NCBI RefSeq assembly: GCF_021310995.1
Contig: NZ_CP054151.1
Coordinates: 1,309,001-1,373,000 of the forward strand
Length of the DNA: 64,000 nt
From: Agrobacterium vaccinii
Lineage (GTDB): Bacteria > Pseudomonadota > Alphaproteobacteria > Rhizobiales > Rhizobiaceae
Direction of reading: 5' to 3'
Shown here: piece after piece, positions 1 through 64,000 of the stretch
Position numbering within the stretch: the first letter of the stretch is position 1
How the letters are laid out: the number at the start of each line of letters is the position of its first letter
Notes under the pieces: generated by a model
What the model was told of the DNA's origin: nothing
Databases searched by the model: none
What the model saw: only the letters and a program-made list of their open reading frames with translations
Made by a program: the position numbers and the translations under genes

Positions 1-455
1 ATGCTCCAGATGGCGTCCTTGCTGAAATTCATGCGCCGGGCCAGCAGCGAATAGGCGACATCACCCGCCAATTGCAGCGGAATGAGAAACGCCATGATGC
101 GCAGCAGATAGGCGCTTTCGACCGCGCCCAGCAATCCGCCGAAGAACTCGGCACCGAAGAACAATATCGCGGCCATGGTGCAGGAAATCGCAAGATTGGC
201 CCAGAAGACGGTATGGATCGTGTCCATATCCTCTTCCTTTTCCACAATCAGCGCGGAGGTCAGGCCAGCGCCTGCAATCATGGTCAGGAACTGCACGACC
301 GTCAGACCGACAGCGACGACACCGAACTCTTCGGGTGTCAGCAATCGGGCGAGAATCGGAACCGTGACAAACTTAAGCCCGAATGTGCCTGTTTTTGATA
401 AAACGCTCCAGCCGACATTTGCGGTAATCGTCTTGACGCTCGGAGCTGGGGGCAT
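1..455 (-). CDS. exoT: Succinoglycan flippase ExoT, N-terminal part (cut by window edge)
   Basis: This is an open frame on the minus strand from an ATG at 455 that runs off the left edge, so only about 151 N-terminal residues are visible. After a short basic start the protein is strongly hydrophobic, with segments such as FGVVAVGLTVVQFLTMIAG and LLRIMAFLIPLQLAGDVAY. The motif LARLLTPEEFGVVAVGL is typical of Wzx/MOP-type polysaccharide flippases, which move lipid-linked repeat units across the inner membrane. The divergent exoW-exoV and the following exoU-exoX reproduce the exoT-W-V-U-X order of the Sinorhizobium meliloti succinoglycan cluster, which is the basis for the symbol. The C-terminus is not visible. 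Confidence 0.8.
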   Translation of the reverse strand, partial: MPPAPSVKTITANVGWSVLSKTGTFGLKFVTVPILARLLTPEEFGVVAVGLTVVQFLTMIAGAGLTSALIVEKEEDMDTIHTVFWANLAISCTMAAILFFGAEFFGGLLGAVESAYLLRIMAFLIPLQLAGDVAYSLLARRMNFSKDAIWS

Positions 456-575
456 TCGTGCATCCTATATGGTTTGGAGGCCAGCAGGGTAGTGGGCTGG
501 CGGGAGATTTGCCACTCATCGGGGCCGCTCTTTTATCGGGCCCGACACTTCTTGATCAACACAAGGGGCGAAACA

Positions 576-1541
576 ATGGCGAAATTTACAGTCGTTATTC
601 CTTATTATCAAAAACAGCATGGCGTACTTGGTCGTGCATTGGCATCGGTTTTTTCCCAGTCTCTTCAGGATTTCGACCTCGTCACCGTCGATGATGAATC
701 GCCTTATCCCATTGAAAAAGAACTAGAAGAGCTGACTGAAGCGCAGCGAAACCGCATCAAGGTCATCAAGCAGGCCAATGGTGGACCGGGCGGTGCACGC
801 AACACCGGGCTCGATAACGTACCAGCGGAAACTGCCTATGTCGCATTCCTTGATTCGGACGATATGTGGACGCCGGATCACCTGAAGAATGCCGCCTACA
901 GCCTCGAAACCTTTGGTGGTGAATGCTATTGGGCATCGATGCAGGCGAGCGACGAGTTCTATTATCACTTCGCGATTTCCGAACTGGAAAACAACGAGGG
1001 TGCGACGCGGCTGAACGAATCGCCCAAGGTAATCGAGCTGCCGGATCTGGCCAGCGTCATGCTGCGCAACTGGAGCTTCCTGCATTTGTCCTGCATGGTC
1101 ATCGGCAGGCCGCTGTTTGAAAAGATCCGTTTCGATCCCGTTTTGCGGCTGGCGGCGGAAGACGTGCTTTTCTTCTGCGATTGCATTCTTGCGTCGAAAC
1201 GCTCGCTTTTGTGCGACGATGCGGGCGCCATGCGCGGCATGGGTGTGAACATATTCCACAGCATCGACAACAGCTCGCCGGAATTCCTGCGCCAGCAATT
1301 CAACACCTGGGTCGCGCTCGATACGTTGCAGGGCCGGTTTGCCAAGCGGCCTGCCGATGTCGCCTCCATTGCATCTTACAAAAACACCGCGCGCAAGCAG
1401 GCGCTGTGGAGCCAGGCGGGCAAGCTGAAGCAGCGTAAGGCGCCGGAACTGGGCCTGCTGTTCAAATGGATGATGCGTGATCCTGCCATTTTGCGTGCAG
1501 CACTGGAGCTTGGGACTGGCAAATTCGCCCGTCCGAAGTGA
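576..1541 (+). CDS. exoW: Succinoglycan glucosyltransferase ExoW (GT2 family)
   Basis: A 321-residue GT-A fold family 2 glycosyltransferase. The N-terminus MAKFTVVIPYYQ is the classic nucleotide-binding beta strand. VDDE (D39-D40) and FLDSDD (D93, D95) supply the UDP/metal-binding acidic residues, and GGPGGARNTGLD is the usual donor-site loop. In succinoglycan synthesis ExoW adds a late glucose to the side chain of the undecaprenyl-linked octasaccharide on the cytoplasmic face. The frame is open upstream to 474, but the ATG at 576 has an AGGGGCG ribosome binding site and the family N-terminus. It is followed 37 bases later by exoV. The exact sugar position added is inferred from the S. meliloti gene order. 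Confidence 0.85.
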   Translation: MAKFTVVIPYYQKQHGVLGRALASVFSQSLQDFDLVTVDDESPYPIEKELEELTEAQRNRIKVIKQANGGPGGARNTGLDNVPAETAYVAFLDSDDMWTPDHLKNAAYSLETFGGECYWASMQASDEFYYHFAISELENNEGATRLNESPKVIELPDLASVMLRNWSFLHLSCMVIGRPLFEKIRFDPVLRLAAEDVLFFCDCILASKRSLLCDDAGAMRGMGVNIFHSIDNSSPEFLRQQFNTWVALDTLQGRFAKRPADVASIASYKNTARKQALWSQAGKLKQRKAPELGLLFKWMMRDPAILRAALELGTGKFARPK

Positions 1542-1578
1542 CCCTGACGCAACCACATTCTTATTTCAGGAGTATTCC

Positions 1579-2532
1579 ATGAAACCATATCACTGGGAAT
1601 CGCACCACGGTAATTTCGGCGATGACCTCAATCTCTGGCTTTGGGATTTTCTGCTGCCCGGCCTGCGGGATGTCCACCCGGATGTGCTGCTGGTGGGCGT
1701 CGGCACGGTGTTGAACGACGTTCTGTTTCCGCCGCAGCAGCGTAAGCTGATCATCGGCAGCGGTTATGGCTACGGTGCCGTACCGGATATCTCCAATAAG
1801 GAATTGTGGGATATTCGCTGCGTGCGCGGTGAGATGACGGCTGGCAAGCTCGGTTTGCCGGTAGAGATGGGTATCGTCGACCCTGCGGTGATGGTGACGG
1901 AGATGGCGGAGTTCCGAAATCTGCCGAAGCTCCACAAGAAGACTTTCGTGCCCCATTGGGAATCTGCGGAATTCGGCATGTGGGAAACGGTCTGCGAGCC
2001 TGCGGGCCTGACCTATCTGGACCCGCGCGGCGAGGCGAAGGCTGTTATCAAGCACATTGCCCAGTCGGAATTCATCGTGGCCGAGTCCATGCATGGCGCT
2101 ATTCTGGCTGATGCCTTCCGCGTGCCTTGGGTCGCTGTCAGCACGTCAACCTCCATCAACAGTTTCAAATGGAGCGACTGGGCGGGCACCGTAGGTGTTA
2201 AGTACGAGCCGCGTTATGTGCCGGTTTCCACGCGTGCCGAGGCTGCGAAGAAGGGCTCCAAATTCTGGGGCATGAGCTTCCCGCCGCCACCGCCAGCACC
2301 CGTCGTGGAGCGACCAGTCGAGGCGTCGCATGATGGTGAGTTGCTGGTGCGTCCGCATCAGGAGCAGCGCTCCCTGCGCAAGCTGGCTAAGCAGGTTCTC
2401 GCAGCACCATCCACGCTTGCCCTTTGGCAGGCAAGTCGAGCTGAGCCTCGGCTCAGCCCCGATGGCCGGTTGGAAGAACGCAAGGAGCGTTTTCAAGCCG
2501 TGCTTGAAACGATCAAAAGAGACTATTTCTGA
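1579..2532 (+). CDS. exoV: Succinoglycan ketal pyruvyltransferase ExoV
   Basis: A 317-residue polysaccharide pyruvyl transferase family protein. It opens with HHGNFGDDLNLWLWDFLLPG, the N-terminal signature of this family, and contains VGVGTVLND and the conserved C-terminal AESMHGAILADAFRVPW segment. The enzyme transfers pyruvate from phosphoenolpyruvate to the terminal glucose of the succinoglycan repeat unit. A proline-rich stretch (around residues 235-240) separates the catalytic region from a poorly conserved tail. The open frame starts at 1477 inside exoW, but the ATG at 1579 follows a CAGGAG site with good spacing, so it is preferred. It is cotranscribed with exoW and convergent with exoU. 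Confidence 0.85.
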   Translation: MKPYHWESHHGNFGDDLNLWLWDFLLPGLRDVHPDVLLVGVGTVLNDVLFPPQQRKLIIGSGYGYGAVPDISNKELWDIRCVRGEMTAGKLGLPVEMGIVDPAVMVTEMAEFRNLPKLHKKTFVPHWESAEFGMWETVCEPAGLTYLDPRGEAKAVIKHIAQSEFIVAESMHGAILADAFRVPWVAVSTSTSINSFKWSDWAGTVGVKYEPRYVPVSTRAEAAKKGSKFWGMSFPPPPPAPVVERPVEASHDGELLVRPHQEQRSLRKLAKQVLAAPSTLALWQASRAEPRLSPDGRLEERKERFQAVLETIKRDYF

Positions 2533-2541
2533 TATCGGCTG

Positions 2542-2574
2542 ACGCCGCTCGATTTTTCAAGAATTGAGCGGCGT
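2542..2574. terminator. Bidirectional hairpin between exoV and exoU
   Basis: Perfect 9-base arms ACGCCGCTC (2542-2550) and GAGCGGCGT (2566-2574) flank a 15-base AT-rich loop. The hairpin lies between the convergent exoV and exoU stops and includes the last codons of exoU. The T-tract is inside the loop rather than after the stem, so intrinsic termination is plausible but not certain. Confidence 0.55.
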
Positions 2575-3552
2575 TGCATTCAACAGATAGCGGATATCTG
2601 CCACTTGCTTTGGCGCTGGGCGATACCGGGCGGTTTTGTCGCGAAAAATACCTTGTGCGATCGCCGGTACGGCAGGCAAGCGCTTCAAGGCGTGGGACAG
2701 CGCGCCGCCCATGCCCCCCTTGGCCTTCGCATCGAGAAAATCCCGCAACTCGAACTTCTCGCGAATATGCAGCTCGTGTTCTTCAAGAAGCGCCTTTTCA
2801 GGCGGCGTCAGCGAATATTGCGCGAGGATTTTCCGGTCCGCCTCATAGAGCTGCCGCAAGTCCTCCGTGCGGTGGCGACCACTCAAGGAATCGCCACGAA
2901 CGATGGCGCCGTAACCGCAATTGCGGATGACCTTGTAGCGCGCACCGCAGGCCAGTGCCCGCACATAAAGCTCGTAGTCTTCGCCCAGCCGCAGGGCTTC
3001 ATCGTAACGCAGAGCGTTTTTCTCAAGAAATGCGCGGCGGATCACGGGCTTCAGAAAGCCAGTCTCCCCACGCTCGATACCGCGCTTGGAAATGTTGCCT
3101 TGAACGAATTCGGACAGTGTCAGGAAATGCTCTTCCGGCGCAAAACGTGCGGGCTGCATGGAGGATGCACCCGATACGGACTGTTGGATGAAGGCAATAT
3201 TGTCGGCGACCAGGTCCCAATCGTCGCTTTCCAGCATGGCGGCAAAGCGGCCCCGGAAAAAGAAATCGTCCGCATCGAGAATGCTGATAAGGGGGGCAGA
3301 CGAAATGGCGATGGCGTGATTGCGGGCAGCAGATGGCCCACGGTTCACATCGAAGCGCTCGACTTTCAGACGCCCGGTGCCATCGTCGCAGGCCGACGCG
3401 ATTGCGGCTGTCGCGTCTGTGGAGCCATCGTCGATCACGACGACCTCGAACACTTCAGGTTCGGTCAGCGCTGATTTAATCGCTGTTGCGATGGTATCGG
3501 ACGCGTTTTTGGCAGCGATAATCACGCAAATGGATCGCAAATCCCCAGTCAT
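2557..3552 (-). CDS. exoU: Succinoglycan glucosyltransferase ExoU (GT2 family)
   Basis: A 331-residue family 2 glycosyltransferase. The N-terminus ICVIIAAKNASDTIATAI, the VIDDGSTD motif (D41-D42), NRGPSAARNHAI and ILDADD (D93, D95) build the GT-A nucleotide-sugar site. ExoU of S. meliloti adds one of the side-chain glucoses of succinoglycan just before ExoW acts. The open frame extends to 3633, but the ATG at 3552 has a strong AGGAG site five bases upstream and the family N-terminus directly after it. It lies in the same orientation as exoX upstream and converges on exoV. Symbol assignment rests on family plus the exoT-W-V-U-X order. Confidence 0.82.
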   Translation of the reverse strand: MTGDLRSICVIIAAKNASDTIATAIKSALTEPEVFEVVVIDDGSTDATAAIASACDDGTGRLKVERFDVNRGPSAARNHAIAISSAPLISILDADDFFFRGRFAAMLESDDWDLVADNIAFIQQSVSGASSMQPARFAPEEHFLTLSEFVQGNISKRGIERGETGFLKPVIRRAFLEKNALRYDEALRLGEDYELYVRALACGARYKVIRNCGYGAIVRGDSLSGRHRTEDLRQLYEADRKILAQYSLTPPEKALLEEHELHIREKFELRDFLDAKAKGGMGGALSHALKRLPAVPAIAQGIFRDKTARYRPAPKQVADIRYLLNATPLNS

Positions 3553-3669
3553 GCCAACTCCTGCTTCGTTACGTTGCCGTTTTTTCGACGCAGAAAATGT
3601 CAGGGATAAGGACGCCGTGCGATTATTTCGCACCTGCGAGAAGTTTGAGGTCGGCGGCGGGGCGGGAGT

Positions 3670-3951
3670 TTAGAAATCGCTGAGTTTCGGCGAGGCGACG
3701 GTAATCGCTTCCGTTACGGATTTCTCCGGCACAGGTGTCGCTTCCTTTTGAAAGTTGAGCGTGGCAAGCATCTGCCGCTTTTCTTTTGCTACAAGAATAA
3801 GCACGCCTATAAAGTAACCAACCTGTATAATGACAAGACAGATCAGCGTCTGGACGAAAGTGGTCAAGAAAGAGCCATGGATAAGATATGTCGCGACAGC
3901 GAACACCAGCAACGCGCAGATCATACTGATGAAAACGCGCGGGGCGTACAT
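3670..3951 (-). CDS. exoX: Exopolysaccharide production repressor ExoX
   Basis: A 93-residue inner membrane protein with two hydrophobic segments (about residues 6-24 and 28-51) and a short basic and variable cytoplasmic tail. The N-terminus MYAPRVFISMI and the core IQVGYFIGVLILVAKE match the rhizobial ExoX/SyrA family as I remember it. ExoX lowers succinoglycan output post-translationally, probably by acting on the first glycosyltransferase ExoY. In S. meliloti exoX lies beside exoY, which is not present in this window. The frame is open to 3996, but a GGAGGAG site precedes the ATG at 3951, so the shorter start is chosen. Confidence 0.85.
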   Translation of the reverse strand: MYAPRVFISMICALLVFAVATYLIHGSFLTTFVQTLICLVIIQVGYFIGVLILVAKEKRQMLATLNFQKEATPVPEKSVTEAITVASPKLSDF

Positions 3952-4348
3952 ATCTTTCTCCTCCGCTAAGCATTGTCCCTCGGTGGAGAAATGCATGTTC
4001 TTGGCTTTCTTTTCTAGAGAATTGTATTACGAAACGCTTATCGTTTCAACACAGTTATACTTCTCTTAGAGCGTGCAGCATGAAATTTCAGTAATCTTTA
4101 TTGGTAAAATTTGCCCAAATTTTTGAGATTTGGACGGATGTCTACCGTTTTGATCTGCGCACTGTTCTCGCAAGGTTTATGAAACGTGAATACTGCGCGA
4201 TTGCAGAGCAGCACTTGCGGCCCGACAGTAGCATTCCATAACGCGATTCTACAGCTGTGCGTCTCGCAATGCGCACGGGCTGCAGACTTCGTTAACTATG
4301 TCACCGGTAAAGATAGGTGGTTGATTCCCGAAGCAGTAAGGTGTGCGT
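3952..4348. promoter_or_regulatory. exoX upstream region with three AT-rich palindromes
   Basis: About 400 bases without a supported gene. It contains GAAACG-CTTAT-CGTTTC (4031-4047), the perfect palindrome TGAAATTTCA (4081-4090) and AAATTTG-CC-CAAATTT (4107-4122). All lie upstream of exoX, whose start is at 3951, and upstream of the small gene at 4349. They are plausible operator sites for regulators of exopolysaccharide synthesis such as MucR/Ros-like or other factors. The identity of any binding protein is inference. Confidence 0.4.
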
Positions 4349-4618
4349 GTGACAGAGCGTTCAGAAGTAATTGCGTTTCCCGCCAAAAACCGCGTCGCTG
4401 ACATAAAGCGCTGCGTTCAGATGCTAGAATCGCTTCACGGCGAAGAAGCAAACCGCTTCTGGCGGGATGAGTGCCGGGCCCTTGCCGCGCGTCTCGTCAA
4501 TCTGGGTTATGACGATACGGCCATGCGCCAGGAAGTCATGGAGTTTCAGGGTGCGGTGCAAACCGAGCTTTGGGGCCGCTGCCAGCAGGAAGAACCTGCA
4601 CGGCGCGACGCTTACTAA
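4349..4618 (+). CDS. Small conserved rhizobial protein (DUF6074-like)
   Basis: An 89-residue soluble protein of unknown function. The N-terminal SEVIAFPAKNR followed by a helical region ending in VMEFQGAVQTELWGRC resembles the small DUF6074-type proteins common in Rhizobiales, though I recognise this only from the general pattern. It has no signal peptide or membrane segment. The frame can start at GTG 4343 or GTG 4349. The latter has AAGG seven bases upstream and is preferred. It converges with the LacI-type gene on the other strand (18 bases between stops), and nothing in the context indicates a role. Confidence 0.6.
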   Translation: MTERSEVIAFPAKNRVADIKRCVQMLESLHGEEANRFWRDECRALAARLVNLGYDDTAMRQEVMEFQGAVQTELWGRCQQEEPARRDAY

Positions 4619-4636
4619 TATAAGCCGCAGCCTGTG

Positions 4637-5668
4637 TTATCTGTGGGTCAGCCGCCGTGCTGGCGCGCCCACGGAATTGCGAACGATGAGGTCAGGCGTC
4701 AGCAGGATTTCCGGCTCGTTCGCCTGCCCACCGCCTAAAAGATCGAGCAGCAACGCCATGGCGTGTTTGCCGATGGCCGTTCTGGGCTGACGAATGGTCG
4801 TCAGGGCAGGGGACATGAAGACCGCCTGCGGAATATCGTCAAAGCCCGTTACCGAAAAGTCGCGTGGAATATCGTAGCCGCGCGCAGTCAGACCGATCAT
4901 CACGCCGATCGCCGTCTGGTCGTTGACGCACATGAACGCTGTCGGCAGCGTATCGCGCATGAACAGTTGCTCGATGGCCAGCCGCCCACTCTCCAGCGTT
5001 CCATCTCCCTCTATGATCAAGGCAGGCGCCGGTATCAGACCCGCCGCCTGCAAGCCTTCGTCATAGCCCTTGCGTCTGCGGCTATAGGCGAGCCGGACGC
5101 GGGAATCGCCGATGAACGCGATCCGCTCATGCCCTTCGGCAATCAGCATATCGACGATCTTGCGGGCACCCTTGGTGTCATCGACGCCGACATAGGGAAT
5201 GCCACCATTATAGATGGGCTCGAAAACACCGACGCTAGGCGGTAGCCGCGCCGTCATGGCCTGATGGCCAAAGGGCAGGATGCCGGTGAATAGGATGAGC
5301 CCTGCGGCCTGGTTGGAATTCAGGAATTTGAGATATTCCAAACCACGCTGCGCATCGTTCTGCGTATGGCCGATCAATATGCCGTAGCCGTGTGAGCGCG
5401 CTTCGTTTTCCAAGCCGACGAGAATGTTCGAAAAATTGGGATCGCCGATGTCAGGCGCGACAACCAGGATCATATTGGAGCGGCCCAGGCGCAAGCTGCG
5501 GGCCATCGCATTGGTCGTGTAGCCAGTGACGGCAATCGCCTGATTGACCTTCAGTCGCGTCGAATTCGCCACTTTTTCAGGCGTGTGTATGGCGCGCGAC
5601 ACGGTGGCGATGGAAACCTCCGCAATCCGGGCGACGTCTTCGATTGTGGCTGATGCGGGAATAGACAA
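4637..5668 (-). CDS. LacI-family repressor of the adjacent sugar ABC transporter
   Basis: A 343-residue LacI/GalR-type regulator. The N-terminal helix-turn-helix reads TIEDVARIAEVSIATVSRAI, followed by the hinge region with GYTTNAMARSLRLG and a periplasmic-binding-protein-like effector domain ending in the dimer core. It is divergent from the CUT2 transporter at 5829, so it most likely represses that operon until its sugar is bound. The frame is open to a GTG at 5734. A TTG at 5668 preceded by GAGG gives the standard short leader before the HTH and is chosen here. The true start could be the longer one (365 residues). The inducer is unknown. Confidence 0.88.
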   Translation of the reverse strand: MSIPASATIEDVARIAEVSIATVSRAIHTPEKVANSTRLKVNQAIAVTGYTTNAMARSLRLGRSNMILVVAPDIGDPNFSNILVGLENEARSHGYGILIGHTQNDAQRGLEYLKFLNSNQAAGLILFTGILPFGHQAMTARLPPSVGVFEPIYNGGIPYVGVDDTKGARKIVDMLIAEGHERIAFIGDSRVRLAYSRRRKGYDEGLQAAGLIPAPALIIEGDGTLESGRLAIEQLFMRDTLPTAFMCVNDQTAIGVMIGLTARGYDIPRDFSVTGFDDIPQAVFMSPALTTIRQPRTAIGKHAMALLLDLLGGGQANEPEILLTPDLIVRNSVGAPARRLTHR

Positions 5669-5757
5669 TGAGGGCCTCGGATGTATGCGCGACCGGACAC
5701 TACACAGACTTTGCGCTCCGTCAAATACGATCACGCAAATCTGTTCTTAAGCGCTTA

Positions 5758-5792
5758 TGTAAACCTTTACATCCCCAGTGTAAAGGTTTACA
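5758..5792. promoter_or_regulatory. Double palindromic LacI-type operator
   Basis: Two near-palindromes, TGTAAACCTTTACA (5758-5771) and TGTAAAGGTTTACA (5779-5792), are exact reverse complements of each other and are separated by 7 bases. Their centres are 21 bases apart, two helical turns. They sit between the divergent repressor gene and the ABC transporter genes, 36 bases before the transporter start. LacI-family operators are commonly palindromes of about this length, so binding by the neighbouring repressor is a strong inference. Confidence 0.75.
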
Positions 5793-5828
5793 TGGATTTC
5801 AGACGTAGGGAGACGTCTGGAGGAAATC

Positions 5829-7355
5829 ATGGAAAATGAGATTGCTGACGTCGGCGGTACGTTGCTGTCTGCGCGTCGTATTTCCAAATCTTTCAATGGG
5901 GTACAGGTCCTTTTCAGCATCAATTTCGATCTGAAGGCTGGGGAAATCCATGCGTTGATGGGTGAGAACGGCGCGGGCAAGTCTACTCTCGTCAAGGTTC
6001 TCTCAGGTTTCGAACAGCCAAGCACCGGCGAGATATTGCTGGACGGCAAACCCGTGAAGCTGCCGCCCAACGGGCTGGCCGAAGCGCTCGGTATCGTCAT
6101 CATCCACCAGGAATTCAATCTGGCCGAACATCTCACGGTGACCGAGAGCCTGTTTCTAGGCCGGGAACTAACGCATTTCGGCGTGCTGGATCGCAAGGCG
6201 ATGCGTGCAGAAACGCGCCGCGTGCTTAACTTGCTGGGCTGTCATGTCGATGAGAACGCGATGATCGGCACGCTGTCCGTCGCTGAAAAGCAGATGGTGG
6301 AAATTGCCAAAGCGATCAGCCGCGATGCGCGCATCGTTTTCATGGATGAGCCGACAGCGGTCTTGTCGCGCGAGGAAACCAATTATCTGTTCCAGCAGGT
6401 GCGCAAGCTGCGCGACAAGGGCACGAGCTTCGTCTTCGTCTCGCACAAGCTGGATGAAGTCATGGAACTGACGGACCGGGTTACGGTGCTGCGCGACGGA
6501 CACTGGGTGAAGACCGCGCCCACTGCGTTGCTGGATGGCGAGGCGATTGCGCAGCTCATGGTCGGGCGTGAGTTGTCTAGCCTCTATCCTGCCAAACGCG
6601 AGCCTGATGTGGACGAGAAGGTCGTCCTCAGCGTTCGCAGGGTTTCCACAAAATATGTGCAGGATGCCAGTTTTGATCTCAGACGAGGCGAAATCATCGG
6701 CTTTTCGGGCCTGATCGGTTCTGGCCGCACAGAATTGGCGGAGGCCATCGTCGGGCTGCGGTCGCGGCTGTCGGGCGACGTCGAAGTCAACGGCAAGGTA
6801 TTGCCGCCGCATGACCTGCACGCCAGCATCGACGCCGGGCTTGCCTATATGACCAAGGATCGCAAATCCAAGGGTCTGCTTTTAAATGCTGGTATGGCGC
6901 TGAACCTGACGCTGCAATCGCTGGAGCGTCACGGAAAATTCGGCTACCTCAGCTCATCCAGCGAGGCGAATTCTCTGGAGCGCGCGCGTCGTCGCTTCGA
7001 CATTCGCGTGCGTGATGGCAGCGTGGTGGTGGGCCGCATGTCCGGCGGCAACCAGCAGAAACTGTTGCTGGCCAAGGTCATGGAGACGGAACCCAGAATC
7101 ATCATCATCGACGAGCCCACGCGTGGCATCGATGTGGGGACCAAGCAGCAAATCTATCATTTCATTTCAGCGCTTGCACGCGATGGCCACTCGGTCGTCG
7201 TGGTGTCCTCGGAAATGCAGGAGGTCATCGGCCTCTGCACTCGTGTCGCGGTCATGCGCGAAGGCCGGGTGGTGGGCATGCTGGAAGGCGACGAAATCAA
7301 CGAGCGGGAAATCATGCGCTATGCGGCGGGTCTGAAAACGAAGGCGGCGGCGTAG
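5829..7355 (+). CDS. CUT2 sugar ABC transporter, dual ATP-binding subunit
   Basis: A 508-residue RbsA/XylG/MglA-type ATPase made of two fused nucleotide-binding domains. The first has Walker A GENGAGKST, signature LSVAEKQMVEIAKA and Walker B IVFMDEPTAVLS. The second has the degenerate P-loop SGLIGSGRTELAEA, signature MSGGNQQKLLLAKV and Walker B IIIIDEPTRGIDVG, as usual in this subfamily. It energises uptake of a pentose, hexose or polyol. The ATG at 5829 follows TGGAGG. The permease and binding protein genes follow in the same orientation, and the double operator upstream suggests repression by the divergent LacI protein. The sugar cannot be named from sequence alone. Confidence 0.93.
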   Translation: MENEIADVGGTLLSARRISKSFNGVQVLFSINFDLKAGEIHALMGENGAGKSTLVKVLSGFEQPSTGEILLDGKPVKLPPNGLAEALGIVIIHQEFNLAEHLTVTESLFLGRELTHFGVLDRKAMRAETRRVLNLLGCHVDENAMIGTLSVAEKQMVEIAKAISRDARIVFMDEPTAVLSREETNYLFQQVRKLRDKGTSFVFVSHKLDEVMELTDRVTVLRDGHWVKTAPTALLDGEAIAQLMVGRELSSLYPAKREPDVDEKVVLSVRRVSTKYVQDASFDLRRGEIIGFSGLIGSGRTELAEAIVGLRSRLSGDVEVNGKVLPPHDLHASIDAGLAYMTKDRKSKGLLLNAGMALNLTLQSLERHGKFGYLSSSSEANSLERARRRFDIRVRDGSVVVGRMSGGNQQKLLLAKVMETEPRIIIIDEPTRGIDVGTKQQIYHFISALARDGHSVVVVSSEMQEVIGLCTRVAVMREGRVVGMLEGDEINEREIMRYAAGLKTKAAA

Positions 7356-7396
7356 CGGCGGCTGAAAAGCCGATGTGACAGGGCGGGAGGTCTGTT

Positions 7397-8410
7397 TTGG
7401 GTATGAGTGCAAGTGAGGACAGCAAGGAAAAAAGGGACGCACGGTCGCTTCGCGATATAGATTTGCGGGCAGTCGCGCCTTTTATCGCACTGTTTCTGCT
7501 GTTGATTGTCGGAGCCATGGTCAATCCGAATTTCATCAGCATCAACAACCTCGCCAATGTGGCGACACGCAGCGCGTTCATCGCGATCATCGCCGTCGGG
7601 GCGACCTTTGTGATTTCGGCAGGCGACTTGGACCTGTCGGTGGGCTCGATGGTGGCCTTCGTTGCCAGTTTGATGATACTGCTGATGAATTCAGGTGTGG
7701 TGTCCGACCCGGCGCTGATGTTGGTGCTTGCGGTCGTGTTCACGCTAGTGGCGGGGGCCCTGTGCGGCCTTGCCAACGGGTTGATCACGACGGTCGGCAA
7801 GATCGAGCCTTTCATCGCGACGCTTGGCACCATGGGTGTGTTTCGTGGCCTGACCACTTGGCTCTCGCAGGGTGGGGCGATCACGTTGCGTGAACCGCAG
7901 TTGCAGACCATGTACCGTCCCGTCTATTTCGGATCGTTCATCGGTATTCCGATCCCTATTCTCGTCATTTTGATCGTGACCGGCATTGCAGCCTTTATCC
8001 TGTACCGTACCCGCTACGGGCGGCATGTGACGGCGGTCGGGTCCAATCGTGATGTCGCCAAATATTCCGGCGTTGCGGTCAACCGTGTGCGCACCATCGC
8101 CTTCGTCATTCAGGGCTTGTGCGTTGCTATCGCTGTTCTTCTCTACGTTCCGCGCCTGGGTTCGACGTCTGCCACAACGGGCATGATGTGGGAGTTGCAG
8201 GCCATCACGGCGGTCGTCGTGGGTGGAACGGCGCTCAAGGGCGGGGCAGGTCGTGTCTGGGGCACCATCTGTGGTGCGTTCATTCTGGAACTCGTCGGCA
8301 ACATCATGCTGCTGTCCAACTTCATCAGTGAGTATCTGATCGGGGCAATTCAGGGCGCAATCATCATCATCGCCATGCTGGTTCAGCGGTCGCTGATGAG
8401 GCGTTCATAA
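7397..8410 (+). CDS. CUT2 sugar ABC transporter permease (RbsC type)
   Basis: A 337-residue integral membrane protein of the RbsC/AraH family with about eight to ten hydrophobic helices. It includes NFISINNLANVATRSAFIAIIAVGATFVI and the family hallmark SAGDLDLSVGSM. The cytoplasmic loop RYGRHVTAVGSNRDVAKYSGV is the coupling region, and VVVGGTALKGGAGRVWGT is the conserved C-terminal element. It forms the channel of the transporter with the upstream ATPase. A TTG at 7397 sits six bases after GGGAGG, and an ATG two codons later (7403) is the alternative start. It is second in the operon, followed after a small hairpin by the binding protein gene. Confidence 0.92.
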   Translation: MGMSASEDSKEKRDARSLRDIDLRAVAPFIALFLLLIVGAMVNPNFISINNLANVATRSAFIAIIAVGATFVISAGDLDLSVGSMVAFVASLMILLMNSGVVSDPALMLVLAVVFTLVAGALCGLANGLITTVGKIEPFIATLGTMGVFRGLTTWLSQGGAITLREPQLQTMYRPVYFGSFIGIPIPILVILIVTGIAAFILYRTRYGRHVTAVGSNRDVAKYSGVAVNRVRTIAFVIQGLCVAIAVLLYVPRLGSTSATTGMMWELQAITAVVVGGTALKGGAGRVWGTICGAFILELVGNIMLLSNFISEYLIGAIQGAIIIIAMLVQRSLMRRS

Positions 8411-8414
8411 GGTT

Positions 8415-8437
8415 ACCGGGTCAACGGGTCGCCCGGT
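8415..8437 (+). other. Intercistronic stem-loop between permease and binding protein
   Basis: Arms ACCGGG (8415-8420) and CCCGGT (8432-8437) form a six-pair stem directly after the permease stop and 42 bases before the binding protein gene. Such hairpins in ABC operons often protect or separate the more abundant binding-protein message. No T-run follows, so it is not called a terminator. Confidence 0.4.
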
Positions 8438-8478
8438 TTAGAAAATCGAGACCTTTGTTTGTGTGGGAGGAACAACAC

Positions 8479-9426
8479 ATGCGAAAGAGACTGTTGGGAG
8501 TGGCTGTGGCGCTGGTGGCGCTGAGCGGGGCAGTACAGGCACAGGATAAAAAGGTGACGATCGGCGTTTCCATTCCTGCGGCGGACCACGGCTGGACTGC
8601 GGGCGTGGTCTATCATGCGGAACGTGTGGCGAAGCTGCTGATGCAGGAACATCCGGGCCTCAATGTCATCGTCAAGACATCGCCAGATGCGGCCACGCAG
8701 GCAAATGCCGTGCAGGATCTGGAAACACAGGGCATCGATGCGCTCGTCATCCTGCCATCCGATCCCGATCCACTGGTCAACGCTATCAAGCAGGTCAAGG
8801 ACAATGGCAAGTTCGTTGCTCTCGTCGATCGTGCGCCGAGCGTCAATGACGATACCGTTCGCGATCTCTATGTTGCCGGTAACAACCCTGCTTTGGGTGA
8901 AGTTGCAGGCAAATACATAGCTGATACCACGCCGGATGCGCAGGTCGTGGTTATTCGCGGCCTGCCCATTCCCATCGACCAGCAGCGTCAGGATGGGTTC
9001 GACAAGGGTATCGCCGGTTCGAAGGTGAAAATCCTCGACCGTCAGTTCGGCAACTGGAACCGCGACGATGCTTTCAAGGTCATGCAGGACTATCTGACGA
9101 AGTACCCGAAGATCGACGTGGTCTGGTGCCAGGACGATGACATGGCCGTTGGCGTTCTCCAGGCCATCGAGCAGGCCAAGCGGACCGACATCAAATATGT
9201 CGTTGCCGGTGCAGGCTCCAAGGACATGATCAAGAAGGTCATGGATGGCGACAAGATGATCCCGGTCGATGTGCTCTATCCACCGGCAATGGTGGCAACT
9301 GCTATGGAACTGACCGCCGCCAACTTCTACGATCAGGTCCCTGTTCGCGGCACCTACATCCTTGACGCCACGCTGGTGACCAAGGACAACGCCGAGAGCT
9401 TCTATTTCCCAGACTCACCGTTCTAA
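8479..9426 (+). CDS. CUT2 sugar ABC transporter substrate-binding protein
   Basis: A 315-residue periplasmic binding protein of the ribose/xylose family (peripla_BP_4 type). Residues 1-22 form a Sec signal peptide (MRKRLLG then a hydrophobic core, cleavage near VQAQ). Mature motifs include VTIGVSIPAADHGWTAG, DALVILPSDPDPLVNAIK and VVWCQDDDMAVGVLQAIEQ. The unusual ADHGW near the N-terminus and the ribose/xylose-type hinge suggest an aldose or polyol ligand. The start is ATG 8479, preceded by GGGAGGAA, rather than the longer frame from 8455. It is the last gene of the operon and is followed by a clear terminator. Confidence 0.92.
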   Translation: MRKRLLGVAVALVALSGAVQAQDKKVTIGVSIPAADHGWTAGVVYHAERVAKLLMQEHPGLNVIVKTSPDAATQANAVQDLETQGIDALVILPSDPDPLVNAIKQVKDNGKFVALVDRAPSVNDDTVRDLYVAGNNPALGEVAGKYIADTTPDAQVVVIRGLPIPIDQQRQDGFDKGIAGSKVKILDRQFGNWNRDDAFKVMQDYLTKYPKIDVVWCQDDDMAVGVLQAIEQAKRTDIKYVVAGAGSKDMIKKVMDGDKMIPVDVLYPPAMVATAMELTAANFYDQVPVRGTYILDATLVTKDNAESFYFPDSPF

Positions 9427-9445
9427 TACGCTGAAATCGATGATG

Positions 9446-9474
9446 AGGCCCGTTCGAGAGAGCGGGCCTTTTCG
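9446..9474. terminator. Rho-independent terminator after the sugar ABC operon
   Basis: AGGCCCG (9446-9452) pairs with CGGGCCT (9463-9469) around a ten-base loop and is followed on the plus strand by TTTTCGTTGTTC. It ends the transporter operon and lies between two convergent genes. Confidence 0.8.
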
Positions 9475-9478
9475 TTGT

Positions 9479-10732
9479 TCAGGCGAAGCGTCCGGGCCTG
9501 AAAGGATCGACCGAAATGGCGGTTTCTTCGCTCTTGACCAATTGCGTGACAAGCCGTGCGGTCGCAGCAGATTGGGTGAGCCCGAGATGCCCGTGACCGA
9601 AGGCGTAGATCACTGAATTGTTGTTGCGCGACGGGCCGATGACGGGCAGGCAATCCGGCATCGATGGGCGGAAACCCATCCATTGTTTGCCGCCTTCGGT
9701 TTTCAGGCCCGGCAGGAATTGACCGGCCTTCTTCAGCAAGGCTTCCGACCGCTTGAAATTCGCAGGTAGATCGAGCCCACCGAGTTCCACCGCGCCGCCC
9801 ACGCGAATGCCCGAAGAGAGCGGCGTGACCACGAAGGCATGGTCGTTGAAGTAAAGCTGGCGGACTAGATCGAAAGAGCCTGCGGGCAATGTGGTGTTAT
9901 AGCCGCGCTCTGTCTCCAGCGGGACACTATTGCCCAGCGATGCCGCAAGTGGCTTGGACCAGGCACCACAGGCAATCACCACCTTGTCCGCACCGATTTT
10001 CTCTCCACTTGAAAGTGTCACGATGGTGCTTTCGCCGACAGTATCGACGCTGACGGCCTCACCCTGGCGAAGCGTGGCACCACGTGCCATTACCAGATCG
10101 GCGATCGCTCTGGTGAATTCGTAGGGGTCTCCGACCTGCAAGCCGCCGAGCGTGAAAACCGCGTTCTGAAACTGTGGTGCAAGACCGGGCTGTAGTCGCT
10201 CGATTTCCTCACGTCCGATCCGGGAGAAATCGAAGCCTGCGCGCTCCTTCTCATCCCAGTCTTTTTGCGCGGCATCGAAACTCGTTCTGGTGTCGTAGAG
10301 GTCGAGGGTGCCGGTGTTGGTGATGAAGCGGGAAAGCTCCGGCATATCGGCAATGGCCTGCATCTCGCGTGCTGCCAGTGCCATCATCGCGATCTGGACA
10401 TTGAGGCCGTGGCGGAACCTGTCGGTAGAGCTGGCTTTCCAGAAGCGCCACAGCCATGGCGCGATCTTCAGGGCATAGGCAGGTGGAACGCTGAGTGGAC
10501 CGAGCGGATCGATCAGCCATTTCGGTGCTTTTTTAATAATGCCCGGCGCAGGAATGGGGATGATTTCGGGAAATGCAAGAATACCGGCATTTCCGGCGCT
10601 GGCCCCGCGCGCGATTTCGCCTCGTTCCAGAAACGTCACCGACTTGCCGGCATTTTGAAGATACAGAGCAGACATCACGCCGATGATGCCGGTGCCGATA
10701 ACCAGCACTTCGCATTTTTCTGATGAATTCAT
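9479..10732 (-). CDS. DadA-like FAD-dependent D-amino acid dehydrogenase
   Basis: A 417-residue flavoenzyme of the DAO/DadA family. The N-terminal Rossmann motif CEVLVIGTGIIGVMSALYL binds FAD, followed by GASAGNAGI, the DadA-family contact to the flavin. The C-terminal segment WMGFRPSMPDCLPVIGPSRNNNSVIYAFGHGHLGLT closes the FAD site. The family oxidises D-amino acids or related imino acids (D-proline, D-hydroxyproline) to keto acids and passes electrons to the membrane chain. The start is ATG 10732 behind GGCGGG, while a TTG at 10747 is possible. It differs clearly from the dadA at 45324. It stands alone, so the substrate is open. Confidence 0.82.
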   Translation of the reverse strand: MNSSEKCEVLVIGTGIIGVMSALYLQNAGKSVTFLERGEIARGASAGNAGILAFPEIIPIPAPGIIKKAPKWLIDPLGPLSVPPAYALKIAPWLWRFWKASSTDRFRHGLNVQIAMMALAAREMQAIADMPELSRFITNTGTLDLYDTRTSFDAAQKDWDEKERAGFDFSRIGREEIERLQPGLAPQFQNAVFTLGGLQVGDPYEFTRAIADLVMARGATLRQGEAVSVDTVGESTIVTLSSGEKIGADKVVIACGAWSKPLAASLGNSVPLETERGYNTTLPAGSFDLVRQLYFNDHAFVVTPLSSGIRVGGAVELGGLDLPANFKRSEALLKKAGQFLPGLKTEGGKQWMGFRPSMPDCLPVIGPSRNNNSVIYAFGHGHLGLTQSAATARLVTQLVKSEETAISVDPFRPGRFA

Positions 10733-10799
10733 GGAGCATCCCGCCAATTGATGCCTCTAGATATCACGGTTAAATGCAAACTGTCGACAGGATTTAAGT

Positions 10800-12383
10800 C
10801 TAGTCCCTGACGATGTCGGCCGGTCTGACGACCGCATAGTTCAGCCGCAGCATTTTACCCTTGATCGGGTAATACATGGGTACGCTCAGCGTTGATGTCT
10901 TCACATCCTTCACCCTCACGTTCAACTGGCCTTCGATCCATTTTGACAGTTCGGGGGACTGATCATCATCACCGATCCAGGCCATCAGCGCCGGATGCTT
11001 ATCGGTAATCGTGAACGGCGGATCGTAATCGTCGTAGATGGCGGTGGCGACGGGGACGTCATTGAACAGGAAACGCAGGTTGCCGCCAGTCGGCCAGTTC
11101 AGCGTAACGATAACGGAGGGCGACAGTTTCTCCGTCTCGACGATCTGGCGTTTGAAGGCCTGCCAATCGTAATTCGAGCTGGATGTTCTGCCCAGTGAAG
11201 CCATCAGCGGATACGAGATCAACAGCGCAACTGGTACCAGTGCCAACATGATGAGCGGAATGGGCAGGAAGCGGAGGACGAAGCGGTCCGCATCGGCCAC
11301 GTAGCGCTCCAGATAGAGCGCGGCCAGAATGGGTGCTGGCAGAAGCAATGGCAGCAGCCAGCGGTCGCGCAACTCCGTCATGGTCGTCATGAAGATGACG
11401 AGCGCCATCAATGTTGCAATGGCGATGAAGTAATGGAGGAAGAACCTGAACCACGCACTTTGGGTTCTGCGCGGCAGCTTCTGTTCCCGAAGGGCGGTTA
11501 GCCAGAGCAGGAGTGCGGGAACCGCGACGATGATCAGCGACCCGGCGACGAAACGGGCAAGGCCGCGACCGACCTGTAAAAAGCGGTTGTCCGGCGCATC
11601 TTCTGCCATGCGCTTCAACGTCACTTCGGAGGCGAAGACGATGTTATCGACGAGCCAGAAGAGGTGGGGCAGAAACACCACGACACTGACGAGGACGGTC
11701 AGCAAAAAACGCCGGTCCAGCAGTCTGGCGCGGCCCTGTGGATGGAACCACACGGCAACAAGCAACGCTGGTAGTGCCAGGGCGAAATTGTATTTCGACA
11801 GCATGCCGAGCCCTGCGACCACGCCAACTAGTACATAGCCCATCAATGAAGGGCGCTGGATGAGCCGGATGCTGCCGTAAAGCAGCATCGTGAAGGTCAG
11901 CATCAGCATCGCTGTGTGGGTCAGGTCACGCTGCGCCTGCCAGAAAACCTGCGGGATGACGAACAGCGCCAGCGCGGCGACGACCACGAAGCGCTTGTTT
12001 TCCAGCACCAATTCTGCGGTTTTTACAAAGGCGGCGAATGTCAGGAACAGGATGAAGTTCTTGGCAAGGGCGATGGTCGCCATCGACGTGCCGAAAACTG
12101 CGAAAACGGCCTGTTGATACCAATTGTACAAGGGCGGCTGCGCGTCGTAACCGAGCGCAAGCCACTGCGCGAACAGGACTTGCTGGGCCTCATCGACGCG
12201 TAGTGCCGGAGGAACCAGCTGACGCACGATGATCTGCAACAGGAAATAGGCTCCGAAAAGCACAATAACGGCATTCGGATTGCTCGTAAGGCAAAACGCG
12301 AACCTTTTCAGCGTGTTCTCGGTCTCGATCTTCACCGGCGCCCCCGCCGATTTTTCGTACATGTCCATGCCCGTCCGTCTCAT
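10800..12383 (-). CDS. GT39/ArnT-like membrane glycosyltransferase
   Basis: A polytopic inner membrane protein of about 527 residues. The first periplasmic loop holds LRVDEAQQVLFAQW, where the D-E pair is the catalytic signature of GT-C enzymes such as ArnT and protein mannosyltransferases. QPPLYNWYQQ and a run of around ten hydrophobic helices follow, with a soluble C-terminal periplasmic domain from about residue 400. These enzymes transfer a sugar from a polyprenyl-phosphate donor to lipid A, a glycan or another envelope acceptor. The frame opens at a TTG at 12461. ATG 12383 is chosen with AAAGG upstream at wide spacing, and ATG 12368 or 12362 are alternatives. Acceptor and donor are unknown. 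Confidence 0.78.
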   Translation of the reverse strand: MRRTGMDMYEKSAGAPVKIETENTLKRFAFCLTSNPNAVIVLFGAYFLLQIIVRQLVPPALRVDEAQQVLFAQWLALGYDAQPPLYNWYQQAVFAVFGTSMATIALAKNFILFLTFAAFVKTAELVLENKRFVVVAALALFVIPQVFWQAQRDLTHTAMLMLTFTMLLYGSIRLIQRPSLMGYVLVGVVAGLGMLSKYNFALALPALLVAVWFHPQGRARLLDRRFLLTVLVSVVVFLPHLFWLVDNIVFASEVTLKRMAEDAPDNRFLQVGRGLARFVAGSLIIVAVPALLLWLTALREQKLPRRTQSAWFRFFLHYFIAIATLMALVIFMTTMTELRDRWLLPLLLPAPILAALYLERYVADADRFVLRFLPIPLIMLALVPVALLISYPLMASLGRTSSSNYDWQAFKRQIVETEKLSPSVIVTLNWPTGGNLRFLFNDVPVATAIYDDYDPPFTITDKHPALMAWIGDDDQSPELSKWIEGQLNVRVKDVKTSTLSVPMYYPIKGKMLRLNYAVVRPADIVRD

Positions 12384-12560
12384 TGCCAACGGCAGAATCC
12401 TTTGCCGCCCATTTTCGTTGAGTGACAAAACCGAACTATGTGGCCGAACCGTGGATGACAACGGTTACCCACCGGCTTTTTGGCAATTCTGTGGAGGGCT
12501 GTGCCTTAAATGCATTCGGCAGGCGCAATTGTTGCGCCTGCGCAAGCGGATCGTCTTCGA

Positions 12561-14849
12561 TCAATGACCGGCGTTGTAGGCCGCAATCGCGGCCATGTTG
12601 ACGATGTCGCTGTCCTTTGCGCCCATGGCCGTGATCTGCACGGATTTGTCCAGACCGACCAGCAACGGGCCGATGACGGTAGCGCCACCCAGTTCCTGCA
12701 ACATCTTGGTCGAGATGGATGCAGAATGGATCGCAGGCATGACCAGCACGTTGGCTGCGCCGGAAAGACGCGCAAACGGATACTGGCTCTGCATCTTGTG
12801 ATGATTGAGCGCAACATCTGCCGCCATTTCACCGTCGATCTCGAAGTTCACGTTGCGCTTGTCCAAGATGCGCACCGCTTCGCGAACCTTTTCAGACCGT
12901 TCGCCCAGCGGATGCCCGAAGGTGGAGTAGGCGAGCATTGCAACCCGTGGCTCGTAGCCGAACTTACGAGCCAGACCTGCGGCTTCCACGGCAATGTCGG
13001 CCAGATCTTCGGCGGATGGCATGTCATGAACGGCGGTATCTGCAACGAACACCGTCCGGTTGCGCGATACGACCAGGGAAACGCCGATGACGCGGTGGCC
13101 TGGCTTGGTGTTGATGCAACGGCGAACATCCTCGAGCGCCGTGGCATAATTGCGAGTCGTGCCTGTAACCATAGCGTCGGCATCACCCATCGCGACCATG
13201 CATGCGGCGAAATGGTTGCGGTCGTTATGCACAAGACGCTGCACGTCGCGCAGCAGGAAGCCCTGCCGTTGCAGGCGTGCGTAGAGATAATCGATGTAGG
13301 TATCGACACGCTCCGAGAGACGCGCATTAGTGATCTGGATATTCGGGCGATCGAGGTCGATGCCTGCACGTTCCGCATTCGCCCGGATGATATCGTCACG
13401 GCCAAGCAGGATGGCGGTGCCGAGGCCCTGCGCGGTGAACGAAATCGCCGCGCGCATGACCTGTTCTTCTTCCGCCTCTGCGAAAACGACGCGCTTTGGC
13501 GAACGGCGAACGCGCTCGTAAAGGCGCTGCGTTGTCGACGCCATCGGGTCGCGACGAGCAGACAACTCGCGTGCATAGGCTTCCAGATCGCCCAGCTCCC
13601 GACGTGCAACGCCCGTTTCGATGGCGGCGCGGGCAACGGCGACCGGAATGGCCGAGATGAGGCGCGGATCGAAGGGTACGGGAATGATATATTGTGGCCC
13701 GAAGCGCGGGCGCACCCCCTGATAGGCGGCAGCCACGTCATCTGGAACATCTTCACGGGCGAGATCGGCCAGCGCCTTGGCCGCCGCGATCTTCATCGCG
13801 TCGTTGATCTGGCTTGCACGCACATCGAGCGCACCGCGGAAGATATAGGGGAAGCCGAGGACGTTATTGACCTGATTGGGGTAATCGGAGCGACCTGTCG
13901 CCATGATTGCGTCATCACGGATGCGGGCGACCTCTTCCGGCGTGATTTCCGGGTCTGGGTTGGCCATGGCGAAGATGATCGGCCGTGGCGCCATGGACCG
14001 GATCATGTCTTCTGTAAATGCGCCCTTCTGCGAAAGGCCGAAAACGACATCAGCGCCCTTCATGGCTTCCGCAAGCGTGCGGTTGTCGGTTTTGACAGCG
14101 TGTGCAGATTTCCACTGATTCATGCCCTCGCTACGGCCCTGATAAATCACGCCCTTCGTGTCGCACAGGGTAATGTTGGTCGGGTTGAAACCCATGGCCT
14201 TGATGAGGTCCATGCAGGCGATGGCGGCAGCACCGGCGCCGTTGCAGACCAGCTTCGTCGTCTTGAAATCACGGCCCGTCAGCGCAATGGCGTTGATGAG
14301 GCCCGCTGCGGCAATGATGGCCGTGCCATGCTGGTCATCATGGAAAACGGGAATGTCCATGAGTTCGCGCAGACGGCTTTCGATGATGAAACATTCCGGC
14401 GCCTTGATGTCTTCGAGGTTGATGCCGCCGAAGGAAGGGCCGAGATAGCGCACGCAATTGATGAATTCATCCGCGTCCTCGGTATCGACTTCCAGATCGA
14501 TGGAATCGACATCCGCGAAACGCTTGAAGAGAACGGATTTGCCTTCCATAACCGGCTTGGACGCCAGCGCACCCAGATTGCCGAGGCCTAAAATGGCGGT
14601 GCCGTTGGAGATGACGGCGACCATGTTGCCGCGTGTCGTATAATCATAGGCCGTGTCTGGGTTTTCGGCGATTGCCTTGACGGGTACGGCAACGCCTGGA
14701 GAATAGGCGAGCGACAGATCGCGCTGTGTTGCCATCGGCTTTGTGGGGGTAATTTCCAGCTTGCCGGGCCTGCCCTGCGAGTGGAAATCAAGCGCTTCCT
14801 GGTCCGTCACAGATGTTTTGCCAGTCGTGGATTTCGTTTTGTCGGACAT
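12561..14849 (-). CDS. maeB: Malic enzyme with C-terminal phosphotransacetylase-like domain
   Basis: A 762-residue MaeB-type malic enzyme converting malate to pyruvate, CO2 and NAD(P)H. The malic domain (about 15-430) holds [11 protein letters not shown], the metal and substrate segment [13 protein letters not shown] and the dinucleotide loop [15 protein letters not shown]. The remainder (about 430-760) resembles phosphotransacetylase (ESARV-like [35 protein letters not shown]) and in this family is regulatory, binding acetyl-CoA. Rhizobia carry an NAD form (Dme) and an NADP form (Tme). Both have this architecture and I cannot separate them by eye. ATG 14849 behind AAAGGTGGGGG is preferred over GTG 14858. 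The enzyme complements dicarboxylate uptake by dctA. Confidence 0.93.
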
Positions 14850-15179
14850 GTCCCCCACCTTTTCTCATGCTTCGTAAAATGTTGGACGTAACTATTGTAC
14901 TTTCTGGCCGCACGCCAAGCCTTGAAGGCGTTTTAAGTGGAGAAAACAGAAGATACAGGGGGTTGGAGAACGCTTCAATCGATTAGCCGTCTCCGGTTTT
15001 TCGGGAACCAGAGCCAAAAATACCCGTTGGCTGTCTGCCGCCAAGGCCGTGACCGCTGTTTTGTGGTACAGGACAGGGTTGTATCTTGCTGGGGAAATAC
15101 GACCTTGGCAATTGTATCAGCACATGTTTTGCTGGCTGGCGTTACAAAGTGGACGAATTGGAATTTGAAAGGGCATACC
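14850..15179. promoter_or_regulatory. Divergent intergenic region maeB / manC
   Basis: About 330 bases between the divergent malic enzyme and guanylyltransferase genes, so it must carry both promoters. An open frame on the plus strand extends manC upstream to 14937, but its translation has no resemblance to the family and no ribosome binding site, so it is treated as untranslated leader. A short ACGCC...GGCGT stem followed by TTTT lies near 14912-14935. No operator was recognised. Confidence 0.5.
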
Positions 15180-16610
15180 GTGGACACACAAAATCGAAGA
15201 ATTATCCCCGTACTTCTGGCAGGCGGGGCGGGATCGAGATTGTGGCCGGTGTCGCGGGATCAGTTGCCGAAACAGTTCCAGCCGCTCGTTGGCGCTTTCT
15301 CGACCTACCAGCAGACGCTGCAACGCGTCAGCGACGCGGCGCTCTACGATGAGCCGCTGGTGATTACCAACGAGGATTTCCGTTTCTTCGCCCGCCGTCA
15401 GGCCGAAGAGGTCGATGTGACAGCGACCGTCGTTCTCGAACCAGCCCGCCGCGACAGCGCCGCCGCCATGGCCGCCGCTGCCGTGCTGGCCGAAAAGCGC
15501 GAGCCTGGCTCGCTCGTTCTGGCGCTCGCTGCCGATCACGTCGTTCTGGACAATGACCGTTTCACCGACGCCGTCAAACTCGGTGCCGAGGCTGCAGAAC
15601 AGGGCAATATCGTCGTCTTCGGCCTGACGCCCACCGAGCCACGCACGTCCTACGGATACATCAATCCCGGCCAGCCGATCGATGGAAACGAAGACCTGTG
15701 TGTCGTCGAAGCTTTCGTTGAAAAACCTGATGAAGAGACCGCCATTTCCTATGTGGAAAAAGGCTATCTCTGGAATTCCGGCAACTTCCTGTTCCGCTCG
15801 GATGTCATGATTGCCGAATTGGCAGCCCATGCTCCTGAAATTCTTGAAGCCGTTACCCAATCGGTGGAGAATTTCGAGAGCGATCTGGGCTTTGTGCGCC
15901 TGCACAAGAAAAGCTTCGAGGCATCGCCCAAAAACTCCATTGATTACGCTGTGATTGAAAACACCAAACGCATGGCCGTCGTGCGCGGGCATTTTCGCTG
16001 GTCGGATATCGGCAGTTGGGACGCAATCTGGGAGATCGCCGACAAGGAAGAGAACGGCAACGCTGTCGAGGGGCAGGGCATTTTCGTGGATTCAGAAGGC
16101 TGCCTCATCCACTCGAACAGCCTTTTGACGACGGTGGTCGGCGCCAAAGATCTGGTGGTGGTGGCGACCAAGGACGCAGTTCTGGTCACACCCAAGGACC
16201 GGGTGCAGAGCGTCAAGGGACTGGTGGAAGCGCTGAAGGAAAGCGACCATGCCCGCAAAACGGAAATCCACAAGCGGGCCTATCGCCCATGGGGCCATAT
16301 CGAGCAGACCGATTCCGGGGCCCGTTTCCGCGTCAACCACTTGAAGGTCGAGCCGGGCCACAAAATCTCGCTTCAGCAGCACCATCACCGCTCCGAGCAC
16401 TGGATCATCGTGAGGGGTACAGCGACGGTGACGATAGACGGCGACACGCGATTGCTGACGGAAAACGAGTCCGTTTATATTCCGTTGGGTAAGCCGCACC
16501 GTTTGGCCAATGACGGGAAAATTCCGCTCGAGATCATCGAGGTGCAGACGGGCTCCTATTTCGGCGATGACGACATCAACCGCTTGCAGGACGATTACAA
16601 GCGCGCTTGA
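15180..16610 (+). CDS. manC: Mannose-1-phosphate guanylyltransferase / mannose-6-phosphate isomerase
   Basis: A 476-residue type II bifunctional enzyme making GDP-mannose. The N-terminal nucleotidyltransferase has IPVLLAGGAGSRLWPVSR and LPKQFQPL (GTP and metal site), then ALAADHVV and FVEKPDEE for sugar phosphate binding. The C-terminal cupin carries the isomerase-type signature RPWGHIEQ and the metal ligands of QQHHHRSEHWIIVRG. GDP-mannose feeds mannose, fucose or rhamnose units in O-antigen or capsule, not succinoglycan, which lacks mannose. The start is GTG 15180, seven bases after AAAGGG, because it directly precedes the conserved domain. No other polysaccharide gene is adjacent. Confidence 0.92.
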   Translation: MDTQNRRIIPVLLAGGAGSRLWPVSRDQLPKQFQPLVGAFSTYQQTLQRVSDAALYDEPLVITNEDFRFFARRQAEEVDVTATVVLEPARRDSAAAMAAAAVLAEKREPGSLVLALAADHVVLDNDRFTDAVKLGAEAAEQGNIVVFGLTPTEPRTSYGYINPGQPIDGNEDLCVVEAFVEKPDEETAISYVEKGYLWNSGNFLFRSDVMIAELAAHAPEILEAVTQSVENFESDLGFVRLHKKSFEASPKNSIDYAVIENTKRMAVVRGHFRWSDIGSWDAIWEIADKEENGNAVEGQGIFVDSEGCLIHSNSLLTTVVGAKDLVVVATKDAVLVTPKDRVQSVKGLVEALKESDHARKTEIHKRAYRPWGHIEQTDSGARFRVNHLKVEPGHKISLQQHHHRSEHWIIVRGTATVTIDGDTRLLTENESVYIPLGKPHRLANDGKIPLEIIEVQTGSYFGDDDINRLQDDYKRA

Positions 16611-16623
16611 CCCTTATCGAGCG

Positions 16624-16656
16624 TAGGCGTCGCTGACCACGTGTCGGCGATGCCTA
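16624..16656 (+). terminator. Long stem-loop downstream of manC
   Basis: A 14-base arm TAGGCGTCGCTGAC (16624-16637) pairs with GTCGGCGATGCCTA (16643-16656), with two G-U wobbles and a five-base loop, 14 bases after the manC stop. There is no T-run after it, so it may be a Rho-dependent or message-end structure. A weaker GCCC-TAAA-GGGC-TTTT hairpin follows around 16704-16719. Confidence 0.45.
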
Positions 16657-16880
16657 GCCGGATTCTTGAAGTAACCAGCCCCAAAACCAGCTGCCCTAAC
16701 ACCGCCCTAAAGGGCTTTTAGCCGTTCGTCATTCTCGGCTGTTTCGAAAGAATCGATCAGTCACAAATGAAGTGGATCGATTTTTCGGAACAAACGTTAA
16801 CACTGCGCCATTCAATATCCGAAAAGGGTAAGCGGGCTGCTGCGGGTTAAATAAAAAAATTCAACAGGAGAAAATACAAC

Positions 16881-17411
16881 ATGAAAAAGGCTCTAGCCGT
16901 AACCTTCGCCGCAATGACAATGGGCCTCGGTGGCACTGCCAGCGCGATTGCCGCAGATTTGGCATATCCAGAAGCCACCTATCAGGACCAGGACGACCGT
17001 AACGGCGTCAAGATCGGCTACCTGACCTGCGAAGTCGGCGGTGGTGTAGGTTACGTCATCGGTTCTGCCAAGGAACTTGATTGCACATTCCAGTCCACAG
17101 TTGGCGCACGTCGTACTGATCATTACAGCGGCGCAATCCGCAAAATGGGCGTAGACCTCGGCTTCACCACGCAGGGCAAGCTCGTTTGGGCCGTGCTCGC
17201 ACCGACAGCCGGTTACCACAAGGGTTCGCTCGGCGGCCTTTATCAGGGTGCAACGGCTGAAGCGACTGTCGGTCTCGGCGTCGGCGCAAACATCCTCGTT
17301 GGTGGCACCGCCGGTTCGATCCAGCTTCAGACGGTGAGCGTGACCGGTCAGGTCGGCCTCAACCTTGCTGCGACAGGCACTTCGGTTACGTTGAACCCAA
17401 TCAACGGCTGA
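16881..17411 (+). CDS. Secreted DUF992 family protein
   Basis: A 176-residue exported protein. Residues 1-25 form a Sec signal peptide (MKKALAVTFAAMTMGLGG, cleavage near AIAA). The mature part has the DUF992 pattern: KIGYLTCEVGGGVGYVIGSAKELDCTF with two cysteines likely to pair in the periplasm, LGFTTQGKLVWAVLAPT, and a glycine-rich repeat-like C-terminus GATAEATVGLGVGANILVGG. The family is restricted mostly to Alphaproteobacteria and has no known biochemical role. A CAGGAG site precedes the ATG, and a strong terminator follows, so it is probably a monocistronic and well-expressed periplasmic or outer membrane-associated protein. Confidence 0.85.
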   Translation: MKKALAVTFAAMTMGLGGTASAIAADLAYPEATYQDQDDRNGVKIGYLTCEVGGGVGYVIGSAKELDCTFQSTVGARRTDHYSGAIRKMGVDLGFTTQGKLVWAVLAPTAGYHKGSLGGLYQGATAEATVGLGVGANILVGGTAGSIQLQTVSVTGQVGLNLAATGTSVTLNPING

Positions 17412-17445
17412 TACTTGCCTCAGTCAATCTGACGCACTCAACGAC

Positions 17446-17481
17446 ACGCCCTTTTCGTCCTATAGACGGAAAGGGCGTTTT
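17446..17481 (+). terminator. Strong terminator after the DUF992 gene
   Basis: Fourteen-base arms ACGCCCTTTTCGTC (17446-17459) and GACGGAAAGGGCGT (17465-17478) pair with a single G-T wobble around a CTATA loop, followed by TTT. Confidence 0.85.
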
Positions 17482-17517
17482 GCATTTCGCGAAACAGACG
17501 GATTCAGGATGATGATC

Positions 17518-17898
17518 ATGCGGATATGGATCTCAGCGACTTTCCTACTGCTTGGTGTTTCGTCCGCTTTCGCCGATGGTGACGTGGCCAATGGGGAGCG
17601 CGCCTTTAGCAAATGTTCCGCCTGCCATAGCATCGAGAAGCCACGCACGCGCATGGCGCCGCATCTCATGGGTGTTGTCGGGCGCACCGCTGGCTCCGTT
17701 GCAGATTACAAATATTCGCAGGCCATGACAGACGCGGGAGCGGGCGGCATGGTGTGGACAGAGGACAATCTTCGGGAATTTCTCTCAAGCCCAAAGAAGA
17801 AGGTACCCGGTACCTCCATGCGTTTCTTCGGTCTTTGGAGCGAAAGCGAGATCAACGATCTCATCGCCTACCTCAAGACGGTGCAGGCGCCGCAATAA
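17518..17898 (+). CDS. Periplasmic class I cytochrome c
   Basis: A 126-residue small c-type cytochrome. A signal peptide (RIWISATFLLLGVSSAFA) targets it to the periplasm. The heme site is CSACH, where the two cysteines bind heme covalently and the histidine is the proximal ligand. The distal methionine is the one in VPGTSMRFFGLW, the usual position for mitochondrial-type cytochrome c. It can shuttle electrons from the bc1 complex to oxidase or from dehydrogenases. Three ATGs are possible at 17509, 17512 and 17518. The AGG at 17506 gives proper spacing only for the last. It is separated by a terminator from the gene upstream and converges on recX. Confidence 0.88.
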   Translation: MRIWISATFLLLGVSSAFADGDVANGERAFSKCSACHSIEKPRTRMAPHLMGVVGRTAGSVADYKYSQAMTDAGAGGMVWTEDNLREFLSSPKKKVPGTSMRFFGLWSESEINDLIAYLKTVQAPQ

Positions 17899-17901
17899 GG
17901 A

Positions 17902-18462
17902 CTATAGAGCGCCGTTTGCTAGGATGTCCTCGGCCTCGTCGGTTCCCATCCTGTAAACGCGGCTGGCGATTTCGAAACTGTAGCCATTGCGTGCGAAAGC
18001 GGAAATTTCCTTGTTCATCCGCTTCTGGTCTGCCTCTTCCCGTCGGAACGGGCCGAAGCGGCGTTTGCGCGCCATGATCACAGCAGAATAGAGATCGTCC
18101 GTCTCGCTCAGCGCCTGCTCGGTAATGTCTTTGGCCACGCCCTTGATCGTCAGCTTCTGCGCAATCGCCCTGCGGGATTTGCCCCCGCGAATAGCGGAGC
18201 GGGTGGCGCTTTCGGCATAGGCCACGTCGTCGAGCGCCTTGATATCGTAGGCGAACTTCACCGCAGCATGGGCCAGAGCCTCGATCTGCTCAGGGCTGAT
18301 GCCTTCGAACTTTTGCTTGGCCTTGCGCGTGATGGCGTCAAAAAGCTGCCGCTCGGTCATCATGCGCCGCTCCAGCCGGTAGATGGTGGAGTTGCGGACC
18401 CAAGTCAGCATTCTGGCTGTCGGCACCGTCGATGGCGCTTCCGCTTCTTCCGTCACCAGCAC
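17902..18462 (-). CDS. recX: RecA-modulating protein RecX
   Basis: A 186-residue, highly charged helical protein of the RecX/OraA family. RecX binds RecA filaments and limits recombinase and SOS co-protease activity. The three-helix repeat pattern is visible: YRLERRMMTERQLFDAITRKAK, DDVAYAESATRSAIRGGKSRRAIAQKLTIKGV, and the final NGYSFEIASRVYRMGTDEAEDIL. The start is GTG 18462 behind AAGGAG. As is common in Rhizobiales it lies apart from recA, which is not in the window. The stop is four bases from the convergent cytochrome gene, leaving no room for a terminator. Confidence 0.88.
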   Translation of the reverse strand: MLVTEEAEAPSTVPTARMLTWVRNSTIYRLERRMMTERQLFDAITRKAKQKFEGISPEQIEALAHAAVKFAYDIKALDDVAYAESATRSAIRGGKSRRAIAQKLTIKGVAKDITEQALSETDDLYSAVIMARKRRFGPFRREEADQKRMNKEISAFARNGYSFEIASRVYRMGTDEAEDILANGAL

Positions 18463-18542
18463 TCGATCTCCTTACGTCTTGGTTTCCTCAGGTGGTGTCT
18501 AACGCAAAACGGCCGGGGCGTTAAAGTCCAAACGACGAAGTC

Positions 18543-19775
18543 TCAAGGAGAAGCCGGTTGTGGCAGCGCAAATACGTTGACGGGCGTATCGAGACCGCGA
18601 AGCGTCTGGGCACCGATGCTCTCGAAATTTCGGATATTGCCAGCCATTTCCACGAAGGTTTCCGACATCAAGACAGGCCGCTTGATGGTCTTGGTCAGAC
18701 TTTCCAATCGTGATGCGATGTTGACGGCAGGGCCGATGACGGTGAAATCCAGACGGCTTTTCGAGCCGATGTTGCCGTACATGACATCACCGATGTGAAC
18801 GCCAATGCCGTAGCCCAGAGGCTCGTGACCTCTGGCGATATTGGCAGTATTCAACGCCTCCAGATGCACTTGCGCTTCTTCGATAGCAGTGATCAGGTTC
18901 GAACATGCGTCGGGATCACTGAGCGGGAAAATCGCTAGCAGACCGTCGCCCATGAATTTCAGGATTTCGCCGCCGAACTTTTCGATGGGGTCGGACATGG
19001 CGTCGAAATAGGCGTTCAGCAGCTCGATCACGTCGTCGCGCGGCCATAGATCCGAGATGTGGGTGAAATCCCGCAGGTCGCAAATGAGAATGGCGGCGCC
19101 GACCGTCGTGCCGCTGCCGCGCGTGGTTGCGCCATCCAGAATGGCCTGGCTGGCATGCGGACCGACATAGGTTTCAAGAAGGGTGCGGGCGATCCGGTTC
19201 TTGAGCCGAATTTCCGAAACCAGCGAAATCGCTGGAACCAGCGTCCGCAAAAGCTCGATCTCGGCATCGTTAAATCCGCCGGGACGGTCGCTGGAAAAGG
19301 TCAGGACATGGCGCTTGCCGAGTGTGTGTTGCAGTGGCCACGCGCAATATTCGGTCAAGCCTTCCGCGCGCAGATCGGAGTAGATGCTGGATTCGCCCGG
19401 CTGCGGCGGCACATCCAGCCGGTATCGGATTTCTGCTGCCCCGGCGTGGATTTCGTAAATCGGGCTGTTGCGATACTCGGCGGTATTTTCCATGCCGTAG
19501 GCATAGGTTCTGAATTCAGCCTCGTTCAGGCCACGAGACCACAACATACGCGCGCCGCGCCACTGCGGGTGCTCGACCATGAAGCTTATGGAACCCCGCG
19601 CTACGGAGATGCCGGCATGATTCAAGCGCTGGCAAAGTTCGACGAAGATATTGTCGATGAACCGCTGCTCGCTGGTTTCCAGTATCAGCCAGTTGAGGAT
19701 GTCATGGCGCCGGGATGGCCAAAGATTTTTCGCATCGGGAATAGTGGACAGGTCAGCGGAATGTGCTTCTGCCAT
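18543..19775 (-). CDS. Class III adenylate cyclase
   Basis: A 410-residue soluble cyclase. The C-terminal catalytic domain (about 222-405) has the metal aspartates in CDLRDFT (D233) and FMGDG (D277), the base-recognising lysine and aspartate of an adenylate rather than guanylate cyclase (K273 and D343 in LDFTVIG), and the transition-state pair N352 and R356 in NIASRLE. The N-terminal 200 residues are a cytoplasmic sensor-like region without membrane segments, similar to those in many rhizobial cyclases. It produces cAMP from ATP. Rhizobia have many such enzymes, and the signal sensed is unknown. It is transcribed away from the XRE gene region and appears monocistronic. Confidence 0.9.
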   Translation of the reverse strand: MAEAHSADLSTIPDAKNLWPSRRHDILNWLILETSEQRFIDNIFVELCQRLNHAGISVARGSISFMVEHPQWRGARMLWSRGLNEAEFRTYAYGMENTAEYRNSPIYEIHAGAAEIRYRLDVPPQPGESSIYSDLRAEGLTEYCAWPLQHTLGKRHVLTFSSDRPGGFNDAEIELLRTLVPAISLVSEIRLKNRIARTLLETYVGPHASQAILDGATTRGSGTTVGAAILICDLRDFTHISDLWPRDDVIELLNAYFDAMSDPIEKFGGEILKFMGDGLLAIFPLSDPDACSNLITAIEEAQVHLEALNTANIARGHEPLGYGIGVHIGDVMYGNIGSKSRLDFTVIGPAVNIASRLESLTKTIKRPVLMSETFVEMAGNIRNFESIGAQTLRGLDTPVNVFALPQPASP

Positions 19776-19963
19776 TGTGATCTCACAGTCAGGTCTCGAA
19801 AATGAATGCGCCCTGCATGTGGTATGGGGAAATGCGGATTATAAGAGGCGTGGTGAAATCGCCGAACGATTTGATGGATTTCTCGCCCGCTCTGTACGGA
19901 GCAATAAAACTCCGGCGCGACGGGCGAGGCATGACCCTCCGATGGGAGAGCGAAAAAAGCCGC

Positions 19964-20194
19964 TTAGACGACGGTCGAAAGCGGGATTTGCAGAGCAGCA
20001 GCAACGCGCTGGATGTGGGACGGATTGATATCGGACCCATCCTCGAGTGCGCTGATTTCGTGCGCGGTCAGACCGCAGGTGATGGCCAATTGTTCAACCG
20101 TGTAGCCACAGGTGCTTCTCGCAGCCGCGATCTTCGACGCAAATGGCGCATGGGTTTCATTGCTGGAATAAGGCTCGGAAACAGATATTGTCAT
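19964..20194 (-). CDS. Small XRE-family transcriptional regulator
   Basis: A 76-residue protein that is little more than a helix-turn-helix: FASKIAAARSTCGYTVEQLAITCGLTAHEISALEDG, followed by the closing helix HIQRVAAALQIPLSTV. The start is the ATG at 20194, six bases after AGGGAG, although the frame is open to 20251. Single-domain XRE proteins act as dimeric repressors. It has no partner toxin or phage genes nearby. The cyclase gene lies about 190 bases downstream in the same orientation, but that spacing makes cotranscription uncertain. Confidence 0.78.
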   Translation of the reverse strand: MTISVSEPYSSNETHAPFASKIAAARSTCGYTVEQLAITCGLTAHEISALEDGSDINPSHIQRVAAALQIPLSTVV

Positions 20195-20353
20195 TATAAT
20201 CTCCCTAGAATGGACATTGAATGGAACCGGGGTCCATGGAGCTACCGGCATTTAATGCGACAGCGCTGCGTAAGGAGAGGCTATGCTGCAGCGCAAAACG
20301 GAAAATACCCATCTTTCCCCCGTGAGCAACAGTTAAATTTTCGTAAGGATTTT

Positions 20354-20383
20354 ACGGCTTGCCGGGAGTATGGAGCAAGCCGT
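20354..20383 (-). terminator. Hairpin after the AGE-family gene
   Basis: Arms ACGGCTTGC (20354-20362) and GCAAGCCGT (20375-20383) form a perfect nine-pair stem 19 bases after the epimerase stop codon. A T-poor tail makes it a moderate candidate. Confidence 0.5.
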
Positions 20384-20401
20384 TGAATTTCCTTGAACAA
20401 G

Positions 20402-21595
20402 TTACATCAAATCCTGCTTCAAAACCTCGTCCAGCTCATAGATCGCGCAGACGATGTGGTAGAAGGTGCTGGCCGGTGCCGGTTCATCGATCATCGGCGC
20501 GTCATGCGGCCATTTATCGAACCATAGGCCGGAGACCGGCGTATCCAGAAATGGCTGCAATGCTCCCACCGCTCGCAGCGCCGATGACAGATAGCGGTGG
20601 CGCTCTTCACCATGTGTGGCGGCTGCCAGCCGTACGGCGCCCTTCAGCCATTCGGTTTGTGGCCAGAGGCGTGCAAGCGGATCATGGACGGTAAAATCGT
20701 CGTACAGGCTCATCATCGCCACCTTGCGACGCGGGCAGATGCCGTATTTTTCGCCGATATCGAACATGCGTTTGGCCTTCGATAAGGCAGAGCTATCGCC
20801 GCGCATGTTTCCCCAGCGCGTCAGCAGCCAAGCCCATTCGAACTGGTGACCCGGCTCCATGATGCGGCCTTTTTCGCCCGGCATCGGATTCCAGTCCCGG
20901 TCGAAGAACTCCCGCAAACCGCCGGATTGCGCATCGATGAATTTGTCCATGGCAAGGTGCGCGACGTCATCTGCCAGCTCACGCCAAGGTCCCTCGGGGT
21001 CCACCTTTTCCCATGCCAGCATCGCCTCGAAGAAATGCATGTGCGGATTGGAGCACAGCGGATCAACCGGTGGATTGGCTTCCTCGAAGCCTGTGACAGG
21101 GTGCGCGTAGTCCCGCCGCAAGACGTCGAGAATGCCTTGCGCGCGCTCCAGCATTTCGGCTTTGCGCTCTGGAAACACTCTGGCGGTCTCGGCGGCTGCA
21201 AACAGCGCGAAGGCCTGATTATAGAAATCGAATGTCGGGTCGATCAACTTGCCAGAGGAGTCTGCGAGGTTGCCGTAGAGGCCGTTTTCCAGCCGGAACA
21301 CTTTGTCGAACCAGTGCAGACCATGATCAACGGCCTTTTTCCATTCGCCGTTCCAGCCCTTTTGCCCGGCAGCGGCATAGCAATAGGCCTGTCGCGGCTG
21401 AACGCGGGAACGGCGGTTGTCGCCGAGCATCGGCTTTGCGTTCTGGTCGATGCGCTCGTAAAAACCGCCATCGGGCTTTCCGGCGCCGACTTTCCACCAC
21501 ATGGGCAGGGCGTCCTCATCGAGCCAGCGCCTTAGTCTCTTGGCTTCGTCTGAAAGTTGGCTGGTTACGCTCATCACTTGATCTGCCATTTCCAT
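20402..21595 (-). CDS. AGE-family sugar epimerase/isomerase
   Basis: A 397-residue (alpha/alpha)6-barrel protein of the N-acylglucosamine 2-epimerase family. Typical elements are GGFYERID near the N-terminus, RQAYCYAAAGQKGW, NPHMHFFEAMLAW, the catalytic-histidine loops EPGHQFEWAWLLTRWG and the C-terminal ASTFYHIVCAIYEL. Members interconvert mannose with fructose or glucose, or epimerise cellobiose or N-acylglucosamine. The AGE fold alone does not decide the substrate. It is divergent from the cellulose gene bcsN, so an intergenic region of about 150 bases carries both promoters. A link to cellulose breakdown products is tempting but is inference. The start is ATG 21595, with ATG 21589 or 21574 also possible. 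Confidence 0.85.
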   Translation of the reverse strand: MEMADQVMSVTSQLSDEAKRLRRWLDEDALPMWWKVGAGKPDGGFYERIDQNAKPMLGDNRRSRVQPRQAYCYAAAGQKGWNGEWKKAVDHGLHWFDKVFRLENGLYGNLADSSGKLIDPTFDFYNQAFALFAAAETARVFPERKAEMLERAQGILDVLRRDYAHPVTGFEEANPPVDPLCSNPHMHFFEAMLAWEKVDPEGPWRELADDVAHLAMDKFIDAQSGGLREFFDRDWNPMPGEKGRIMEPGHQFEWAWLLTRWGNMRGDSSALSKAKRMFDIGEKYGICPRRKVAMMSLYDDFTVHDPLARLWPQTEWLKGAVRLAAATHGEERHRYLSSALRAVGALQPFLDTPVSGLWFDKWPHDAPMIDEPAPASTFYHIVCAIYELDEVLKQDLM

Positions 21596-21754
21596 TCCAT
21601 TTCGACATGCGTTTTAAAGCGGCTTCGCGTGCCTCCCACAACCCCAATTCCTGTCTTGCGGCAAAGTTCCATGGCCAAGCCACCTATCGCGCTGCCAAAA
21701 CGACAACATACGACCAAGTTTTCATATTGCTAAATCGCGGTGCTCACGTATTTC

Positions 21755-22813
21755 ATGAACATGGTTTGGTCATCTCTGATTCGTTGTGCGCGCGACCTTG
21801 CCGGCATGCTGAATGCGGCGGGCGCGGCGGTGGGAAAGCCCGCTGCCTGTGTTCTATTGCCTGGCATTGCACTGGCGCTGACCAGCTGCAACAATCCCGG
21901 CGGCATCCGCGCATCCGGCGCGCCCAAAATGCTGCCACCGGAAGAAGCGCTGATTTTTCCGCCTCCCGGTGGGCCGGAGATTATCAACGTCATCAGCCGC
22001 ACCTTCTCCAATGCCGTGCAGCAAGAGGTCATCCTGCGCTCGGACGCGAGAACGCCGGGACAGAACTATTTCAAGATCGAACTGTTCGGCCCGCAGCGTG
22101 CGGAAGATACCGGCAAGGATGGTCTGGCGAGCAGCAGCCTGCGCGCCTCTTCCATCTCGCGTGAGATACGCTCGGCCTTTCCCGGTGCGCAACTGGCAAC
22201 ATCAGCGGAATATCTGCAAAACGCATATGGTGCCTTTTCCTACGCCTCCGGTCACGGCGCGGGTGACGATTCCTGCATTTACGCCTGGCAGCGCATCCGC
22301 TCGCCGGAAGATATGCGACAGGGCTTTAAAAATCTCGGGCGTATCAACGTCACGCTCAGGCTTTGCCAGTCGGGTGTAACGACACGCGACCTGCTGGCGG
22401 TGATGTACAATTACACGATTACCGGCAGCTACGATTCCGAAGGGTGGAACCCCTACGGCACGGCGCAGAAACCGCCGGAAGGCATGGGGCGCTCCGGCAA
22501 TCCGATCTATCCGGTCACTGCAACGGAAGTCCCGATGCAGCCGGGCTCGCAGACACCAAGCCGTCCGCCCGCACAGGCCGCTCCATCAGTCGTGCGCCGC
22601 GTCGTCGTTCAGCCCGCACCTCAGCCGCAACTGCAGCCCATCGTATCACCTGCTCCAGCGCGGGTGGTGATACCGTCGCCAACGGGGGCAGCGCCTGCAT
22701 CCACCCGTCCCGCAGATGTGCCCGCACCGGCCAGTCGTGCGGAAACGAGACGTGTGGTCATTCCTTCTCCCGACTGCGTGTCGTCTGGAGAAGGTTCGCA
22801 AAGATGCAATTAA
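21755..22813 (+). CDS. bcsN: Cellulose biosynthesis lipoprotein BcsN
   Basis: A protein of about 352 residues that precedes celA. It has a hydrophobic segment ending in the lipobox LTSC, so it is probably a lipoprotein. The conserved middle (EEALIFPPPGGPEIINVISR, SAFPGAQLATSAEYLQNAYGAFSYA, CIYAWQRI, LRLCQSGVTTRDLLAVMYNY) matches the BcsN family found upstream of rhizobial cellulose synthase genes. The last hundred residues are proline-rich and low complexity and contain the heptad VVIPSP three times. The start is uncertain: GTG 21740, ATG 21755 or ATG 21806 are all without a clear ribosome binding site, and the last gives the most normal lipoprotein signal. Its role in cellulose export is not established. 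Confidence 0.8.
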   Translation: MNMVWSSLIRCARDLAGMLNAAGAAVGKPAACVLLPGIALALTSCNNPGGIRASGAPKMLPPEEALIFPPPGGPEIINVISRTFSNAVQQEVILRSDARTPGQNYFKIELFGPQRAEDTGKDGLASSSLRASSISREIRSAFPGAQLATSAEYLQNAYGAFSYASGHGAGDDSCIYAWQRIRSPEDMRQGFKNLGRINVTLRLCQSGVTTRDLLAVMYNYTITGSYDSEGWNPYGTAQKPPEGMGRSGNPIYPVTATEVPMQPGSQTPSRPPAQAAPSVVRRVVVQPAPQPQLQPIVSPAPARVVIPSPTGAAPASTRPADVPAPASRAETRRVVIPSPDCVSSGEGSQRCN

Positions 22814-22920
22814 CCAATTTAGTATTGTCTTGGGTATAAGGCATCATCCCGTGGCATCGTCGCAAGGCGGTGAGTCGGGAATCGAGGCATGTAGCCTCAG
22901 AGCGAAACAAGGGTTTGCAG

Positions 22921-25116
22921 ATGAGCAAGGCCATCTCCGTCATCATCTGGATGATCGTGTCGATTTGCGTTCTGGTCATCATAACGCTGCCGGTCAGTTT
23001 GCAGACCCACCTCATCGCCACGGCAATCTCGCTGGTCCTGCTCGCCACAATCAAATCCCTCAACGGCAAGGGCGCGTGGCGTTTGATCGGCCTTGGCTTC
23101 GGCACGGCCATCGTGCTGCGCTATGTCTACTGGCGAACCACAAGCACACTTCCTCCCATCAACCAGCCGGAAAACTTCATTCCTGGTTTTCTGTTGTATC
23201 TGGCGGAGATGTACAGCGTGCTGATGCTGGCGCTCAGCCTTGTCATCGTGTCCATGCCGTTGCCGTCCCGCAAGACCCGGCCCGGTTCGCCGGGCTATGT
23301 GCCCACGGTCGATATCTTCGTTCCGACCTATAATGAAGACGCTATTCTGCTGGCCAACACGTTGGCGGCGGCAAAAAACATCGATTATCCCGCCGACAAA
23401 TTCACCGTCTGGCTGCTGGATGATGGCGGGACCGTACAGAAGCGAAACGGTCCCAGTGTTCCAGATTCGCAGGCCGCAGCGCGCCGTCATGAAGAACTGA
23501 AAACGCTGTGCGACGACCTCGGCGTCAACTACCTCACACGCGAGCGCAATGTTCACGCCAAGGCCGGTAACCTCAACAACGGTCTAGAGCACTCCACCGG
23601 TGAGCTGGTCGTGGTGTTCGATGCCGACCACGCGCCCGCGCGCGATTTTCTTCTGGAAACCGTCGGCTATTTCGAAGAGGACGAGCGACTGTTCCTTGTC
23701 CAGACCCCGCACTTCTTCCTCAACCCCGATCCCATCGAGCGCAATCTGCGTACCTTCGAGACGATGCCGAGCGAAAACGAGATGTTCTACGGCATCATCC
23801 AGCGCGGCCTCGACAAATGGAACGGTGCCTTTTTCTGTGGCTCCGCGGCTGTTTTGCGGCGTGAAGCGCTGAAGGAAACCGAGGGTTTCAGCGGTGTCAG
23901 CATTACCGAAGATTGCGAAACGGCGCTGGCGCTGCATTCGCGCGGCTGGAACAGTCTTTATGTCGACAAGCCGCTGATTGCCGGGTTGCAGCCCGCAACC
24001 TTCACCAGCTTCATCGGCCAGCGCAGTCGCTGGGCGCAGGGCATGATGCAGATTCTGATCTTCCGCCAGCCGCTGTTTCGTCGCGGATTGTCGTTCACGC
24101 AACGCCTTTGCTACATGTCATCGACGCTATTCTGGCTGTTTCCCTTTCCGCGCACGATCTTTCTTTTCGCGCCGCTGTTCTATCTGTTTTTCGACCTCCA
24201 GATTTTCGTCGCCTCTGGCGGTGAGTTTCTGGCCTACACCGCTGCATACATGCTTGTGAACCTCATGATGCAGAACTTTCTCTATGGCAGTTTCCGCTGG
24301 CCGTGGATTTCCGAACTGTACGAATATGTGCAGACGGTCCATCTGCTGCCCGCCGTCGTGTCGGTCATCTTCAATCCGTCGAAGCCGACGTTCAAGGTCA
24401 CGGCCAAGGACGAGTCGATCAGCGAGGCGCGGCTGTCCGAAATCAGCAGGCCGTTTTTCGTCATCTTCGCTGTGCTGATCATCGCCATGATTTTCGCCGT
24501 CTACCGCATCTATGCCGAGCCCTACAAGGCGGACGTCACGCTTGTGGTGGGCGGCTGGAACCTGCTCAACATCATCTTTGCGGGTTGTGCTCTTGGCGTG
24601 GTCTCCGAGCGTGGAGAGAAGTCGGCGTCCCGCCGCGTTACCGTCAAGCGTCGGTGCGAATTGCAGATCGGCGATAGTGATCTCTGGCTGCCCGCCACCG
24701 TCGAGAACGTGTCGGTCAACGGAATGCTGATCCATATTTTCGAGCAGGGTCTGTCGCCTGTCGAGCAGGGAACGACGGCGACCATTCGCGTCAAGCCGCA
24801 CAGCGAAGGTGTGCCGGAAACCATGCCGATCAACATCGTGCGTTCCGTTCGCCAGGATGGGTTTACCTCCGTGGGTAGCACGTTCTCGCCGCAAAAGGCG
24901 GTCGATCACCGCCTGATCGCCGATCTGATATTCGCCAATTCGGACCAGTGGAGCGAATTGCAGCGCAGCCGTCGCAAAAACCCCGGCCTTATCAAGGGCA
25001 CTGCGACGTTCCTTGCCATTGCCGTCTACCAGACGCAGCGCGGTCTGTTTTACTTCTTCCGGTCCTTGAAGCCGCAACGGAAGGTCAAACCGGTGCTGGG
25101 AAGGGCGAAATCATGA
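22921..25116 (+). CDS. celA: Cellulose synthase catalytic subunit with PilZ domain
   Basis: A 731-residue inner membrane processive GT2 enzyme polymerising UDP-glucose into beta-1,4-glucan. Four hydrophobic N-terminal segments precede the catalytic domain with DDG (167-169), DAD (234-236), the general base motif TED (329-331) and QRSRW (367-371), followed by four more membrane helices. A PilZ domain starts near 565. Its NxSxxG motif is intact (N596, S598, G601), but the preceding RxxxR appears as K567-x3-R571. ATG 22921 has AAGGG seven bases upstream, and the longer frame from 22870 is rejected. It overlaps celB by ATGA. c-di-GMP activation is known for this family. Confidence 0.95.
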   Translation: MSKAISVIIWMIVSICVLVIITLPVSLQTHLIATAISLVLLATIKSLNGKGAWRLIGLGFGTAIVLRYVYWRTTSTLPPINQPENFIPGFLLYLAEMYSVLMLALSLVIVSMPLPSRKTRPGSPGYVPTVDIFVPTYNEDAILLANTLAAAKNIDYPADKFTVWLLDDGGTVQKRNGPSVPDSQAAARRHEELKTLCDDLGVNYLTRERNVHAKAGNLNNGLEHSTGELVVVFDADHAPARDFLLETVGYFEEDERLFLVQTPHFFLNPDPIERNLRTFETMPSENEMFYGIIQRGLDKWNGAFFCGSAAVLRREALKETEGFSGVSITEDCETALALHSRGWNSLYVDKPLIAGLQPATFTSFIGQRSRWAQGMMQILIFRQPLFRRGLSFTQRLCYMSSTLFWLFPFPRTIFLFAPLFYLFFDLQIFVASGGEFLAYTAAYMLVNLMMQNFLYGSFRWPWISELYEYVQTVHLLPAVVSVIFNPSKPTFKVTAKDESISEARLSEISRPFFVIFAVLIIAMIFAVYRIYAEPYKADVTLVVGGWNLLNIIFAGCALGVVSERGEKSASRRVTVKRRCELQIGDSDLWLPATVENVSVNGMLIHIFEQGLSPVEQGTTATIRVKPHSEGVPETMPINIVRSVRQDGFTSVGSTFSPQKAVDHRLIADLIFANSDQWSELQRSRRKNPGLIKGTATFLAIAVYQTQRGLFYFFRSLKPQRKVKPVLGRAKS

Positions 25117-27524
25117 TGAAGCCCTCGCTTCTCGTCGCGGTGCTTCTGACCTCCATCTCAAGCATTGCCCTGGCGCAGACCACACCCTTCGACATGTCGC
25201 CGGAAAAACCGGCTTCGCCACTGCCTGCCGTCCGCCCGGCACCGGTTGCGCCCCAAGCCTCGCCGCCGACAACGCCTGTCCCGCAAGCGCCCGCCGCTGC
25301 CCCACGGCCTGCCACGGGCATGACCATGCCGACGGTTGCGCCTACGAAACCAGTTGCGCTTCCTGTCGCAAACAACCAAGACGACCGTCGTCGCTATATT
25401 CTCCCCTTTGCCGAGATGGGTCTTTCAGGCGAAATCGACCAGCGCCAGTGGACGCTCTATCTGACGCCGGAACAGGCGAAATCGGCGACGTCCGTGAACA
25501 TCGGCTATCAGAACGCCATTGTCGTGGCGCCTGAAAGTTCGAACCTTGAAGTCTCCGTCAATAACGTCGCGCTGGACCGGAAGAGCATCTCCTCCCCTGA
25601 TGCGGATGGCGCTGTTTCTATGGCGATACCGGCTGGTGCGCTTCAGGCGGGTGCCAACACGATTTCGCTCGGCGTCCAGCAACGGCATCGCACCGACTGC
25701 ACGGTGCAATCGACCTATGATCTTTGGACCGATGTCAGTCCGGCCAGCACCTATCTCGCCTTCGATGCCGATGTCGCCAACCGTTTTGATTCCATCGATG
25801 ACATTCAGGCCACGGGTGCCGATGCGGCGGGTTTGACCACCATCAACATCGTAGCGCCCGGCCTTGCCAACCCTGTCGCGGCACAGCCGTTGCTGAAGCT
25901 GGCACAGGCGCTTGCCCTGCGCACGCAGATGCCCAACCAGCAGATCACTTTCGACACGAAGCTACCGACCGAGCGCAAGCCGGGCACCCTCACGGTTCTG
26001 GTCGGTACCTCGCGTGAGATTGCCGCCACCACCCAATCCGTTCCGCCCGAGGCGCTGGCAGGTCCCTATGCCGGGTTCGAGAACGACATCGTCAAAGGCG
26101 TGTCGGCGTTGATCGTCAGCGGACCGACGCCGCAGACCCTGCAACTTGCCATCGATACGCTCTCGACCTCCGTCGAGCGTCCGTCCGGTTCGTCGCGCGC
26201 GTCGCTTTCCACCAGAGCCTGGCACACGCCGGATGCGCCGTTGGTCATGTCCGACCGACGCCTTGCGCTATCCACTCTGGGCGTAAAAAGCAGCGAGTTT
26301 TCCGGCAGGCGGTTCAGAACCGATTTCACCATCGGCACGCCTGCGGATTTCTATGCATCTGCCTATGGAGAGGCTCAGTTGCTTCTCGATGCTGCCTATT
26401 CCAACGAGGTTCTGCCCGGCAGCCACATCGACGTCTACGTCAATGGCAACATTGCCTCTACCGTGCCGATCTCGAACCGGGGTGGCGGCATTTTCCGGCA
26501 TTTGCCCATCAAGGTCACGATGCGCCACTTCGTTCCCGGGGTGAACACCATCTCCATCGAGGCCATTCTGGTGACCGATGCGGATGCGGCGTGCCTTCCG
26601 GGTGCACCGGCGGCGCAGACACCGCGCTTTGCGCTGTTCGATACGACGGAAGTGCACATTCCGAATTTCGCGATGATCGGTCGCGCTCCGGATCTGGCGG
26701 CAACGAATGGTGTGGGACAGCCTTACCGTGCCAGCGCCGAGCCTGTGGCCGTCTGGCTGGAGCGGGTGGATACCGACACCATGTCTGCTGCTGCCACCTT
26801 GCTCAGCCGACTGGCGCTTGCGGGTGGGCACCCGGTCGCAATCGAACTGGTTGCTACGCCCGCATCGGTCGGCGAGAGAAACGCGCTGTTCTTCGGTACG
26901 CTTGGCCAGATGCCGCAGGCGCTGGTCAGCCAGCTTGATCTCGCACCCGCCAGTCAGGTTGCGTGGAAGGAAACGGATAGTGCCGGGCGTCCGGCCCAGA
27001 CGGACCAGCTTTTCGATGACTGGCGACAACGGGTGGATGGTGGTCTCTGGCAGGGGCAGGTTTCTTCGCTAGAAGAGTGGATGAAGCGCAACTTCGACAT
27101 CAGTTCGGATACGCTGCGCTTCCTGCCCGGCGCCGAAGAAATCTACTCGCCGCCGGCCAATGTCACATTCATGCTGGCGCAGGGCATGAGCCCGGGTGGC
27201 GAAGGCGTCTGGACCATGGCAACGGCACCCACCGCCGCTGACTTGCGCACCGGCATGGCCGCCATGGCCGAGCAGAAGCGTTGGAGTATGCTCACCGGAC
27301 GCGTTGCCACCTATGACGCGACCGCCGATAAGGTCGAAACCATTGCCGCAGAACAGCCAAGCTTCATCGTGACCCGCGACTTCAGCTTCTGGAACTGGCG
27401 TCTGATTGCGGCCAATTGGCTGTCGACCAACACCTTGTCCTACTCTCTCGTCTTCATCGGGTTTCTAACACTTCTGGGATGCGTCACATTCCTGATGCTG
27501 CGCGGCATGGGGCGGGACAAATGA
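25113..27524 (+). CDS. celB: Cellulose synthase periplasmic subunit BcsB
   Basis: An 803-residue periplasmic partner of CelA. It has a Sec signal peptide (residues 1-21, ending IALAQ), a proline/alanine-rich linker to about residue 85, two carbohydrate-binding and ferredoxin-like repeats of the BcsB fold, and a C-terminal membrane anchor (LVFIGFLTLLGCVTFLML) that packs on CelA. The segment WTLYLTPEQAKSATSVNIGYQNAI and GSHIDVYVNGNIASTVPI are typical. It guides the nascent glucan through the periplasm. The start codon is ATG 25113, overlapping the celA stop as ATGA, with AAGGGC upstream, so translation is coupled. It also overlaps celC by four bases at its end. Confidence 0.93.
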   Translation: MMKPSLLVAVLLTSISSIALAQTTPFDMSPEKPASPLPAVRPAPVAPQASPPTTPVPQAPAAAPRPATGMTMPTVAPTKPVALPVANNQDDRRRYILPFAEMGLSGEIDQRQWTLYLTPEQAKSATSVNIGYQNAIVVAPESSNLEVSVNNVALDRKSISSPDADGAVSMAIPAGALQAGANTISLGVQQRHRTDCTVQSTYDLWTDVSPASTYLAFDADVANRFDSIDDIQATGADAAGLTTINIVAPGLANPVAAQPLLKLAQALALRTQMPNQQITFDTKLPTERKPGTLTVLVGTSREIAATTQSVPPEALAGPYAGFENDIVKGVSALIVSGPTPQTLQLAIDTLSTSVERPSGSSRASLSTRAWHTPDAPLVMSDRRLALSTLGVKSSEFSGRRFRTDFTIGTPADFYASAYGEAQLLLDAAYSNEVLPGSHIDVYVNGNIASTVPISNRGGGIFRHLPIKVTMRHFVPGVNTISIEAILVTDADAACLPGAPAAQTPRFALFDTTEVHIPNFAMIGRAPDLAATNGVGQPYRASAEPVAVWLERVDTDTMSAAATLLSRLALAGGHPVAIELVATPASVGERNALFFGTLGQMPQALVSQLDLAPASQVAWKETDSAGRPAQTDQLFDDWRQRVDGGLWQGQVSSLEEWMKRNFDISSDTLRFLPGAEEIYSPPANVTFMLAQGMSPGGEGVWTMATAPTAADLRTGMAAMAEQKRWSMLTGRVATYDATADKVETIAAEQPSFIVTRDFSFWNWRLIAANWLSTNTLSYSLVFIGFLTLLGCVTFLMLRGMGRDK

Positions 27525-28570
27525 GACAGATGGCCAGCTTCCCTCTCAAACTCCTGATGGTGCTGGCAATCATGCTCGTTCCGCTTACCGCCAAAGCCGC
27601 CTCGATTACATCGGCTGATTGGGGTGCTTACAAGGCCGCGTTTCTCGATCCAGCCGGTCGCATCGTGGATACCGGCAACAATAATATCAGCCATAGCGAA
27701 GGTCAGGGCTACAGCATGTGGCTGGCCGTGCTGGCAGATGCTCCCTCGGATTTCGAGCTTATCTGGTCTTTCACGAAGACCGAGCTTCTGGTGCGGGACG
27801 ATGGCCTTGCGGCATGGAAGTGGGACCCGCAGACGCAACCGCATATTTCAGACATCAATAACGCCACCGATGGCGACATCTTGATCGCCTATGCGCTGGC
27901 GCTTGCGGCCAAGCAGTGGAACAGGTCCGATTATGCCGAGGCTGCCGCTTCCATGGCAAAGACGATTGTCACCAAGGCTGTCGTCGTCAGGGCAGGGCGC
28001 ACTCTGCTGTTGCCGGGCACTGCCGGATTTTCTGAAAGTGACAGGCCCGATGGTCCTGTCGTCAACCCGTCCTATCTGATTTTCGAGGCGTTTCCGGTTT
28101 TGAATGAACTGGCGCCATCGCCGCTTTGGGCTGCCTTGAGCAAGGATGGCGTGGCTCAGATCAACGCCTTCGCATTCGGTCCGCGCCAGCTTCCGGCAGA
28201 CTGGGTCTCGCTCAAAACCAAACCGCGCCCGGCGGACGGTTTTCCGCAGGAATTCGGCTATAACTCCGTCAGAATTCCGCTCTATCTTGCCCGCGCGGGT
28301 CTTGGCGATGCGGCTTTGAACGAGCGTTTGCGCTCGGGAATCACTGTTGACGGCGGCAATATGGCGACGTTCGATTTGCGCAGCGGGAAATCCAAAGACG
28401 TGCTCTCGGATGCGGGTTATCGCATCATCCCGGCGCTAATTGCCTGTATTGGCAACAAAACACCCCTTCCAGACGACCTGAAACGCTTCACGTCAACACT
28501 TTATTATCCATCTACGTTGCATCTCTTGGCATTGTCATTCGCGACTCAGACGCGTCAGGATTGCTTATGA
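27521..28570 (+). CDS. celC: GH8 endo-beta-1,4-glucanase of cellulose synthesis (BcsZ/CelC)
   Basis: A 349-residue periplasmic family 8 glycoside hydrolase. A signal peptide (residues 1-26, ending in TAKAA) precedes the catalytic domain. The proton donor glutamate lies in SEGQGYSMW (E60), and the conserved aspartate in NNATDGD (D117) is the second acid. The (alpha/alpha)6 core continues to the C-terminus. The enzyme trims or edits nascent cellulose chains and is required for normal fibril production in Agrobacterium. The start ATG 27521 overlaps the celB stop (ATGA), and its own stop overlaps the start of the next gene in the same way, marking a translationally coupled operon. Confidence 0.93.
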   Translation: MRQMASFPLKLLMVLAIMLVPLTAKAASITSADWGAYKAAFLDPAGRIVDTGNNNISHSEGQGYSMWLAVLADAPSDFELIWSFTKTELLVRDDGLAAWKWDPQTQPHISDINNATDGDILIAYALALAAKQWNRSDYAEAAASMAKTIVTKAVVVRAGRTLLLPGTAGFSESDRPDGPVVNPSYLIFEAFPVLNELAPSPLWAALSKDGVAQINAFAFGPRQLPADWVSLKTKPRPADGFPQEFGYNSVRIPLYLARAGLGDAALNERLRSGITVDGGNMATFDLRSGKSKDVLSDAGYRIIPALIACIGNKTPLPDDLKRFTSTLYYPSTLHLLALSFATQTRQDCL

Positions 28571-30804
28571 TCGGTAAACCGATTTTTATAGCCGCCGCGA
28601 TATTGGCCGTTGGCGGGGTCACCGCCTACCAGTGGCGCGATGAGCTTCTGGGCAGGGTTGCTGCGGTTCACACCACAGGCTCCATTAGAACAGCTGCTTC
28701 CGACAACCGTCTTTCCGTGGTTAAAATGCCTGTGACGAACACGCACGTGGCGCAGAACGACACCGGCTTTGCTCCGCCTGTAACCGTACCTGATCAGACT
28801 CTGGCTCAGGTCTCCCGCCCAGCACCGTCAGCGCCACCTCAGGTCGCCCCCGCCGCATCACAGCCTGTCGTGGTCGACGAAAGTGCGCTACGCTACTTCG
28901 CGTCGCAGGGCGATACGGCCCGTCTTCAGGCAGAAATCGCGCGTCTGAAAGTGCTCTACCCAAGCTGGACGCCACCGGCAGACCCGCTTGCGGTGCCGGA
29001 GCAGGGCGATCCGCAGTTGGAAACCATGTGGCAGCTCTACGCCAATGGACGTTATGCCGAGGTGCGCAAGGCGATTGCAGACCGGCAGGTGGCAGATCCA
29101 GGCTGGCAGCCCCCCTCAAACCTGACCGATATGCTGAAGCTAGCCGAGGCGCGCCAGCGTCTGGTCAATTCGTCCGATCTCAAGCAATATAACGCAGTGG
29201 TGGAAACGGCAGCATCCAACCCGGAACTGCTGACATGTAGTGAGGTGGACGTGCTGTGGCGTTTGGCCGAGGCCTTTGCCCGAACCGATAAGCCAGAACG
29301 CGCCCAAGACGCGTACAATTATGTTCTCAGCAACTGCGATGGCGCGAGCGACCGGCTCGCCACCGTTCAGAAGGCGTCTGCGCTGCTGCCCGTGGATATG
29401 ATGGATAATCTCCTGGCAAAGGAAAAGCCAGGTCTTGACGGACAGATGGAGTTCGATCCGGTCAAGAATGATCTCGCCCGGCAGTTCGTTGCCAATGCGG
29501 GCGAGAAGAAGGACGCCACCGTGCCGCCAGCCTATCTGATGCGGGTGGAGCGTTTGGCTGAAAGCGACAAGCTGGCCAGCGATGCGCTGCTTCTTGGCTG
29601 GTACAACGTCCGTCGTGAAAACAACGTCGATGCAGAAAAGTGGTTTCGCCGCGCGAGGGATGCCGAGGATTCCGCATCCGCGTCGCAGGGGCTTGCGCTC
29701 GCCCTTGTCGCCCGTGGCGATCCGCAGGAAGCCGAAGAGGTCGTGTACAAATGGCGCGACTCGTCTGACGATGCCCGCAAGACCTATCTTGCCGCCACTG
29801 CCAATTTGTTGGCGCTCGATCCGCCCGTCGCGCTGGAGCCCGATGTCTTGAAGCGTGTGGCGGAAGAAGCCGTGGCGCAGAAGGATGCGGCGACGGCGCA
29901 GGAGTTCGGCTGGTATTCGCGTGCGTTCCAGCAGCCGCAACTGGCCGTCCAATGGTTCACAACGGCACTGGGCTGGAAAGCAGATGACGAGCCATCGGCC
30001 TACGGGCTGGCGTTGACCTATCAGGACATGAACAACGTCACCGAGGTCCGGCGACTTCAGCAGCAATGGGGTGCGCAGTCGCCACGCATCCTCGATATCG
30101 GTCGCCCCGAGCGCGATAGTTCGCAAAGCGTGGCAAGCAGTCAGCCGGTTCGCAGCGCCGTTCGTCCGCAACCTGGCACGATGGAGCCGACGGAGGTTGT
30201 TTACCGGCAGGTCGCACCGGCAGCTGCGCCGCGCCAGAACCGTGTGGTAACGCAGACGCAATCGTCACGCAAATCCAGCCGGTGCGGCACGACATACAAC
30301 CCGGATGGTCTACCCCCACAGCAGGCCTTGCAGCAGGGTTGGTGCCTGATGGATGCCAACCGTCCGGCAGAGGCGTTGAAAGCTTTTGGCGCAGCGCTGA
30401 AAAGCGGACCGGATAGCATTCGCAGCGATGCGGCCTATGGCCAGAGCCTAGCCTATTTGCGCATGGGTCTGACGGACAATGCCGCCGTTTCCGCCACCAA
30501 ATCCGGCATGGACCGGACAAAGGCAACGGAACTCCAGATCGCCATTTTAACCGACCGAGCGCTGGCCGCCTACAACAACGGTCAGTACGAGAAAGCCCTT
30601 ATTCTGCTTGATCAGCGCGCCCGCTTTGCAACGGAGCGAAACGACCTGATGGTGATCAGGGGATATGCCTATCTCAACCTGAAGCGGTACGGTGAAGCTA
30701 TTCAGGTGTTCGAGGGTCCGGCCTCCACGGGCCAGAGGGATGCCGTTCGCGGGCTGGCAGCAGCGCGGGATGCGCGTCCGAGCAAGGGTCCGAGCGGGGG
30801 CTGA
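28567..30804 (+). CDS. TPR-rich cellulose operon protein (BcsC-like role uncertain)
   Basis: A 745-residue protein coupled to celC by an ATGA overlap. It begins with a single membrane or signal segment (residues 4-22), then a proline-rich region to about 100, then helical tetratricopeptide-like repeats through most of the length (for example LETMWQLYANGRYAEVRKAI and a clear C-terminal TPR block from about 590). Two cysteines flank a Pro-rich loop near 575-595. In enterobacteria the position after celA-B-Z is held by BcsC, a TPR periplasmic scaffold joined to an outer-membrane beta barrel. Here no barrel is visible, so it may be only the TPR half. The function is inferred from the operon. Confidence 0.8.
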   Translation: MIGKPIFIAAAILAVGGVTAYQWRDELLGRVAAVHTTGSIRTAASDNRLSVVKMPVTNTHVAQNDTGFAPPVTVPDQTLAQVSRPAPSAPPQVAPAASQPVVVDESALRYFASQGDTARLQAEIARLKVLYPSWTPPADPLAVPEQGDPQLETMWQLYANGRYAEVRKAIADRQVADPGWQPPSNLTDMLKLAEARQRLVNSSDLKQYNAVVETAASNPELLTCSEVDVLWRLAEAFARTDKPERAQDAYNYVLSNCDGASDRLATVQKASALLPVDMMDNLLAKEKPGLDGQMEFDPVKNDLARQFVANAGEKKDATVPPAYLMRVERLAESDKLASDALLLGWYNVRRENNVDAEKWFRRARDAEDSASASQGLALALVARGDPQEAEEVVYKWRDSSDDARKTYLAATANLLALDPPVALEPDVLKRVAEEAVAQKDAATAQEFGWYSRAFQQPQLAVQWFTTALGWKADDEPSAYGLALTYQDMNNVTEVRRLQQQWGAQSPRILDIGRPERDSSQSVASSQPVRSAVRPQPGTMEPTEVVYRQVAPAAAPRQNRVVTQTQSSRKSSRCGTTYNPDGLPPQQALQQGWCLMDANRPAEALKAFGAALKSGPDSIRSDAAYGQSLAYLRMGLTDNAAVSATKSGMDRTKATELQIAILTDRALAAYNNGQYEKALILLDQRARFATERNDLMVIRGYAYLNLKRYGEAIQVFEGPASTGQRDAVRGLAAARDARPSKGPSGG

Positions 30805-30826
30805 GAATGCTCTCCCGGGTATTTTT
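30795..30826 (+). terminator. Probable terminator of the cel operon
   Basis: CGGGGG (30795-30800) can pair with CTCCCG (30812-30817), one G-T wobble, and is followed by GGTATTTTTAG. The stem includes the stop codon of the TPR gene. Confidence 0.45.
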
Positions 30827-30906
30827 AGACAGTTTTCATGGAATTCATTGAAAGTTCATGTGCCGGACTATATGTCGTTTCCGATAATGCTATCTGAAAG
30901 ACGACG

Positions 30907-31350
30907 ATGCTGACGAAAAAGGGCAAATACGGGCTGAAAGCCTTGATCGATCTCGCGGGACTGGCCCAGGGAGAGACCGCGTTTGTCAGCGAAATCGCCG
31001 CTCGAAACAACATCCCTAAAAAGTTTCTCGACGCCATCCTGCTGGAACTTCGCAACGAAGGCATGCTTCGCTCGAAGAAGGGCCCCGGCGGTGGATATGC
31101 CCTTTCGAAGTCCGCTTCTGACATTTATATCGGTCAGGTTATTCGCGCCCTTGATGGTCCGCTTGCACCCATTCGTTGCGCAAGCCGCACGGCTTTCGAA
31201 GCCTGCGAGGACTGTTCCGATCCGCAGACCTGTCAGGTGCGCCGGTCCATGACCGATGTGCGCGACGCCATGGCATCCGTGCTCGACACCATGACACTGG
31301 AGCAGTTCGCCTCCAACAAGGCTGATGAGCCCTCTGAACGCACGGCCTGA
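30907..31350 (+). CDS. Rrf2-family transcriptional regulator with cysteine cluster
   Basis: A 147-residue winged-helix regulator. The N-terminal MLTKKGKYGLKALIDLA and the recognition-helix region IPKKFLDAILLELRNEGMLRSKKGPGGGYAL are standard Rrf2 features. Four cysteines, C91, C100, C103 and C109, sit where IscR, NsrR and RirA bind an iron-sulfur cluster, so redox, iron or nitric oxide sensing is plausible. It lies after the cellulose operon with a probable terminator between and converges on a flavin reductase gene. Its targets are not evident. It is too different from RirA, whose N-terminus is MRLTKQTNYAVRML-like, to call it that. Confidence 0.88.
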   Translation: MLTKKGKYGLKALIDLAGLAQGETAFVSEIAARNNIPKKFLDAILLELRNEGMLRSKKGPGGGYALSKSASDIYIGQVIRALDGPLAPIRCASRTAFEACEDCSDPQTCQVRRSMTDVRDAMASVLDTMTLEQFASNKADEPSERTA

Positions 31351-31373
31351 TCGCGGAGTTCTCCGTATCAGGC
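31345..31373. terminator. Bidirectional hairpin between Rrf2 and flavin reductase genes
   Basis: GCCTGAT (31345-31351) pairs with ATCAGGC (31367-31373), and CGGAG with CTCCG continues the stem inside, giving about twelve pairs around a two-base loop. It overlaps the ends of both convergent genes. Confidence 0.6.
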
Positions 31374-31898
31374 GCTGGCTAGGCCGACGTAGCGACCACT
31401 GTGATAGACGAGCGGCGAACCATCGCTTTGCTCCACGGACAGCACCCTGCCGATGATGATCGCATGCGTGTGACGCTCGATCACGTCTTCGACGGCACAG
31501 TCGATCGACGCCAGAGCGCCTTTGAGCGCCAGCGCGCCGCTTTCCAGCGTAAACCACTCAGCATCGGCGTAACGATCGACACCCTTCAGTCCACCAACGC
31601 CTGCGAAACGCGATGCCACATCCTGTTGATCTTCGGACAGAATGTTGACGCAGAAGTGGTTGTAGCGCGCAATGATCGGCCATGTGGACGACGATTTGTT
31701 GATGTTGACGATCATCGTTGCGGGATCCATGGAAAGCGCCGTAGCAGACGTGACGGTCGCGCCCGTACGGTTTGAACCCGTGCCTGCCGTAATGACCGAG
31801 ACGCCGCCTGCAAGGCTGCGCATTGCGGACTTCAACTCATTGGAATCGAATGCCGCTCGTTCACGTTCATCGTGAAGGTATGTCACCGTTGCCGTCAT
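31368..31898 (-). CDS. FMN-binding flavin reductase family protein
   Basis: A 176-residue member of the RutF/HpaC flavin reductase family, which reduces FMN or FAD with NAD(P)H for two-component monooxygenases. Typical parts are LKSAMRSLAGGVSVITAG, the FMN loop GATVTSATALSMDPATMIVNINKSSST and HFCVNILSEDQQDVASRFAG, and the C-terminal HTHAIIIGRVL with YHSGRYVGL. ATG 31898 follows GGAGAG at good spacing, and a TTG at 31913 is unlikely. No partner monooxygenase is in the vicinity. It is transcribed toward the Rrf2 gene, so a redox link is only speculative. Confidence 0.87.
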   Translation of the reverse strand: MTATVTYLHDERERAAFDSNELKSAMRSLAGGVSVITAGTGSNRTGATVTSATALSMDPATMIVNINKSSSTWPIIARYNHFCVNILSEDQQDVASRFAGVGGLKGVDRYADAEWFTLESGALALKGALASIDCAVEDVIERHTHAIIIGRVLSVEQSDGSPLVYHSGRYVGLASA

Positions 31899-32045
31899 CC
31901 TTGTTCTCTCCAAAGCTTTTGTCCCCAGTCTCTGAACGATATCAGCGGGGATGGAGGGCAGGGAGCGAAAGGATTTTATTGTTTAGTGATTTTGTAGAAA
32001 TCTATTGTGGTCTGCGACGGTTTGACGCGCATCCCTGATCGGTTA

Positions 32046-33689
32046 TCAGTGCAGACGCTTTGGCGGCATGCCTGGATCGTTCTGCTCCGGCTCAGTCATC
32101 GCGAACATCATCGAGCCATGCGAAGCCTCGGCTGGTACGAATGAAAGTTGGAGGCGAAGCAGAGCGGATCGTGCCTTTTCGGCATATTGCATGTTTGCCA
32201 TATCGTCCGAATGATAGTTTTGCAAAGTCTCGAAAATGCCTGCCGCGTCTAGCCGCCTGCCTGCCGCCGTCATCGCGACCCCGCATTTGTAAAGGGCTTC
32301 ATGATGGAAAGGCGCGCGCTGGATGACATCCTCGAATATGTTGACAGCACCCATATAGTCACGTTGCGCAAGTCGCGTGTCACCCAGTCGCAGCAGGGCG
32401 GGTAACGGGTTGGCGACCTTTCCGCTGATGGTGAGATAGGCCTGTGCCGCATCTTCCAGATTACCCTTTTCGAACATCAGATTGGCGAGGCCAAATTCGG
32501 CGCCGCTATGGTCGGGTGCTGCATCCAGGACCTGACGGAAAGCCACTTCAGCCTGCCCTTTGGCCCCCTTTTTATAGAGCTGCAAAGCCTGCTGATAGAC
32601 AAAGCGGATCGATAGCGGATGAAGTTTGCCCTGAAGATTGTCTCCAGATCGGGTCTTGAACATTGTGGAGGTAATCGGTTGGTCTTGACCGCCCAGCACG
32701 TATTTATAGGGCTCGTCCCCGCGCAGGAAGTCATAGGTCTTGAAACCCAGTGCAATGGCGCGGCGAATACAATAGCCATGGAGGACGACACCGGGTGCGG
32801 GACGCGCCCAGCTTTCATCACGGCCCGTAATGTAAAACAGGATCGCGCTCTTCTGCCGGTCAATGATGTGGGCGAATGCACCTAGCGGTCGCTCTTCATA
32901 CCACAGGACTGGCACCTCCAGCGTTCCATCGTTGAAACAGTCCATCAGCATTTCGCGTGTGGCGGAAATCAGTGTCTCTGCTCGCTCCGCGCCTTTGGAT
33001 GGCGCCCATTTTATGCGCCATAGATCGAACAGTGCCGTCAGGTCCCGCTCTATGGTCTCAGGTGTGGATATGGTGATGCGATAGCGTGCGTCGCCTTCCA
33101 CTTTCCGGAGGGACTTCACCATTTCCCGGCTCTGGCTGCGCATCGATGTGTTGAGATACTCGTCAAAACTGGACGGCAACGTCAGGGCCGGACAGACGCT
33201 ATTGTTGATGTTGTTCACGATCGCCGGTGCGCTGTCGCGAAACATCACGAGAGGCCCTTGCAACGCGCGTATCATCGCTTCACGGCGGGCAGGTGGCCCG
33301 CACAGATTGTCCAGTTTCAAATGGGTCCAGCGCTGTTCTTTAAGGAAAGCGCAAAAGCCAGCGATGGCATGGTCTTGGTACTCGGGCAGGGTAATGAAGC
33401 CGGTGTAGTCGGCGGCGGAGTTTCCGGCCATGATGATGTCATCGAAAAACCGGCCGGTCTTCTTGTCCTGAAGGGTCACGACACGCAGCGGAAAGAACGC
33501 CACGTAGGGCGCACCCTCCCCCTTTTCCCGCAGTGCCAGAACGAACCATCGACCGCGCCGCTTGAGATAGGCCCTCAGCCATATCCAGGACTGAAAATGC
33601 GTGGCATGGGGGTCGGCTCCATAGACCGCATCCCAGTTCCGCCGAAGGGCGTCGAATCTGCCCCCGGTATCGATGACGTCAATGCGCAT
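32046..33689 (-). CDS. CelD-like GNAT-fold acetyltransferase with C-terminal TPRs
   Basis: A 547-residue cytoplasmic protein. Residues about 1-350 form a tandem GNAT-like domain of the FemAB/CelD type (Acetyltransf_6): HFQSWIWLRAYLKRRG, SMRSQSREMVKSLRKVE, PLGAFAHIIDRQKSAILFYITG and the final YDFLRGDEPYKYVLGG. From about 375 on, tetratricopeptide-like repeats follow (EVAFRQVLDAAPDHSGAEFGLANLMFEKGNLEDA, RLAQRDYMGAVNIFEDVIQRAPFHHEALYKCG). Agrobacterium celD, near celABC, encodes a protein of this acetyltransferase kind, so participation in cellulose synthesis or modification is likely. The TPR extension may correspond to a fused partner. The gene stands alone on the minus strand 1.2 kb from the cel operon. 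Confidence 0.75.
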   Translation of the reverse strand: MRIDVIDTGGRFDALRRNWDAVYGADPHATHFQSWIWLRAYLKRRGRWFVLALREKGEGAPYVAFFPLRVVTLQDKKTGRFFDDIIMAGNSAADYTGFITLPEYQDHAIAGFCAFLKEQRWTHLKLDNLCGPPARREAMIRALQGPLVMFRDSAPAIVNNINNSVCPALTLPSSFDEYLNTSMRSQSREMVKSLRKVEGDARYRITISTPETIERDLTALFDLWRIKWAPSKGAERAETLISATREMLMDCFNDGTLEVPVLWYEERPLGAFAHIIDRQKSAILFYITGRDESWARPAPGVVLHGYCIRRAIALGFKTYDFLRGDEPYKYVLGGQDQPITSTMFKTRSGDNLQGKLHPLSIRFVYQQALQLYKKGAKGQAEVAFRQVLDAAPDHSGAEFGLANLMFEKGNLEDAAQAYLTISGKVANPLPALLRLGDTRLAQRDYMGAVNIFEDVIQRAPFHHEALYKCGVAMTAAGRRLDAAGIFETLQNYHSDDMANMQYAEKARSALLRLQLSFVPAEASHGSMMFAMTEPEQNDPGMPPKRLH

Positions 33690-33805
33690 GGTCCCCTCCC
33701 AACGACGATGTACCTAAGCTTGGGAGGCTTCATTCTATTCGGAAATGTCAGGCGTCAAATATGCCGTTCGGGTGAGGGTGGGGCATCAATTCGGGCTATG
33801 AGGCT

Positions 33806-33853
33806 CGCAAAAACGCGACAGGCCTGCGCCGGGATCACCGGGCAGGCCTGTCG
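33806..33853 (-). terminator. Strong terminator of dctA
   Basis: Read on the minus strand, CGACAGGCCTGC pairs perfectly with GCAGGCCTGTCG (33842-33853 with 33816-33827, twelve pairs) and is followed by GCGTTTTTGC (to 33806). It lies just after the dctA stop. Confidence 0.88.
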
Positions 33854-33873
33854 TTAGTAGGTGGATTGCAGAT

Positions 33874-35214
33874 TTACTCTGCTGGCTGCGGTGTGGTTGT
33901 CGGTGCGACTTCACCGATAACCGGCACTTCCTCGCCGCTGAGAACGCGGGCAAGCTGCGCCTCGTCGAGTTCGCCTTCCCAGCGGGCAACGACGATGGTC
34001 GCAACCGCATTGCCGACGAAGTTCGTCAGCGCGCGGCATTCCGACATGAAGCGGTCGATGCCGAGGATCAACGCCATGCCTGCAACCGGGACCGATGGTA
34101 CGACCGACAGCGTGGCAGCGAGGGTGATGAAGCCTGCACCGGTGATGCCCGCTGCACCCTTGGAGCTCAACATCGCTACGAGCAGCAGGAGGATCTGCTC
34201 ACCGAAGGACAGGTGGATACCCGTTGCCTGCGCGATGAAGAGAGCCGCCAGCGTCATGTAGATGTTGGTGCCATCGAGGTTGAAGGAATAGCCGGTTGGA
34301 ATGACGAGACCGACGACGGAGCGTTTGCAGCCCGCCTTTTCCATCTTGCTCATCAGGCCGGGAAGGGCTGCTTCGGACGACGATGTGCCGAGAACCAGCA
34401 GGAGCTCTTCCTTGATGTAGCGGATCAGCGCGAAGATGGAGAAGCCGTTGTAGCGGCAGACTGCACCGAGCACGACGACGACGAACAGGATCGACGTGAA
34501 GTAGAACGTGCCGATCAGCATCGCAAGGTTGGTGACGGACGATATGCCGTATTTACCGATGGTGAACGCCATGGCACCGAAGGCGCCGATAGGTGCAGCC
34601 TTCATCAGGATCGCGACGAGCTTGAAGATGGGGTACATCAGCGCGTGCATGAAATCGACGACGGGCTTGCCACGATCGCCCACGATGCCGAGCGAAATAC
34701 CGAACAGGACCGAGAAGAACAGGACCTGAAGAATGTCACCATCCGCAAACGCGCCGACGATTGTCGTCGGGATGATGTTCATCAGGAAGCCGGTGATCGA
34801 CTGTTCATGGGCCTTTGCTGCGTAGGTCGCGACGGCAGAACCATCCAGCGTGGCCGGATCGATGTTCATACCAGCGCCCGGCTGGACGACATTGGCAACG
34901 ATGAGGCCGATGATGAGGGCGAGCGTCGAGAATGTCAGGAAGTAGATCATTGCCTTACCGGCAACGCGACCCACCTTCTTCATGTCGTTCATGCCGGCGA
35001 TGCCGGTTGCGACGGTCAGGAAGATGACGGGGGCGATGATCATCTTGACCAGACGAATAAAGCCATCGCCCAGAGGCTTCAGCTGTTCGCCAAGCTGCGG
35101 GTTGAAATGGCCGAGCGCAATACCGGCGATAATCGCAACGATGACCTGAAAATACAGGTGGCGGTAAAATGGCAATTTGACGTGGCTTGATGCCACGGCG
35201 GTGCTATCAATCAT
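33874..35214 (-). CDS. dctA: C4-dicarboxylate/proton symporter DctA
   Basis: A 446-residue inner membrane carrier of the DAACS family taking up succinate, fumarate and malate. It has about eight helices and two re-entrant loops. Family signatures are [25 protein letters not shown], the serine-rich [13 protein letters not shown], and the [10 protein letters not shown] segment of the transport core. The start is ATG 35214, immediately behind GAGGAGGAAC. Divergent dctB-dctD, a consensus sigma-54 promoter and two DctD sites lie upstream, matching the rhizobial dct locus. In symbiotic relatives dicarboxylates are the main carbon supply. Confidence 0.97.
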
Positions 35215-35304
35215 TTTTGTTCCTCCTCGGTCATAACCCTGCCTGCTGGCCTCCCGGGTCTGCCGTTCGTGGTTCACGGCCAATGACCGTTCGTTGACGC
35301 TTCT

Positions 35305-35320
35305 TGCAAAGACCGTGCCA
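35305..35320 (-). promoter_or_regulatory. Sigma-54 (-24/-12) promoter of dctA
   Basis: On the minus strand the sequence is TGGCACGGTCTTTGCA, which fits the TGGCAC-N5-TTGCA consensus for RpoN at every key position with the correct GG-GC spacing. It is about 90 bases upstream of the dctA ATG. Confidence 0.93.
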
Positions 35321-35393
35321 AAAACTTGATTGAAATTATAAAGTGTTGAAAAAAAATGATTTTAAATACACTGGCAACAATACAATACTGGCC

Positions 35394-35444
35394 TGTGCGG
35401 ATTTCCGCGCGTGATATCTTGCATTCTGTGCGGAAATCCACACA
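35394..35444. promoter_or_regulatory. Two tandem DctD binding sites
   Basis: TGTGCGGATTTCCGCGCG (35394-35411) and TGTGCGGAAATCCACACA (35427-35444) are related near-palindromes with the shared half-site TGTGCGGA, 33 bases apart. They lie about 75 and 107 bases upstream of the -24 element, where rhizobial dctA promoters bind phosphorylated DctD. Confidence 0.88.
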
Positions 35445-35470
35445 TTAAGGTCGAGATATAGAGAAGATAT

Positions 35471-37291
35471 ATGAATGCTCGTTTTGAAAATTCGCGGTTC
35501 CGTTGGATTGCGTTCGGCGCGATGTGGCTCATCATCGCCTTCGGCGCGTTCGTGGCTGCGGATAAGTTCGGGCGCATTCAGGCGACGAAGACGCTGCTTG
35601 CCACCGCCAGCACGGATGGGGAGCTGAAAACGGCGCTTTTGAATGTCGCCTTGGAGCGTCCACGTGTTCTGCCGCTGGTGCTGTCGCGAGACAGGGATAT
35701 GATCGAAGCGCTGGAGAATGGCGGCGCGACGATCGAGCAGCTAGACCGCAAGCTGGAGGATCTGATCGAGGGTACGCAGGCATCGGTCATCTACCTCACC
35801 AATCTCGATGGCGTTACCATCGCCTCCAGCAACTGGCGAACCCCGGAAAGCTTCGTCGGCTCCAACTATGCGTTTCGGGACTACTTCAAACGCGCGCTGG
35901 ATACAGGCCGGGCGGAGCATTACGCGCTGGGCAATGTCAGCCGAAAGCCTGGGCTTTACATTTCACGCCGTGTGGATGGACCCGATGGCAAAGCGCTGGG
36001 TGTCGTCATTGCTAAGGTGGAGTTCAGCCGTCTGGAAGCCGACTGGAACATTGGTGGCCGCCCAGTCTACATCGTCGATAATAACGGCGTGGTGCTGATG
36101 ACCAGCATACCCGAATGGCGGTTCAAGACGGTGGCGCCGATTGCCGAGGCGCGCCGCAAGTCGATTGCGGAAAGCCTGCAATTCGGCGACGAGCAATTGT
36201 CGCTGATGCCGGTCACGACGTTGTCCTCGCCGGGACCGCAGGTGGCGATGGTCAATGTCGAAGCGCCACGGTCTTTACGGGGTGAGTATCTGCGGCTTGA
36301 ACTGCCGGTGCCGACGACCGAATGGAAGCTGCATTATCTTCAGCCGGTGGACCCGACGGTCAATGCTGCGGTCCGCGAAAGCCGCATCATTGCCGCCGCC
36401 AGCCTGATGCCGCTTCTGGCAATTTCTGCGATCTGGCTGCGGCGCAGGCAAAAGGCAGCGGAGGCACGGGCCGCTGCCGAGCAGGACAGGGCAGAGCTGG
36501 AACGGCGCGTTCAGGAACGGACCATCGATCTGACCATGGCTCGCGACCGGCTTCAGGCGGAAATTGTGCGGCACGAGCAGACCGCCGAGGAGCTGCAAAG
36601 CGTTCAGCACGAGTTGGTCAAAGCCAACCGACTGTCAATTCTGGGGCAAGTGGCGGCGGGCGTGGCGCATGAGATCAACCAGCCGGTGGCCACAATTCGC
36701 GCCTTCGCCGATAATGCCCGAGTATTTCTCAAGCGGGATCGCAAACAGGATGCCGATGAGAACCTCGAGAGCATTGCGTCGCTGACGGAACGGATTGGTG
36801 TCATCACCAGTGATTTGAAGATACTGGCGCGTAAGGGCCGCACCGCCGCCGAGCCCGTCAGCATTCGCCTCGTCATAGAGGGCGCTGTAGTGCTGTTGCG
36901 AAGCCGATTTGCCGGACGCATGGATGCGCTGGATATCAAGCTGCCGGAGGAGACTGTTCTGGTGTCGGGCAGCCGCATTCGGCTGGAACAGATCGTCATC
37001 AACCTTCTGCAAAACGCGCTCGAGGCTGTGGAGGACGTTGAGCAGGGGCGTGTCGAGGTACAGACGCAGGTGGTGGGCGATGAGGTGGTGTTGACGATTT
37101 CCGACAACGGCCCCGGCATTGCGCAGGATATCCACGAACAGCTGTTTTCCCCCTTCAACACCTCCAAGGAGGGCGGGCTGGGGCTGGGTCTCGTCATATC
37201 GCGCGATATCGCCTCGGACTATGGTGGCCGTATCGGAGTCGAAACGGGTGACGGCGGAACGTGTTTTTCTGTTTATTTGAAACGGGCTTGA
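35471..37291 (+). CDS. dctB: C4-dicarboxylate sensor histidine kinase DctB
   Basis: A 606-residue transmembrane sensor kinase. One membrane segment (about 11-30) and a second near 305-325 border a periplasmic dCache sensor domain with [34 protein letters not shown], the succinate-binding PAS-like region. A coiled-coil linker ([21 protein letters not shown]) leads to the HisKA domain with the phosphorylated histidine H400 in [13 protein letters not shown], and the ATPase domain with NLLQNALEA and [10 protein letters not shown]. It phosphorylates DctD when dicarboxylates are present. The gene is divergent from dctA, and its stop is one base from the dctD start. Confidence 0.95.
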
Positions 37292-37292
37292 G

Positions 37293-38654
37293 ATGACGAT
37301 GAGCGGAACGGTCTATCTGGTCGATGATGACTCGCAACTGCGCAAGGCCATGCGCCAGACACTGGAACTGCATGGCATCCAAGTCACGCCGTTTCCAAAG
37401 GCGGAACTGGCGCTGGAGGCTCTGTCCAAAAACTTCGACGGTGTCGTGATCTCGGATGTGCGTATGCCCGGCATGGATGGCCTTCAGTTTTTCGAACGAC
37501 TGCGCCAGATCGATCCCGATCTGCCGGTCATTCTCATCACCGGCCACGGCGATGTGCCGATGGCGGTGGCCGCGCTGCATGACGGTGCCTATGATTTCAT
37601 TTCCAAACCCTTCCCTGCCGAACGCATGGTGGAAAGCGCGCGACGGGCGCTGGAAAAACGTCGTCTCATCATGGAAAACCGCGCCCTGAAACTGGCGGCG
37701 GTGCAGGCTGAGGACGACCTTCCGCTAATCGGCCAGACACCGGCGATGGAGCGCCTGCGCAACACCCTGCGCCATATCGCCGATACCGATGTCGACGTGC
37801 TGGTGGCAGGCGAGACCGGCAGCGGCAAGGAAGTGGTGGCAACGGCTCTTCACAATTGGAGCAAACGCCGCGCCAAGGGCAATTTCGTCGCGCTGAATTG
37901 CGGGGCCCTGCCGGAGACGGTGATCGAAAGCGAGCTCTTTGGCCATGAAGCCGGTGCTTTTACCGGTGCGCAGAAGAAACGCATTGGTCGCATCGAACAT
38001 TCCAGCGGCGGAACGCTGTTTCTCGATGAAATCGAAAGCATGCCGCCCGCAGTGCAGGTGCGAATGCTGCGGGTTCTTGAGATGCGACAAGTATCTCCTG
38101 TCGGCTCGAATGAAGAGCGGCCCGTGGACATTCGCGTGGTAGCTGCCGCAAAGGTGGACCTCGGTGATCCACAGCAGCGCGGTGACTTTCGCGATGACCT
38201 ATATTATCGGCTGAACGTCGTGACTTTATCCATTCCGCCGTTGCGGGAACGACGGGCGGATATTCCGCTGCTGTTTTCGCACTTCGTCAAGAAGGCCTCC
38301 GCCCGCTTCGGCATGCCGGTGCCGTCGATTACCTCCACCGTGTCGCGCCACCTGAATGATCACGATTGGCCGGGCAATGTCCGAGAGCTTGGGCATTTTG
38401 CCGAAAGGGTTGTGCTGGGACTGGAAGCGACCTCAGAACCGGCTGTCGCGCCAGTCGCGCCGCGCGATGTCTCCGGCACGCTGGCGGAAAGAATGGATCG
38501 CGAGGAAGAAAATATCATCCGGGAAGTGCTGGAAAAGCACGAAGGCGATGTTTCCGGAACGATTGCCGCGTTGGGCATCGCCCGCAAGACATTCTACGAC
38601 AAGCTTCAACGCCACAACATCAGCCGCACCGACTATGTTCAGAAAGGTGCGTAG
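37293..38654 (+). CDS. dctD: C4-dicarboxylate response regulator DctD (sigma-54 activator)
   Basis: A 453-residue NtrC-type activator. The receiver domain (1-120) has the phosphorylated aspartate D55 in [13 protein letters not shown]. The AAA+ domain has Walker A GETGSGKE, the sigma-54-contacting loop GAFTGAQ and the Walker B region [12 protein letters not shown]. The C-terminal Fis-type helix-turn-helix ([25 protein letters not shown]) binds the TGTGCGGA sites upstream of dctA. Phosphorylated by DctB, it opens the sigma-54 promoter of dctA. The ATG at 37293 directly follows the dctB stop, indicating coupled translation. Confidence 0.96.
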
Positions 38655-38660
38655 AGTAAT

Positions 38661-38693
38661 GCCTCCTCAACGCCTGTCGGGCGATGAGGAGGC
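38661..38693. terminator. Hairpin between dctD and BA14K-family gene
   Basis: GCCTCCTCA (38661-38669) pairs with TGAGGAGGC (38685-38693), nine perfect pairs, between two convergent stop codons. No T-run on either side. Confidence 0.5.
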
Positions 38694-38708
38694 GATGCCG
38701 TTGCGCGA

Positions 38709-39209
38709 TCAGCCTGCCACGCAGAAGTGGTTCTGGCCATCGTAACCCATGTAAGTTCCGGTGCGCGAATTGAAGCTGCCGTAGCGCTGCGAGCAATAGT
38801 CGTACCAGGCATTCGTCCATGGCTCGATGGTGCGATATGTTGAGCGAGGCTGGTAGGCCGGGCGGGTGTCGTAAACCGGCTGGGCGCGGTAGACAGGCTG
38901 CGCACGATAGACCGGGCGAGGTGCCTGACGGTAGTAATAGTTATCGTCGGGCTCGCTGTATGTGTAGCTTGGCTGATAGGTCTGGTACTGACGCACCGGA
39001 GGCTCGTCATAGACGCGCTCATCCGAGTAGCGCGGCTGTGAAAGTGCCGAACCGACTGCCACACCGGCAGCAAGGCCAAGGACGCCACCCAGAAGAGCCG
39101 CGTCGCGGTCATGGCGGCGCCACTCGTCGGCTGATGCCGAATTGAGAGGGGCAAGGACTGTTGCGGAGACTGCAAGAGCCAGAAGTGTTTTTGCTGCGAA
39201 GGAAGCCAT
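38709..39209 (-). CDS. BA14K-family exported protein
   Basis: A 166-residue secreted protein with a signal peptide (1-27, cleavage near SASA), a glycine/alanine-rich hydrophobic stretch LLGGVLGLAAGVAVGSAL, a tyrosine/proline/arginine-rich repeat region (the heptad VYRAQPV occurs twice in tandem near residues 99-113), and the C-terminal BA14K motif WYDYCSQRYGSFNSRTGTYMGYDGQNHFC. Brucella BA14K is immunoreactive and lectin-like. The rhizobial homologues are probably surface-associated with unknown ligand. Two cysteines in the C-terminal motif could form a disulfide. The gene stands alone, converging on dctD. Confidence 0.85.
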   Translation of the reverse strand: MASFAAKTLLALAVSATVLAPLNSASADEWRRHDRDAALLGGVLGLAAGVAVGSALSQPRYSDERVYDEPPVRQYQTYQPSYTYSEPDDNYYYRQAPRPVYRAQPVYRAQPVYDTRPAYQPRSTYRTIEPWTNAWYDYCSQRYGSFNSRTGTYMGYDGQNHFCVAG

Positions 39210-39341
39210 TTTCTTTTTCCATCCAGAAGGCGGCGGGCTGCCAGTTGTTATCTGATGGTTAAGAATTAGCTCTGGCTGGCTGAATGCGGGCTGAATGAAT
39301 TAAGGCATCACCGTGACGGCATGAAAAGGGCAGAGCGCCCG

Positions 39342-40088
39342 TCAGCCAGTTATGATCGCTTCAGGTGCAAATGGCGCCATCATGCCGAGATAGGGTTTGT
39401 GGACGGGCGATGCGTAGGCGCCGCGCTTTGCCGTCTTGAGCCCCAGCGTTACCAGCCCCTCAGCATGCTTTACCGCCGCAGAAACGCCGTCCACCACGGG
39501 CACGCCGAATTCTTCGGAGAGCTTTGCAGCAAGGTCTGCCATACCAGCACAGCCCAGCACGATTGCGTCGGCTCTGTCGTTACGGATCGCAGCGTCTATT
39601 TCAAAACGCAGCCGTTCCAGCGCATCCGAATTGGGGTCTTCCAACGAAAGCACCGGAATATCCGCGGCCCGGACCTTGGCGCGATGGCCCATGCCGTAGC
39701 GATGGACGAGATGCTCCAGCGGCAGGCGGGAGCGTTCCATGGTGGTCACGACGGTGAACTTCTGCGCGATGAAAGAGGCCGTCGCCACAGCCGCCTCGCA
39801 GATGCCGATCACCGGAATATGCGCAAGCGCCCGTGCGGCATCCAGCCCCGTATCATCGAAACAGGCGATGATGGCCGCCTGCGCACCCTCCCGCTCACCC
39901 TTGGCGATTTCGGCCAGCAAACCGGGAACGGCGAAGACCTCGTCATAATAGCCTTCGATGGAAACCGGGCCCATTTGCGATGTGGTGGCGATGATGTCAG
40001 TGCCGTGGGCCGCAACGCTTCTTGCTGCTATGGCCACGGTTGCTGTCATGGATGCGGTGGTGTTGGGATTGACGATGAGAATGCGCAT
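39342..40088 (-). CDS. Hydantoin/aspartate-type racemase
   Basis: A 248-residue member of the Asp/Glu/hydantoin racemase family (HyuE-like). The N-terminus MRILIVNPNTTASMT is characteristic of hydantoin racemases, and the two catalytic cysteines sit in IIACFDDTG and IVLGCAGM. The enzyme racemises a C-alpha by two-base proton exchange. It is the last gene of a five-gene operon with an ABC transporter (stop-start gap of ten bases), which suggests that the imported compound is a hydantoin, ureide or amino acid derivative. No hydantoinase or carbamoylase is present in the window, so the substrate is unsettled. Confidence 0.85.
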   Translation of the reverse strand: MRILIVNPNTTASMTATVAIAARSVAAHGTDIIATTSQMGPVSIEGYYDEVFAVPGLLAEIAKGEREGAQAAIIACFDDTGLDAARALAHIPVIGICEAAVATASFIAQKFTVVTTMERSRLPLEHLVHRYGMGHRAKVRAADIPVLSLEDPNSDALERLRFEIDAAIRNDRADAIVLGCAGMADLAAKLSEEFGVPVVDGVSAAVKHAEGLVTLGLKTAKRGAYASPVHKPYLGMMAPFAPEAIITG

Positions 40089-40098
40089 GATGGCTTGT

Positions 40099-40917
40099 TC
40101 AGACTTTCAACTGGCGTCTGTTCAGATAAACGATGAGACCGAGGGTCGCCGCAATGACCAGCAGCGAGAAGAATGTGGTGACCGCACCCAGCGCGTAGAG
40201 AACCGGCGTGGTGACGTTGGTCGTCATGCCGTAGATTTCCAGCGGCAGGGTATTGTAGGTGCCAGCGGTCATCAGCGTGCGGGCAAACTCATCATAGGAC
40301 AGCGTAAAGCCGAACAGGCCGATGCCGATCAGGCTCGGCGCTATCATCGGCAGGACGACTTCGCGAAATGTCTGCCATGACGTTGCACCCAGATCACGCG
40401 CGGCTTCCTCGTAGGATGGCGAAAAGCGGTTGAAGACGGCAAGCATGATCAGCACGCCGAAGGGCAGCGTCCATGTCAGATGTGCCCCGAAGGCAGATGA
40501 GTACCACGAGGGCTCCAGCCCGAGTTGCTGAAACAAAACGCCGATGCCTAGAGAGATGATGATCGATGGCACCACTAGGCTGGCGACGGACAGATAAAAC
40601 AGCGGTGTCGCGCCAACGAATTTGCGGCGAAACGCCAAGCCGGCCAGAAGAGAGACCAGCACGGTCGAGAGCATAACCATGATGCCCAGAGCAAAAGAGC
40701 GGCGGAACGAGCCACCGAAATCTCCGACCGCCTGCTGCTCGAACAGATTGCCGAACCAGTGCAGCGACACGCCGTTCAGCGGAAAGGTCAGGCCGCCATT
40801 CGGCCCCTGAAAGGCGAGGATGAGAATGGCCGAGAGCGGGCCGTAAAGAAACAGCACGAACAGCGCGAAGAAGAACGCCAGAATATAGAACTCGCGACCG
40901 CGTTTTTCAGAGTGCAT
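40099..40917 (-). CDS. ABC transporter permease, PotC type
   Basis: A 272-residue inner membrane permease with six hydrophobic helices and the cytoplasmic EAA loop EEAARDLGATSWQTFREVVLPMIAPSL that docks on the ATPase. It follows the PotC branch of the polyamine/opine/iron-type transporters. It starts one base after the stop of the other permease. Together with the PotB-type permease, a Tat-exported binding protein and the ATPase it makes a complete importer. Confidence 0.9.
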   Translation of the reverse strand: MHSEKRGREFYILAFFFALFVLFLYGPLSAILILAFQGPNGGLTFPLNGVSLHWFGNLFEQQAVGDFGGSFRRSFALGIMVMLSTVLVSLLAGLAFRRKFVGATPLFYLSVASLVVPSIIISLGIGVLFQQLGLEPSWYSSAFGAHLTWTLPFGVLIMLAVFNRFSPSYEEAARDLGATSWQTFREVVLPMIAPSLIGIGLFGFTLSYDEFARTLMTAGTYNTLPLEIYGMTTNVTTPVLYALGAVTTFFSLLVIAATLGLIVYLNRRQLKV

Positions 40918-40918
40918 G

Positions 40919-41830
40919 TCAAAGCTCCTTCCTGATATCGACGACGCGTAATATGCCAGCGACCATCAGCAGCACGAGTGCCAGCAGGATCACGGCATTG
41001 GCAGCGGCAGCAGGATATTGCAGCAACGACATCTGGTTCTTCATCATCAGCGCGACCGACGCGCTTTGCCCGCCGGACATGACCTGAACCGTCGAGAAGT
41101 CCGCCATGACAAGGGTGACGACGAAGATGGTGCCGATGGCAATTCCCGGTTTGGCGAGCGGAATGATGACGTTCCAGAGTATCTGCCAGCTCGTTGCGCC
41201 TGCGTCCCGTGCGGCCTCTACCAGCGATTTATCGATACGCATCAGCGTGTTGAAAATCGGCGTGACCATGAACAGCGTATAGAGATGCACCATGGCCAGC
41301 ACCACGGCGAAATCGGAATAGAGCAGCCACTCCACCGGGGCCGGTACGATGCCCATATTGACCAGCGCGCTGTTCACCAACCCGTTTCGACCGAGCACCG
41401 GTATCCATGAAATCATGCGGATGATGTTGGAGGTCAGAAACGGCACGGTGCAGATGAGGAACAGCACCATTTGCATTGTGGTGGTGCGAATGTGGAATGC
41501 CAGAAAATAAGCAACCCAGAAGCCGCAAAACAGCGTGATGGCCCAGACGATGGCTGCGAACTTCAGCGTGTTGGCATAGGTCTGCCACGTCATCCATGAT
41601 CCCAGCGTTTCCCCGTAATTGAAGGTCACAAAGCCGGGATACATCTGGGCAAAGTCGTAATCCCAGAAACTGACGATGGCGATCATCAGGATCGGCAGGG
41701 CCAGAAAGAAACCGAGGATAAGCGCAAGCGGCGCTGCCTGCAGATAGGCGACGAGTTTCGGGGCAAGCGCAAAGCTGCGGCTTTTCTTGTCCGTCTTTTC
41801 ACTGACGCCGATCAGTCTCACTGTGACCAT
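40919..41830 (-). CDS. ABC transporter permease, PotB type
   Basis: A 303-residue permease with six membrane segments, the first near residue 30-55. The coupling loop VEAARDAGATSWQILWNVIIPLAKPGI is the EAA motif, and the conserved SNIIRMISWIPVLGRNGLVN segment is typical of the PotB subfamily. The open frame is 90 residues longer upstream, but the ATG at 41830 has GAGGAG at the correct spacing and the longer N-terminus is arginine-rich nonsense from the hairpin region. It pairs with the PotC-type permease directly downstream. Confidence 0.9.
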   Translation of the reverse strand: MVTVRLIGVSEKTDKKSRSFALAPKLVAYLQAAPLALILGFFLALPILMIAIVSFWDYDFAQMYPGFVTFNYGETLGSWMTWQTYANTLKFAAIVWAITLFCGFWVAYFLAFHIRTTTMQMVLFLICTVPFLTSNIIRMISWIPVLGRNGLVNSALVNMGIVPAPVEWLLYSDFAVVLAMVHLYTLFMVTPIFNTLMRIDKSLVEAARDAGATSWQILWNVIIPLAKPGIAIGTIFVVTLVMADFSTVQVMSGGQSASVALMMKNQMSLLQYPAAAANAVILLALVLLMVAGILRVVDIRKEL

Positions 41831-41857
41831 GGCCCGTCTCCTCGCTTTACTGGGAAA

Positions 41858-41885
41858 GGATGCGCGGAGATAAATCCGCGCATCC
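41858..41885 (-). other. Perfect intercistronic hairpin after the binding protein gene
   Basis: GGATGCGCGGA (41858-41868) and TCCGCGCATCC (41875-41885) form eleven perfect pairs with a six-base loop. It lies 20 bases after the binding protein stop and before the permease, a place where such structures stabilise the upstream message and attenuate read-through. The following bases TTTCCC are only weakly T-rich. Confidence 0.65.
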
Positions 41886-41904
41886 CGTTGTCGTCTTGAG
41901 GTGA

Positions 41905-43194
41905 TCAGGCTGCGATGAACTCGTTCCAGCGGCGGACCATGTAGCGGTCTTCGTCCATCACGGAGTTCCAGCAGGCGACCTTGCCCATGCGCTCCTGGAA
42001 GGAGCCGCCATCGCGTACCGCACCGGCCTTTTCCATGATCTTGCCATCGGGAGCGATGATGTCGCCCTGCGCGGCCTTGCCCTCGACCCAGTAGCCCCAC
42101 TCGTCCGCAGTCATGTGTTCCTTGGCCGTATCCATGGCGGCAGAGTAGTAACCCTGACGGTTGAGGTACGCGCCGACCCAGCCGGAGGTGTACCAGTTGA
42201 TATATTCATAGGCAGCATCCAGCTTTGCGCCTGACAGGTGCTTGGCAAGGCCGAGACCACCGCCCCATGAACGGTAACCTTCCTTCAGCGGCTGGTATTT
42301 GCAGGCGATGCCCTTGGAACGCACGGCGGCGACGGCAGGCGACCACATGGACTGGATGACGACTTCGCCGGATGCCATGAGGTTGACGCTCTCGTCGAAG
42401 CTCTTCCAGAAGGCGCGGAACTGGCCGTCCTTTTTGGCCTTGATCAGGAAGTCGATCGTCTTGTCGATCTCCTCCTTGGTCATGTTGCCCTTGTCGGCAT
42501 ATTTGACGTTGCCCATGGCTTCCATGATCATTGCAGCATCCATTATGCCAATGGACGGAATGTTGAGGATCGATGCCTTGCCCTTGAACGCGGGGTCCAT
42601 GATATCGGCCCAGCTGGTGATCTCACGTCCGACGAGGTCCGGGCGAATGCCGAGCGTATCGGCGTTGTAGATCGTCGGGACCATGGTGAAATAGTCTGTT
42701 TCGCCCTTGGCGAATTTCTTGTCGCCCGGCTTTTCCACGAAACCAACGGTGTGCGGTGCCGTACCCTGAGCAATGACGCTGTCAGGCGTCAGCTTGCCGT
42801 TTTTGAACAGCGGTACGATCTTGTCGTAATATTTCAGCTTCTTGATTTCCATCGGCTGGATCACGCCTGCCGGATAGACCTTCTTGAGAATCCAGTATTC
42901 GATGTCGGCGATGTCGTAGGAGTTCGGCTGGGTTACGGCGCGCTGTGCAGCGGCATCCGAATCCGTTGCCGTCATTTCCAGCGTGATGCCGAGGTCCGCC
43001 TTGCACTTTTCAGCGATCGCGTTGAGGTTCGATACGCCGGTGCCAAACTGACGCAGTGTAATCGGGTTCTGTGCCCAGATGGTCGGGAAGCCGGTGATGA
43101 GGCCGGAGCCGATGGCGGCACCGGTTGCTGCCGCGCCTGCCTTGAGAAGGCCACGACGGGACAGACCTTTTTTAATGCTGGATCGAGTGGTCAT
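41905..43194 (-). CDS. ABC transporter substrate-binding protein with Tat signal
   Basis: A 429-residue PotD-like extracellular solute-binding protein. The N-terminus has a twin-arginine signal SRRGLLKAGAAATG, so the protein is probably exported folded by Tat. Mature motifs include SYDIADIEYWILKKVYPAG, ASILNIPSIGIMDAAMIMEAMG and YEYINWYTSGWVGAYLNRQGYYSA. It delivers ligand to the permease pair encoded downstream. The ATG at 43194 is preceded by AGAGGAGA. The frame to 43269 is not used. The ligand may be a carboxylated nitrogen compound, judged from the racemase in the operon, but this is inference. Confidence 0.9.
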   Translation of the reverse strand: MTTRSSIKKGLSRRGLLKAGAAATGAAIGSGLITGFPTIWAQNPITLRQFGTGVSNLNAIAEKCKADLGITLEMTATDSDAAAQRAVTQPNSYDIADIEYWILKKVYPAGVIQPMEIKKLKYYDKIVPLFKNGKLTPDSVIAQGTAPHTVGFVEKPGDKKFAKGETDYFTMVPTIYNADTLGIRPDLVGREITSWADIMDPAFKGKASILNIPSIGIMDAAMIMEAMGNVKYADKGNMTKEEIDKTIDFLIKAKKDGQFRAFWKSFDESVNLMASGEVVIQSMWSPAVAAVRSKGIACKYQPLKEGYRSWGGGLGLAKHLSGAKLDAAYEYINWYTSGWVGAYLNRQGYYSAAMDTAKEHMTADEWGYWVEGKAAQGDIIAPDGKIMEKAGAVRDGGSFQERMGKVACWNSVMDEDRYMVRRWNEFIAA

Positions 43195-43223
43195 GAAAAT
43201 TCTCCTCTGGTTGGTTTTTGTGG

Positions 43224-44309
43224 TTATTTTTCTATCCGTCCGAGCACGATGGCATCGGCCGCATTCCATGAAAGCGGTATGGCCTCCCCGACCTTGACGG
43301 GTTTCTCGAAGAAGGCGACATCGCTTAAAGTCACGTTGAAGTCCTCGAAACCGGCACCCGCGACGACGATCTTCACGCTGGCGCCATGATATTCGACGTT
43401 GGAGACGATGCCGGTGAAGCCAAGACCAGACACATCCGTTTCGCCAACACGAACGCGGTCCGTTCTGATGGCGATATCGACCGGGCCGCTATCCGGGGCA
43501 TTGCCCGTGGCTATGAACGATCCGCCACCCGTGACATCCATCGTCAGGGTGTCGCCCACCGTCTCTCTGACGCGACCGGAAATGACGTTGTGGTTGCCCA
43601 TGAAGCGGGCAACGAAGCCGGTCGCGGGTCGCTCGAACACCTCGCGCGGGGTTGCTGCTTGCTCGATGCGACCGTCATTCATGATGACGATGATATCGGC
43701 CAGCGCCATCGCCTCTTCCTGGCTGTGGGTGACGTGTACAAAGGTAATGCCGAGCGATGTTTGCAGCTTCTTGAGCTCCGCCCGCATGCGAATTTTGAGA
43801 AATGGATCGAGAGCCGAGAGCGGCTCATCGAGGAGTAGCGCCTCAGGATCGGTGATCAGCGCCCGTGCCAGCGCCACACGCTGCTGCTGGCCACCGGAAA
43901 GCTGGGCCGGTTTGCGATCGGCATAGGGGTCGAGCTGCATCAGTTGCAGCATTTCCATCGCCTTTGCGCGCCGCGCCTCCTTGTCGACCCCCTTCATCTT
44001 GAGGCTGAAAGCGACGTTGTCGATGAGGTCAAGATGGGGGAACAGCGCATAGGACTGGAACATCATCGCCGTGCCGCGCTTGGCGGGTGGAAAATCCGTG
44101 ACCACCGTATTGCCTAGTCTGACATCACCGCTCGAGATGGTCTCATGCCCGGCAATCATGCGCAAAGTCGAGGTCTTACCGCAGCCGGAGGGGCCGAGCA
44201 GGCAGCAATAGCTACCCGCAGGAATTTTAAGGCTGATCGCATGCACAGCCGTCGTCGTGCCGTAGACTTTCGAAACGGAAGCGATGTCGATTTCGGCGGC
44301 TTTGCTCAT
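43224..44309 (-). CDS. ABC transporter ATP-binding subunit (PotA type)
   Basis: A 361-residue ATPase. It has Walker A GPSGCGKTS, Q-loop MMFQSYALFPHL, signature LSGGQQQRVALARAL, Walker B LLLDEPLSALD and the H-loop histidine of HVTHS, followed by a C-terminal TOBE domain (about 280-355). First gene of the operon, with AGGGGA before ATG 44309. The longer frame to 44381 is rejected. A GntR regulator gene is divergent. Confidence 0.93.
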   Translation of the reverse strand: MSKAAEIDIASVSKVYGTTTAVHAISLKIPAGSYCCLLGPSGCGKTSTLRMIAGHETISSGDVRLGNTVVTDFPPAKRGTAMMFQSYALFPHLDLIDNVAFSLKMKGVDKEARRAKAMEMLQLMQLDPYADRKPAQLSGGQQQRVALARALITDPEALLLDEPLSALDPFLKIRMRAELKKLQTSLGITFVHVTHSQEEAMALADIIVIMNDGRIEQAATPREVFERPATGFVARFMGNHNVISGRVRETVGDTLTMDVTGGGSFIATGNAPDSGPVDIAIRTDRVRVGETDVSGLGFTGIVSNVEYHGASVKIVVAGAGFEDFNVTLSDVAFFEKPVKVGEAIPLSWNAADAIVLGRIEK

Positions 44310-44477
44310 GCGGGTTCCCCTGACTGTCCGCATATTCTCTGCATACGCCGTGCCAGTTCGATGAGCGCCCGATAAGCTCATAAAATTAAAGGATATTTTG
44401 TCCGGCTGGAAAAAAGAAGAAGTTGACGGCTGTCTGTTGTGCCCAAAAAATATGCGATTGTTTTCGATGTTGCATAA

Positions 44478-44493
44478 GGATTGTATTCAATCC
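44478..44493. promoter_or_regulatory. Candidate GntR-type operator
   Basis: GGATTG-TATT-CAATCC is a perfect inverted repeat in the 262-base region between the divergent transporter operon and its GntR gene. Its core ATTGTATTCAAT resembles operators of FCD-type GntR regulators. Binding is inferred from position. Confidence 0.5.
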
Positions 44494-44571
44494 GACGCCT
44501 ACCGTGCAGACGTTTTTTGTTTTCAGTTTTGCTGCTTCGATGTAAAAGGCAAGGGGAATACGGATGCTGCC

Positions 44572-45282
44572 ATGACCATTGCCCATATCACGCCCGAACT
44601 GGATGCCTCGCAGGAAGACCGTGCCCAGGCTATTCGCGATACGTTGCGAGATGCAATCGTGGACAGGCGGCTTACCCCCGGTACAAAACTGTCCGAGGCG
44701 GAAGTCGGCACGTTGTTCGATGTCAGTCGTACCGTCGTGCGCGCCGCCTTGCAGATGCTGGCCTTCGAAGGACTGGTCAAAACAGAGCGCAACCGCGGCG
44801 CTTTCGTTTCAAACCCCACGCCGGAAGAGGCGCGGCAGGTTTTTTCGTCGCGCAGGTTGATCGAACCGGGGATCGTCAATGCCGCCATCGAGCGCCTGAC
44901 GCCTGCAATTATTGCTGACATCCGTGCGCATCTGGAAGAAGAAACCCGCCACCAGCACGCGCGAGGCCCCAGCGCCAGACGGGCGGAAATCAAGGCGTCG
45001 GGAGATTTCCACCTGATGCTGGCATCGGTCGCGGGCAACGCCATTCTCGAAAAATTCATGGCGGAACTGGTCGCCCGCTCGTCGCTCGTCATCGCGCTCT
45101 ATGGTCGCTCGGGTGTTTCAAGCTGCGGACATGGTGACCACGCCTCCATACTTGATGCTTTGGAGGCGGGTGATGTTGAGAAGGCGAGAACGTTGATGCT
45201 GCACCACATCGATCACATCGAAGCCGATCTCGATCTGCGCAACAAGGAGGGCCTTGCCCTCAAGGACGCCCTCTCTCTTTAG
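44572..45282 (+). CDS. GntR-family regulator (FadR/FCD subfamily)
   Basis: A 236-residue regulator with an N-terminal winged helix (RAQAIRDTLRDAIVDRRLTPGTKLSEAEVGTLFDVSRTVVRAALQMLAFEGLV) and a C-terminal FCD helical bundle that senses small carboxylate ligands through metal-bound histidines. It is divergent from the ABC transporter/racemase operon and is its likely repressor or activator. The ATG at 44572 fits the family N-terminus, and the frame from 44398 would add 58 cysteine-rich residues with no family similarity. Confidence 0.88.
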   Translation: MTIAHITPELDASQEDRAQAIRDTLRDAIVDRRLTPGTKLSEAEVGTLFDVSRTVVRAALQMLAFEGLVKTERNRGAFVSNPTPEEARQVFSSRRLIEPGIVNAAIERLTPAIIADIRAHLEEETRHQHARGPSARRAEIKASGDFHLMLASVAGNAILEKFMAELVARSSLVIALYGRSGVSSCGHGDHASILDALEAGDVEKARTLMLHHIDHIEADLDLRNKEGLALKDALSL

Positions 45283-45323
45283 GTAGCTTTGGTCAGGCGC
45301 AAGCTGTGCGACTGACGGCATTC

Positions 45324-46580
45324 TTATGCTGCGTAACGGCTGATTGCCAAATCTGCCGTCTCGATTTCGGGCGCTTTGCCGCTAATGAGGTCGGCCAGAA
45401 CCCGCGCAGAGCCGCAGGCCATCGTCCAGCCCAACGTACCGTGGCCTGTGTTGAGGTACAGATTGCTGTAGCGGGTCGCGCCGATGACGGGCGTTCCATC
45501 CGGCGTCATCGGGCGCAGGCCGCTCCAGAATTTCGCCTGGGTCTGGTCACCCGCACCACCGAAAAGGTCTTCGATGGAGTGTGTCAGCGTTGCCTGACGT
45601 TTTGCAGGCAAATCCTTGCTGAAACCGGCAATTTCTGCCATGCCGCCCACGCGGATACGGTCACCTAGACGCGTCATGGCAATCTTGTGCGCCTCATCCA
45701 TGACGGTCGAAACAGGCGCGCGCGCGGCATCCATGATGGGAACGGTAATCGAATAGCCCTTGACCGGGTAGACCGGCAGATCGATACCGAGGCGCTTGAG
45801 GAATTGCGGCGTATAGCTGCCCATCGCGCCGATGAAAACATCCGCCTCGATGGTGCCCTTTGTGGTTTCCACGGCCGTGACGCGACTGCCTTCGGTGATA
45901 GGGCGGGTGATGGCAGTATCGTACATGAACGTGACACCGGCCTGCTCCGCAAGCTTGGAAAGTTCGGTCGTGAACATGAAGCAATCGCCGGTTTCATCGC
46001 CCGGCAGGCGAAGGCCGCCGACGATCTTGTCTCGCGATCCCGAAAGGCCGGGCTCGACGGCCACGCAGCCATCTCTATCCAGAATTTCGTAGGGCACGCC
46101 ACCAGCCTTCAGCACGGCCACATCCTTACCGATACCATCGAACTGTTTCTGGGTGCGGAAGACTTCCAGCGTTCCCTGCGTGCGCTGATCGTACTGGATG
46201 CCTGTTTCCTCGCGCAGCGCCATCAGGCAGTCGCGACTATATTCAGCAACCCGCACCATGCGGCTCTTGTTGATGGCATAGCGCGATGAGGTGCAATTGC
46301 GCAGCATCTGGCCGATCCATTTCAGCGCGGCGGGGTCCAGCGTCGGGCGAATAATCAGCGGCGAGTGTTCCATGAACAGCCATTTCACGGCCTTCATGGG
46401 AATGCCGGGGGCCGCCCATGGTGAGGAATAACCGGGCGATACTTCACCGGCATTGGCAAAGCTGGTTTCCAGCGCCGCCGCAGGCTGGCGATCGATCACG
46501 GTTACGGAATGACCGGCTTTTGCCAGATACCAGGCGGACGTTACGCCGACGACACCGGCTCCGAGAATTACGATATTCAT
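45324..46580 (-). CDS. dadA: D-amino acid dehydrogenase small subunit DadA
   Basis: A 418-residue FAD protein that oxidises D-alanine and other D-amino acids to keto acids at the membrane. The FAD site is [53 protein letters not shown] is the DadA hallmark, and [16 protein letters not shown] plus [13 protein letters not shown] closes the flavin pocket. It follows the alanine racemase gene by seven bases in one operon, the standard dadA-dadX catabolic arrangement for L-alanine. An Lrp-type regulator is divergent from the operon. Confidence 0.95.
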
Positions 46581-46587
46581 CTGCGTC

Positions 46588-47754
46588 TCACTCGTCTGCG
46601 TTTGTTGCGTGGCCGGTTGCGGCGGGCATATCTGGCTGAATGTAGGTACGTCGGTAGCGGTGGCCGAGGCCTGTCAGAATTTCATAGGCAATTGTACCCG
46701 CATCTTCGGCTATGTCTTCAATTGACTGATCCGGGCCGATCAATTGAACGAAGCTGCCATGGGTTAAAGTTCCCTCCGGCAGCGCTGAAATATCGATGCT
46801 GATACTGTCCATGGACACGCGACCTGCAATCGGCAGGCGCACCCCATTGAAATAGGCGGCACCGCTGTTGCTCAACGAGCGCGGCAGGCCATCGGCGTAA
46901 CCGGCGGCGAGTGTCGCCAGCCGCGTTTCGCCCGTCGTACGTAGAGAGCCGCCGTACCCCACCAATGTCCCGGCAGGTACCGTACGCGTCTGCACGACAG
47001 CAACATCCAGCCGCACCACCGGCTTCATCGGGTTTGGCCGTACCGAGGAAGGCGCGCCGCCATAGAGCGCGATGCCCGGACGCATGACGGCATTGTGGTA
47101 ATCCGCGCCCAGAAAGATGCCGCCTGAATTGGCAAAGCAAACGGGTGCATCGGGAAACATCTGAATGGCCCTACGCATCACGCTCAACTGGTCCGCATTG
47201 GCTGCGTGTTCAGGCTCATCCGCACAGGCCAGATGGCTCATGACGAAGGTGATATCGATGCCATCCAGTAGGTGTGGCGATGTTCTCAGCGTTTCGAGTT
47301 CTTGCGGCGCCATGCCGAGGCGTGACATGCCGGTGTCGATCTGAAGCGCCGCGGGCAGGGACTTGCTCAGCGTTGCCGCATGCGCAGCCCATTGCGCAAG
47401 CTGCTCCAGCGAGTTGATGACCGGTGTGATGTTCATGGCTGCGCAGGATGTCTCATTGCCCGGCTGCAAACCGTTCAGCACGAAGAGGGCGGCATCGCCC
47501 GGAATCCGCAACCGCAGTGCAAGTGCTTCATCGATATGCGCCACGAAGAAATGGCGGCAACCTGCGTCATACAGAACGGGGGCCACGACATCCGCGCCAA
47601 GGCCATAGGCGTTGGCTTTGACCACGGCACTGGTCACGGCTCCGGGCGCCCTAGCTTTGAGACTGAGGTAATTGTCTCGCAGAGCACCGAGGTCAATTTT
47701 CAGATAACCGCTGGCACCGCCGCTCGCCTTCTGGCGATTGATCGTCATGTCCAT
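46588..47754 (-). CDS. dadX: Alanine racemase (catabolic)
   Basis: A 388-residue PLP-dependent fold III racemase. The Schiff-base lysine is in [12 protein letters not shown] (K46), the second catalytic tyrosine in VGYGGSLR, and the [10 protein letters not shown] and [11 protein letters not shown] motifs are typical. It converts L-alanine to D-alanine, which DadA then oxidises. ATG 47754 is six bases after AAGGGAA. The 33 extra residues of the longer frame lie in the promoter. Its place before dadA suggests the catabolic enzyme rather than the cell-wall racemase Alr. Confidence 0.9.
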
Positions 47755-47880
47755 CGTCGTTCCCTTGTTATTTTCCAACAAGACTATTGCAACGATCATC
47801 GAATTTTCGCAGTTTAGGCCATCGAATATTCCAGAAATTTCGATTTCACGCAATTTTCTACGATAAAACGGAATGATTTT

Positions 47881-48342
47881 ATGTCGGCTTTAGACGCTAC
47901 CGATCGTCATATCATTCGTGTGCTTCGCCTCAATGCCCGCATCAGCAATGCCAAGCTTGCGGCAGAGGTGGGCCTGTCGCCGTCCGCATGCTTGCGGCGG
48001 GTCGACATTCTGGAGCGAGAAGGCGTTATCAGGGGCTATACGGCGCTGACAGGAAGCATGGCGGGCGGCGAAGTTATCTCCGTCATCGTGCAGATCACGC
48101 TCGACCGGCAGACCGAGGATTTTCTCAACCGCTTCGAAAGCGCCGTGCGTCGATACCCGGAAATCCGCGAGTGCTATCTGATGACTGGCGGTTCGGATTA
48201 TTTCCTGCGGGTCGAGGTAGAAACAGCAGGCGATTTCGAACGTGTCCATAAGGATATACTATCGAAATTGCCCGGTGTTTCGCGCATCCATTCCAGCTTT
48301 GCCATTCGTAATGCGCTGGCAAGCCCCAAGCCACGGGGGTGA
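47881..48342 (+). CDS. Lrp/AsnC-family regulator of the dad operon
   Basis: A 153-residue Lrp-type protein with an N-terminal HTH (LDATDRHIIRVLRLNARISNAKLAAEVGLSPSACLRRVDILEREGVI) and a C-terminal RAM domain (YLMTGGSDYFLRVEVETAGDFERV) that binds amino acids. It is divergent from dadX-dadA with 126 bases between, the usual position of an alanine-responsive activator (DadR type). Its stop lies four bases from the convergent thiD stop. Confidence 0.9.
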   Translation: MSALDATDRHIIRVLRLNARISNAKLAAEVGLSPSACLRRVDILEREGVIRGYTALTGSMAGGEVISVIVQITLDRQTEDFLNRFESAVRRYPEIRECYLMTGGSDYFLRVEVETAGDFERVHKDILSKLPGVSRIHSSFAIRNALASPKPRG

Positions 48343-48346
48343 GTGA

Positions 48347-49147
48347 TCAAGCGCTCCACCACCGATAAAAATGATGGACGGGTCCATGCCCGTGGCCGAC
48401 ACGCAGGTCTCGGCCAGCAGCCAGCGCGCCTTGCAAATACTCCTTCGCCAAACCGATAGAATCTGCCAGCGAGACGCCGAGCGCCAGATGTGCCGTGATG
48501 GCGGAGGCTAGCGTGCAACCGGTGCCGTGATCATTGTCCGTCTCGATGCGCGGCATGGAAAATGTGTGGACAGTCTCGCCATCCAGCAGGATATCCGTGC
48601 TTTCAGCCCCGCTGCCGTGACCGCCCTTGATCAGCACCGCCCGCACTCCGGTGCGAAGAATGGCTTCCGCCTGACGGATTATCTCCTGCCTGTCCGTTGC
48701 GACCGGACTTGCGCTCAGTAGTGCCGCCTCCGGCAGATTGGGGGTTGCCAGCAGCGCGAGAGGAAGCAGGCGCAAGCGCAAGGTTTCAATCGCATCTTCC
48801 TGCAACAGCCGGTCGCCCGATGTCGCCACCATCACTGGGTCCAGCACAATGGGCGTGGGTTGGTTTGCAAGATGGGTGGCGATGGTCTCGATGGTTTCGA
48901 TACGCGAGACCATGCCGATCTTGACGGCATTGATATCGAGATCGGAAAATACAGCCTTCATCTGCGCGGTGATCATACCCGCCGAGATGTCTTCCACAGC
49001 GGTCACGCCTTTGGTGTTCTGCGCGGTGATCGCGGTCAGCACGCTGGCGCCGTAGACCCCGAGGGCTGAAAATGTCTTGAGGTCGGCTTGAATGCCCGCA
49101 CCGCCGCCGCTGTCGGAACCGGCGATCGTCAAAGCAATGGATGTCAT
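48347..49147 (-). CDS. thiD: Hydroxymethylpyrimidine/phosphomethylpyrimidine kinase
   Basis: A 266-residue ribokinase-like enzyme that phosphorylates HMP and HMP-P for thiamine synthesis. Signatures are IAGSDSGGGAGIQADLKTF (substrate and anion site) and DNDHGTGCTLASAITAHL with the catalytic aspartate/glycine loop. Third gene of thiM-thiE-thiD. Its ATG overlaps the thiE stop as ATGA, so translation is coupled. Confidence 0.95.
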   Translation of the reverse strand: MTSIALTIAGSDSGGGAGIQADLKTFSALGVYGASVLTAITAQNTKGVTAVEDISAGMITAQMKAVFSDLDINAVKIGMVSRIETIETIATHLANQPTPIVLDPVMVATSGDRLLQEDAIETLRLRLLPLALLATPNLPEAALLSASPVATDRQEIIRQAEAILRTGVRAVLIKGGHGSGAESTDILLDGETVHTFSMPRIETDNDHGTGCTLASAITAHLALGVSLADSIGLAKEYLQGALAAGRDLRVGHGHGPVHHFYRWWSA

Positions 49148-49803
49148 CGGCGCAACTCCAGTGCGGCATCGATTTCGTCACGAAAAGACTTTGTGGTCAT
49201 TGTAATATCGGGGGTGCGGAACAGCGCCGAAATTACCGCGACGCCATCTGCGCCAGCGGCGATGACGGGCCGCACCCGTTCCAGTGTGATACCTGCGATG
49301 GCACCGACCGCCATTTCGGGTCGCGCCTGTCTGAGATAGCTGCGCAACTGCCTGAGACCATCCAGCCCCACCGGTGCATCCGGGTTCACTTTGGAGATCG
49401 TTTCGAAAACACCACCGATGCAAGCGTAATCAGCGGGTGCCTGCGCCGCACGTTCGGCATCCGCGAGGCTCTTCACCGTGAGTCCGATAATCGCATCCGC
49501 TCCAAGCAAGCGCCTTGCCGTTTCGGCATCCATATCATCAGCACCCAGATGAACGCCATCGGCCCCCGATGCCAGCGCCACATCGACGCGATCATTGATG
49601 ACGAGCGGAACGCCTGTCGGCTTCAAGGCATCTAGGATGCGCTTGGCCTGCTCTATCATCGCGCGGGTTGTAGCCTGTTTGTCGCGATACTGGATAATGG
49701 TTGCCCCGTTGCGGGCCGCTATAGCCGCGAGATCCGGCAGCGGCGCAATGTCGGTCAACGAAGCATCCACAAGGGCGTTCAGCCGGTAGTCAACGGTCAT
49801 CAT
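49144..49803 (-). CDS. thiE: Thiamine-phosphate synthase
   Basis: A 219-residue TIM-barrel enzyme joining HMP-PP and thiazole phosphate to thiamine phosphate. Motifs include IIQYRDKQATTR, PLVINDRVDVALASGADGVHLGADD and the phosphate loop GVAVISALF. The start is ATG 49803 with AAGGA upstream, overlapping the end of thiM by 14 bases. ATG 49800 is also possible. The longer frame to 49857 lies within thiM and is not used. Confidence 0.94.
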   Translation of the reverse strand: MMTVDYRLNALVDASLTDIAPLPDLAAIAARNGATIIQYRDKQATTRAMIEQAKRILDALKPTGVPLVINDRVDVALASGADGVHLGADDMDAETARRLLGADAIIGLTVKSLADAERAAQAPADYACIGGVFETISKVNPDAPVGLDGLRQLRSYLRQARPEMAVGAIAGITLERVRPVIAAGADGVAVISALFRTPDITMTTKSFRDEIDAALELRR

Positions 49804-50527
49804 GTTCAATCCTTGCATGGGCGATAATGTCTGCTGTGTCGATGGCGTTGAGCGCATCGAGAAAGGTGGCCTCGAAGGTGCCGGGCCCGCGCGCGTGTTC
49901 GGCGGCCAGTTGGGCCGATACGCCGGTGACTGTCAGCGCCGCCGTGGCCGCCAACATCGCATTGGGCTCTACCGCCATGAAGGCTGCAATCACCCCGCCA
50001 GACAGGCACCCGGTGCCCGTAACCTTTGCCATCCACGGGTGGCCGTTCCTGATCGTTACCACGCGTGTAGTCTCGGCAAGCAGGTCTTGCGGACCTGTCT
50101 GAATGCGAAGGGCACTGCCGACATCGCCGATGACATCCATTTCCGCAGCGTTTCCACGCACGATCGTGGGCTTGAGTGCGATGAGTTCGCGCGCGAAATC
50201 CAGTCGGGAGGGCGAGTAATCGCAATGCACCGGGTCGATGATCCAAGGCTTGCTTGTGGCATTCGCCACCTTGACCGCCGTCCGAATAACGTCACGGCGG
50301 GCAGCGTCCAGTGTTCCCAGATTGATGGTGAGAGCACCAACCTTGGCCACGAAGCTCTCGATTTCCTCCTGCGATGACGTCATGGAGGGGACCGCGCCAA
50401 CGGCGGTGATACCGTCTGCGGTAAACTTCTGCACGACGGTATTCATCAGGCAGTGAACCCGTGGCCTTTGTTCGCGCACCCGTGACAGAACGTCTGCCAC
50501 CGCTTGCGCCGTCGGAAATTTCGCCAT
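49790..50527 (-). CDS. thiM: Hydroxyethylthiazole kinase
   Basis: A 245-residue ribokinase-like salvage enzyme that phosphorylates the thiazole moiety of thiamine. Motifs are RVHCLMNTVVQKF, GAVPSMTSS, the DPVHCDYS substrate loop and TGTGCLSGGVIAAF, whose cysteine/glycine loop is catalytic. First gene after the TPP riboswitch, about 80 bases downstream of its aptamer. The operon provides salvage and coupling steps but no de novo thiC or thiG is present. Confidence 0.93.
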   Translation of the reverse strand: MAKFPTAQAVADVLSRVREQRPRVHCLMNTVVQKFTADGITAVGAVPSMTSSQEEIESFVAKVGALTINLGTLDAARRDVIRTAVKVANATSKPWIIDPVHCDYSPSRLDFARELIALKPTIVRGNAAEMDVIGDVGSALRIQTGPQDLLAETTRVVTIRNGHPWMAKVTGTGCLSGGVIAAFMAVEPNAMLAATAALTVTGVSAQLAAEHARGPGTFEATFLDALNAIDTADIIAHARIEHDDR

Positions 50528-50605
50528 CGGTATCGCACTCCAGATATGACATCACGGAGATCCGGTTATGACGAAGAAAAGAAAAGCATGGCCAAGGGGC
50601 GACTG

Positions 50606-50702
50606 TTCCGTTCCTACGCCGGCATGACCCGGATCAGGTTCAAGGGTCCGGCTCAGCGCCATCTCAGCATCGTCAGATGCTCCCCTCGGAATGTCTGGAA
50701 AG
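50606..50702 (-). promoter_or_regulatory. TPP riboswitch (THI element)
   Basis: Read on the minus strand, the leader shows the aptamer core: GAGGGGAGC (50697 downward), CTGAGATGGCGCTGAG, ACCCTTGAACCTGATCC and GGGTCATGCCGGCGTAGGAA. CTGAGA and CCTTGAACCTGATC are the two near-invariant TPP-binding boxes, and the helix P1/P2/P4 order is correct. It precedes thiM by about 80 bases. The expression platform could hide the thiM ribosome binding site or terminate, and no clear terminator was seen. A TTGACA at 50722-50727 is a possible -35 box. Confidence 0.96.
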
Positions 50703-50739
50703 TGTCGTTTTTTGCGCCCGCTGTCAATGGGCGGGTGAG

Positions 50740-50763
50740 GGGCGGAAAACGTTGTTTCCGCCC
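50740..50763 (-). terminator. Hairpin downstream of the inositol dehydrogenase gene
   Basis: GGGCGGAAA (50740-50748) pairs with TTTCCGCCC (50755-50763) around six bases, just after the gene's stop at 50777 and ahead of the riboswitch promoter. No T-run follows on the minus strand. Confidence 0.5.
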
Positions 50764-50776
50764 GTCGATATATGGA

Positions 50777-51769
50777 TCAGACGATCTGGACGACGACTTT
50801 TTCGCGTGCGGATTTCAGCGCCGCATCGGCGAGTTTCAGCGCGATCAAGCCGTCATGGGCCGATGGTGATGGCGCCACGTTGTTTTCGATGGCGTCGATG
50901 AAAGCCTTGATTTCTGCGGCATAGGCTTCCGTGTAGCGTGTCATGAAGAAATCATGCAGCGGCGGGCGCGTATAGCCGTCCTTGGTCGCGATTTCGATGG
51001 AAACCGGGCGCTGGTTTTCGGCAGCGACGGAGCCGAGCGATCCGTGCACTTCGATACGCTGATCGTAACCATAGGTCGCGCGGCGCGAGTTGGAAATGAT
51101 AGCCTGGCGTCCGCTGGCAGTGGTCAGAATGATGCTGGCGCTGTCGAAGTCGCCCAGTTCGCCGATCTTCGGATCGACCAGCACGGACCCTGTCGCGAAC
51201 ACACTGACAATGTCTTCTCCCAGCAGGAAGCGGGCGATGTCGAAATCATGGATGGTCATGTCGCGGAAAATGCCGCCGGAGACCTTGATGTATTCGGGTG
51301 GCGGTGCGCCGGGATCGCGGCTGGTGATCGTCACCATCTCGACCTTGCCGATCTGGCCATCATCGATGGCCTTGCGCACGGCGCGGAAATGCGGATCGAA
51401 ACGGCGGTTGAAACCGAGCATGATCTTCGCATCGGTTTCCTTGACCACCTCGATGCAGGCGGCAGCGCGGGCGACATCCAGATCGATAGGCTTCTCGCAG
51501 AAGATCGCCTTGCCAGCGCGCGCGAACTGCTCGATCAGATCGGCATGCGTATTGGTCGGTGTGCAGATGATGACGGCGTCGATCTCTGCATCTGCCAACA
51601 CGGCATCGATGGTGCTGATTTTGCAGCCGGTCTCATCAGCAATCGCCTGAGCTGCGTCCTGAAAGGCATCGACAACGGCAACCAGTTTGGCGCGTTTGTC
51701 GGCGGCAATCGCCTTGGCATGCACTTTTCCGATGCGACCCGCACCCAGCAAAGCCAATCTCGTAACCAT
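50777..51769 (-). CDS. idhA: Inositol 2-dehydrogenase (Gfo/Idh/MocA family)
   Basis: A 330-residue NAD-dependent oxidoreductase that oxidises myo-inositol to scyllo-inosose. The Rossmann motif is LALLGAGRIGKVHAKAI, followed by EKPIDL with the catalytic lysine, GGIFRDMTIHDFDIARFLLGE with catalytic aspartate/histidine, and SRRATYGYDQRIEVHG, which closely follows S. meliloti IdhA as I recall it. The start is ATG 51769 behind GGGAGGAA. The gene stands alone, without iolBCDE in the window, but carries a GGAA-N6-TTCC box upstream, consistent with IolR control. Confidence 0.92.
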   Translation of the reverse strand: MVTRLALLGAGRIGKVHAKAIAADKRAKLVAVVDAFQDAAQAIADETGCKISTIDAVLADAEIDAVIICTPTNTHADLIEQFARAGKAIFCEKPIDLDVARAAACIEVVKETDAKIMLGFNRRFDPHFRAVRKAIDDGQIGKVEMVTITSRDPGAPPPEYIKVSGGIFRDMTIHDFDIARFLLGEDIVSVFATGSVLVDPKIGELGDFDSASIILTTASGRQAIISNSRRATYGYDQRIEVHGSLGSVAAENQRPVSIEIATKDGYTRPPLHDFFMTRYTEAYAAEIKAFIDAIENNVAPSPSAHDGLIALKLADAALKSAREKVVVQIV

Positions 51770-51850
51770 CGTTTTCCTCCCGATGTGAATGCCGGGTTCC
51801 GTTATGACTGTCGTCTCGCCTGGAACGGCAACGTGCACAATAGACCCATT

Positions 51851-51866
51851 TGGAATATATGTTCCA
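51851..51866. promoter_or_regulatory. IolR-type operator upstream of idhA
   Basis: TGGAATATATGTTCCA is a near-perfect palindrome of the form GGAA-N6-TTCC, the motif described for the rhizobial inositol repressor IolR. It lies 82 bases upstream of the idhA start. Confidence 0.7.
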
Positions 51867-52003
51867 TCTTGCTAGTGCGCCATTTCATTTGTGTCAAGCC
51901 ACCGATGAGCGGTCCTGCGGTGGCGTACAGGAGGGAAATATCCGACCGCAGATATCTACGCAGATGCACGGGTTCAGGCGGCGCGGGCAAGTGCCGTCTA
52001 ACG

Positions 52004-53341
52004 TCAGTTGTCAGGCATGCCGGGAATGCGATTGACCTCGATCATCTGCCGGATGGTGCGGTCCGCGACCCGTTCAGCACGGGCTTTGGACTGCTCCACA
52101 TCTTCGGGGAACGTATAGGTCATGTAGGATAGGGATGTTTCGAGGTCGTTGTTGTTGTGACCGAGGATGGCTGCAAAGTAGCTGTTTTTCGTCACGCTCG
52201 ATTGCGCAAAATTGCGATAGGCGATTTCCGCATAGAGATGGCGCAGGCCGTAGGGCTTCGGGGGTTCTTCCTTCGGCCAGATGTCCTCGAATTTGGCCAT
52301 AACGGCGTCGCGTAGCGGCAGGCGCACTTCGGCTGTGAAATCATCGACATTGAGGCCGAGCCATAGCTTGCCATCGCTGCTGTTGCGCAGGCGCCCATAG
52401 GCATCCAAAACGATTTTCGATTGTTCCAGCACCGGGATTTCATAGGTAACGCCAAATTTCGTGCCTTCGCCCTGCTTGGTTTTGGCCTGCCCATTGAACA
52501 GCACGCTCCATTTGGAAACGCCTTTGCCATAGGGCGCGGGTGTCAACTCAGCCTGGGTGAAGATTTCATAGGGACGACGCCCGGTGGTGCCCATCAGGCC
52601 TATGGCGATCGTCATAGGGTCCGAGGAGTGCAGATAGCGCCGACAGCGTCTCATGACTTCGGCATAGTTCTCGAAGGTAATGAGCGATCCGTGCTTGGTG
52701 GCGATCTTCGCCATTTTTATCTTGCGGGCTTCGTCGTAAAGCTGAGGCGTACCAGCGGCGATGCGCAACATCGGGTGGTCATCGCCGAAGGCTTCGCGAA
52801 CGGCATTGCGGTATTTGGTGATGTAGGAAATGACGGTCGCCTGCGCCTTGTCGCCCATGGACGCCATCTCGGCATCCCACAGAGTCTGCATCTCCTGTTT
52901 CGTCGTCAGCCCGTTGGTGGCCGCGATGAAGTCCGACACGCGCAGCAGAAACCGGGGTTTGCGGCCTGCCATGTTGCTTTCGGCACGCTCCAGCTTCTCC
53001 TGAATGGAATTGGCAACCCCACGCAGCGGGTATTCGACCGTTCGGATATAGGTGTCCAGCCGCTCCCGCAGTTTTTTCATGTTGCAGATGGCAAGCGGTG
53101 TCGTCTTTGGCCCGAAGGCATCCTTGAGCGCGTATCTATATTTTACGATGTAGAGTTCAAGCGTCTTTTCCGTGCGGCCATTGTCGAAATGGAAGCGTAC
53201 TTCTTCATTCCATAGGGCACTGATCTTCTTGGGATCGAACGTGCCATCCGGCTTGCGCGTGAGCTTCACCTTCTCGATGAAATCCGCGATACGCTCGACC
53301 AAAACCGGTGTTTTTGTTTTTCTTTTTTCGGCCACGGGCAT
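52004..53341 (-). CDS. telA: Protelomerase (telomere resolvase) TelA
   Basis: A 445-residue homologue of the Agrobacterium hairpin-telomere resolvase. The sequence follows the known C58 protein closely by memory: RKTKTPVLVERI at the start, HFDNGRTEKTLELYI, TPLAICNMKKLRERL and SYITKYRNA. Catalytic residues of this tyrosine-recombinase fold are present: R255 in TGRRPYE, the lysine-bearing GQAKTKQGEGTKFG, R367 in YGLRHLYAE, H395 in LGHNNND and nucleophile Y406 in ETSLSYMTYT. The enzyme cuts replicated telomere dimers and rejoins strands as hairpins. The ATG at 53341 follows GGAG. No telomere target was seen in the window. Confidence 0.96.
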   Translation of the reverse strand: MPVAEKRKTKTPVLVERIADFIEKVKLTRKPDGTFDPKKISALWNEEVRFHFDNGRTEKTLELYIVKYRYALKDAFGPKTTPLAICNMKKLRERLDTYIRTVEYPLRGVANSIQEKLERAESNMAGRKPRFLLRVSDFIAATNGLTTKQEMQTLWDAEMASMGDKAQATVISYITKYRNAVREAFGDDHPMLRIAAGTPQLYDEARKIKMAKIATKHGSLITFENYAEVMRRCRRYLHSSDPMTIAIGLMGTTGRRPYEIFTQAELTPAPYGKGVSKWSVLFNGQAKTKQGEGTKFGVTYEIPVLEQSKIVLDAYGRLRNSSDGKLWLGLNVDDFTAEVRLPLRDAVMAKFEDIWPKEEPPKPYGLRHLYAEIAYRNFAQSSVTKNSYFAAILGHNNNDLETSLSYMTYTFPEDVEQSKARAERVADRTIRQMIEVNRIPGMPDN

Positions 53342-53376
53342 CGTCAGCTCCAGCAATATGATTCGCTTTTAGAAAA

Positions 53377-53391
53377 GTATATTTTATATAC
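53377..53391 (-). promoter_or_regulatory. Palindrome in the telA promoter region
   Basis: GTATAT-TTT-ATATAC, with perfect six-base arms, lies 35-50 bases upstream of the telA start. It overlaps the AT-rich stretch that should contain the promoter (the minus strand reads TATAAAATATACT). It could be an operator for autoregulation or just promoter structure. Confidence 0.4.
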
Positions 53392-53421
53392 ATCACTCAA
53401 GGGCATTGTTGACTGCGTTTT

Positions 53422-54564
53422 TTACGCGAATGGGTCCGTAGGCGAGTTCGCGGGCTGCGTGAACCAGTGCGCGCCATCGTGGTCCATATAAATATGGTCT
53501 TCAAGGCGAATGCCGAAACGGCCGGGATAAACGAGCATGGGTTCGTTGGAAAAACACATGCCCTGCGCGAGCGGGGTGGTGTTTCCGCGCACGATATAGG
53601 GAGCCTCGTGAATTTCGAGCCCAAGCCCATGACCGGCGCGATGGGGCAGGCCCGGAAGCTGATAATCCGGGCCCAGACCGTGCCCGGCCATGACACGGCG
53701 GGCGGCGTCATCGAGTGCACTGCATGGCGTGCCGAGCTTGGCCGCATCGAAAACCGCCTGCTGCGCCTCGCGCTCGATGGCCCAGGCCTCTGCGAAATCC
53801 GGCGATGGTTCGTCGATCATGTATGTCCGCGTCAGATCGGAATGGTAGCCATCGATGCGCGTGCCGGTATCGACGAGGATCGCGTCTCCTGGCTGCAAAA
53901 TCTGGTCGCCATCCGCACCATGCGGCAGGGCAGTGGCAGTGCCGAAGGACACGATGCAGAAAGACGAGCCGCCTTCGCCGCCGAGTTCCAGATGCTGCTC
54001 ATCGATGAAACGCACGACCTCGGATGCGCGGATGCCATGCTTCATGATGCCATGCGCCCGCTTCTGTACGTCGAGCGTCAGGTTCATGGCATACTGGATG
54101 ATGGCGATTTCGGTCGTGGATTTGCAAGCCCGTAGGCTGCCAATCATCGGCCCGCCGTCACAAAGCCGGTCCTGACCCAGTTCTCTGGCAAGGCTGTGAT
54201 AGATGAAGAGCGGCAGCGCATCGTCAAGTGCGACGCGACCCGTGGCGCCAACGAGAGAGGCGACCAGTGCTGCCGGGCGCTCCTCTTCCTGCCAGATGTG
54301 AACCTCGCCATCGAGATGGGGCAAGGTATCGACACGGCTTTTTTCGAAACCGGGCACGACATAATGCAGTGCATCCTGCGTAACGACGGCGCCCAGCAGG
54401 CGTTCACTCTGATGCCAGACGAGACCGGTGAAATAGCGCAGGCTTTCCGACGAACCCAGAAGCAGAGCGCTAACACCTTGTTGCTCCATCAGGCGGCGCA
54501 GGCGATCCAGCCGCTGCTTGCGTTCCGCATCGCCAATCAGGTCCGGCTTCATTCCCAGGAGCAT
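53422..54564 (-). CDS. M24-family metallopeptidase (Xaa-Pro peptidase-like)
   Basis: A 380-residue creatinase/prolidase-type protein with an N-terminal creatinase-like domain and a pita-bread catalytic domain. The five metal ligands can be seen: D in ILVDTGTR, D in HSDLTRTY, H in PHRAGHGLGLEIHE, E in CFSNEPML and E in RLEDHIYM. It may cleave Xaa-Pro or related imide bonds. Subgroup assignment within M24 is not possible by eye. ATG 54564 is preferred with AGAGAAAGAA upstream, and the frame to 54624 and ATG 54552 are alternatives. It lies between acvB-lpiA and telA in the same orientation. Confidence 0.87.
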   Translation of the reverse strand: MLLGMKPDLIGDAERKQRLDRLRRLMEQQGVSALLLGSSESLRYFTGLVWHQSERLLGAVVTQDALHYVVPGFEKSRVDTLPHLDGEVHIWQEEERPAALVASLVGATGRVALDDALPLFIYHSLARELGQDRLCDGGPMIGSLRACKSTTEIAIIQYAMNLTLDVQKRAHGIMKHGIRASEVVRFIDEQHLELGGEGGSSFCIVSFGTATALPHGADGDQILQPGDAILVDTGTRIDGYHSDLTRTYMIDEPSPDFAEAWAIEREAQQAVFDAAKLGTPCSALDDAARRVMAGHGLGPDYQLPGLPHRAGHGLGLEIHEAPYIVRGNTTPLAQGMCFSNEPMLVYPGRFGIRLEDHIYMDHDGAHWFTQPANSPTDPFA

Positions 54565-54653
54565 CGTCGTTCTTTCTCTGTCATCGCACGGGGATGGAAT
54601 ACAGAAATGCTGCCTTGTATTCAATATGTCGACAGACGTTTGAGCGAAGAGTT

Positions 54654-56018
54654 TTAGGGTTGTAGCCGCTTCTTCAGAGAGGCCACGATCCGTTTCGTCA
54701 GCGCTTCGTAATCCTCATCGAAGTGGTGGCCGCCGTCGATGCCGATGATCTCGGCGCCCTTGTCCTTCAATGCCGGGCAGGCAGCGTCTTCATCATCTGT
54801 GCCGTAGACGCACTGCACGATTTTCGGATCGACCTTCTCCAGATCGGTGACGGGGTCCTGCGTGCCGGAGCCGGAGACGCCAAGCCAGCCGCCCACCGAA
54901 ATTTCGTAGGAGACCTCATGGGACAGCGACAGCAGGCTCATCTGCACGACGCGGCTTTTGTCCTTTTCCGGCAACAGGTTATAGGTTACGGGAATGACGT
55001 CGGCACCGAAGGAATAACCGATCAGCACAACGTTCTTGACCTTCCACTCCTTGCGGTAAGTGTCGATGATGCGGGACAGATCATCGGCGATGTCCTGAGG
55101 CTTTTTTTCGGACCAGAAGTAACGCAGCGAGTCCACGCCGATTGTCGGCACGCCGTCCTGTTGCAGGAAACTGCCGACATCCTTGTCCAGATCGCGCCAG
55201 CCACCATCGCCGGAGTAGATGATCGCCATCGTATCCATGGTTGGCTTTGCTTCCAGCACGGTCAGCGGCAGACCGAGCGGATTATCCGTATTGCCGGCGG
55301 CATCGATGCGATCCTGCAAGGCTTCGGCAAGCGCTGCCTGCGGCTCGTCGGTGACGTCCTTGATGTCGATGTCGGAATGGGATTTCAGCAGTTCTTCGAC
55401 ATGCGCGCGACCCTTGGCATCGGCCTTGGGCGTGAAGACGACGCTAACGGGCGCGGGTAGGGCGCCGTCGGTCAGGCCGTAAATCGTGCGGTTGCCGTCT
55501 TTCTGCTTGGTGGCGGGGGTGCAGAGGATCTTTTCAAGTGGAATACCTGCAACAGGATCGACGGCCACGGCCTCGCCGATGGTGGCAGCCGGGCTTTGCG
55601 CAATCATGGCCAGCGCCAACGTCGCGCCATCACCCATACCTGCGATAATCGGCGGGCGGTAGTTGGAGACATTGGCCTTGCGCTGAATTTCCTGCGCCAG
55701 TTCCTCGATGTCGGAGATCATATAGACGCAGTCATCATCGTCGGCCTGAAGAGCCGCCATATATTTTGGAAAATCGATTCCGACGACTGCCGCACCCTTT
55801 TCCACCAGCGCTTCGGCTTCGGTCTGCTCCTGCTCACCCCAGCCGCTCTGGCCGGAGATCAGGAAAATATTGGCTGCCACGTCGCCATCCGGCAGCATGA
55901 TGTGATCTGGCGGGATCATGCCTGTCTGAAAGCCGTTGGCGTCCTGTGCCGACACTGAAAACGGAATGGAAAGTGTCGCTGCTATCAAGGCGGCTTTCAG
56001 ATATGTCAGGCCTGTCAT
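54654..56018 (-). CDS. acvB: Lysyl-phosphatidylglycerol hydrolase / virulence protein AcvB
   Basis: A 454-residue periplasmic protein with a signal peptide (cleavage near VSAQ). It holds two related alpha/beta-hydrolase-like halves. The N-terminal half has GMGDGATLAL in place of the nucleophile elbow and so looks non-catalytic. The C-terminal VirJ-like half has the nucleophile S336 in LIGYSFGAD and a histidine in IDGGHHFDEDY. AcvB of A. tumefaciens is needed for virulence and hydrolyses lysyl-PG made by LpiA. Its start overlaps the lpiA stop as ATGA, so synthesis and removal of the lipid are translated together. Confidence 0.93.
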   Translation of the reverse strand: MTGLTYLKAALIAATLSIPFSVSAQDANGFQTGMIPPDHIMLPDGDVAANIFLISGQSGWGEQEQTEAEALVEKGAAVVGIDFPKYMAALQADDDDCVYMISDIEELAQEIQRKANVSNYRPPIIAGMGDGATLALAMIAQSPAATIGEAVAVDPVAGIPLEKILCTPATKQKDGNRTIYGLTDGALPAPVSVVFTPKADAKGRAHVEELLKSHSDIDIKDVTDEPQAALAEALQDRIDAAGNTDNPLGLPLTVLEAKPTMDTMAIIYSGDGGWRDLDKDVGSFLQQDGVPTIGVDSLRYFWSEKKPQDIADDLSRIIDTYRKEWKVKNVVLIGYSFGADVIPVTYNLLPEKDKSRVVQMSLLSLSHEVSYEISVGGWLGVSGSGTQDPVTDLEKVDPKIVQCVYGTDDEDAACPALKDKGAEIIGIDGGHHFDEDYEALTKRIVASLKKRLQP

Positions 56019-58615
56019 TTACCAATCACTCCTCTGACGCCGCCGCTGATGAGAACGGTTGCGTCCATAAGCGCCAATGCGGCGCTGGTACCGTTGGAAA
56101 CCGCGACATAGCGTGGTTCCCATTTCGGGTGAAACTTAGACTTGAACGCTCTTAATCCCTTGAAATTATAAAAACGTTCGCCGTGTTCAAACAAAGTTCC
56201 GCCTATCCGGTCCCAGACCGGCGCAGCGTCACGCTTCGACATGCCGGAAAGCGGGGCCATCCCAAGGTTGAAATAGGAGTAACCCTGTTCGCGCATATAT
56301 TCAATAATGCTGACGAACAGAAAGTCCATCGCCCCACGCGGTGCATCGGGTGAAAAGCGCATGAGATCGACTGTGACTTCCTGCTTGGTCTCCGTCATCA
56401 AAAGGTTGGCGAAAGCCGTGATCTGACCGTCTTTGTAGAGGACGGCAACCGGCTGAGACAGGATGTAGTCCTTCTCGAAAGACCCCAGGGAGAACGTCTT
56501 TTCGCGGGTATTGTGGTGCGCAAGCCAGGATTCCGAGACGCGCTTGAGGTCCTCGTAGACTTCTGGAACCTGCGGCGTGTCGATGACCGAGAAGGTCAGG
56601 CCATCGCGGGCACCACGGCTGAGCGACTGTCGCAGATTGGCGAGCTTGCCGCCCTTCAGTTCGAACTTGGTAAGGTCAACCATGGCCAGTTCGCCAAGCT
56701 TGAAAGCGCGCAGACCGGCATCGGCGCAATAGGTCAGGATGGCAGGTGAAATCTGGTAGAAGACCGCGCGACCACCGGAAGAGCGTGCCGTTTCCACGAA
56801 CTGCCAGACGAGATCGGCAAAATCCTTTTCGTCGCCAACAGGATCGGCAAGAGCAATCCAAGAGCGGCCACGAATGCCGTACATGATAAAGGCGTTGCCG
56901 CTTTCCGACAGCATGACGTGCTTGTCACCCATGCGGACGAGATTGGCGTCGGCGACATCCTGCTTCTGGACGATAGCAGTGGCTTTTTCGACATCATCAG
57001 GGTGAATTTCGTCCGGTTTGTAGATGACCGGGCGTAGCAGGCTGAAAATCGCAACCGTGGACGAGGCGAGAACCAGCCCCAGAAGCGCGCGCAGGCTTCG
57101 CGGTGCTTCCTCGGAAAACTCGAACTGCCACCACAGCGTCTGGCTGTAATCCGTATCGCGGTAGACGAAGAACAGAATGGTGGCGGCACCGGCAACGATG
57201 ACGGCCATGGCGGCAAGCCATGTGGGCCCGAGCGCCTGGCGCAGCAGCGAGGCGTGGCGTGTGAAGCTTCTGATATTGAAGAACAGCGCAACGATGAAAA
57301 TGCCGAGGAAAATCGCCTCGAAAACCGCGATGGCCTTGATCAGCGACAGGAACAGACCACCGGCAGCCGCCACCAGTGCTACCCACCATGCGCCATCGAG
57401 ACGCTGGCTGAGGCCGCGTGAGGCAACAACCAGCACGAGACCGAGGATACTCGACAGAAAGTGCGCGGCCTCGATGATCGGCAGAGGTACGAAGCCGGAC
57501 AGGAAGTCCAGGTTGCTATCTGGTGTTGGCGTCACGCTCGAAAAAATAAGCATGGTGCCGAGAATGAGGGCGTAGGCAGACAGCAGAGAGGGCGCAAGCC
57601 GCCCGGCCAGATTGCCGATATCGGCCATGACAGGCTTGGAGGCGAACTGTTTCATCTCCGTTGCCAGCATCAGCATGATGGCGACGAGAAGCGGCAGGAC
57701 GTGGTAGATCATGCGATACAGCACGAGGCCGCCAAGAAGCTGATCAAGGCTGATGGCATTGCCAAGGCCCGCGACCATCACCGTTTCGAACACGCCGAGA
57801 CCCGCCGGGACGTGGCTGAGAACACCAAGACCCACCGCCGTCGCATAGATCGCGAAAAAGCTTGGCCAACCGACATTCGTCTCTGGCAGCAGCACGTAAA
57901 GCACCGAGGCCGACGCCGCGATATCGAGAGCGGAAACCAGGAACTGGCGGGATGACGTTCTGCTATCGGGAAGGCGAAGTTTCAGACGCTTGATTTGAAG
58001 CACGCGGCCATTGCGGCCCAGAAACATCAGTGCCGCCATGATGCAGATGACGACAAGTGCGGCACCCCGCAACCAGATGGCATCAACGCCGATGATGGCG
58101 GCTACGCGCGGCGCAACGATAAGGGTTGAAAGGGCGCTAACGGCCAGCAAGCCGAGACCGAAGGACAGGGTGACGAAAGCGATGATGCGCGCAATATCCG
58201 AAGGCGTCAGCCCCATGCGCGAATAGGCACGGAAGCGGATGGCACCGCCGCTGAGCGGCCCGAAGCCCGCCGTGTTGCCCACGGCATAGGCGATGAAGGC
58301 GGTGGCAATGACCGACGGTGTCGGGACCTTCTTGCCAATATATTCGATGGCGTTGGCGTCGTAACAGATTAGCGCTGCGAAGCTCAGTCCCGTGAACAGG
58401 ATGGCAAGTGCGACCGCGCGCCAACTGGTATCAGCCAGGGCATCGACGATGTCGTCATAGCGCACTTCCGATGTCAGCTTGTAGATGGTGAAGGTCATCA
58501 TCACGAAGACGATCGTCACCGCGATGGATGTGATATGCGGCCTGTACCGCTCAAAAAAGCCTTCAAGACCGGCTTCGGCCTCTTCGATCTGCGCTACGTC
58601 TGTCTTCTCTGTCAT
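56015..58615 (-). CDS. lpiA: Bifunctional lysylphosphatidylglycerol flippase/synthetase (MprF/LpiA)
   Basis: An 866-residue inner membrane enzyme. The N-terminal two-thirds hold about fourteen hydrophobic helices (flippase domain, with GNTAGFGPLSGGAIRFRAYSRMGL and HVPAGLGVFETVMV). The C-terminal cytoplasmic domain (about 545-850) is the GNAT-like DUF2156 synthetase that uses Lys-tRNA and phosphatidylglycerol (GNAFIMYGIRGRSWIALADPVG, LGMAPLSGMSKRD, KFHPKWEPRYVAV). It reduces negative membrane charge, as in acid-tolerant rhizobia. The ATG at 58615 has GTGGAAA ahead of it, and a GTG at 58654 is possible. First gene of the lpiA-acvB operon. Confidence 0.95.
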   Translation of the reverse strand: MTEKTDVAQIEEAEAGLEGFFERYRPHITSIAVTIVFVMMTFTIYKLTSEVRYDDIVDALADTSWRAVALAILFTGLSFAALICYDANAIEYIGKKVPTPSVIATAFIAYAVGNTAGFGPLSGGAIRFRAYSRMGLTPSDIARIIAFVTLSFGLGLLAVSALSTLIVAPRVAAIIGVDAIWLRGAALVVICIMAALMFLGRNGRVLQIKRLKLRLPDSRTSSRQFLVSALDIAASASVLYVLLPETNVGWPSFFAIYATAVGLGVLSHVPAGLGVFETVMVAGLGNAISLDQLLGGLVLYRMIYHVLPLLVAIMLMLATEMKQFASKPVMADIGNLAGRLAPSLLSAYALILGTMLIFSSVTPTPDSNLDFLSGFVPLPIIEAAHFLSSILGLVLVVASRGLSQRLDGAWWVALVAAAGGLFLSLIKAIAVFEAIFLGIFIVALFFNIRSFTRHASLLRQALGPTWLAAMAVIVAGAATILFFVYRDTDYSQTLWWQFEFSEEAPRSLRALLGLVLASSTVAIFSLLRPVIYKPDEIHPDDVEKATAIVQKQDVADANLVRMGDKHVMLSESGNAFIMYGIRGRSWIALADPVGDEKDFADLVWQFVETARSSGGRAVFYQISPAILTYCADAGLRAFKLGELAMVDLTKFELKGGKLANLRQSLSRGARDGLTFSVIDTPQVPEVYEDLKRVSESWLAHHNTREKTFSLGSFEKDYILSQPVAVLYKDGQITAFANLLMTETKQEVTVDLMRFSPDAPRGAMDFLFVSIIEYMREQGYSYFNLGMAPLSGMSKRDAAPVWDRIGGTLFEHGERFYNFKGLRAFKSKFHPKWEPRYVAVSNGTSAALALMDATVLISGGVRGVIGK

Positions 58616-58792
58616 AGGCTTTTCCACAGGATCAGATTGCTTTTTGCGAACCACAACATTTTGACGCTAGTTCGTTGTGTTTTCACAAATACGAAGATTT
58701 GATTTTTATTTCATAAATTCGTTGAATGATCGGCGCGGCGACCCAGCAACCGGTCTTGTTGCGTCGGTTTGATCCTGCATGGACATGAAAGC

Positions 58793-58825
58793 AATATACC
58801 GGCGGCTGTGCGACGGTATATTTTT
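58793..58825 (-). terminator. Hairpin after the dipeptidase gene
   Basis: AATATACCG (58793-58801) pairs with CGGTATATT (58814-58822), nine pairs, with a T-run on one strand and A-run on the other. It follows the dipeptidase stop at 58832 on the minus strand. Confidence 0.6.
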
Positions 58826-58831
58826 AACCGG

Positions 58832-59869
58832 TCATGCGCCCCAGGTCGCTTCGAGCACCCGGACCCAGTTGCCGTGGCAAATCTTTTCCAGCGAGGCCTG
58901 CTCGTAACCGGCATTTCGCAGGGCATCCACGAGAAGCTGGAGATCGGCGACATCTCTCATTGCAGCGGGAATGGTGGTGCCATCGAAATCCGAACCGAAT
59001 GCGACGTGGTCGATACCCATGCGCTCCACCATGTAATCGACGTGCCGCACCAGTTCGCCAAGGTCCGTATCGGCATTCTTCACACCATCCTGGCGCATGA
59101 ACAGCACGCCGAAATTAACACCGGCGAGCCCGCCCGTGTCCTTGATGGCATCCAACTGCCGGTCGGTGAGATTGCGGCTGTGATTGCACAGCGCGTGCGC
59201 GTTGGAATGGGACGCGACGAGAGGGGCATCGGAGATTTTGGCGATATCCCAGAAGCCCTGCTCGTTCATGTGGGAAAGATCGACCAGAACCTTCAACGCG
59301 TTGCAGGTCTTCACCAGTCGCACGCCCGCTTCGGTGAGGCCGGGGCCGATATCCGGCGTTGAAGGGAAGCGGAAGGGAACGCCGTGCGCGAATATATTGG
59401 GGCGGCTCCACACCGGGCCCAGCGTGCGCAAACCCGCCTGATGCAAAACGTGCAGCGCATCCAGGTCGGCATCGAAGGCTTCGACACCTTCGATGTGCAG
59501 AACCGAGGCGAACGCGCCACGATCCATCGCGCCGCGAATATCTGAAGCACTGCGGCAGACCTTGACCGCGCCGTTCGAGGCGGCTTCGATTCGAAACAAC
59601 AGGCTGGCCATGCCGAGTGTGGTCGCAAGCGCATCCGGCTGCGCAGGCGCGATGAAATCGCCATTGGCATCGAAACCGCGCGGGGAGGGGACGTAGATCG
59701 CGCAGAGACCACCGGCTAGACCACCCTTCCGCGCCCGCGGCAAATCGATATGCCCCGCCGCGTCGCCGTTCAGAAACTGTTCTTCCGGTACCGGATAATC
59801 GGACAGTTTAAGCCGCAGCAGGGTATCGTTATGGCCATCGAAGACGGGTACGGCGGTGGAGCTGGTCAT
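58832..59869 (-). CDS. M19-family membrane dipeptidase
   Basis: A 345-residue zinc-dependent renal-dipeptidase-type enzyme. The first zinc ligands are in VFDGHNDTL (H-x-D), then SVLHIEGVEAF with the bridging glutamate, LVDLSHMNEQGFWD and LVASHSNAHAL with the next two histidines, and FGSDFDGT for the final aspartate. Members hydrolyse L-Xaa-D-Xaa or dehydro-dipeptides and cope with D-residues at the C-terminus. ATG 59869 gives the right start for the conserved N-terminus, and the frame extending to 60001 overlaps the divergent gene. The neighbours with D-amino acid chemistry suggest D-peptide use. Confidence 0.9.
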   Translation of the reverse strand: MTSSTAVPVFDGHNDTLLRLKLSDYPVPEEQFLNGDAAGHIDLPRARKGGLAGGLCAIYVPSPRGFDANGDFIAPAQPDALATTLGMASLLFRIEAASNGAVKVCRSASDIRGAMDRGAFASVLHIEGVEAFDADLDALHVLHQAGLRTLGPVWSRPNIFAHGVPFRFPSTPDIGPGLTEAGVRLVKTCNALKVLVDLSHMNEQGFWDIAKISDAPLVASHSNAHALCNHSRNLTDRQLDAIKDTGGLAGVNFGVLFMRQDGVKNADTDLGELVRHVDYMVERMGIDHVAFGSDFDGTTIPAAMRDVADLQLLVDALRNAGYEQASLEKICHGNWVRVLEATWGA

Positions 59870-59987
59870 GAGGCGTTCGCTTTCGGAAAGTGTATCACTG
59901 GCATTGCTGTATGCGTCAGATAGGTGCAAATGCAATGCCGCAACAGGTCTGAACCCGCAAAGCGGGAAGCATTTGAACGGAAAATAC

Positions 59988-61499
59988 ATGCTGGATGACA
60001 ATGACTGGAGCGCCGCATCGGCGGTTGCGGAGCAATTTGCAGGTCAGTGGAAAAACGACGAGCCGGGCGGTGCTATCATCGGTTTCGACATCAGCGGCAT
60101 CCGGTTTTCAAAGGCTGGTGGCGTTGAGAGCATGGCGACGAAGGCTCCTTTCACCGCCCGCAGCATCGTGCGCTACGCCTCGGTGACCAAGCATGTGTTT
60201 TCTGCCATGGTGCTTGCAAACAGCGATCTCATCGCGCTTGACGATCCCCTCGGGAAACATCTGTCAGAGCTGCAATCCCCGCTTGCCGATGTGACGGTTG
60301 GGCAGGCTTTGGACATGAGCGGTGGCCTGCCGGATGTCCGCGAATGTCTCTCTCTCCTTGGGCTCTCGGTCTACACGGAGACGAAGGCAGGGCCGCTGCT
60401 GGACTATCTCTCACGCCTCACCCGCCTCAATTTTGAGACCGGGCATGAGGTGTCCTATTCCAACACCGGATATCGTCTGGTCGAGGCTGCGCTGGAGCGC
60501 AAAGGGCGACGGTTCGATGATTTCGTGCAGGAGAACATCGCAGGCCCGCTCGGCATTTTTCTCAAGGCGCCGGATGTCTGGAACGATCCGGTCGATGGTC
60601 TTGTGCCGGGTTATTGGCGAAATGACCGTGGCTGGCAACTTTCGGCGGCGGGCCTGCATCTCTCGGCATCCGGCAGTCTGGCTGGCAGCGCGGAAGCGCT
60701 GGTGCGCTGGCTTCAGACGCTGCTGAACGGTGAGCAGGGCTTTGCCGGTACGTTGCAGGCGCTTTCGGTGGAACGTACCCTCGCCAACGGAGCACTGAGC
60801 GAATACGGGCTTGGCGTGCGCTGGTCGCATCTGGGCGAGCGGCGTTTTGTGGGGCATGGCGGCTCACACCCCGGGTACAAGACATATTTCCTGCTGGACC
60901 CGGACCACAGGAAAGGCGTCGTTGTCGTCTCCAACCGTGAGGACACCAACGGTTTCAAGATCGCTCTGGAGACCATGGCGGCACTGACCGGACTGCCGTT
61001 ACCGCGACCGATGACGGGGTTGCCCGAAGGCCTCTATGTCACGGAAACGGGGCTGTGGTGGCTGGAGATCAAGGGCAGCACCTGCACCTTCATCGATGCC
61101 GACGATACGCTCTATGACGATGGTGACGGCTGGGCGTCGTCGCGGTCCGCCTCGTCTCCCATGCGGCTGCGGCTGGATGGAAAGGCATTGGTCGGTGAAG
61201 CCGGGCATGCACCTCGCCGATTTCTCCCGGTCGGCAAACACGAGGTCGATCCCGCTCTTGCAGGGCGTTGGCGCTCGCCGGAAGGGTCGGAATTCGAGAT
61301 TGCCGATGGCGCTTTCACGACGGGAATTGGCCCGCTTCGTACCACCACGCCGCTGAAGGCACTCGGCAACGGACGCTATCTTTTTACCCTCGTGGACGGC
61401 CCCTGGACCAAAAGAGTGTGCCTGCACATGTTGGACAAAGACCGTATCGAACTGGTGTCCAGCCGCGCGCGGATGATCGAATACCGACGCTCGACCTGA
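59988..61499 (+). CDS. D-aminopeptidase-like serine hydrolase (beta-lactamase fold)
   Basis: A 503-residue protein of the penicillin-binding/esterase (S12) family. The nucleophile is S65 in ASVTK, the second catalytic motif is YSN in EVSYSNTGY, and the third is GHGGSHPG. From about residue 340 on there are two further beta-barrel-like domains, the architecture of the Ochrobactrum D-aminopeptidase DAP, which removes N-terminal D-amino acids from peptides. The total length is close to that enzyme's 520 residues. No signal peptide is present, so it acts in the cytoplasm. ATG 59988 has GGAAA upstream. Divergent from the dipeptidase gene with 118 bases between. Confidence 0.85.
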   Translation: MLDDNDWSAASAVAEQFAGQWKNDEPGGAIIGFDISGIRFSKAGGVESMATKAPFTARSIVRYASVTKHVFSAMVLANSDLIALDDPLGKHLSELQSPLADVTVGQALDMSGGLPDVRECLSLLGLSVYTETKAGPLLDYLSRLTRLNFETGHEVSYSNTGYRLVEAALERKGRRFDDFVQENIAGPLGIFLKAPDVWNDPVDGLVPGYWRNDRGWQLSAAGLHLSASGSLAGSAEALVRWLQTLLNGEQGFAGTLQALSVERTLANGALSEYGLGVRWSHLGERRFVGHGGSHPGYKTYFLLDPDHRKGVVVVSNREDTNGFKIALETMAALTGLPLPRPMTGLPEGLYVTETGLWWLEIKGSTCTFIDADDTLYDDGDGWASSRSASSPMRLRLDGKALVGEAGHAPRRFLPVGKHEVDPALAGRWRSPEGSEFEIADGAFTTGIGPLRTTTPLKALGNGRYLFTLVDGPWTKRVCLHMLDKDRIELVSSRARMIEYRRST

Positions 61500-61514
61500 A
61501 AAGCCCGAGCGTCG
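61485..61514. terminator. Hairpin between convergent serine hydrolase and transaminase genes
   Basis: CGACGCTCG (61485-61493) pairs perfectly with CGAGCGTCG (61506-61514), overlapping the stop of the plus-strand gene. No T-run. Confidence 0.55.
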
Positions 61515-61521
61515 ATCGGCG

Positions 61522-62388
61522 TTAGATCGCCGTCTTCAGCGCATGCTCGAGATACAATTCACGCAGACGCGTGACGAGCGGGCCGGGCTTGCCGTCGCCG
61601 ACGGCTTGGCCGTCGATTTTGGTGACGGACATCACGAAGTTACCGGCGCTGGTGAGTGCCGCTTCCTGAGAAGTCAGCGCTTCTTCAAGTGTGAAGGCGC
61701 GCTCTTCCAGCGTCAGCCCTGATTCTTCAATCAGTTGCAGAACCGCCTGACGGGTGCAGCCGGGCAGCGTCTTGTTGCTGTTGCCGCGCGTCACGAGTTT
61801 TTTGTCAGCGGTGATGATATAGGCTGTCGATGAGGCGCCTTCAGTGACGAAGCCGTCTTCGATCATCCATGCCTCATCGCAGCCCTCGGCCTTGGCAATG
61901 CGCTTGGCCATGACCTGCGGCAGCAGGCAGACGGACTTGATGTCGCGGCGGGCCCAGCGCTGGTCCGGCACGGATTTCACCGACAGTCCAGTTGCTTCCT
62001 GCGGCGTGCCGACCAGCTTCTTTACCTGCGGGAACATCACGAGTGTCGGGGCGAGATCGTCGGAGAACAGGAAGTTGCGGTCTTCGGCACCGCGCGTCAG
62101 TTGAAGATAGATCAGACCTTCCGTCAGATTGTTATCCCTAATCAGGCGCCGTTCAGCCTCCACGATCTGCTGCGTCGTGACCGGCAGCGTGATGTCGATT
62201 TCACCGGCGCTGCGTTGCAGCCGGGCCATGTGCAGATCGCTGTCGATCAGCTTGCCATCAATGATGGATGTCACCTCATAAATGCCGTCGCCGAAGAGAA
62301 AGCCGCGATCGAATATGGAAAGCTTGGCTTCGGATTCGGGGAGGAACTCGCCGTTGAGATAGACGATGCGGTCGGTTGCGCTGGGCAT
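61522..62388 (-). CDS. D-amino acid aminotransferase (PLP fold IV)
   Basis: A 288-residue class IV transaminase. Signatures are VYLNGEFLPESEAKLSIFDRGFLFGDGIYEV at the N-terminus, the PLP lysine K151 in RRDIKSVCLLPQVMAK, and EGASSTAYII with NKTLPGCTRQAVL at the phosphate-binding site. The DRGFLFGDGIYEV segment fits D-alanine transaminases better than branched-chain ones, though the fold does not decide. It would make D-amino acids or remove their amino group. ATG 62388 is a plausible start. The neighbouring dipeptidase and D-aminopeptidase-like gene support a D-amino acid module. Confidence 0.87.
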   Translation of the reverse strand: MPSATDRIVYLNGEFLPESEAKLSIFDRGFLFGDGIYEVTSIIDGKLIDSDLHMARLQRSAGEIDITLPVTTQQIVEAERRLIRDNNLTEGLIYLQLTRGAEDRNFLFSDDLAPTLVMFPQVKKLVGTPQEATGLSVKSVPDQRWARRDIKSVCLLPQVMAKRIAKAEGCDEAWMIEDGFVTEGASSTAYIITADKKLVTRGNSNKTLPGCTRQAVLQLIEESGLTLEERAFTLEEALTSQEAALTSAGNFVMSVTKIDGQAVGDGKPGPLVTRLRELYLEHALKTAI

Positions 62389-62507
62389 GGTTAGGTCCTT
62401 CTACACTCGGCGTTTGGCCGAGACTCATGGTCTGACATATGGCCAAGCATTAGCGTGATTTGCGGCAAAACGGCAGTGCAAACAATGTCGTTTCTTCCCG
62501 CAAACCG

Positions 62508-64000
62508 CTATTCGAATTCCATAATGATCTCATCGACGGCAAGGCTATCGCCGGGGCCGACCGCAATTCTGGAAACTTTCGCACGCCGCTCGGCGCGAAG
62601 AATGTTTTCCATCTTCATCGCTTCCACGGTTGCGAGCGCCTGTCCCGCTTCCACGGTTTCTTCCTCCGACACCGCTATGGTGGTAATGACCCCCGGCATG
62701 GGGCAGAGCAGCAGTTTGGAGGTATCCGGCGGCAGCTTTTCGGGCATCAGCCTTGCCAGTTCGGCAATCCGGGGGCTTCGCACGCGCGTAACGAGATCGC
62801 TGCCGCGCCAGCGCAGACGGATGGTGGATGGCGTGAGATCGACTTTGACGGCCATCTGCGTGTCGCCGACGGTGAAGATGCCGAGTGTCTTGCCGGGCAG
62901 CCAGTCTGTTTCCACGGATAGCGATATGTCACCTTCCAAAACCGCTGACATACCACCCGCGGAGATTTGAAGACAAACGGTGTGGTGGATCTTTCCGAAC
63001 GCGACCACCCAATCGTCGCTTACGACACGGCGATGATTGCCGATGGTGCCGGAGATTTGCGTGGCCCGGGTCTGGATGCGATGCTGGATGACGGCGGCTA
63101 TGACCGCGAGTTTTCTTGCCGCGTCCTCATCAGGCTCAACGCCAGTGAAGCCATCGGGAAACTCTTCGGCGATGAAGCCGGTTGTCAGCCTGCCGTCCTT
63201 GAAGCGCTGGTTTTGCATGACTGCCGACAGGAAGGGCAGATTGTGACCGATACCCTCGACTTCGAAATGGTCTAGCGCTTCTCCCATGGCCGCGACGGCG
63301 CGGTGCCGGTCCGGTGCCCATGTGCAGAGCTTGGCGATCATCGGATCGTAATACATGGAAATTTCGCCGCCTTCGAAGACGCCGGTGTCGTTGCGCAAAA
63401 TGCTTTCGTTAGGCTGCTTGCCCTCCTGCGGCGGACGGTAGCGCGTGAGACGACCGATGGAAGGCAGGAAGTTTCGGTAGGGGTCCTCGGCGTAAAGTCG
63501 GCTCTCGATGGCCCAGCCATCGAGCCGCACATCTTCCTGTGAAAACGTCAGTGGCTCACCGGATGCAACGCGGATCATCTGCTCGACCAGATCGATGCCG
63601 GTCACGAGTTCGGTGACCGGATGCTCCACCTGCAAGCGGGTGTTCATTTCCAGAAAGTAGAAGTTTCGGTCGCCATCCACGATGAATTCGACGGTGCCCG
63701 CCGAGTGATAGCCGACCGCCTGCGCTAGAGCCACCGCTTGTTCGCCCATGGCCTTGCGGGTCGCTTCATCGAGAAATGGCGAGGGAGCCTCTTCGATGAC
63801 TTTCTGGTTGCGGCGCTGAATGGAGCATTCGCGTTCACCCAGATAAAGCACCTTGCCATGCTGATCGCCCAGCACCTGAATTTCGATATGGCGCGGTTGC
63901 GTGACGAATTTTTCGATGAAGATACGGTCATCCCCGAAGGACGATTTCGCTTCGTTTCGGGAGGACTGGAAGCCTTCGCGCGCCTCTGCATCATTCCATG
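62508..64000 (-). CDS. pccA: Propionyl-CoA carboxylase alpha subunit, C-terminal part (cut by window edge)
   Basis: A biotin carboxylase/carboxyl carrier protein whose N-terminus lies beyond the right edge (about 497 residues visible). The ATP-grasp part has QVLGDQHGKVLYLGERECSIQRRNQKVIEEAPSP and FYFLEMNTRLQVEHPVTE (metal glutamates and catalytic residues). The BT domain has DDWVVAFGKIHHTV, and the C-terminal carrier domain carries the biotinylated lysine in VEAMKMENIL. This is the PccA architecture for carboxylation of propionyl-CoA to methylmalonyl-CoA. It cannot be told entirely from other acyl-CoA carboxylase alpha chains by eye. Confidence 0.85.
   Translation of the reverse strand, partial: WNDAEAREGFQSSRNEAKSSFGDDRIFIEKFVTQPRHIEIQVLGDQHGKVLYLGERECSIQRRNQKVIEEAPSPFLDEATRKAMGEQAVALAQAVGYHSAGTVEFIVDGDRNFYFLEMNTRLQVEHPVTELVTGIDLVEQMIRVASGEPLTFSQEDVRLDGWAIESRLYAEDPYRNFLPSIGRLTRYRPPQEGKQPNESILRNDTGVFEGGEISMYYDPMIAKLCTWAPDRHRAVAAMGEALDHFEVEGIGHNLPFLSAVMQNQRFKDGRLTTGFIAEEFPDGFTGVEPDEDAARKLAVIAAVIQHRIQTRATQISGTIGNHRRVVSDDWVVAFGKIHHTVCLQISAGGMSAVLEGDISLSVETDWLPGKTLGIFTVGDTQMAVKVDLTPSTIRLRWRGSDLVTRVRSPRIAELARLMPEKLPPDTSKLLLCPMPGVITTIAVSEEETVEAGQALATVEAMKMENILRAERRAKVSRIAVGPGDSLAVDEIIMEFE

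Follow-up and report, generated by a model that had tools for sequence, protein, structure and literature searches.

A telA telomere resolvase gene on a probably linear chromid of Agrobacterium vaccinii

Hairpin telomere resolvases act on linear replicons, and the finding of a telA-type gene in Agrobacterium vaccinii raises the question of whether the cell owns such a replicon and, if so, whether the enzyme serves the replicon on which it is encoded. The genome (G000) consists of three contigs, C1 (3.14 Mb), C2 (1.56 Mb) and C3 (0.18 Mb). The window, by which we mean the whole 64,000-nucleotide stretch that was analyzed (C2:1309001-1373000), includes telA and lies on C2. The features discussed below are listed in Table 1.

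Table 1. Position of telA and of neighboring genes in the window.
Feature	Position	Strand	Basis or remark
telA, telomere resolvase (protelomerase), 445 aa	52004..53341	-	ORF, homology, residues; ATG at 53341, stop codon within coordinates, ending at 52004
M24 peptidase gene (PF00557, PF01321), between telA and acvB	53422..54624	-	start uncertain: TTG 54624 or ATG 54564
acvB-like gene (PF06057 VirJ), neighbor of telA	54654..56018	-	Pfam and locus comparison
lpiA/mprF-like lysyl-phosphatidylglycerol synthase gene (PF09924, PF03706)	56015..58654	-	start uncertain: GTG 58654 or ATG 58615
M19 dipeptidase gene (PF01244), in block common to C58-like circular chromosome	58832..59989	-	Pfam and locus comparison
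GFO/IDH/MocA oxidoreductase gene, opposite side of telA, outside conserved block	50777..51838	-	Pfam and locus comparison

A sequence-only reading of this DNA had placed a protelomerase gene here without naming a strand. The open reading frame is confirmed and is on the minus strand (G000:C2:1361007-1362341 without the stop codon); the plus strand of the same interval contains 4 stops in frame 1. The reading had also held that the product follows Agrobacterium TelA throughout and resembles it too closely for a generic integrase, and our searches agree on both counts. The best PDB match by phmmer was Agrobacterium TelA (4dwp, E 6.6e-207) over residues 3-436 of 445, a span that takes in the N-terminal and muzzle regions and not the catalytic domain alone. 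All 5 distinct PDB sequences matched at E <= 0.001 are named Protelomerase, and the single Pfam-A family detected was PF16684 (ResT-TelK_cat, 122 bits against a cut-off of 27). At E <= 0.001 the genome has one copy of telA. The active-site residues reported for C58 TelA (R255, K286, Y363, R366, H394 and Y405; PMC3558466) are all present, as R256, K287, Y364, R367, H395 and Y406, as are those for hairpin refolding or contact (Y201, R205, K208 and K288 in the same account; here Y202, R206, K209 and K289). Thus R367, H395 and Y406 had been numbered correctly in the reading, but its R255 is the C58 position and corresponds to R256 here, residue 255 being an arginine as well. Loss of the catalytic tyrosine and arginines had been named as grounds for rejecting the assignment, and every catalytic residue is retained. 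The ten functional residues were invariant in all 26 aligned TelA sequences (our own and those of 25 named loci). Against nine relatives, the dN/dS of telA was 0.03-0.18 at a dS of 1.3-1.8, which is therefore near saturation (9 of 10 comparisons gave values; L063, with an ambiguous codon, was left out). The gene is under purifying selection and, from its sequence, is predicted to be an intact TelA-type telomere resolvase.

We turn to the replicons. C2 harbors a repC gene (RepC family PF03428 at C2:909180-909698, 230 bits against a cut-off of 24.4). Read by eye, the first open reading frame of C1 is dnaA and that of C3 is repA; C3 also has repC and is similar to an Agrobacterium vaccinii plasmid (92.7% identity over 41% of a 15-kb query). 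C1 and C3 thus begin at replication genes, the usual cut point of circles, whereas C2 does not. No exact end overlap was found on C1, C2 or C3 and, because the ends of C1 and C3 show none either, its lack on C2 says little when taken alone.

The left end of C2 is more informative. C2 begins CGATACTATTATTGTAATTGCAAG, and both ends of the 2,075,577-base replicon of the C58-like genome G007, which we take to be C58, begin TGATATTGTTATT. The 16-mer YGATAYTRTTATTRTA, a TelA half-site that was composed after the C2 end had been seen, had a single perfect match in the genome, at C2:1; at up to two mismatches it had 11 matches, compared to 5 for a backward control. Over query positions 2-1277 (about 1.3 kb) the left end of C2 is 93% identical to the end of contig C3 of G031, which carries AACAATATCA and TGATATTGTTATTGTAATTGCAAG on the two sides of a canonical TCA-TGA apex. 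At the level of sequence, this end provides independent support for a putative left telomere on C2. Base 1 of C2 is C and base 8 is A, as opposed to T and G in the other telomeres seen; most of the comparison telomeres were found by the pattern TCATGA, which biases the comparison, but for G007, G008, G010, G019, G031 and G033 the sequence was taken directly from contig ends. The difference at base 1 (L003) may reflect a variant TCG-CGA apex or an end-of-contig error. The strict full palindrome, allowing 3 mismatches at most, was recovered from 3 of the 7 genomes scanned, but not from ours or from G007; several contigs end at the apex or short of it. The right terminus of C2 is absent from the assembly, the contig stopping short. 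Its last ~690 bases match contig ends in G019, G009, G021 and G022. In G019 and G009 a palindrome then follows, with its apex 102 and 103 bp beyond the last base of C2; the contigs of G021 and G022 run at most 54 bases past that base and stop before any apex.

Comparison across the genus places these ends in context. Although the reading had described such resolvases as rare in bacteria, rarity does not hold within this genus, where telA was found in 38 of 39 genomes. The 16-mer TCATGATAYTRTTAYT had exact matches in 14 of the 39, at 24 distinct sites by hand count, and 21 of these sites lay no more than 140 bp from a contig end. The other three were 513 bp from an end in G012, at the exact middle of G014 contig C26, and at G010:C2:783066, which is internal and has no palindrome. 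In 13 of the 39 genomes there was no match to TCATGATAYTRTTAYT, namely ours, the telA-less G025 and eleven others with telA; because of these eleven, absence of the site does not track absence of the gene. Allowing one mismatch recovered an internal, single-orientation sequence, TCATGATATGGTTATT, in 12 genomes, so one-mismatch matches are not telomeres as such. At 23 of 25 apex centers examined, the arms were perfectly complementary up to the sequence limit (for 39-150 bases in 11 of them); the imperfect centers were in G012 (72/126) and the second of two in G017 C20 (39/123). The contigs of relatives continue beyond the apex as perfect palindromes, and reading round a hairpin end is expected to yield palindromes that greatly exceed the binding site in length.

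Several individual contigs deserve mention. In G014:C26 (26,098 bases; L175) the apex sits at the exact contig middle and 150 of 150 fetched arm bases are complementary, as if the contig ran round a hairpin. The start of G017 contig C20 (L183, G017:C20:1-300) has two full telomere centers 84 bp apart, which represent either a telomere in tandem or an artefact of assembly. The apex of a telomere-like site at G001:C1:32-57, TCTTGA/TCAAGA, is not self-complementary; the site may represent a single strand of a hairpin whose loop is mismatched. The small contigs C6 and C7 of G013 hold several distant TelA pieces (29-47% identity, some in broken frames) that are possibly linear-plasmid resolvases. 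The family also extends beyond Rhizobiaceae: protelomerase-family proteins (~30% identical) are named from Acetobacter okinawensis and A. malorum (P0048 and P0053). Finally, G025 is the sole genome of the 39 without telA, and no telomere site was found in it; its second replicon may be circular. The M24 peptidase gene is present there (72%), and acvB, lpiA and the oxidoreductase gene were not found within the 60 kb fetched, so G025 offers no clean empty site.

Collectively, these data make it very probable that an intact TelA is encoded by a linear chromid in an Agrobacterium that belongs to the rubi/larrymoorei side of its genus. The expectation that the cell owns a linear replicon is borne out by the repC gene of C2, its left half-site and its right-end homology, all at the sequence level. 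In line with the reading, the half-site scan found no telomere target in the window; the half-site lies elsewhere on this replicon, at C2:1. The whole-genome search that it had proposed for a palindromic replicon end recovered this half-site but, at up to 3 mismatches, not the full palindrome. Of the two places suggested for the target, the one outside the window proves correct and a different replicon is unlikely, because the left end of the replicon carrying telA is itself a TelA half-site. The point left open by the reading thus appears to be answered within one genome, which has a linear replicon with a target site at its end.

We weighed three other explanations. The enzyme might serve some other linear replicon, for instance a small linear plasmid that the assembly lacks, with C2 being circular. 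Linear plasmids with hairpin ends do occur in Rhizobiaceae (PMC13293297), and C2 has no complete telomere in the present assembly; however, C2 begins exactly with the TelA half-site, relatives carry a full telomere at that place, and linear plasmids are described as bringing their own resolvase gene (PMC13293297) while this genome has one telA. We consider this explanation very unlikely, and an enzyme serving only another replicon was rejected on the basis of the single telA on C2 and the half-site at C2:1. Slightly less probable still is a decayed or retasked TelA-type tyrosine recombinase that has lost telomere resolution, for which no evidence was found and against which stand the open frame, the ten retained residues and a dN/dS far below 1. 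We give the least credence, close to none, to a generic phage or plasmid integrase that is TelA-like in its catalytic domain only. Tyrosine-recombinase chemistry is common to both kinds of enzyme, but the near-whole-length match to TelA and the lack of an integrase family argue otherwise, and none of the ten neighbors of telA scanned was integrase-like. The PDB and Pfam matches rule this candidate out.

Given the half-site at C2:1, the canonical apex in G031 and the right-end homologs with an apex, the most likely client of TelA is the replicon on which its gene lies. By analogy with the published TelA mechanism (PMC3558466, PMC11271964), we infer that it acts there by cleavage, refolding and covalent closure. 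Replication of the chromid from an internal origin would yield two copies connected by palindromic replicated telomeres. A dimer of TelA would then cut both strands 6 bp apart via Tyr406, refold each strand into a hairpin (Tyr202, Arg206, Lys209) and reseal the strands, releasing two closed linear chromids.

The surroundings of telA are conserved. The acvB gene adjoins telA in 24 of the 25 named loci, and the M24 peptidase gene lies between the two in 12 of the 25 and in 0 of the remaining 13; in all 12 loci with the peptidase gene, TelA is 81% or more identical to ours. The telA gene travels with lpiA-acvB. L078 (Rhizobium sp. RM) is the sole case among the 25 in which telA lacks acvB, lpiA and the other block genes within the locus.

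We surveyed the location of telA in fourteen genomes with at most 9 contigs, ours included. All fourteen have repC on the large chromid contig. The telA gene is on the chromid contig in G000, G008, G010 and G036 and on C1, at 2.1-2.7 Mb, in the other ten; in most complete relatives the telA-lpiA-acvB block is on the circular chromosome. In G036 (a single C58-related assembly; loci L157-L162 cover G036:C2:1214001-1334000), a 43.6-kb segment with telA inside (C2:1259647-1303222) aligns collinearly, as seven pieces at 85-90%, to the circular chromosome of C58. On the left, homology to the linear replicon of C58 ends no more than 129 bp from the segment; on the right, it starts again 53 bp beyond the segment (linear-replicon positions 977,951 and 894,405, respectively). 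In C58, about 83 kb of different sequence occupies this place. Because the block is collinear with the chromosome and its flanks with the linear replicon, a chromosomal block with telA appears to sit in the G036 chromid, and the located genomes therefore need two replicon changes. In a TelA tree of 35 rows (three of them long-branch outgroup rows, with L078 as Rhizobium sp. RM; of the 38 telA genomes, G001, G012, G023, G026, G028 and G034 were left out and G027 enters as L076), G036 groups with G017 and the C58-like G007 with support of 100/99, its nesting with G007 being a starred branch. On this tree the locations imply two changes, and the starred branches force two. Label shuffles reached the observed two changes in 37 of 500 (chromid) and 32 of 500 (chromosome) trials, so clustering of the location label is weak evidence. 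We judge the chances to be about even that telA, with lpiA-acvB, has switched between chromosome and chromid at least twice (between the rubi/larrymoorei and biovar-1 sides, and in G036, there clearly into the chromid) and that the left telomere may use the variant TCG-CGA apex. Should the chromosome be the ancestral place, the resolvase has been captured twice by the replicon it serves. Some lineages keep telA on its client replicon and others keep it on the main chromosome, and one move is sharp and datable; it thereby becomes testable whether linkage of resolvase and replicon alters chromid stability.

Much of this arrangement is known. According to PMC13293297, most Agrobacterium carry a linear chromid; it is the site of telA in the rubi sub-clade and A. 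larrymoorei, and biovar 1 strains such as C58 and H13-3 have the gene on the circular chromosome. The present case fits this distribution. Our additions are the co-travel of telA with lpiA-acvB and the 43.6-kb chromosomal block inside the G036 chromid. A literature search found no paper naming both telA and acvB and, among the titles listed, none on such a move of telA. Compared to A. tumefaciens C58 TelA (4dwp), our protein is about 70% identical over the alignable residues 3-436 and keeps the ten residues, and acvB-lpiA adjoin telA in both; the loci differ in that telA of the C58-like G007 is on a 2.84-Mb circular chromosome whereas ours is on the chromid, and in that ours has the M24 peptidase gene between telA and acvB. 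Linear-plasmid (pLin) protelomerases of Rhizobiaceae share the enzyme class and closed hairpin ends, but PMC13293297 sets them apart from the chromid type, with 67.3% identity in strain rho-13.3; their plasmids are ~80 kb long and have terminal repeats without homology to those of chromids. The telA genes of the rubi sub-clade and A. larrymoorei are likewise on a linear chromid (PMC13293297), and no difference of kind was found. Our TelA shares 90-92% identity with that of the rubi-type records A. rosae, A. rubi and R. skierniewicense, and the two deviating bases of our left telomere may result from an error of assembly.
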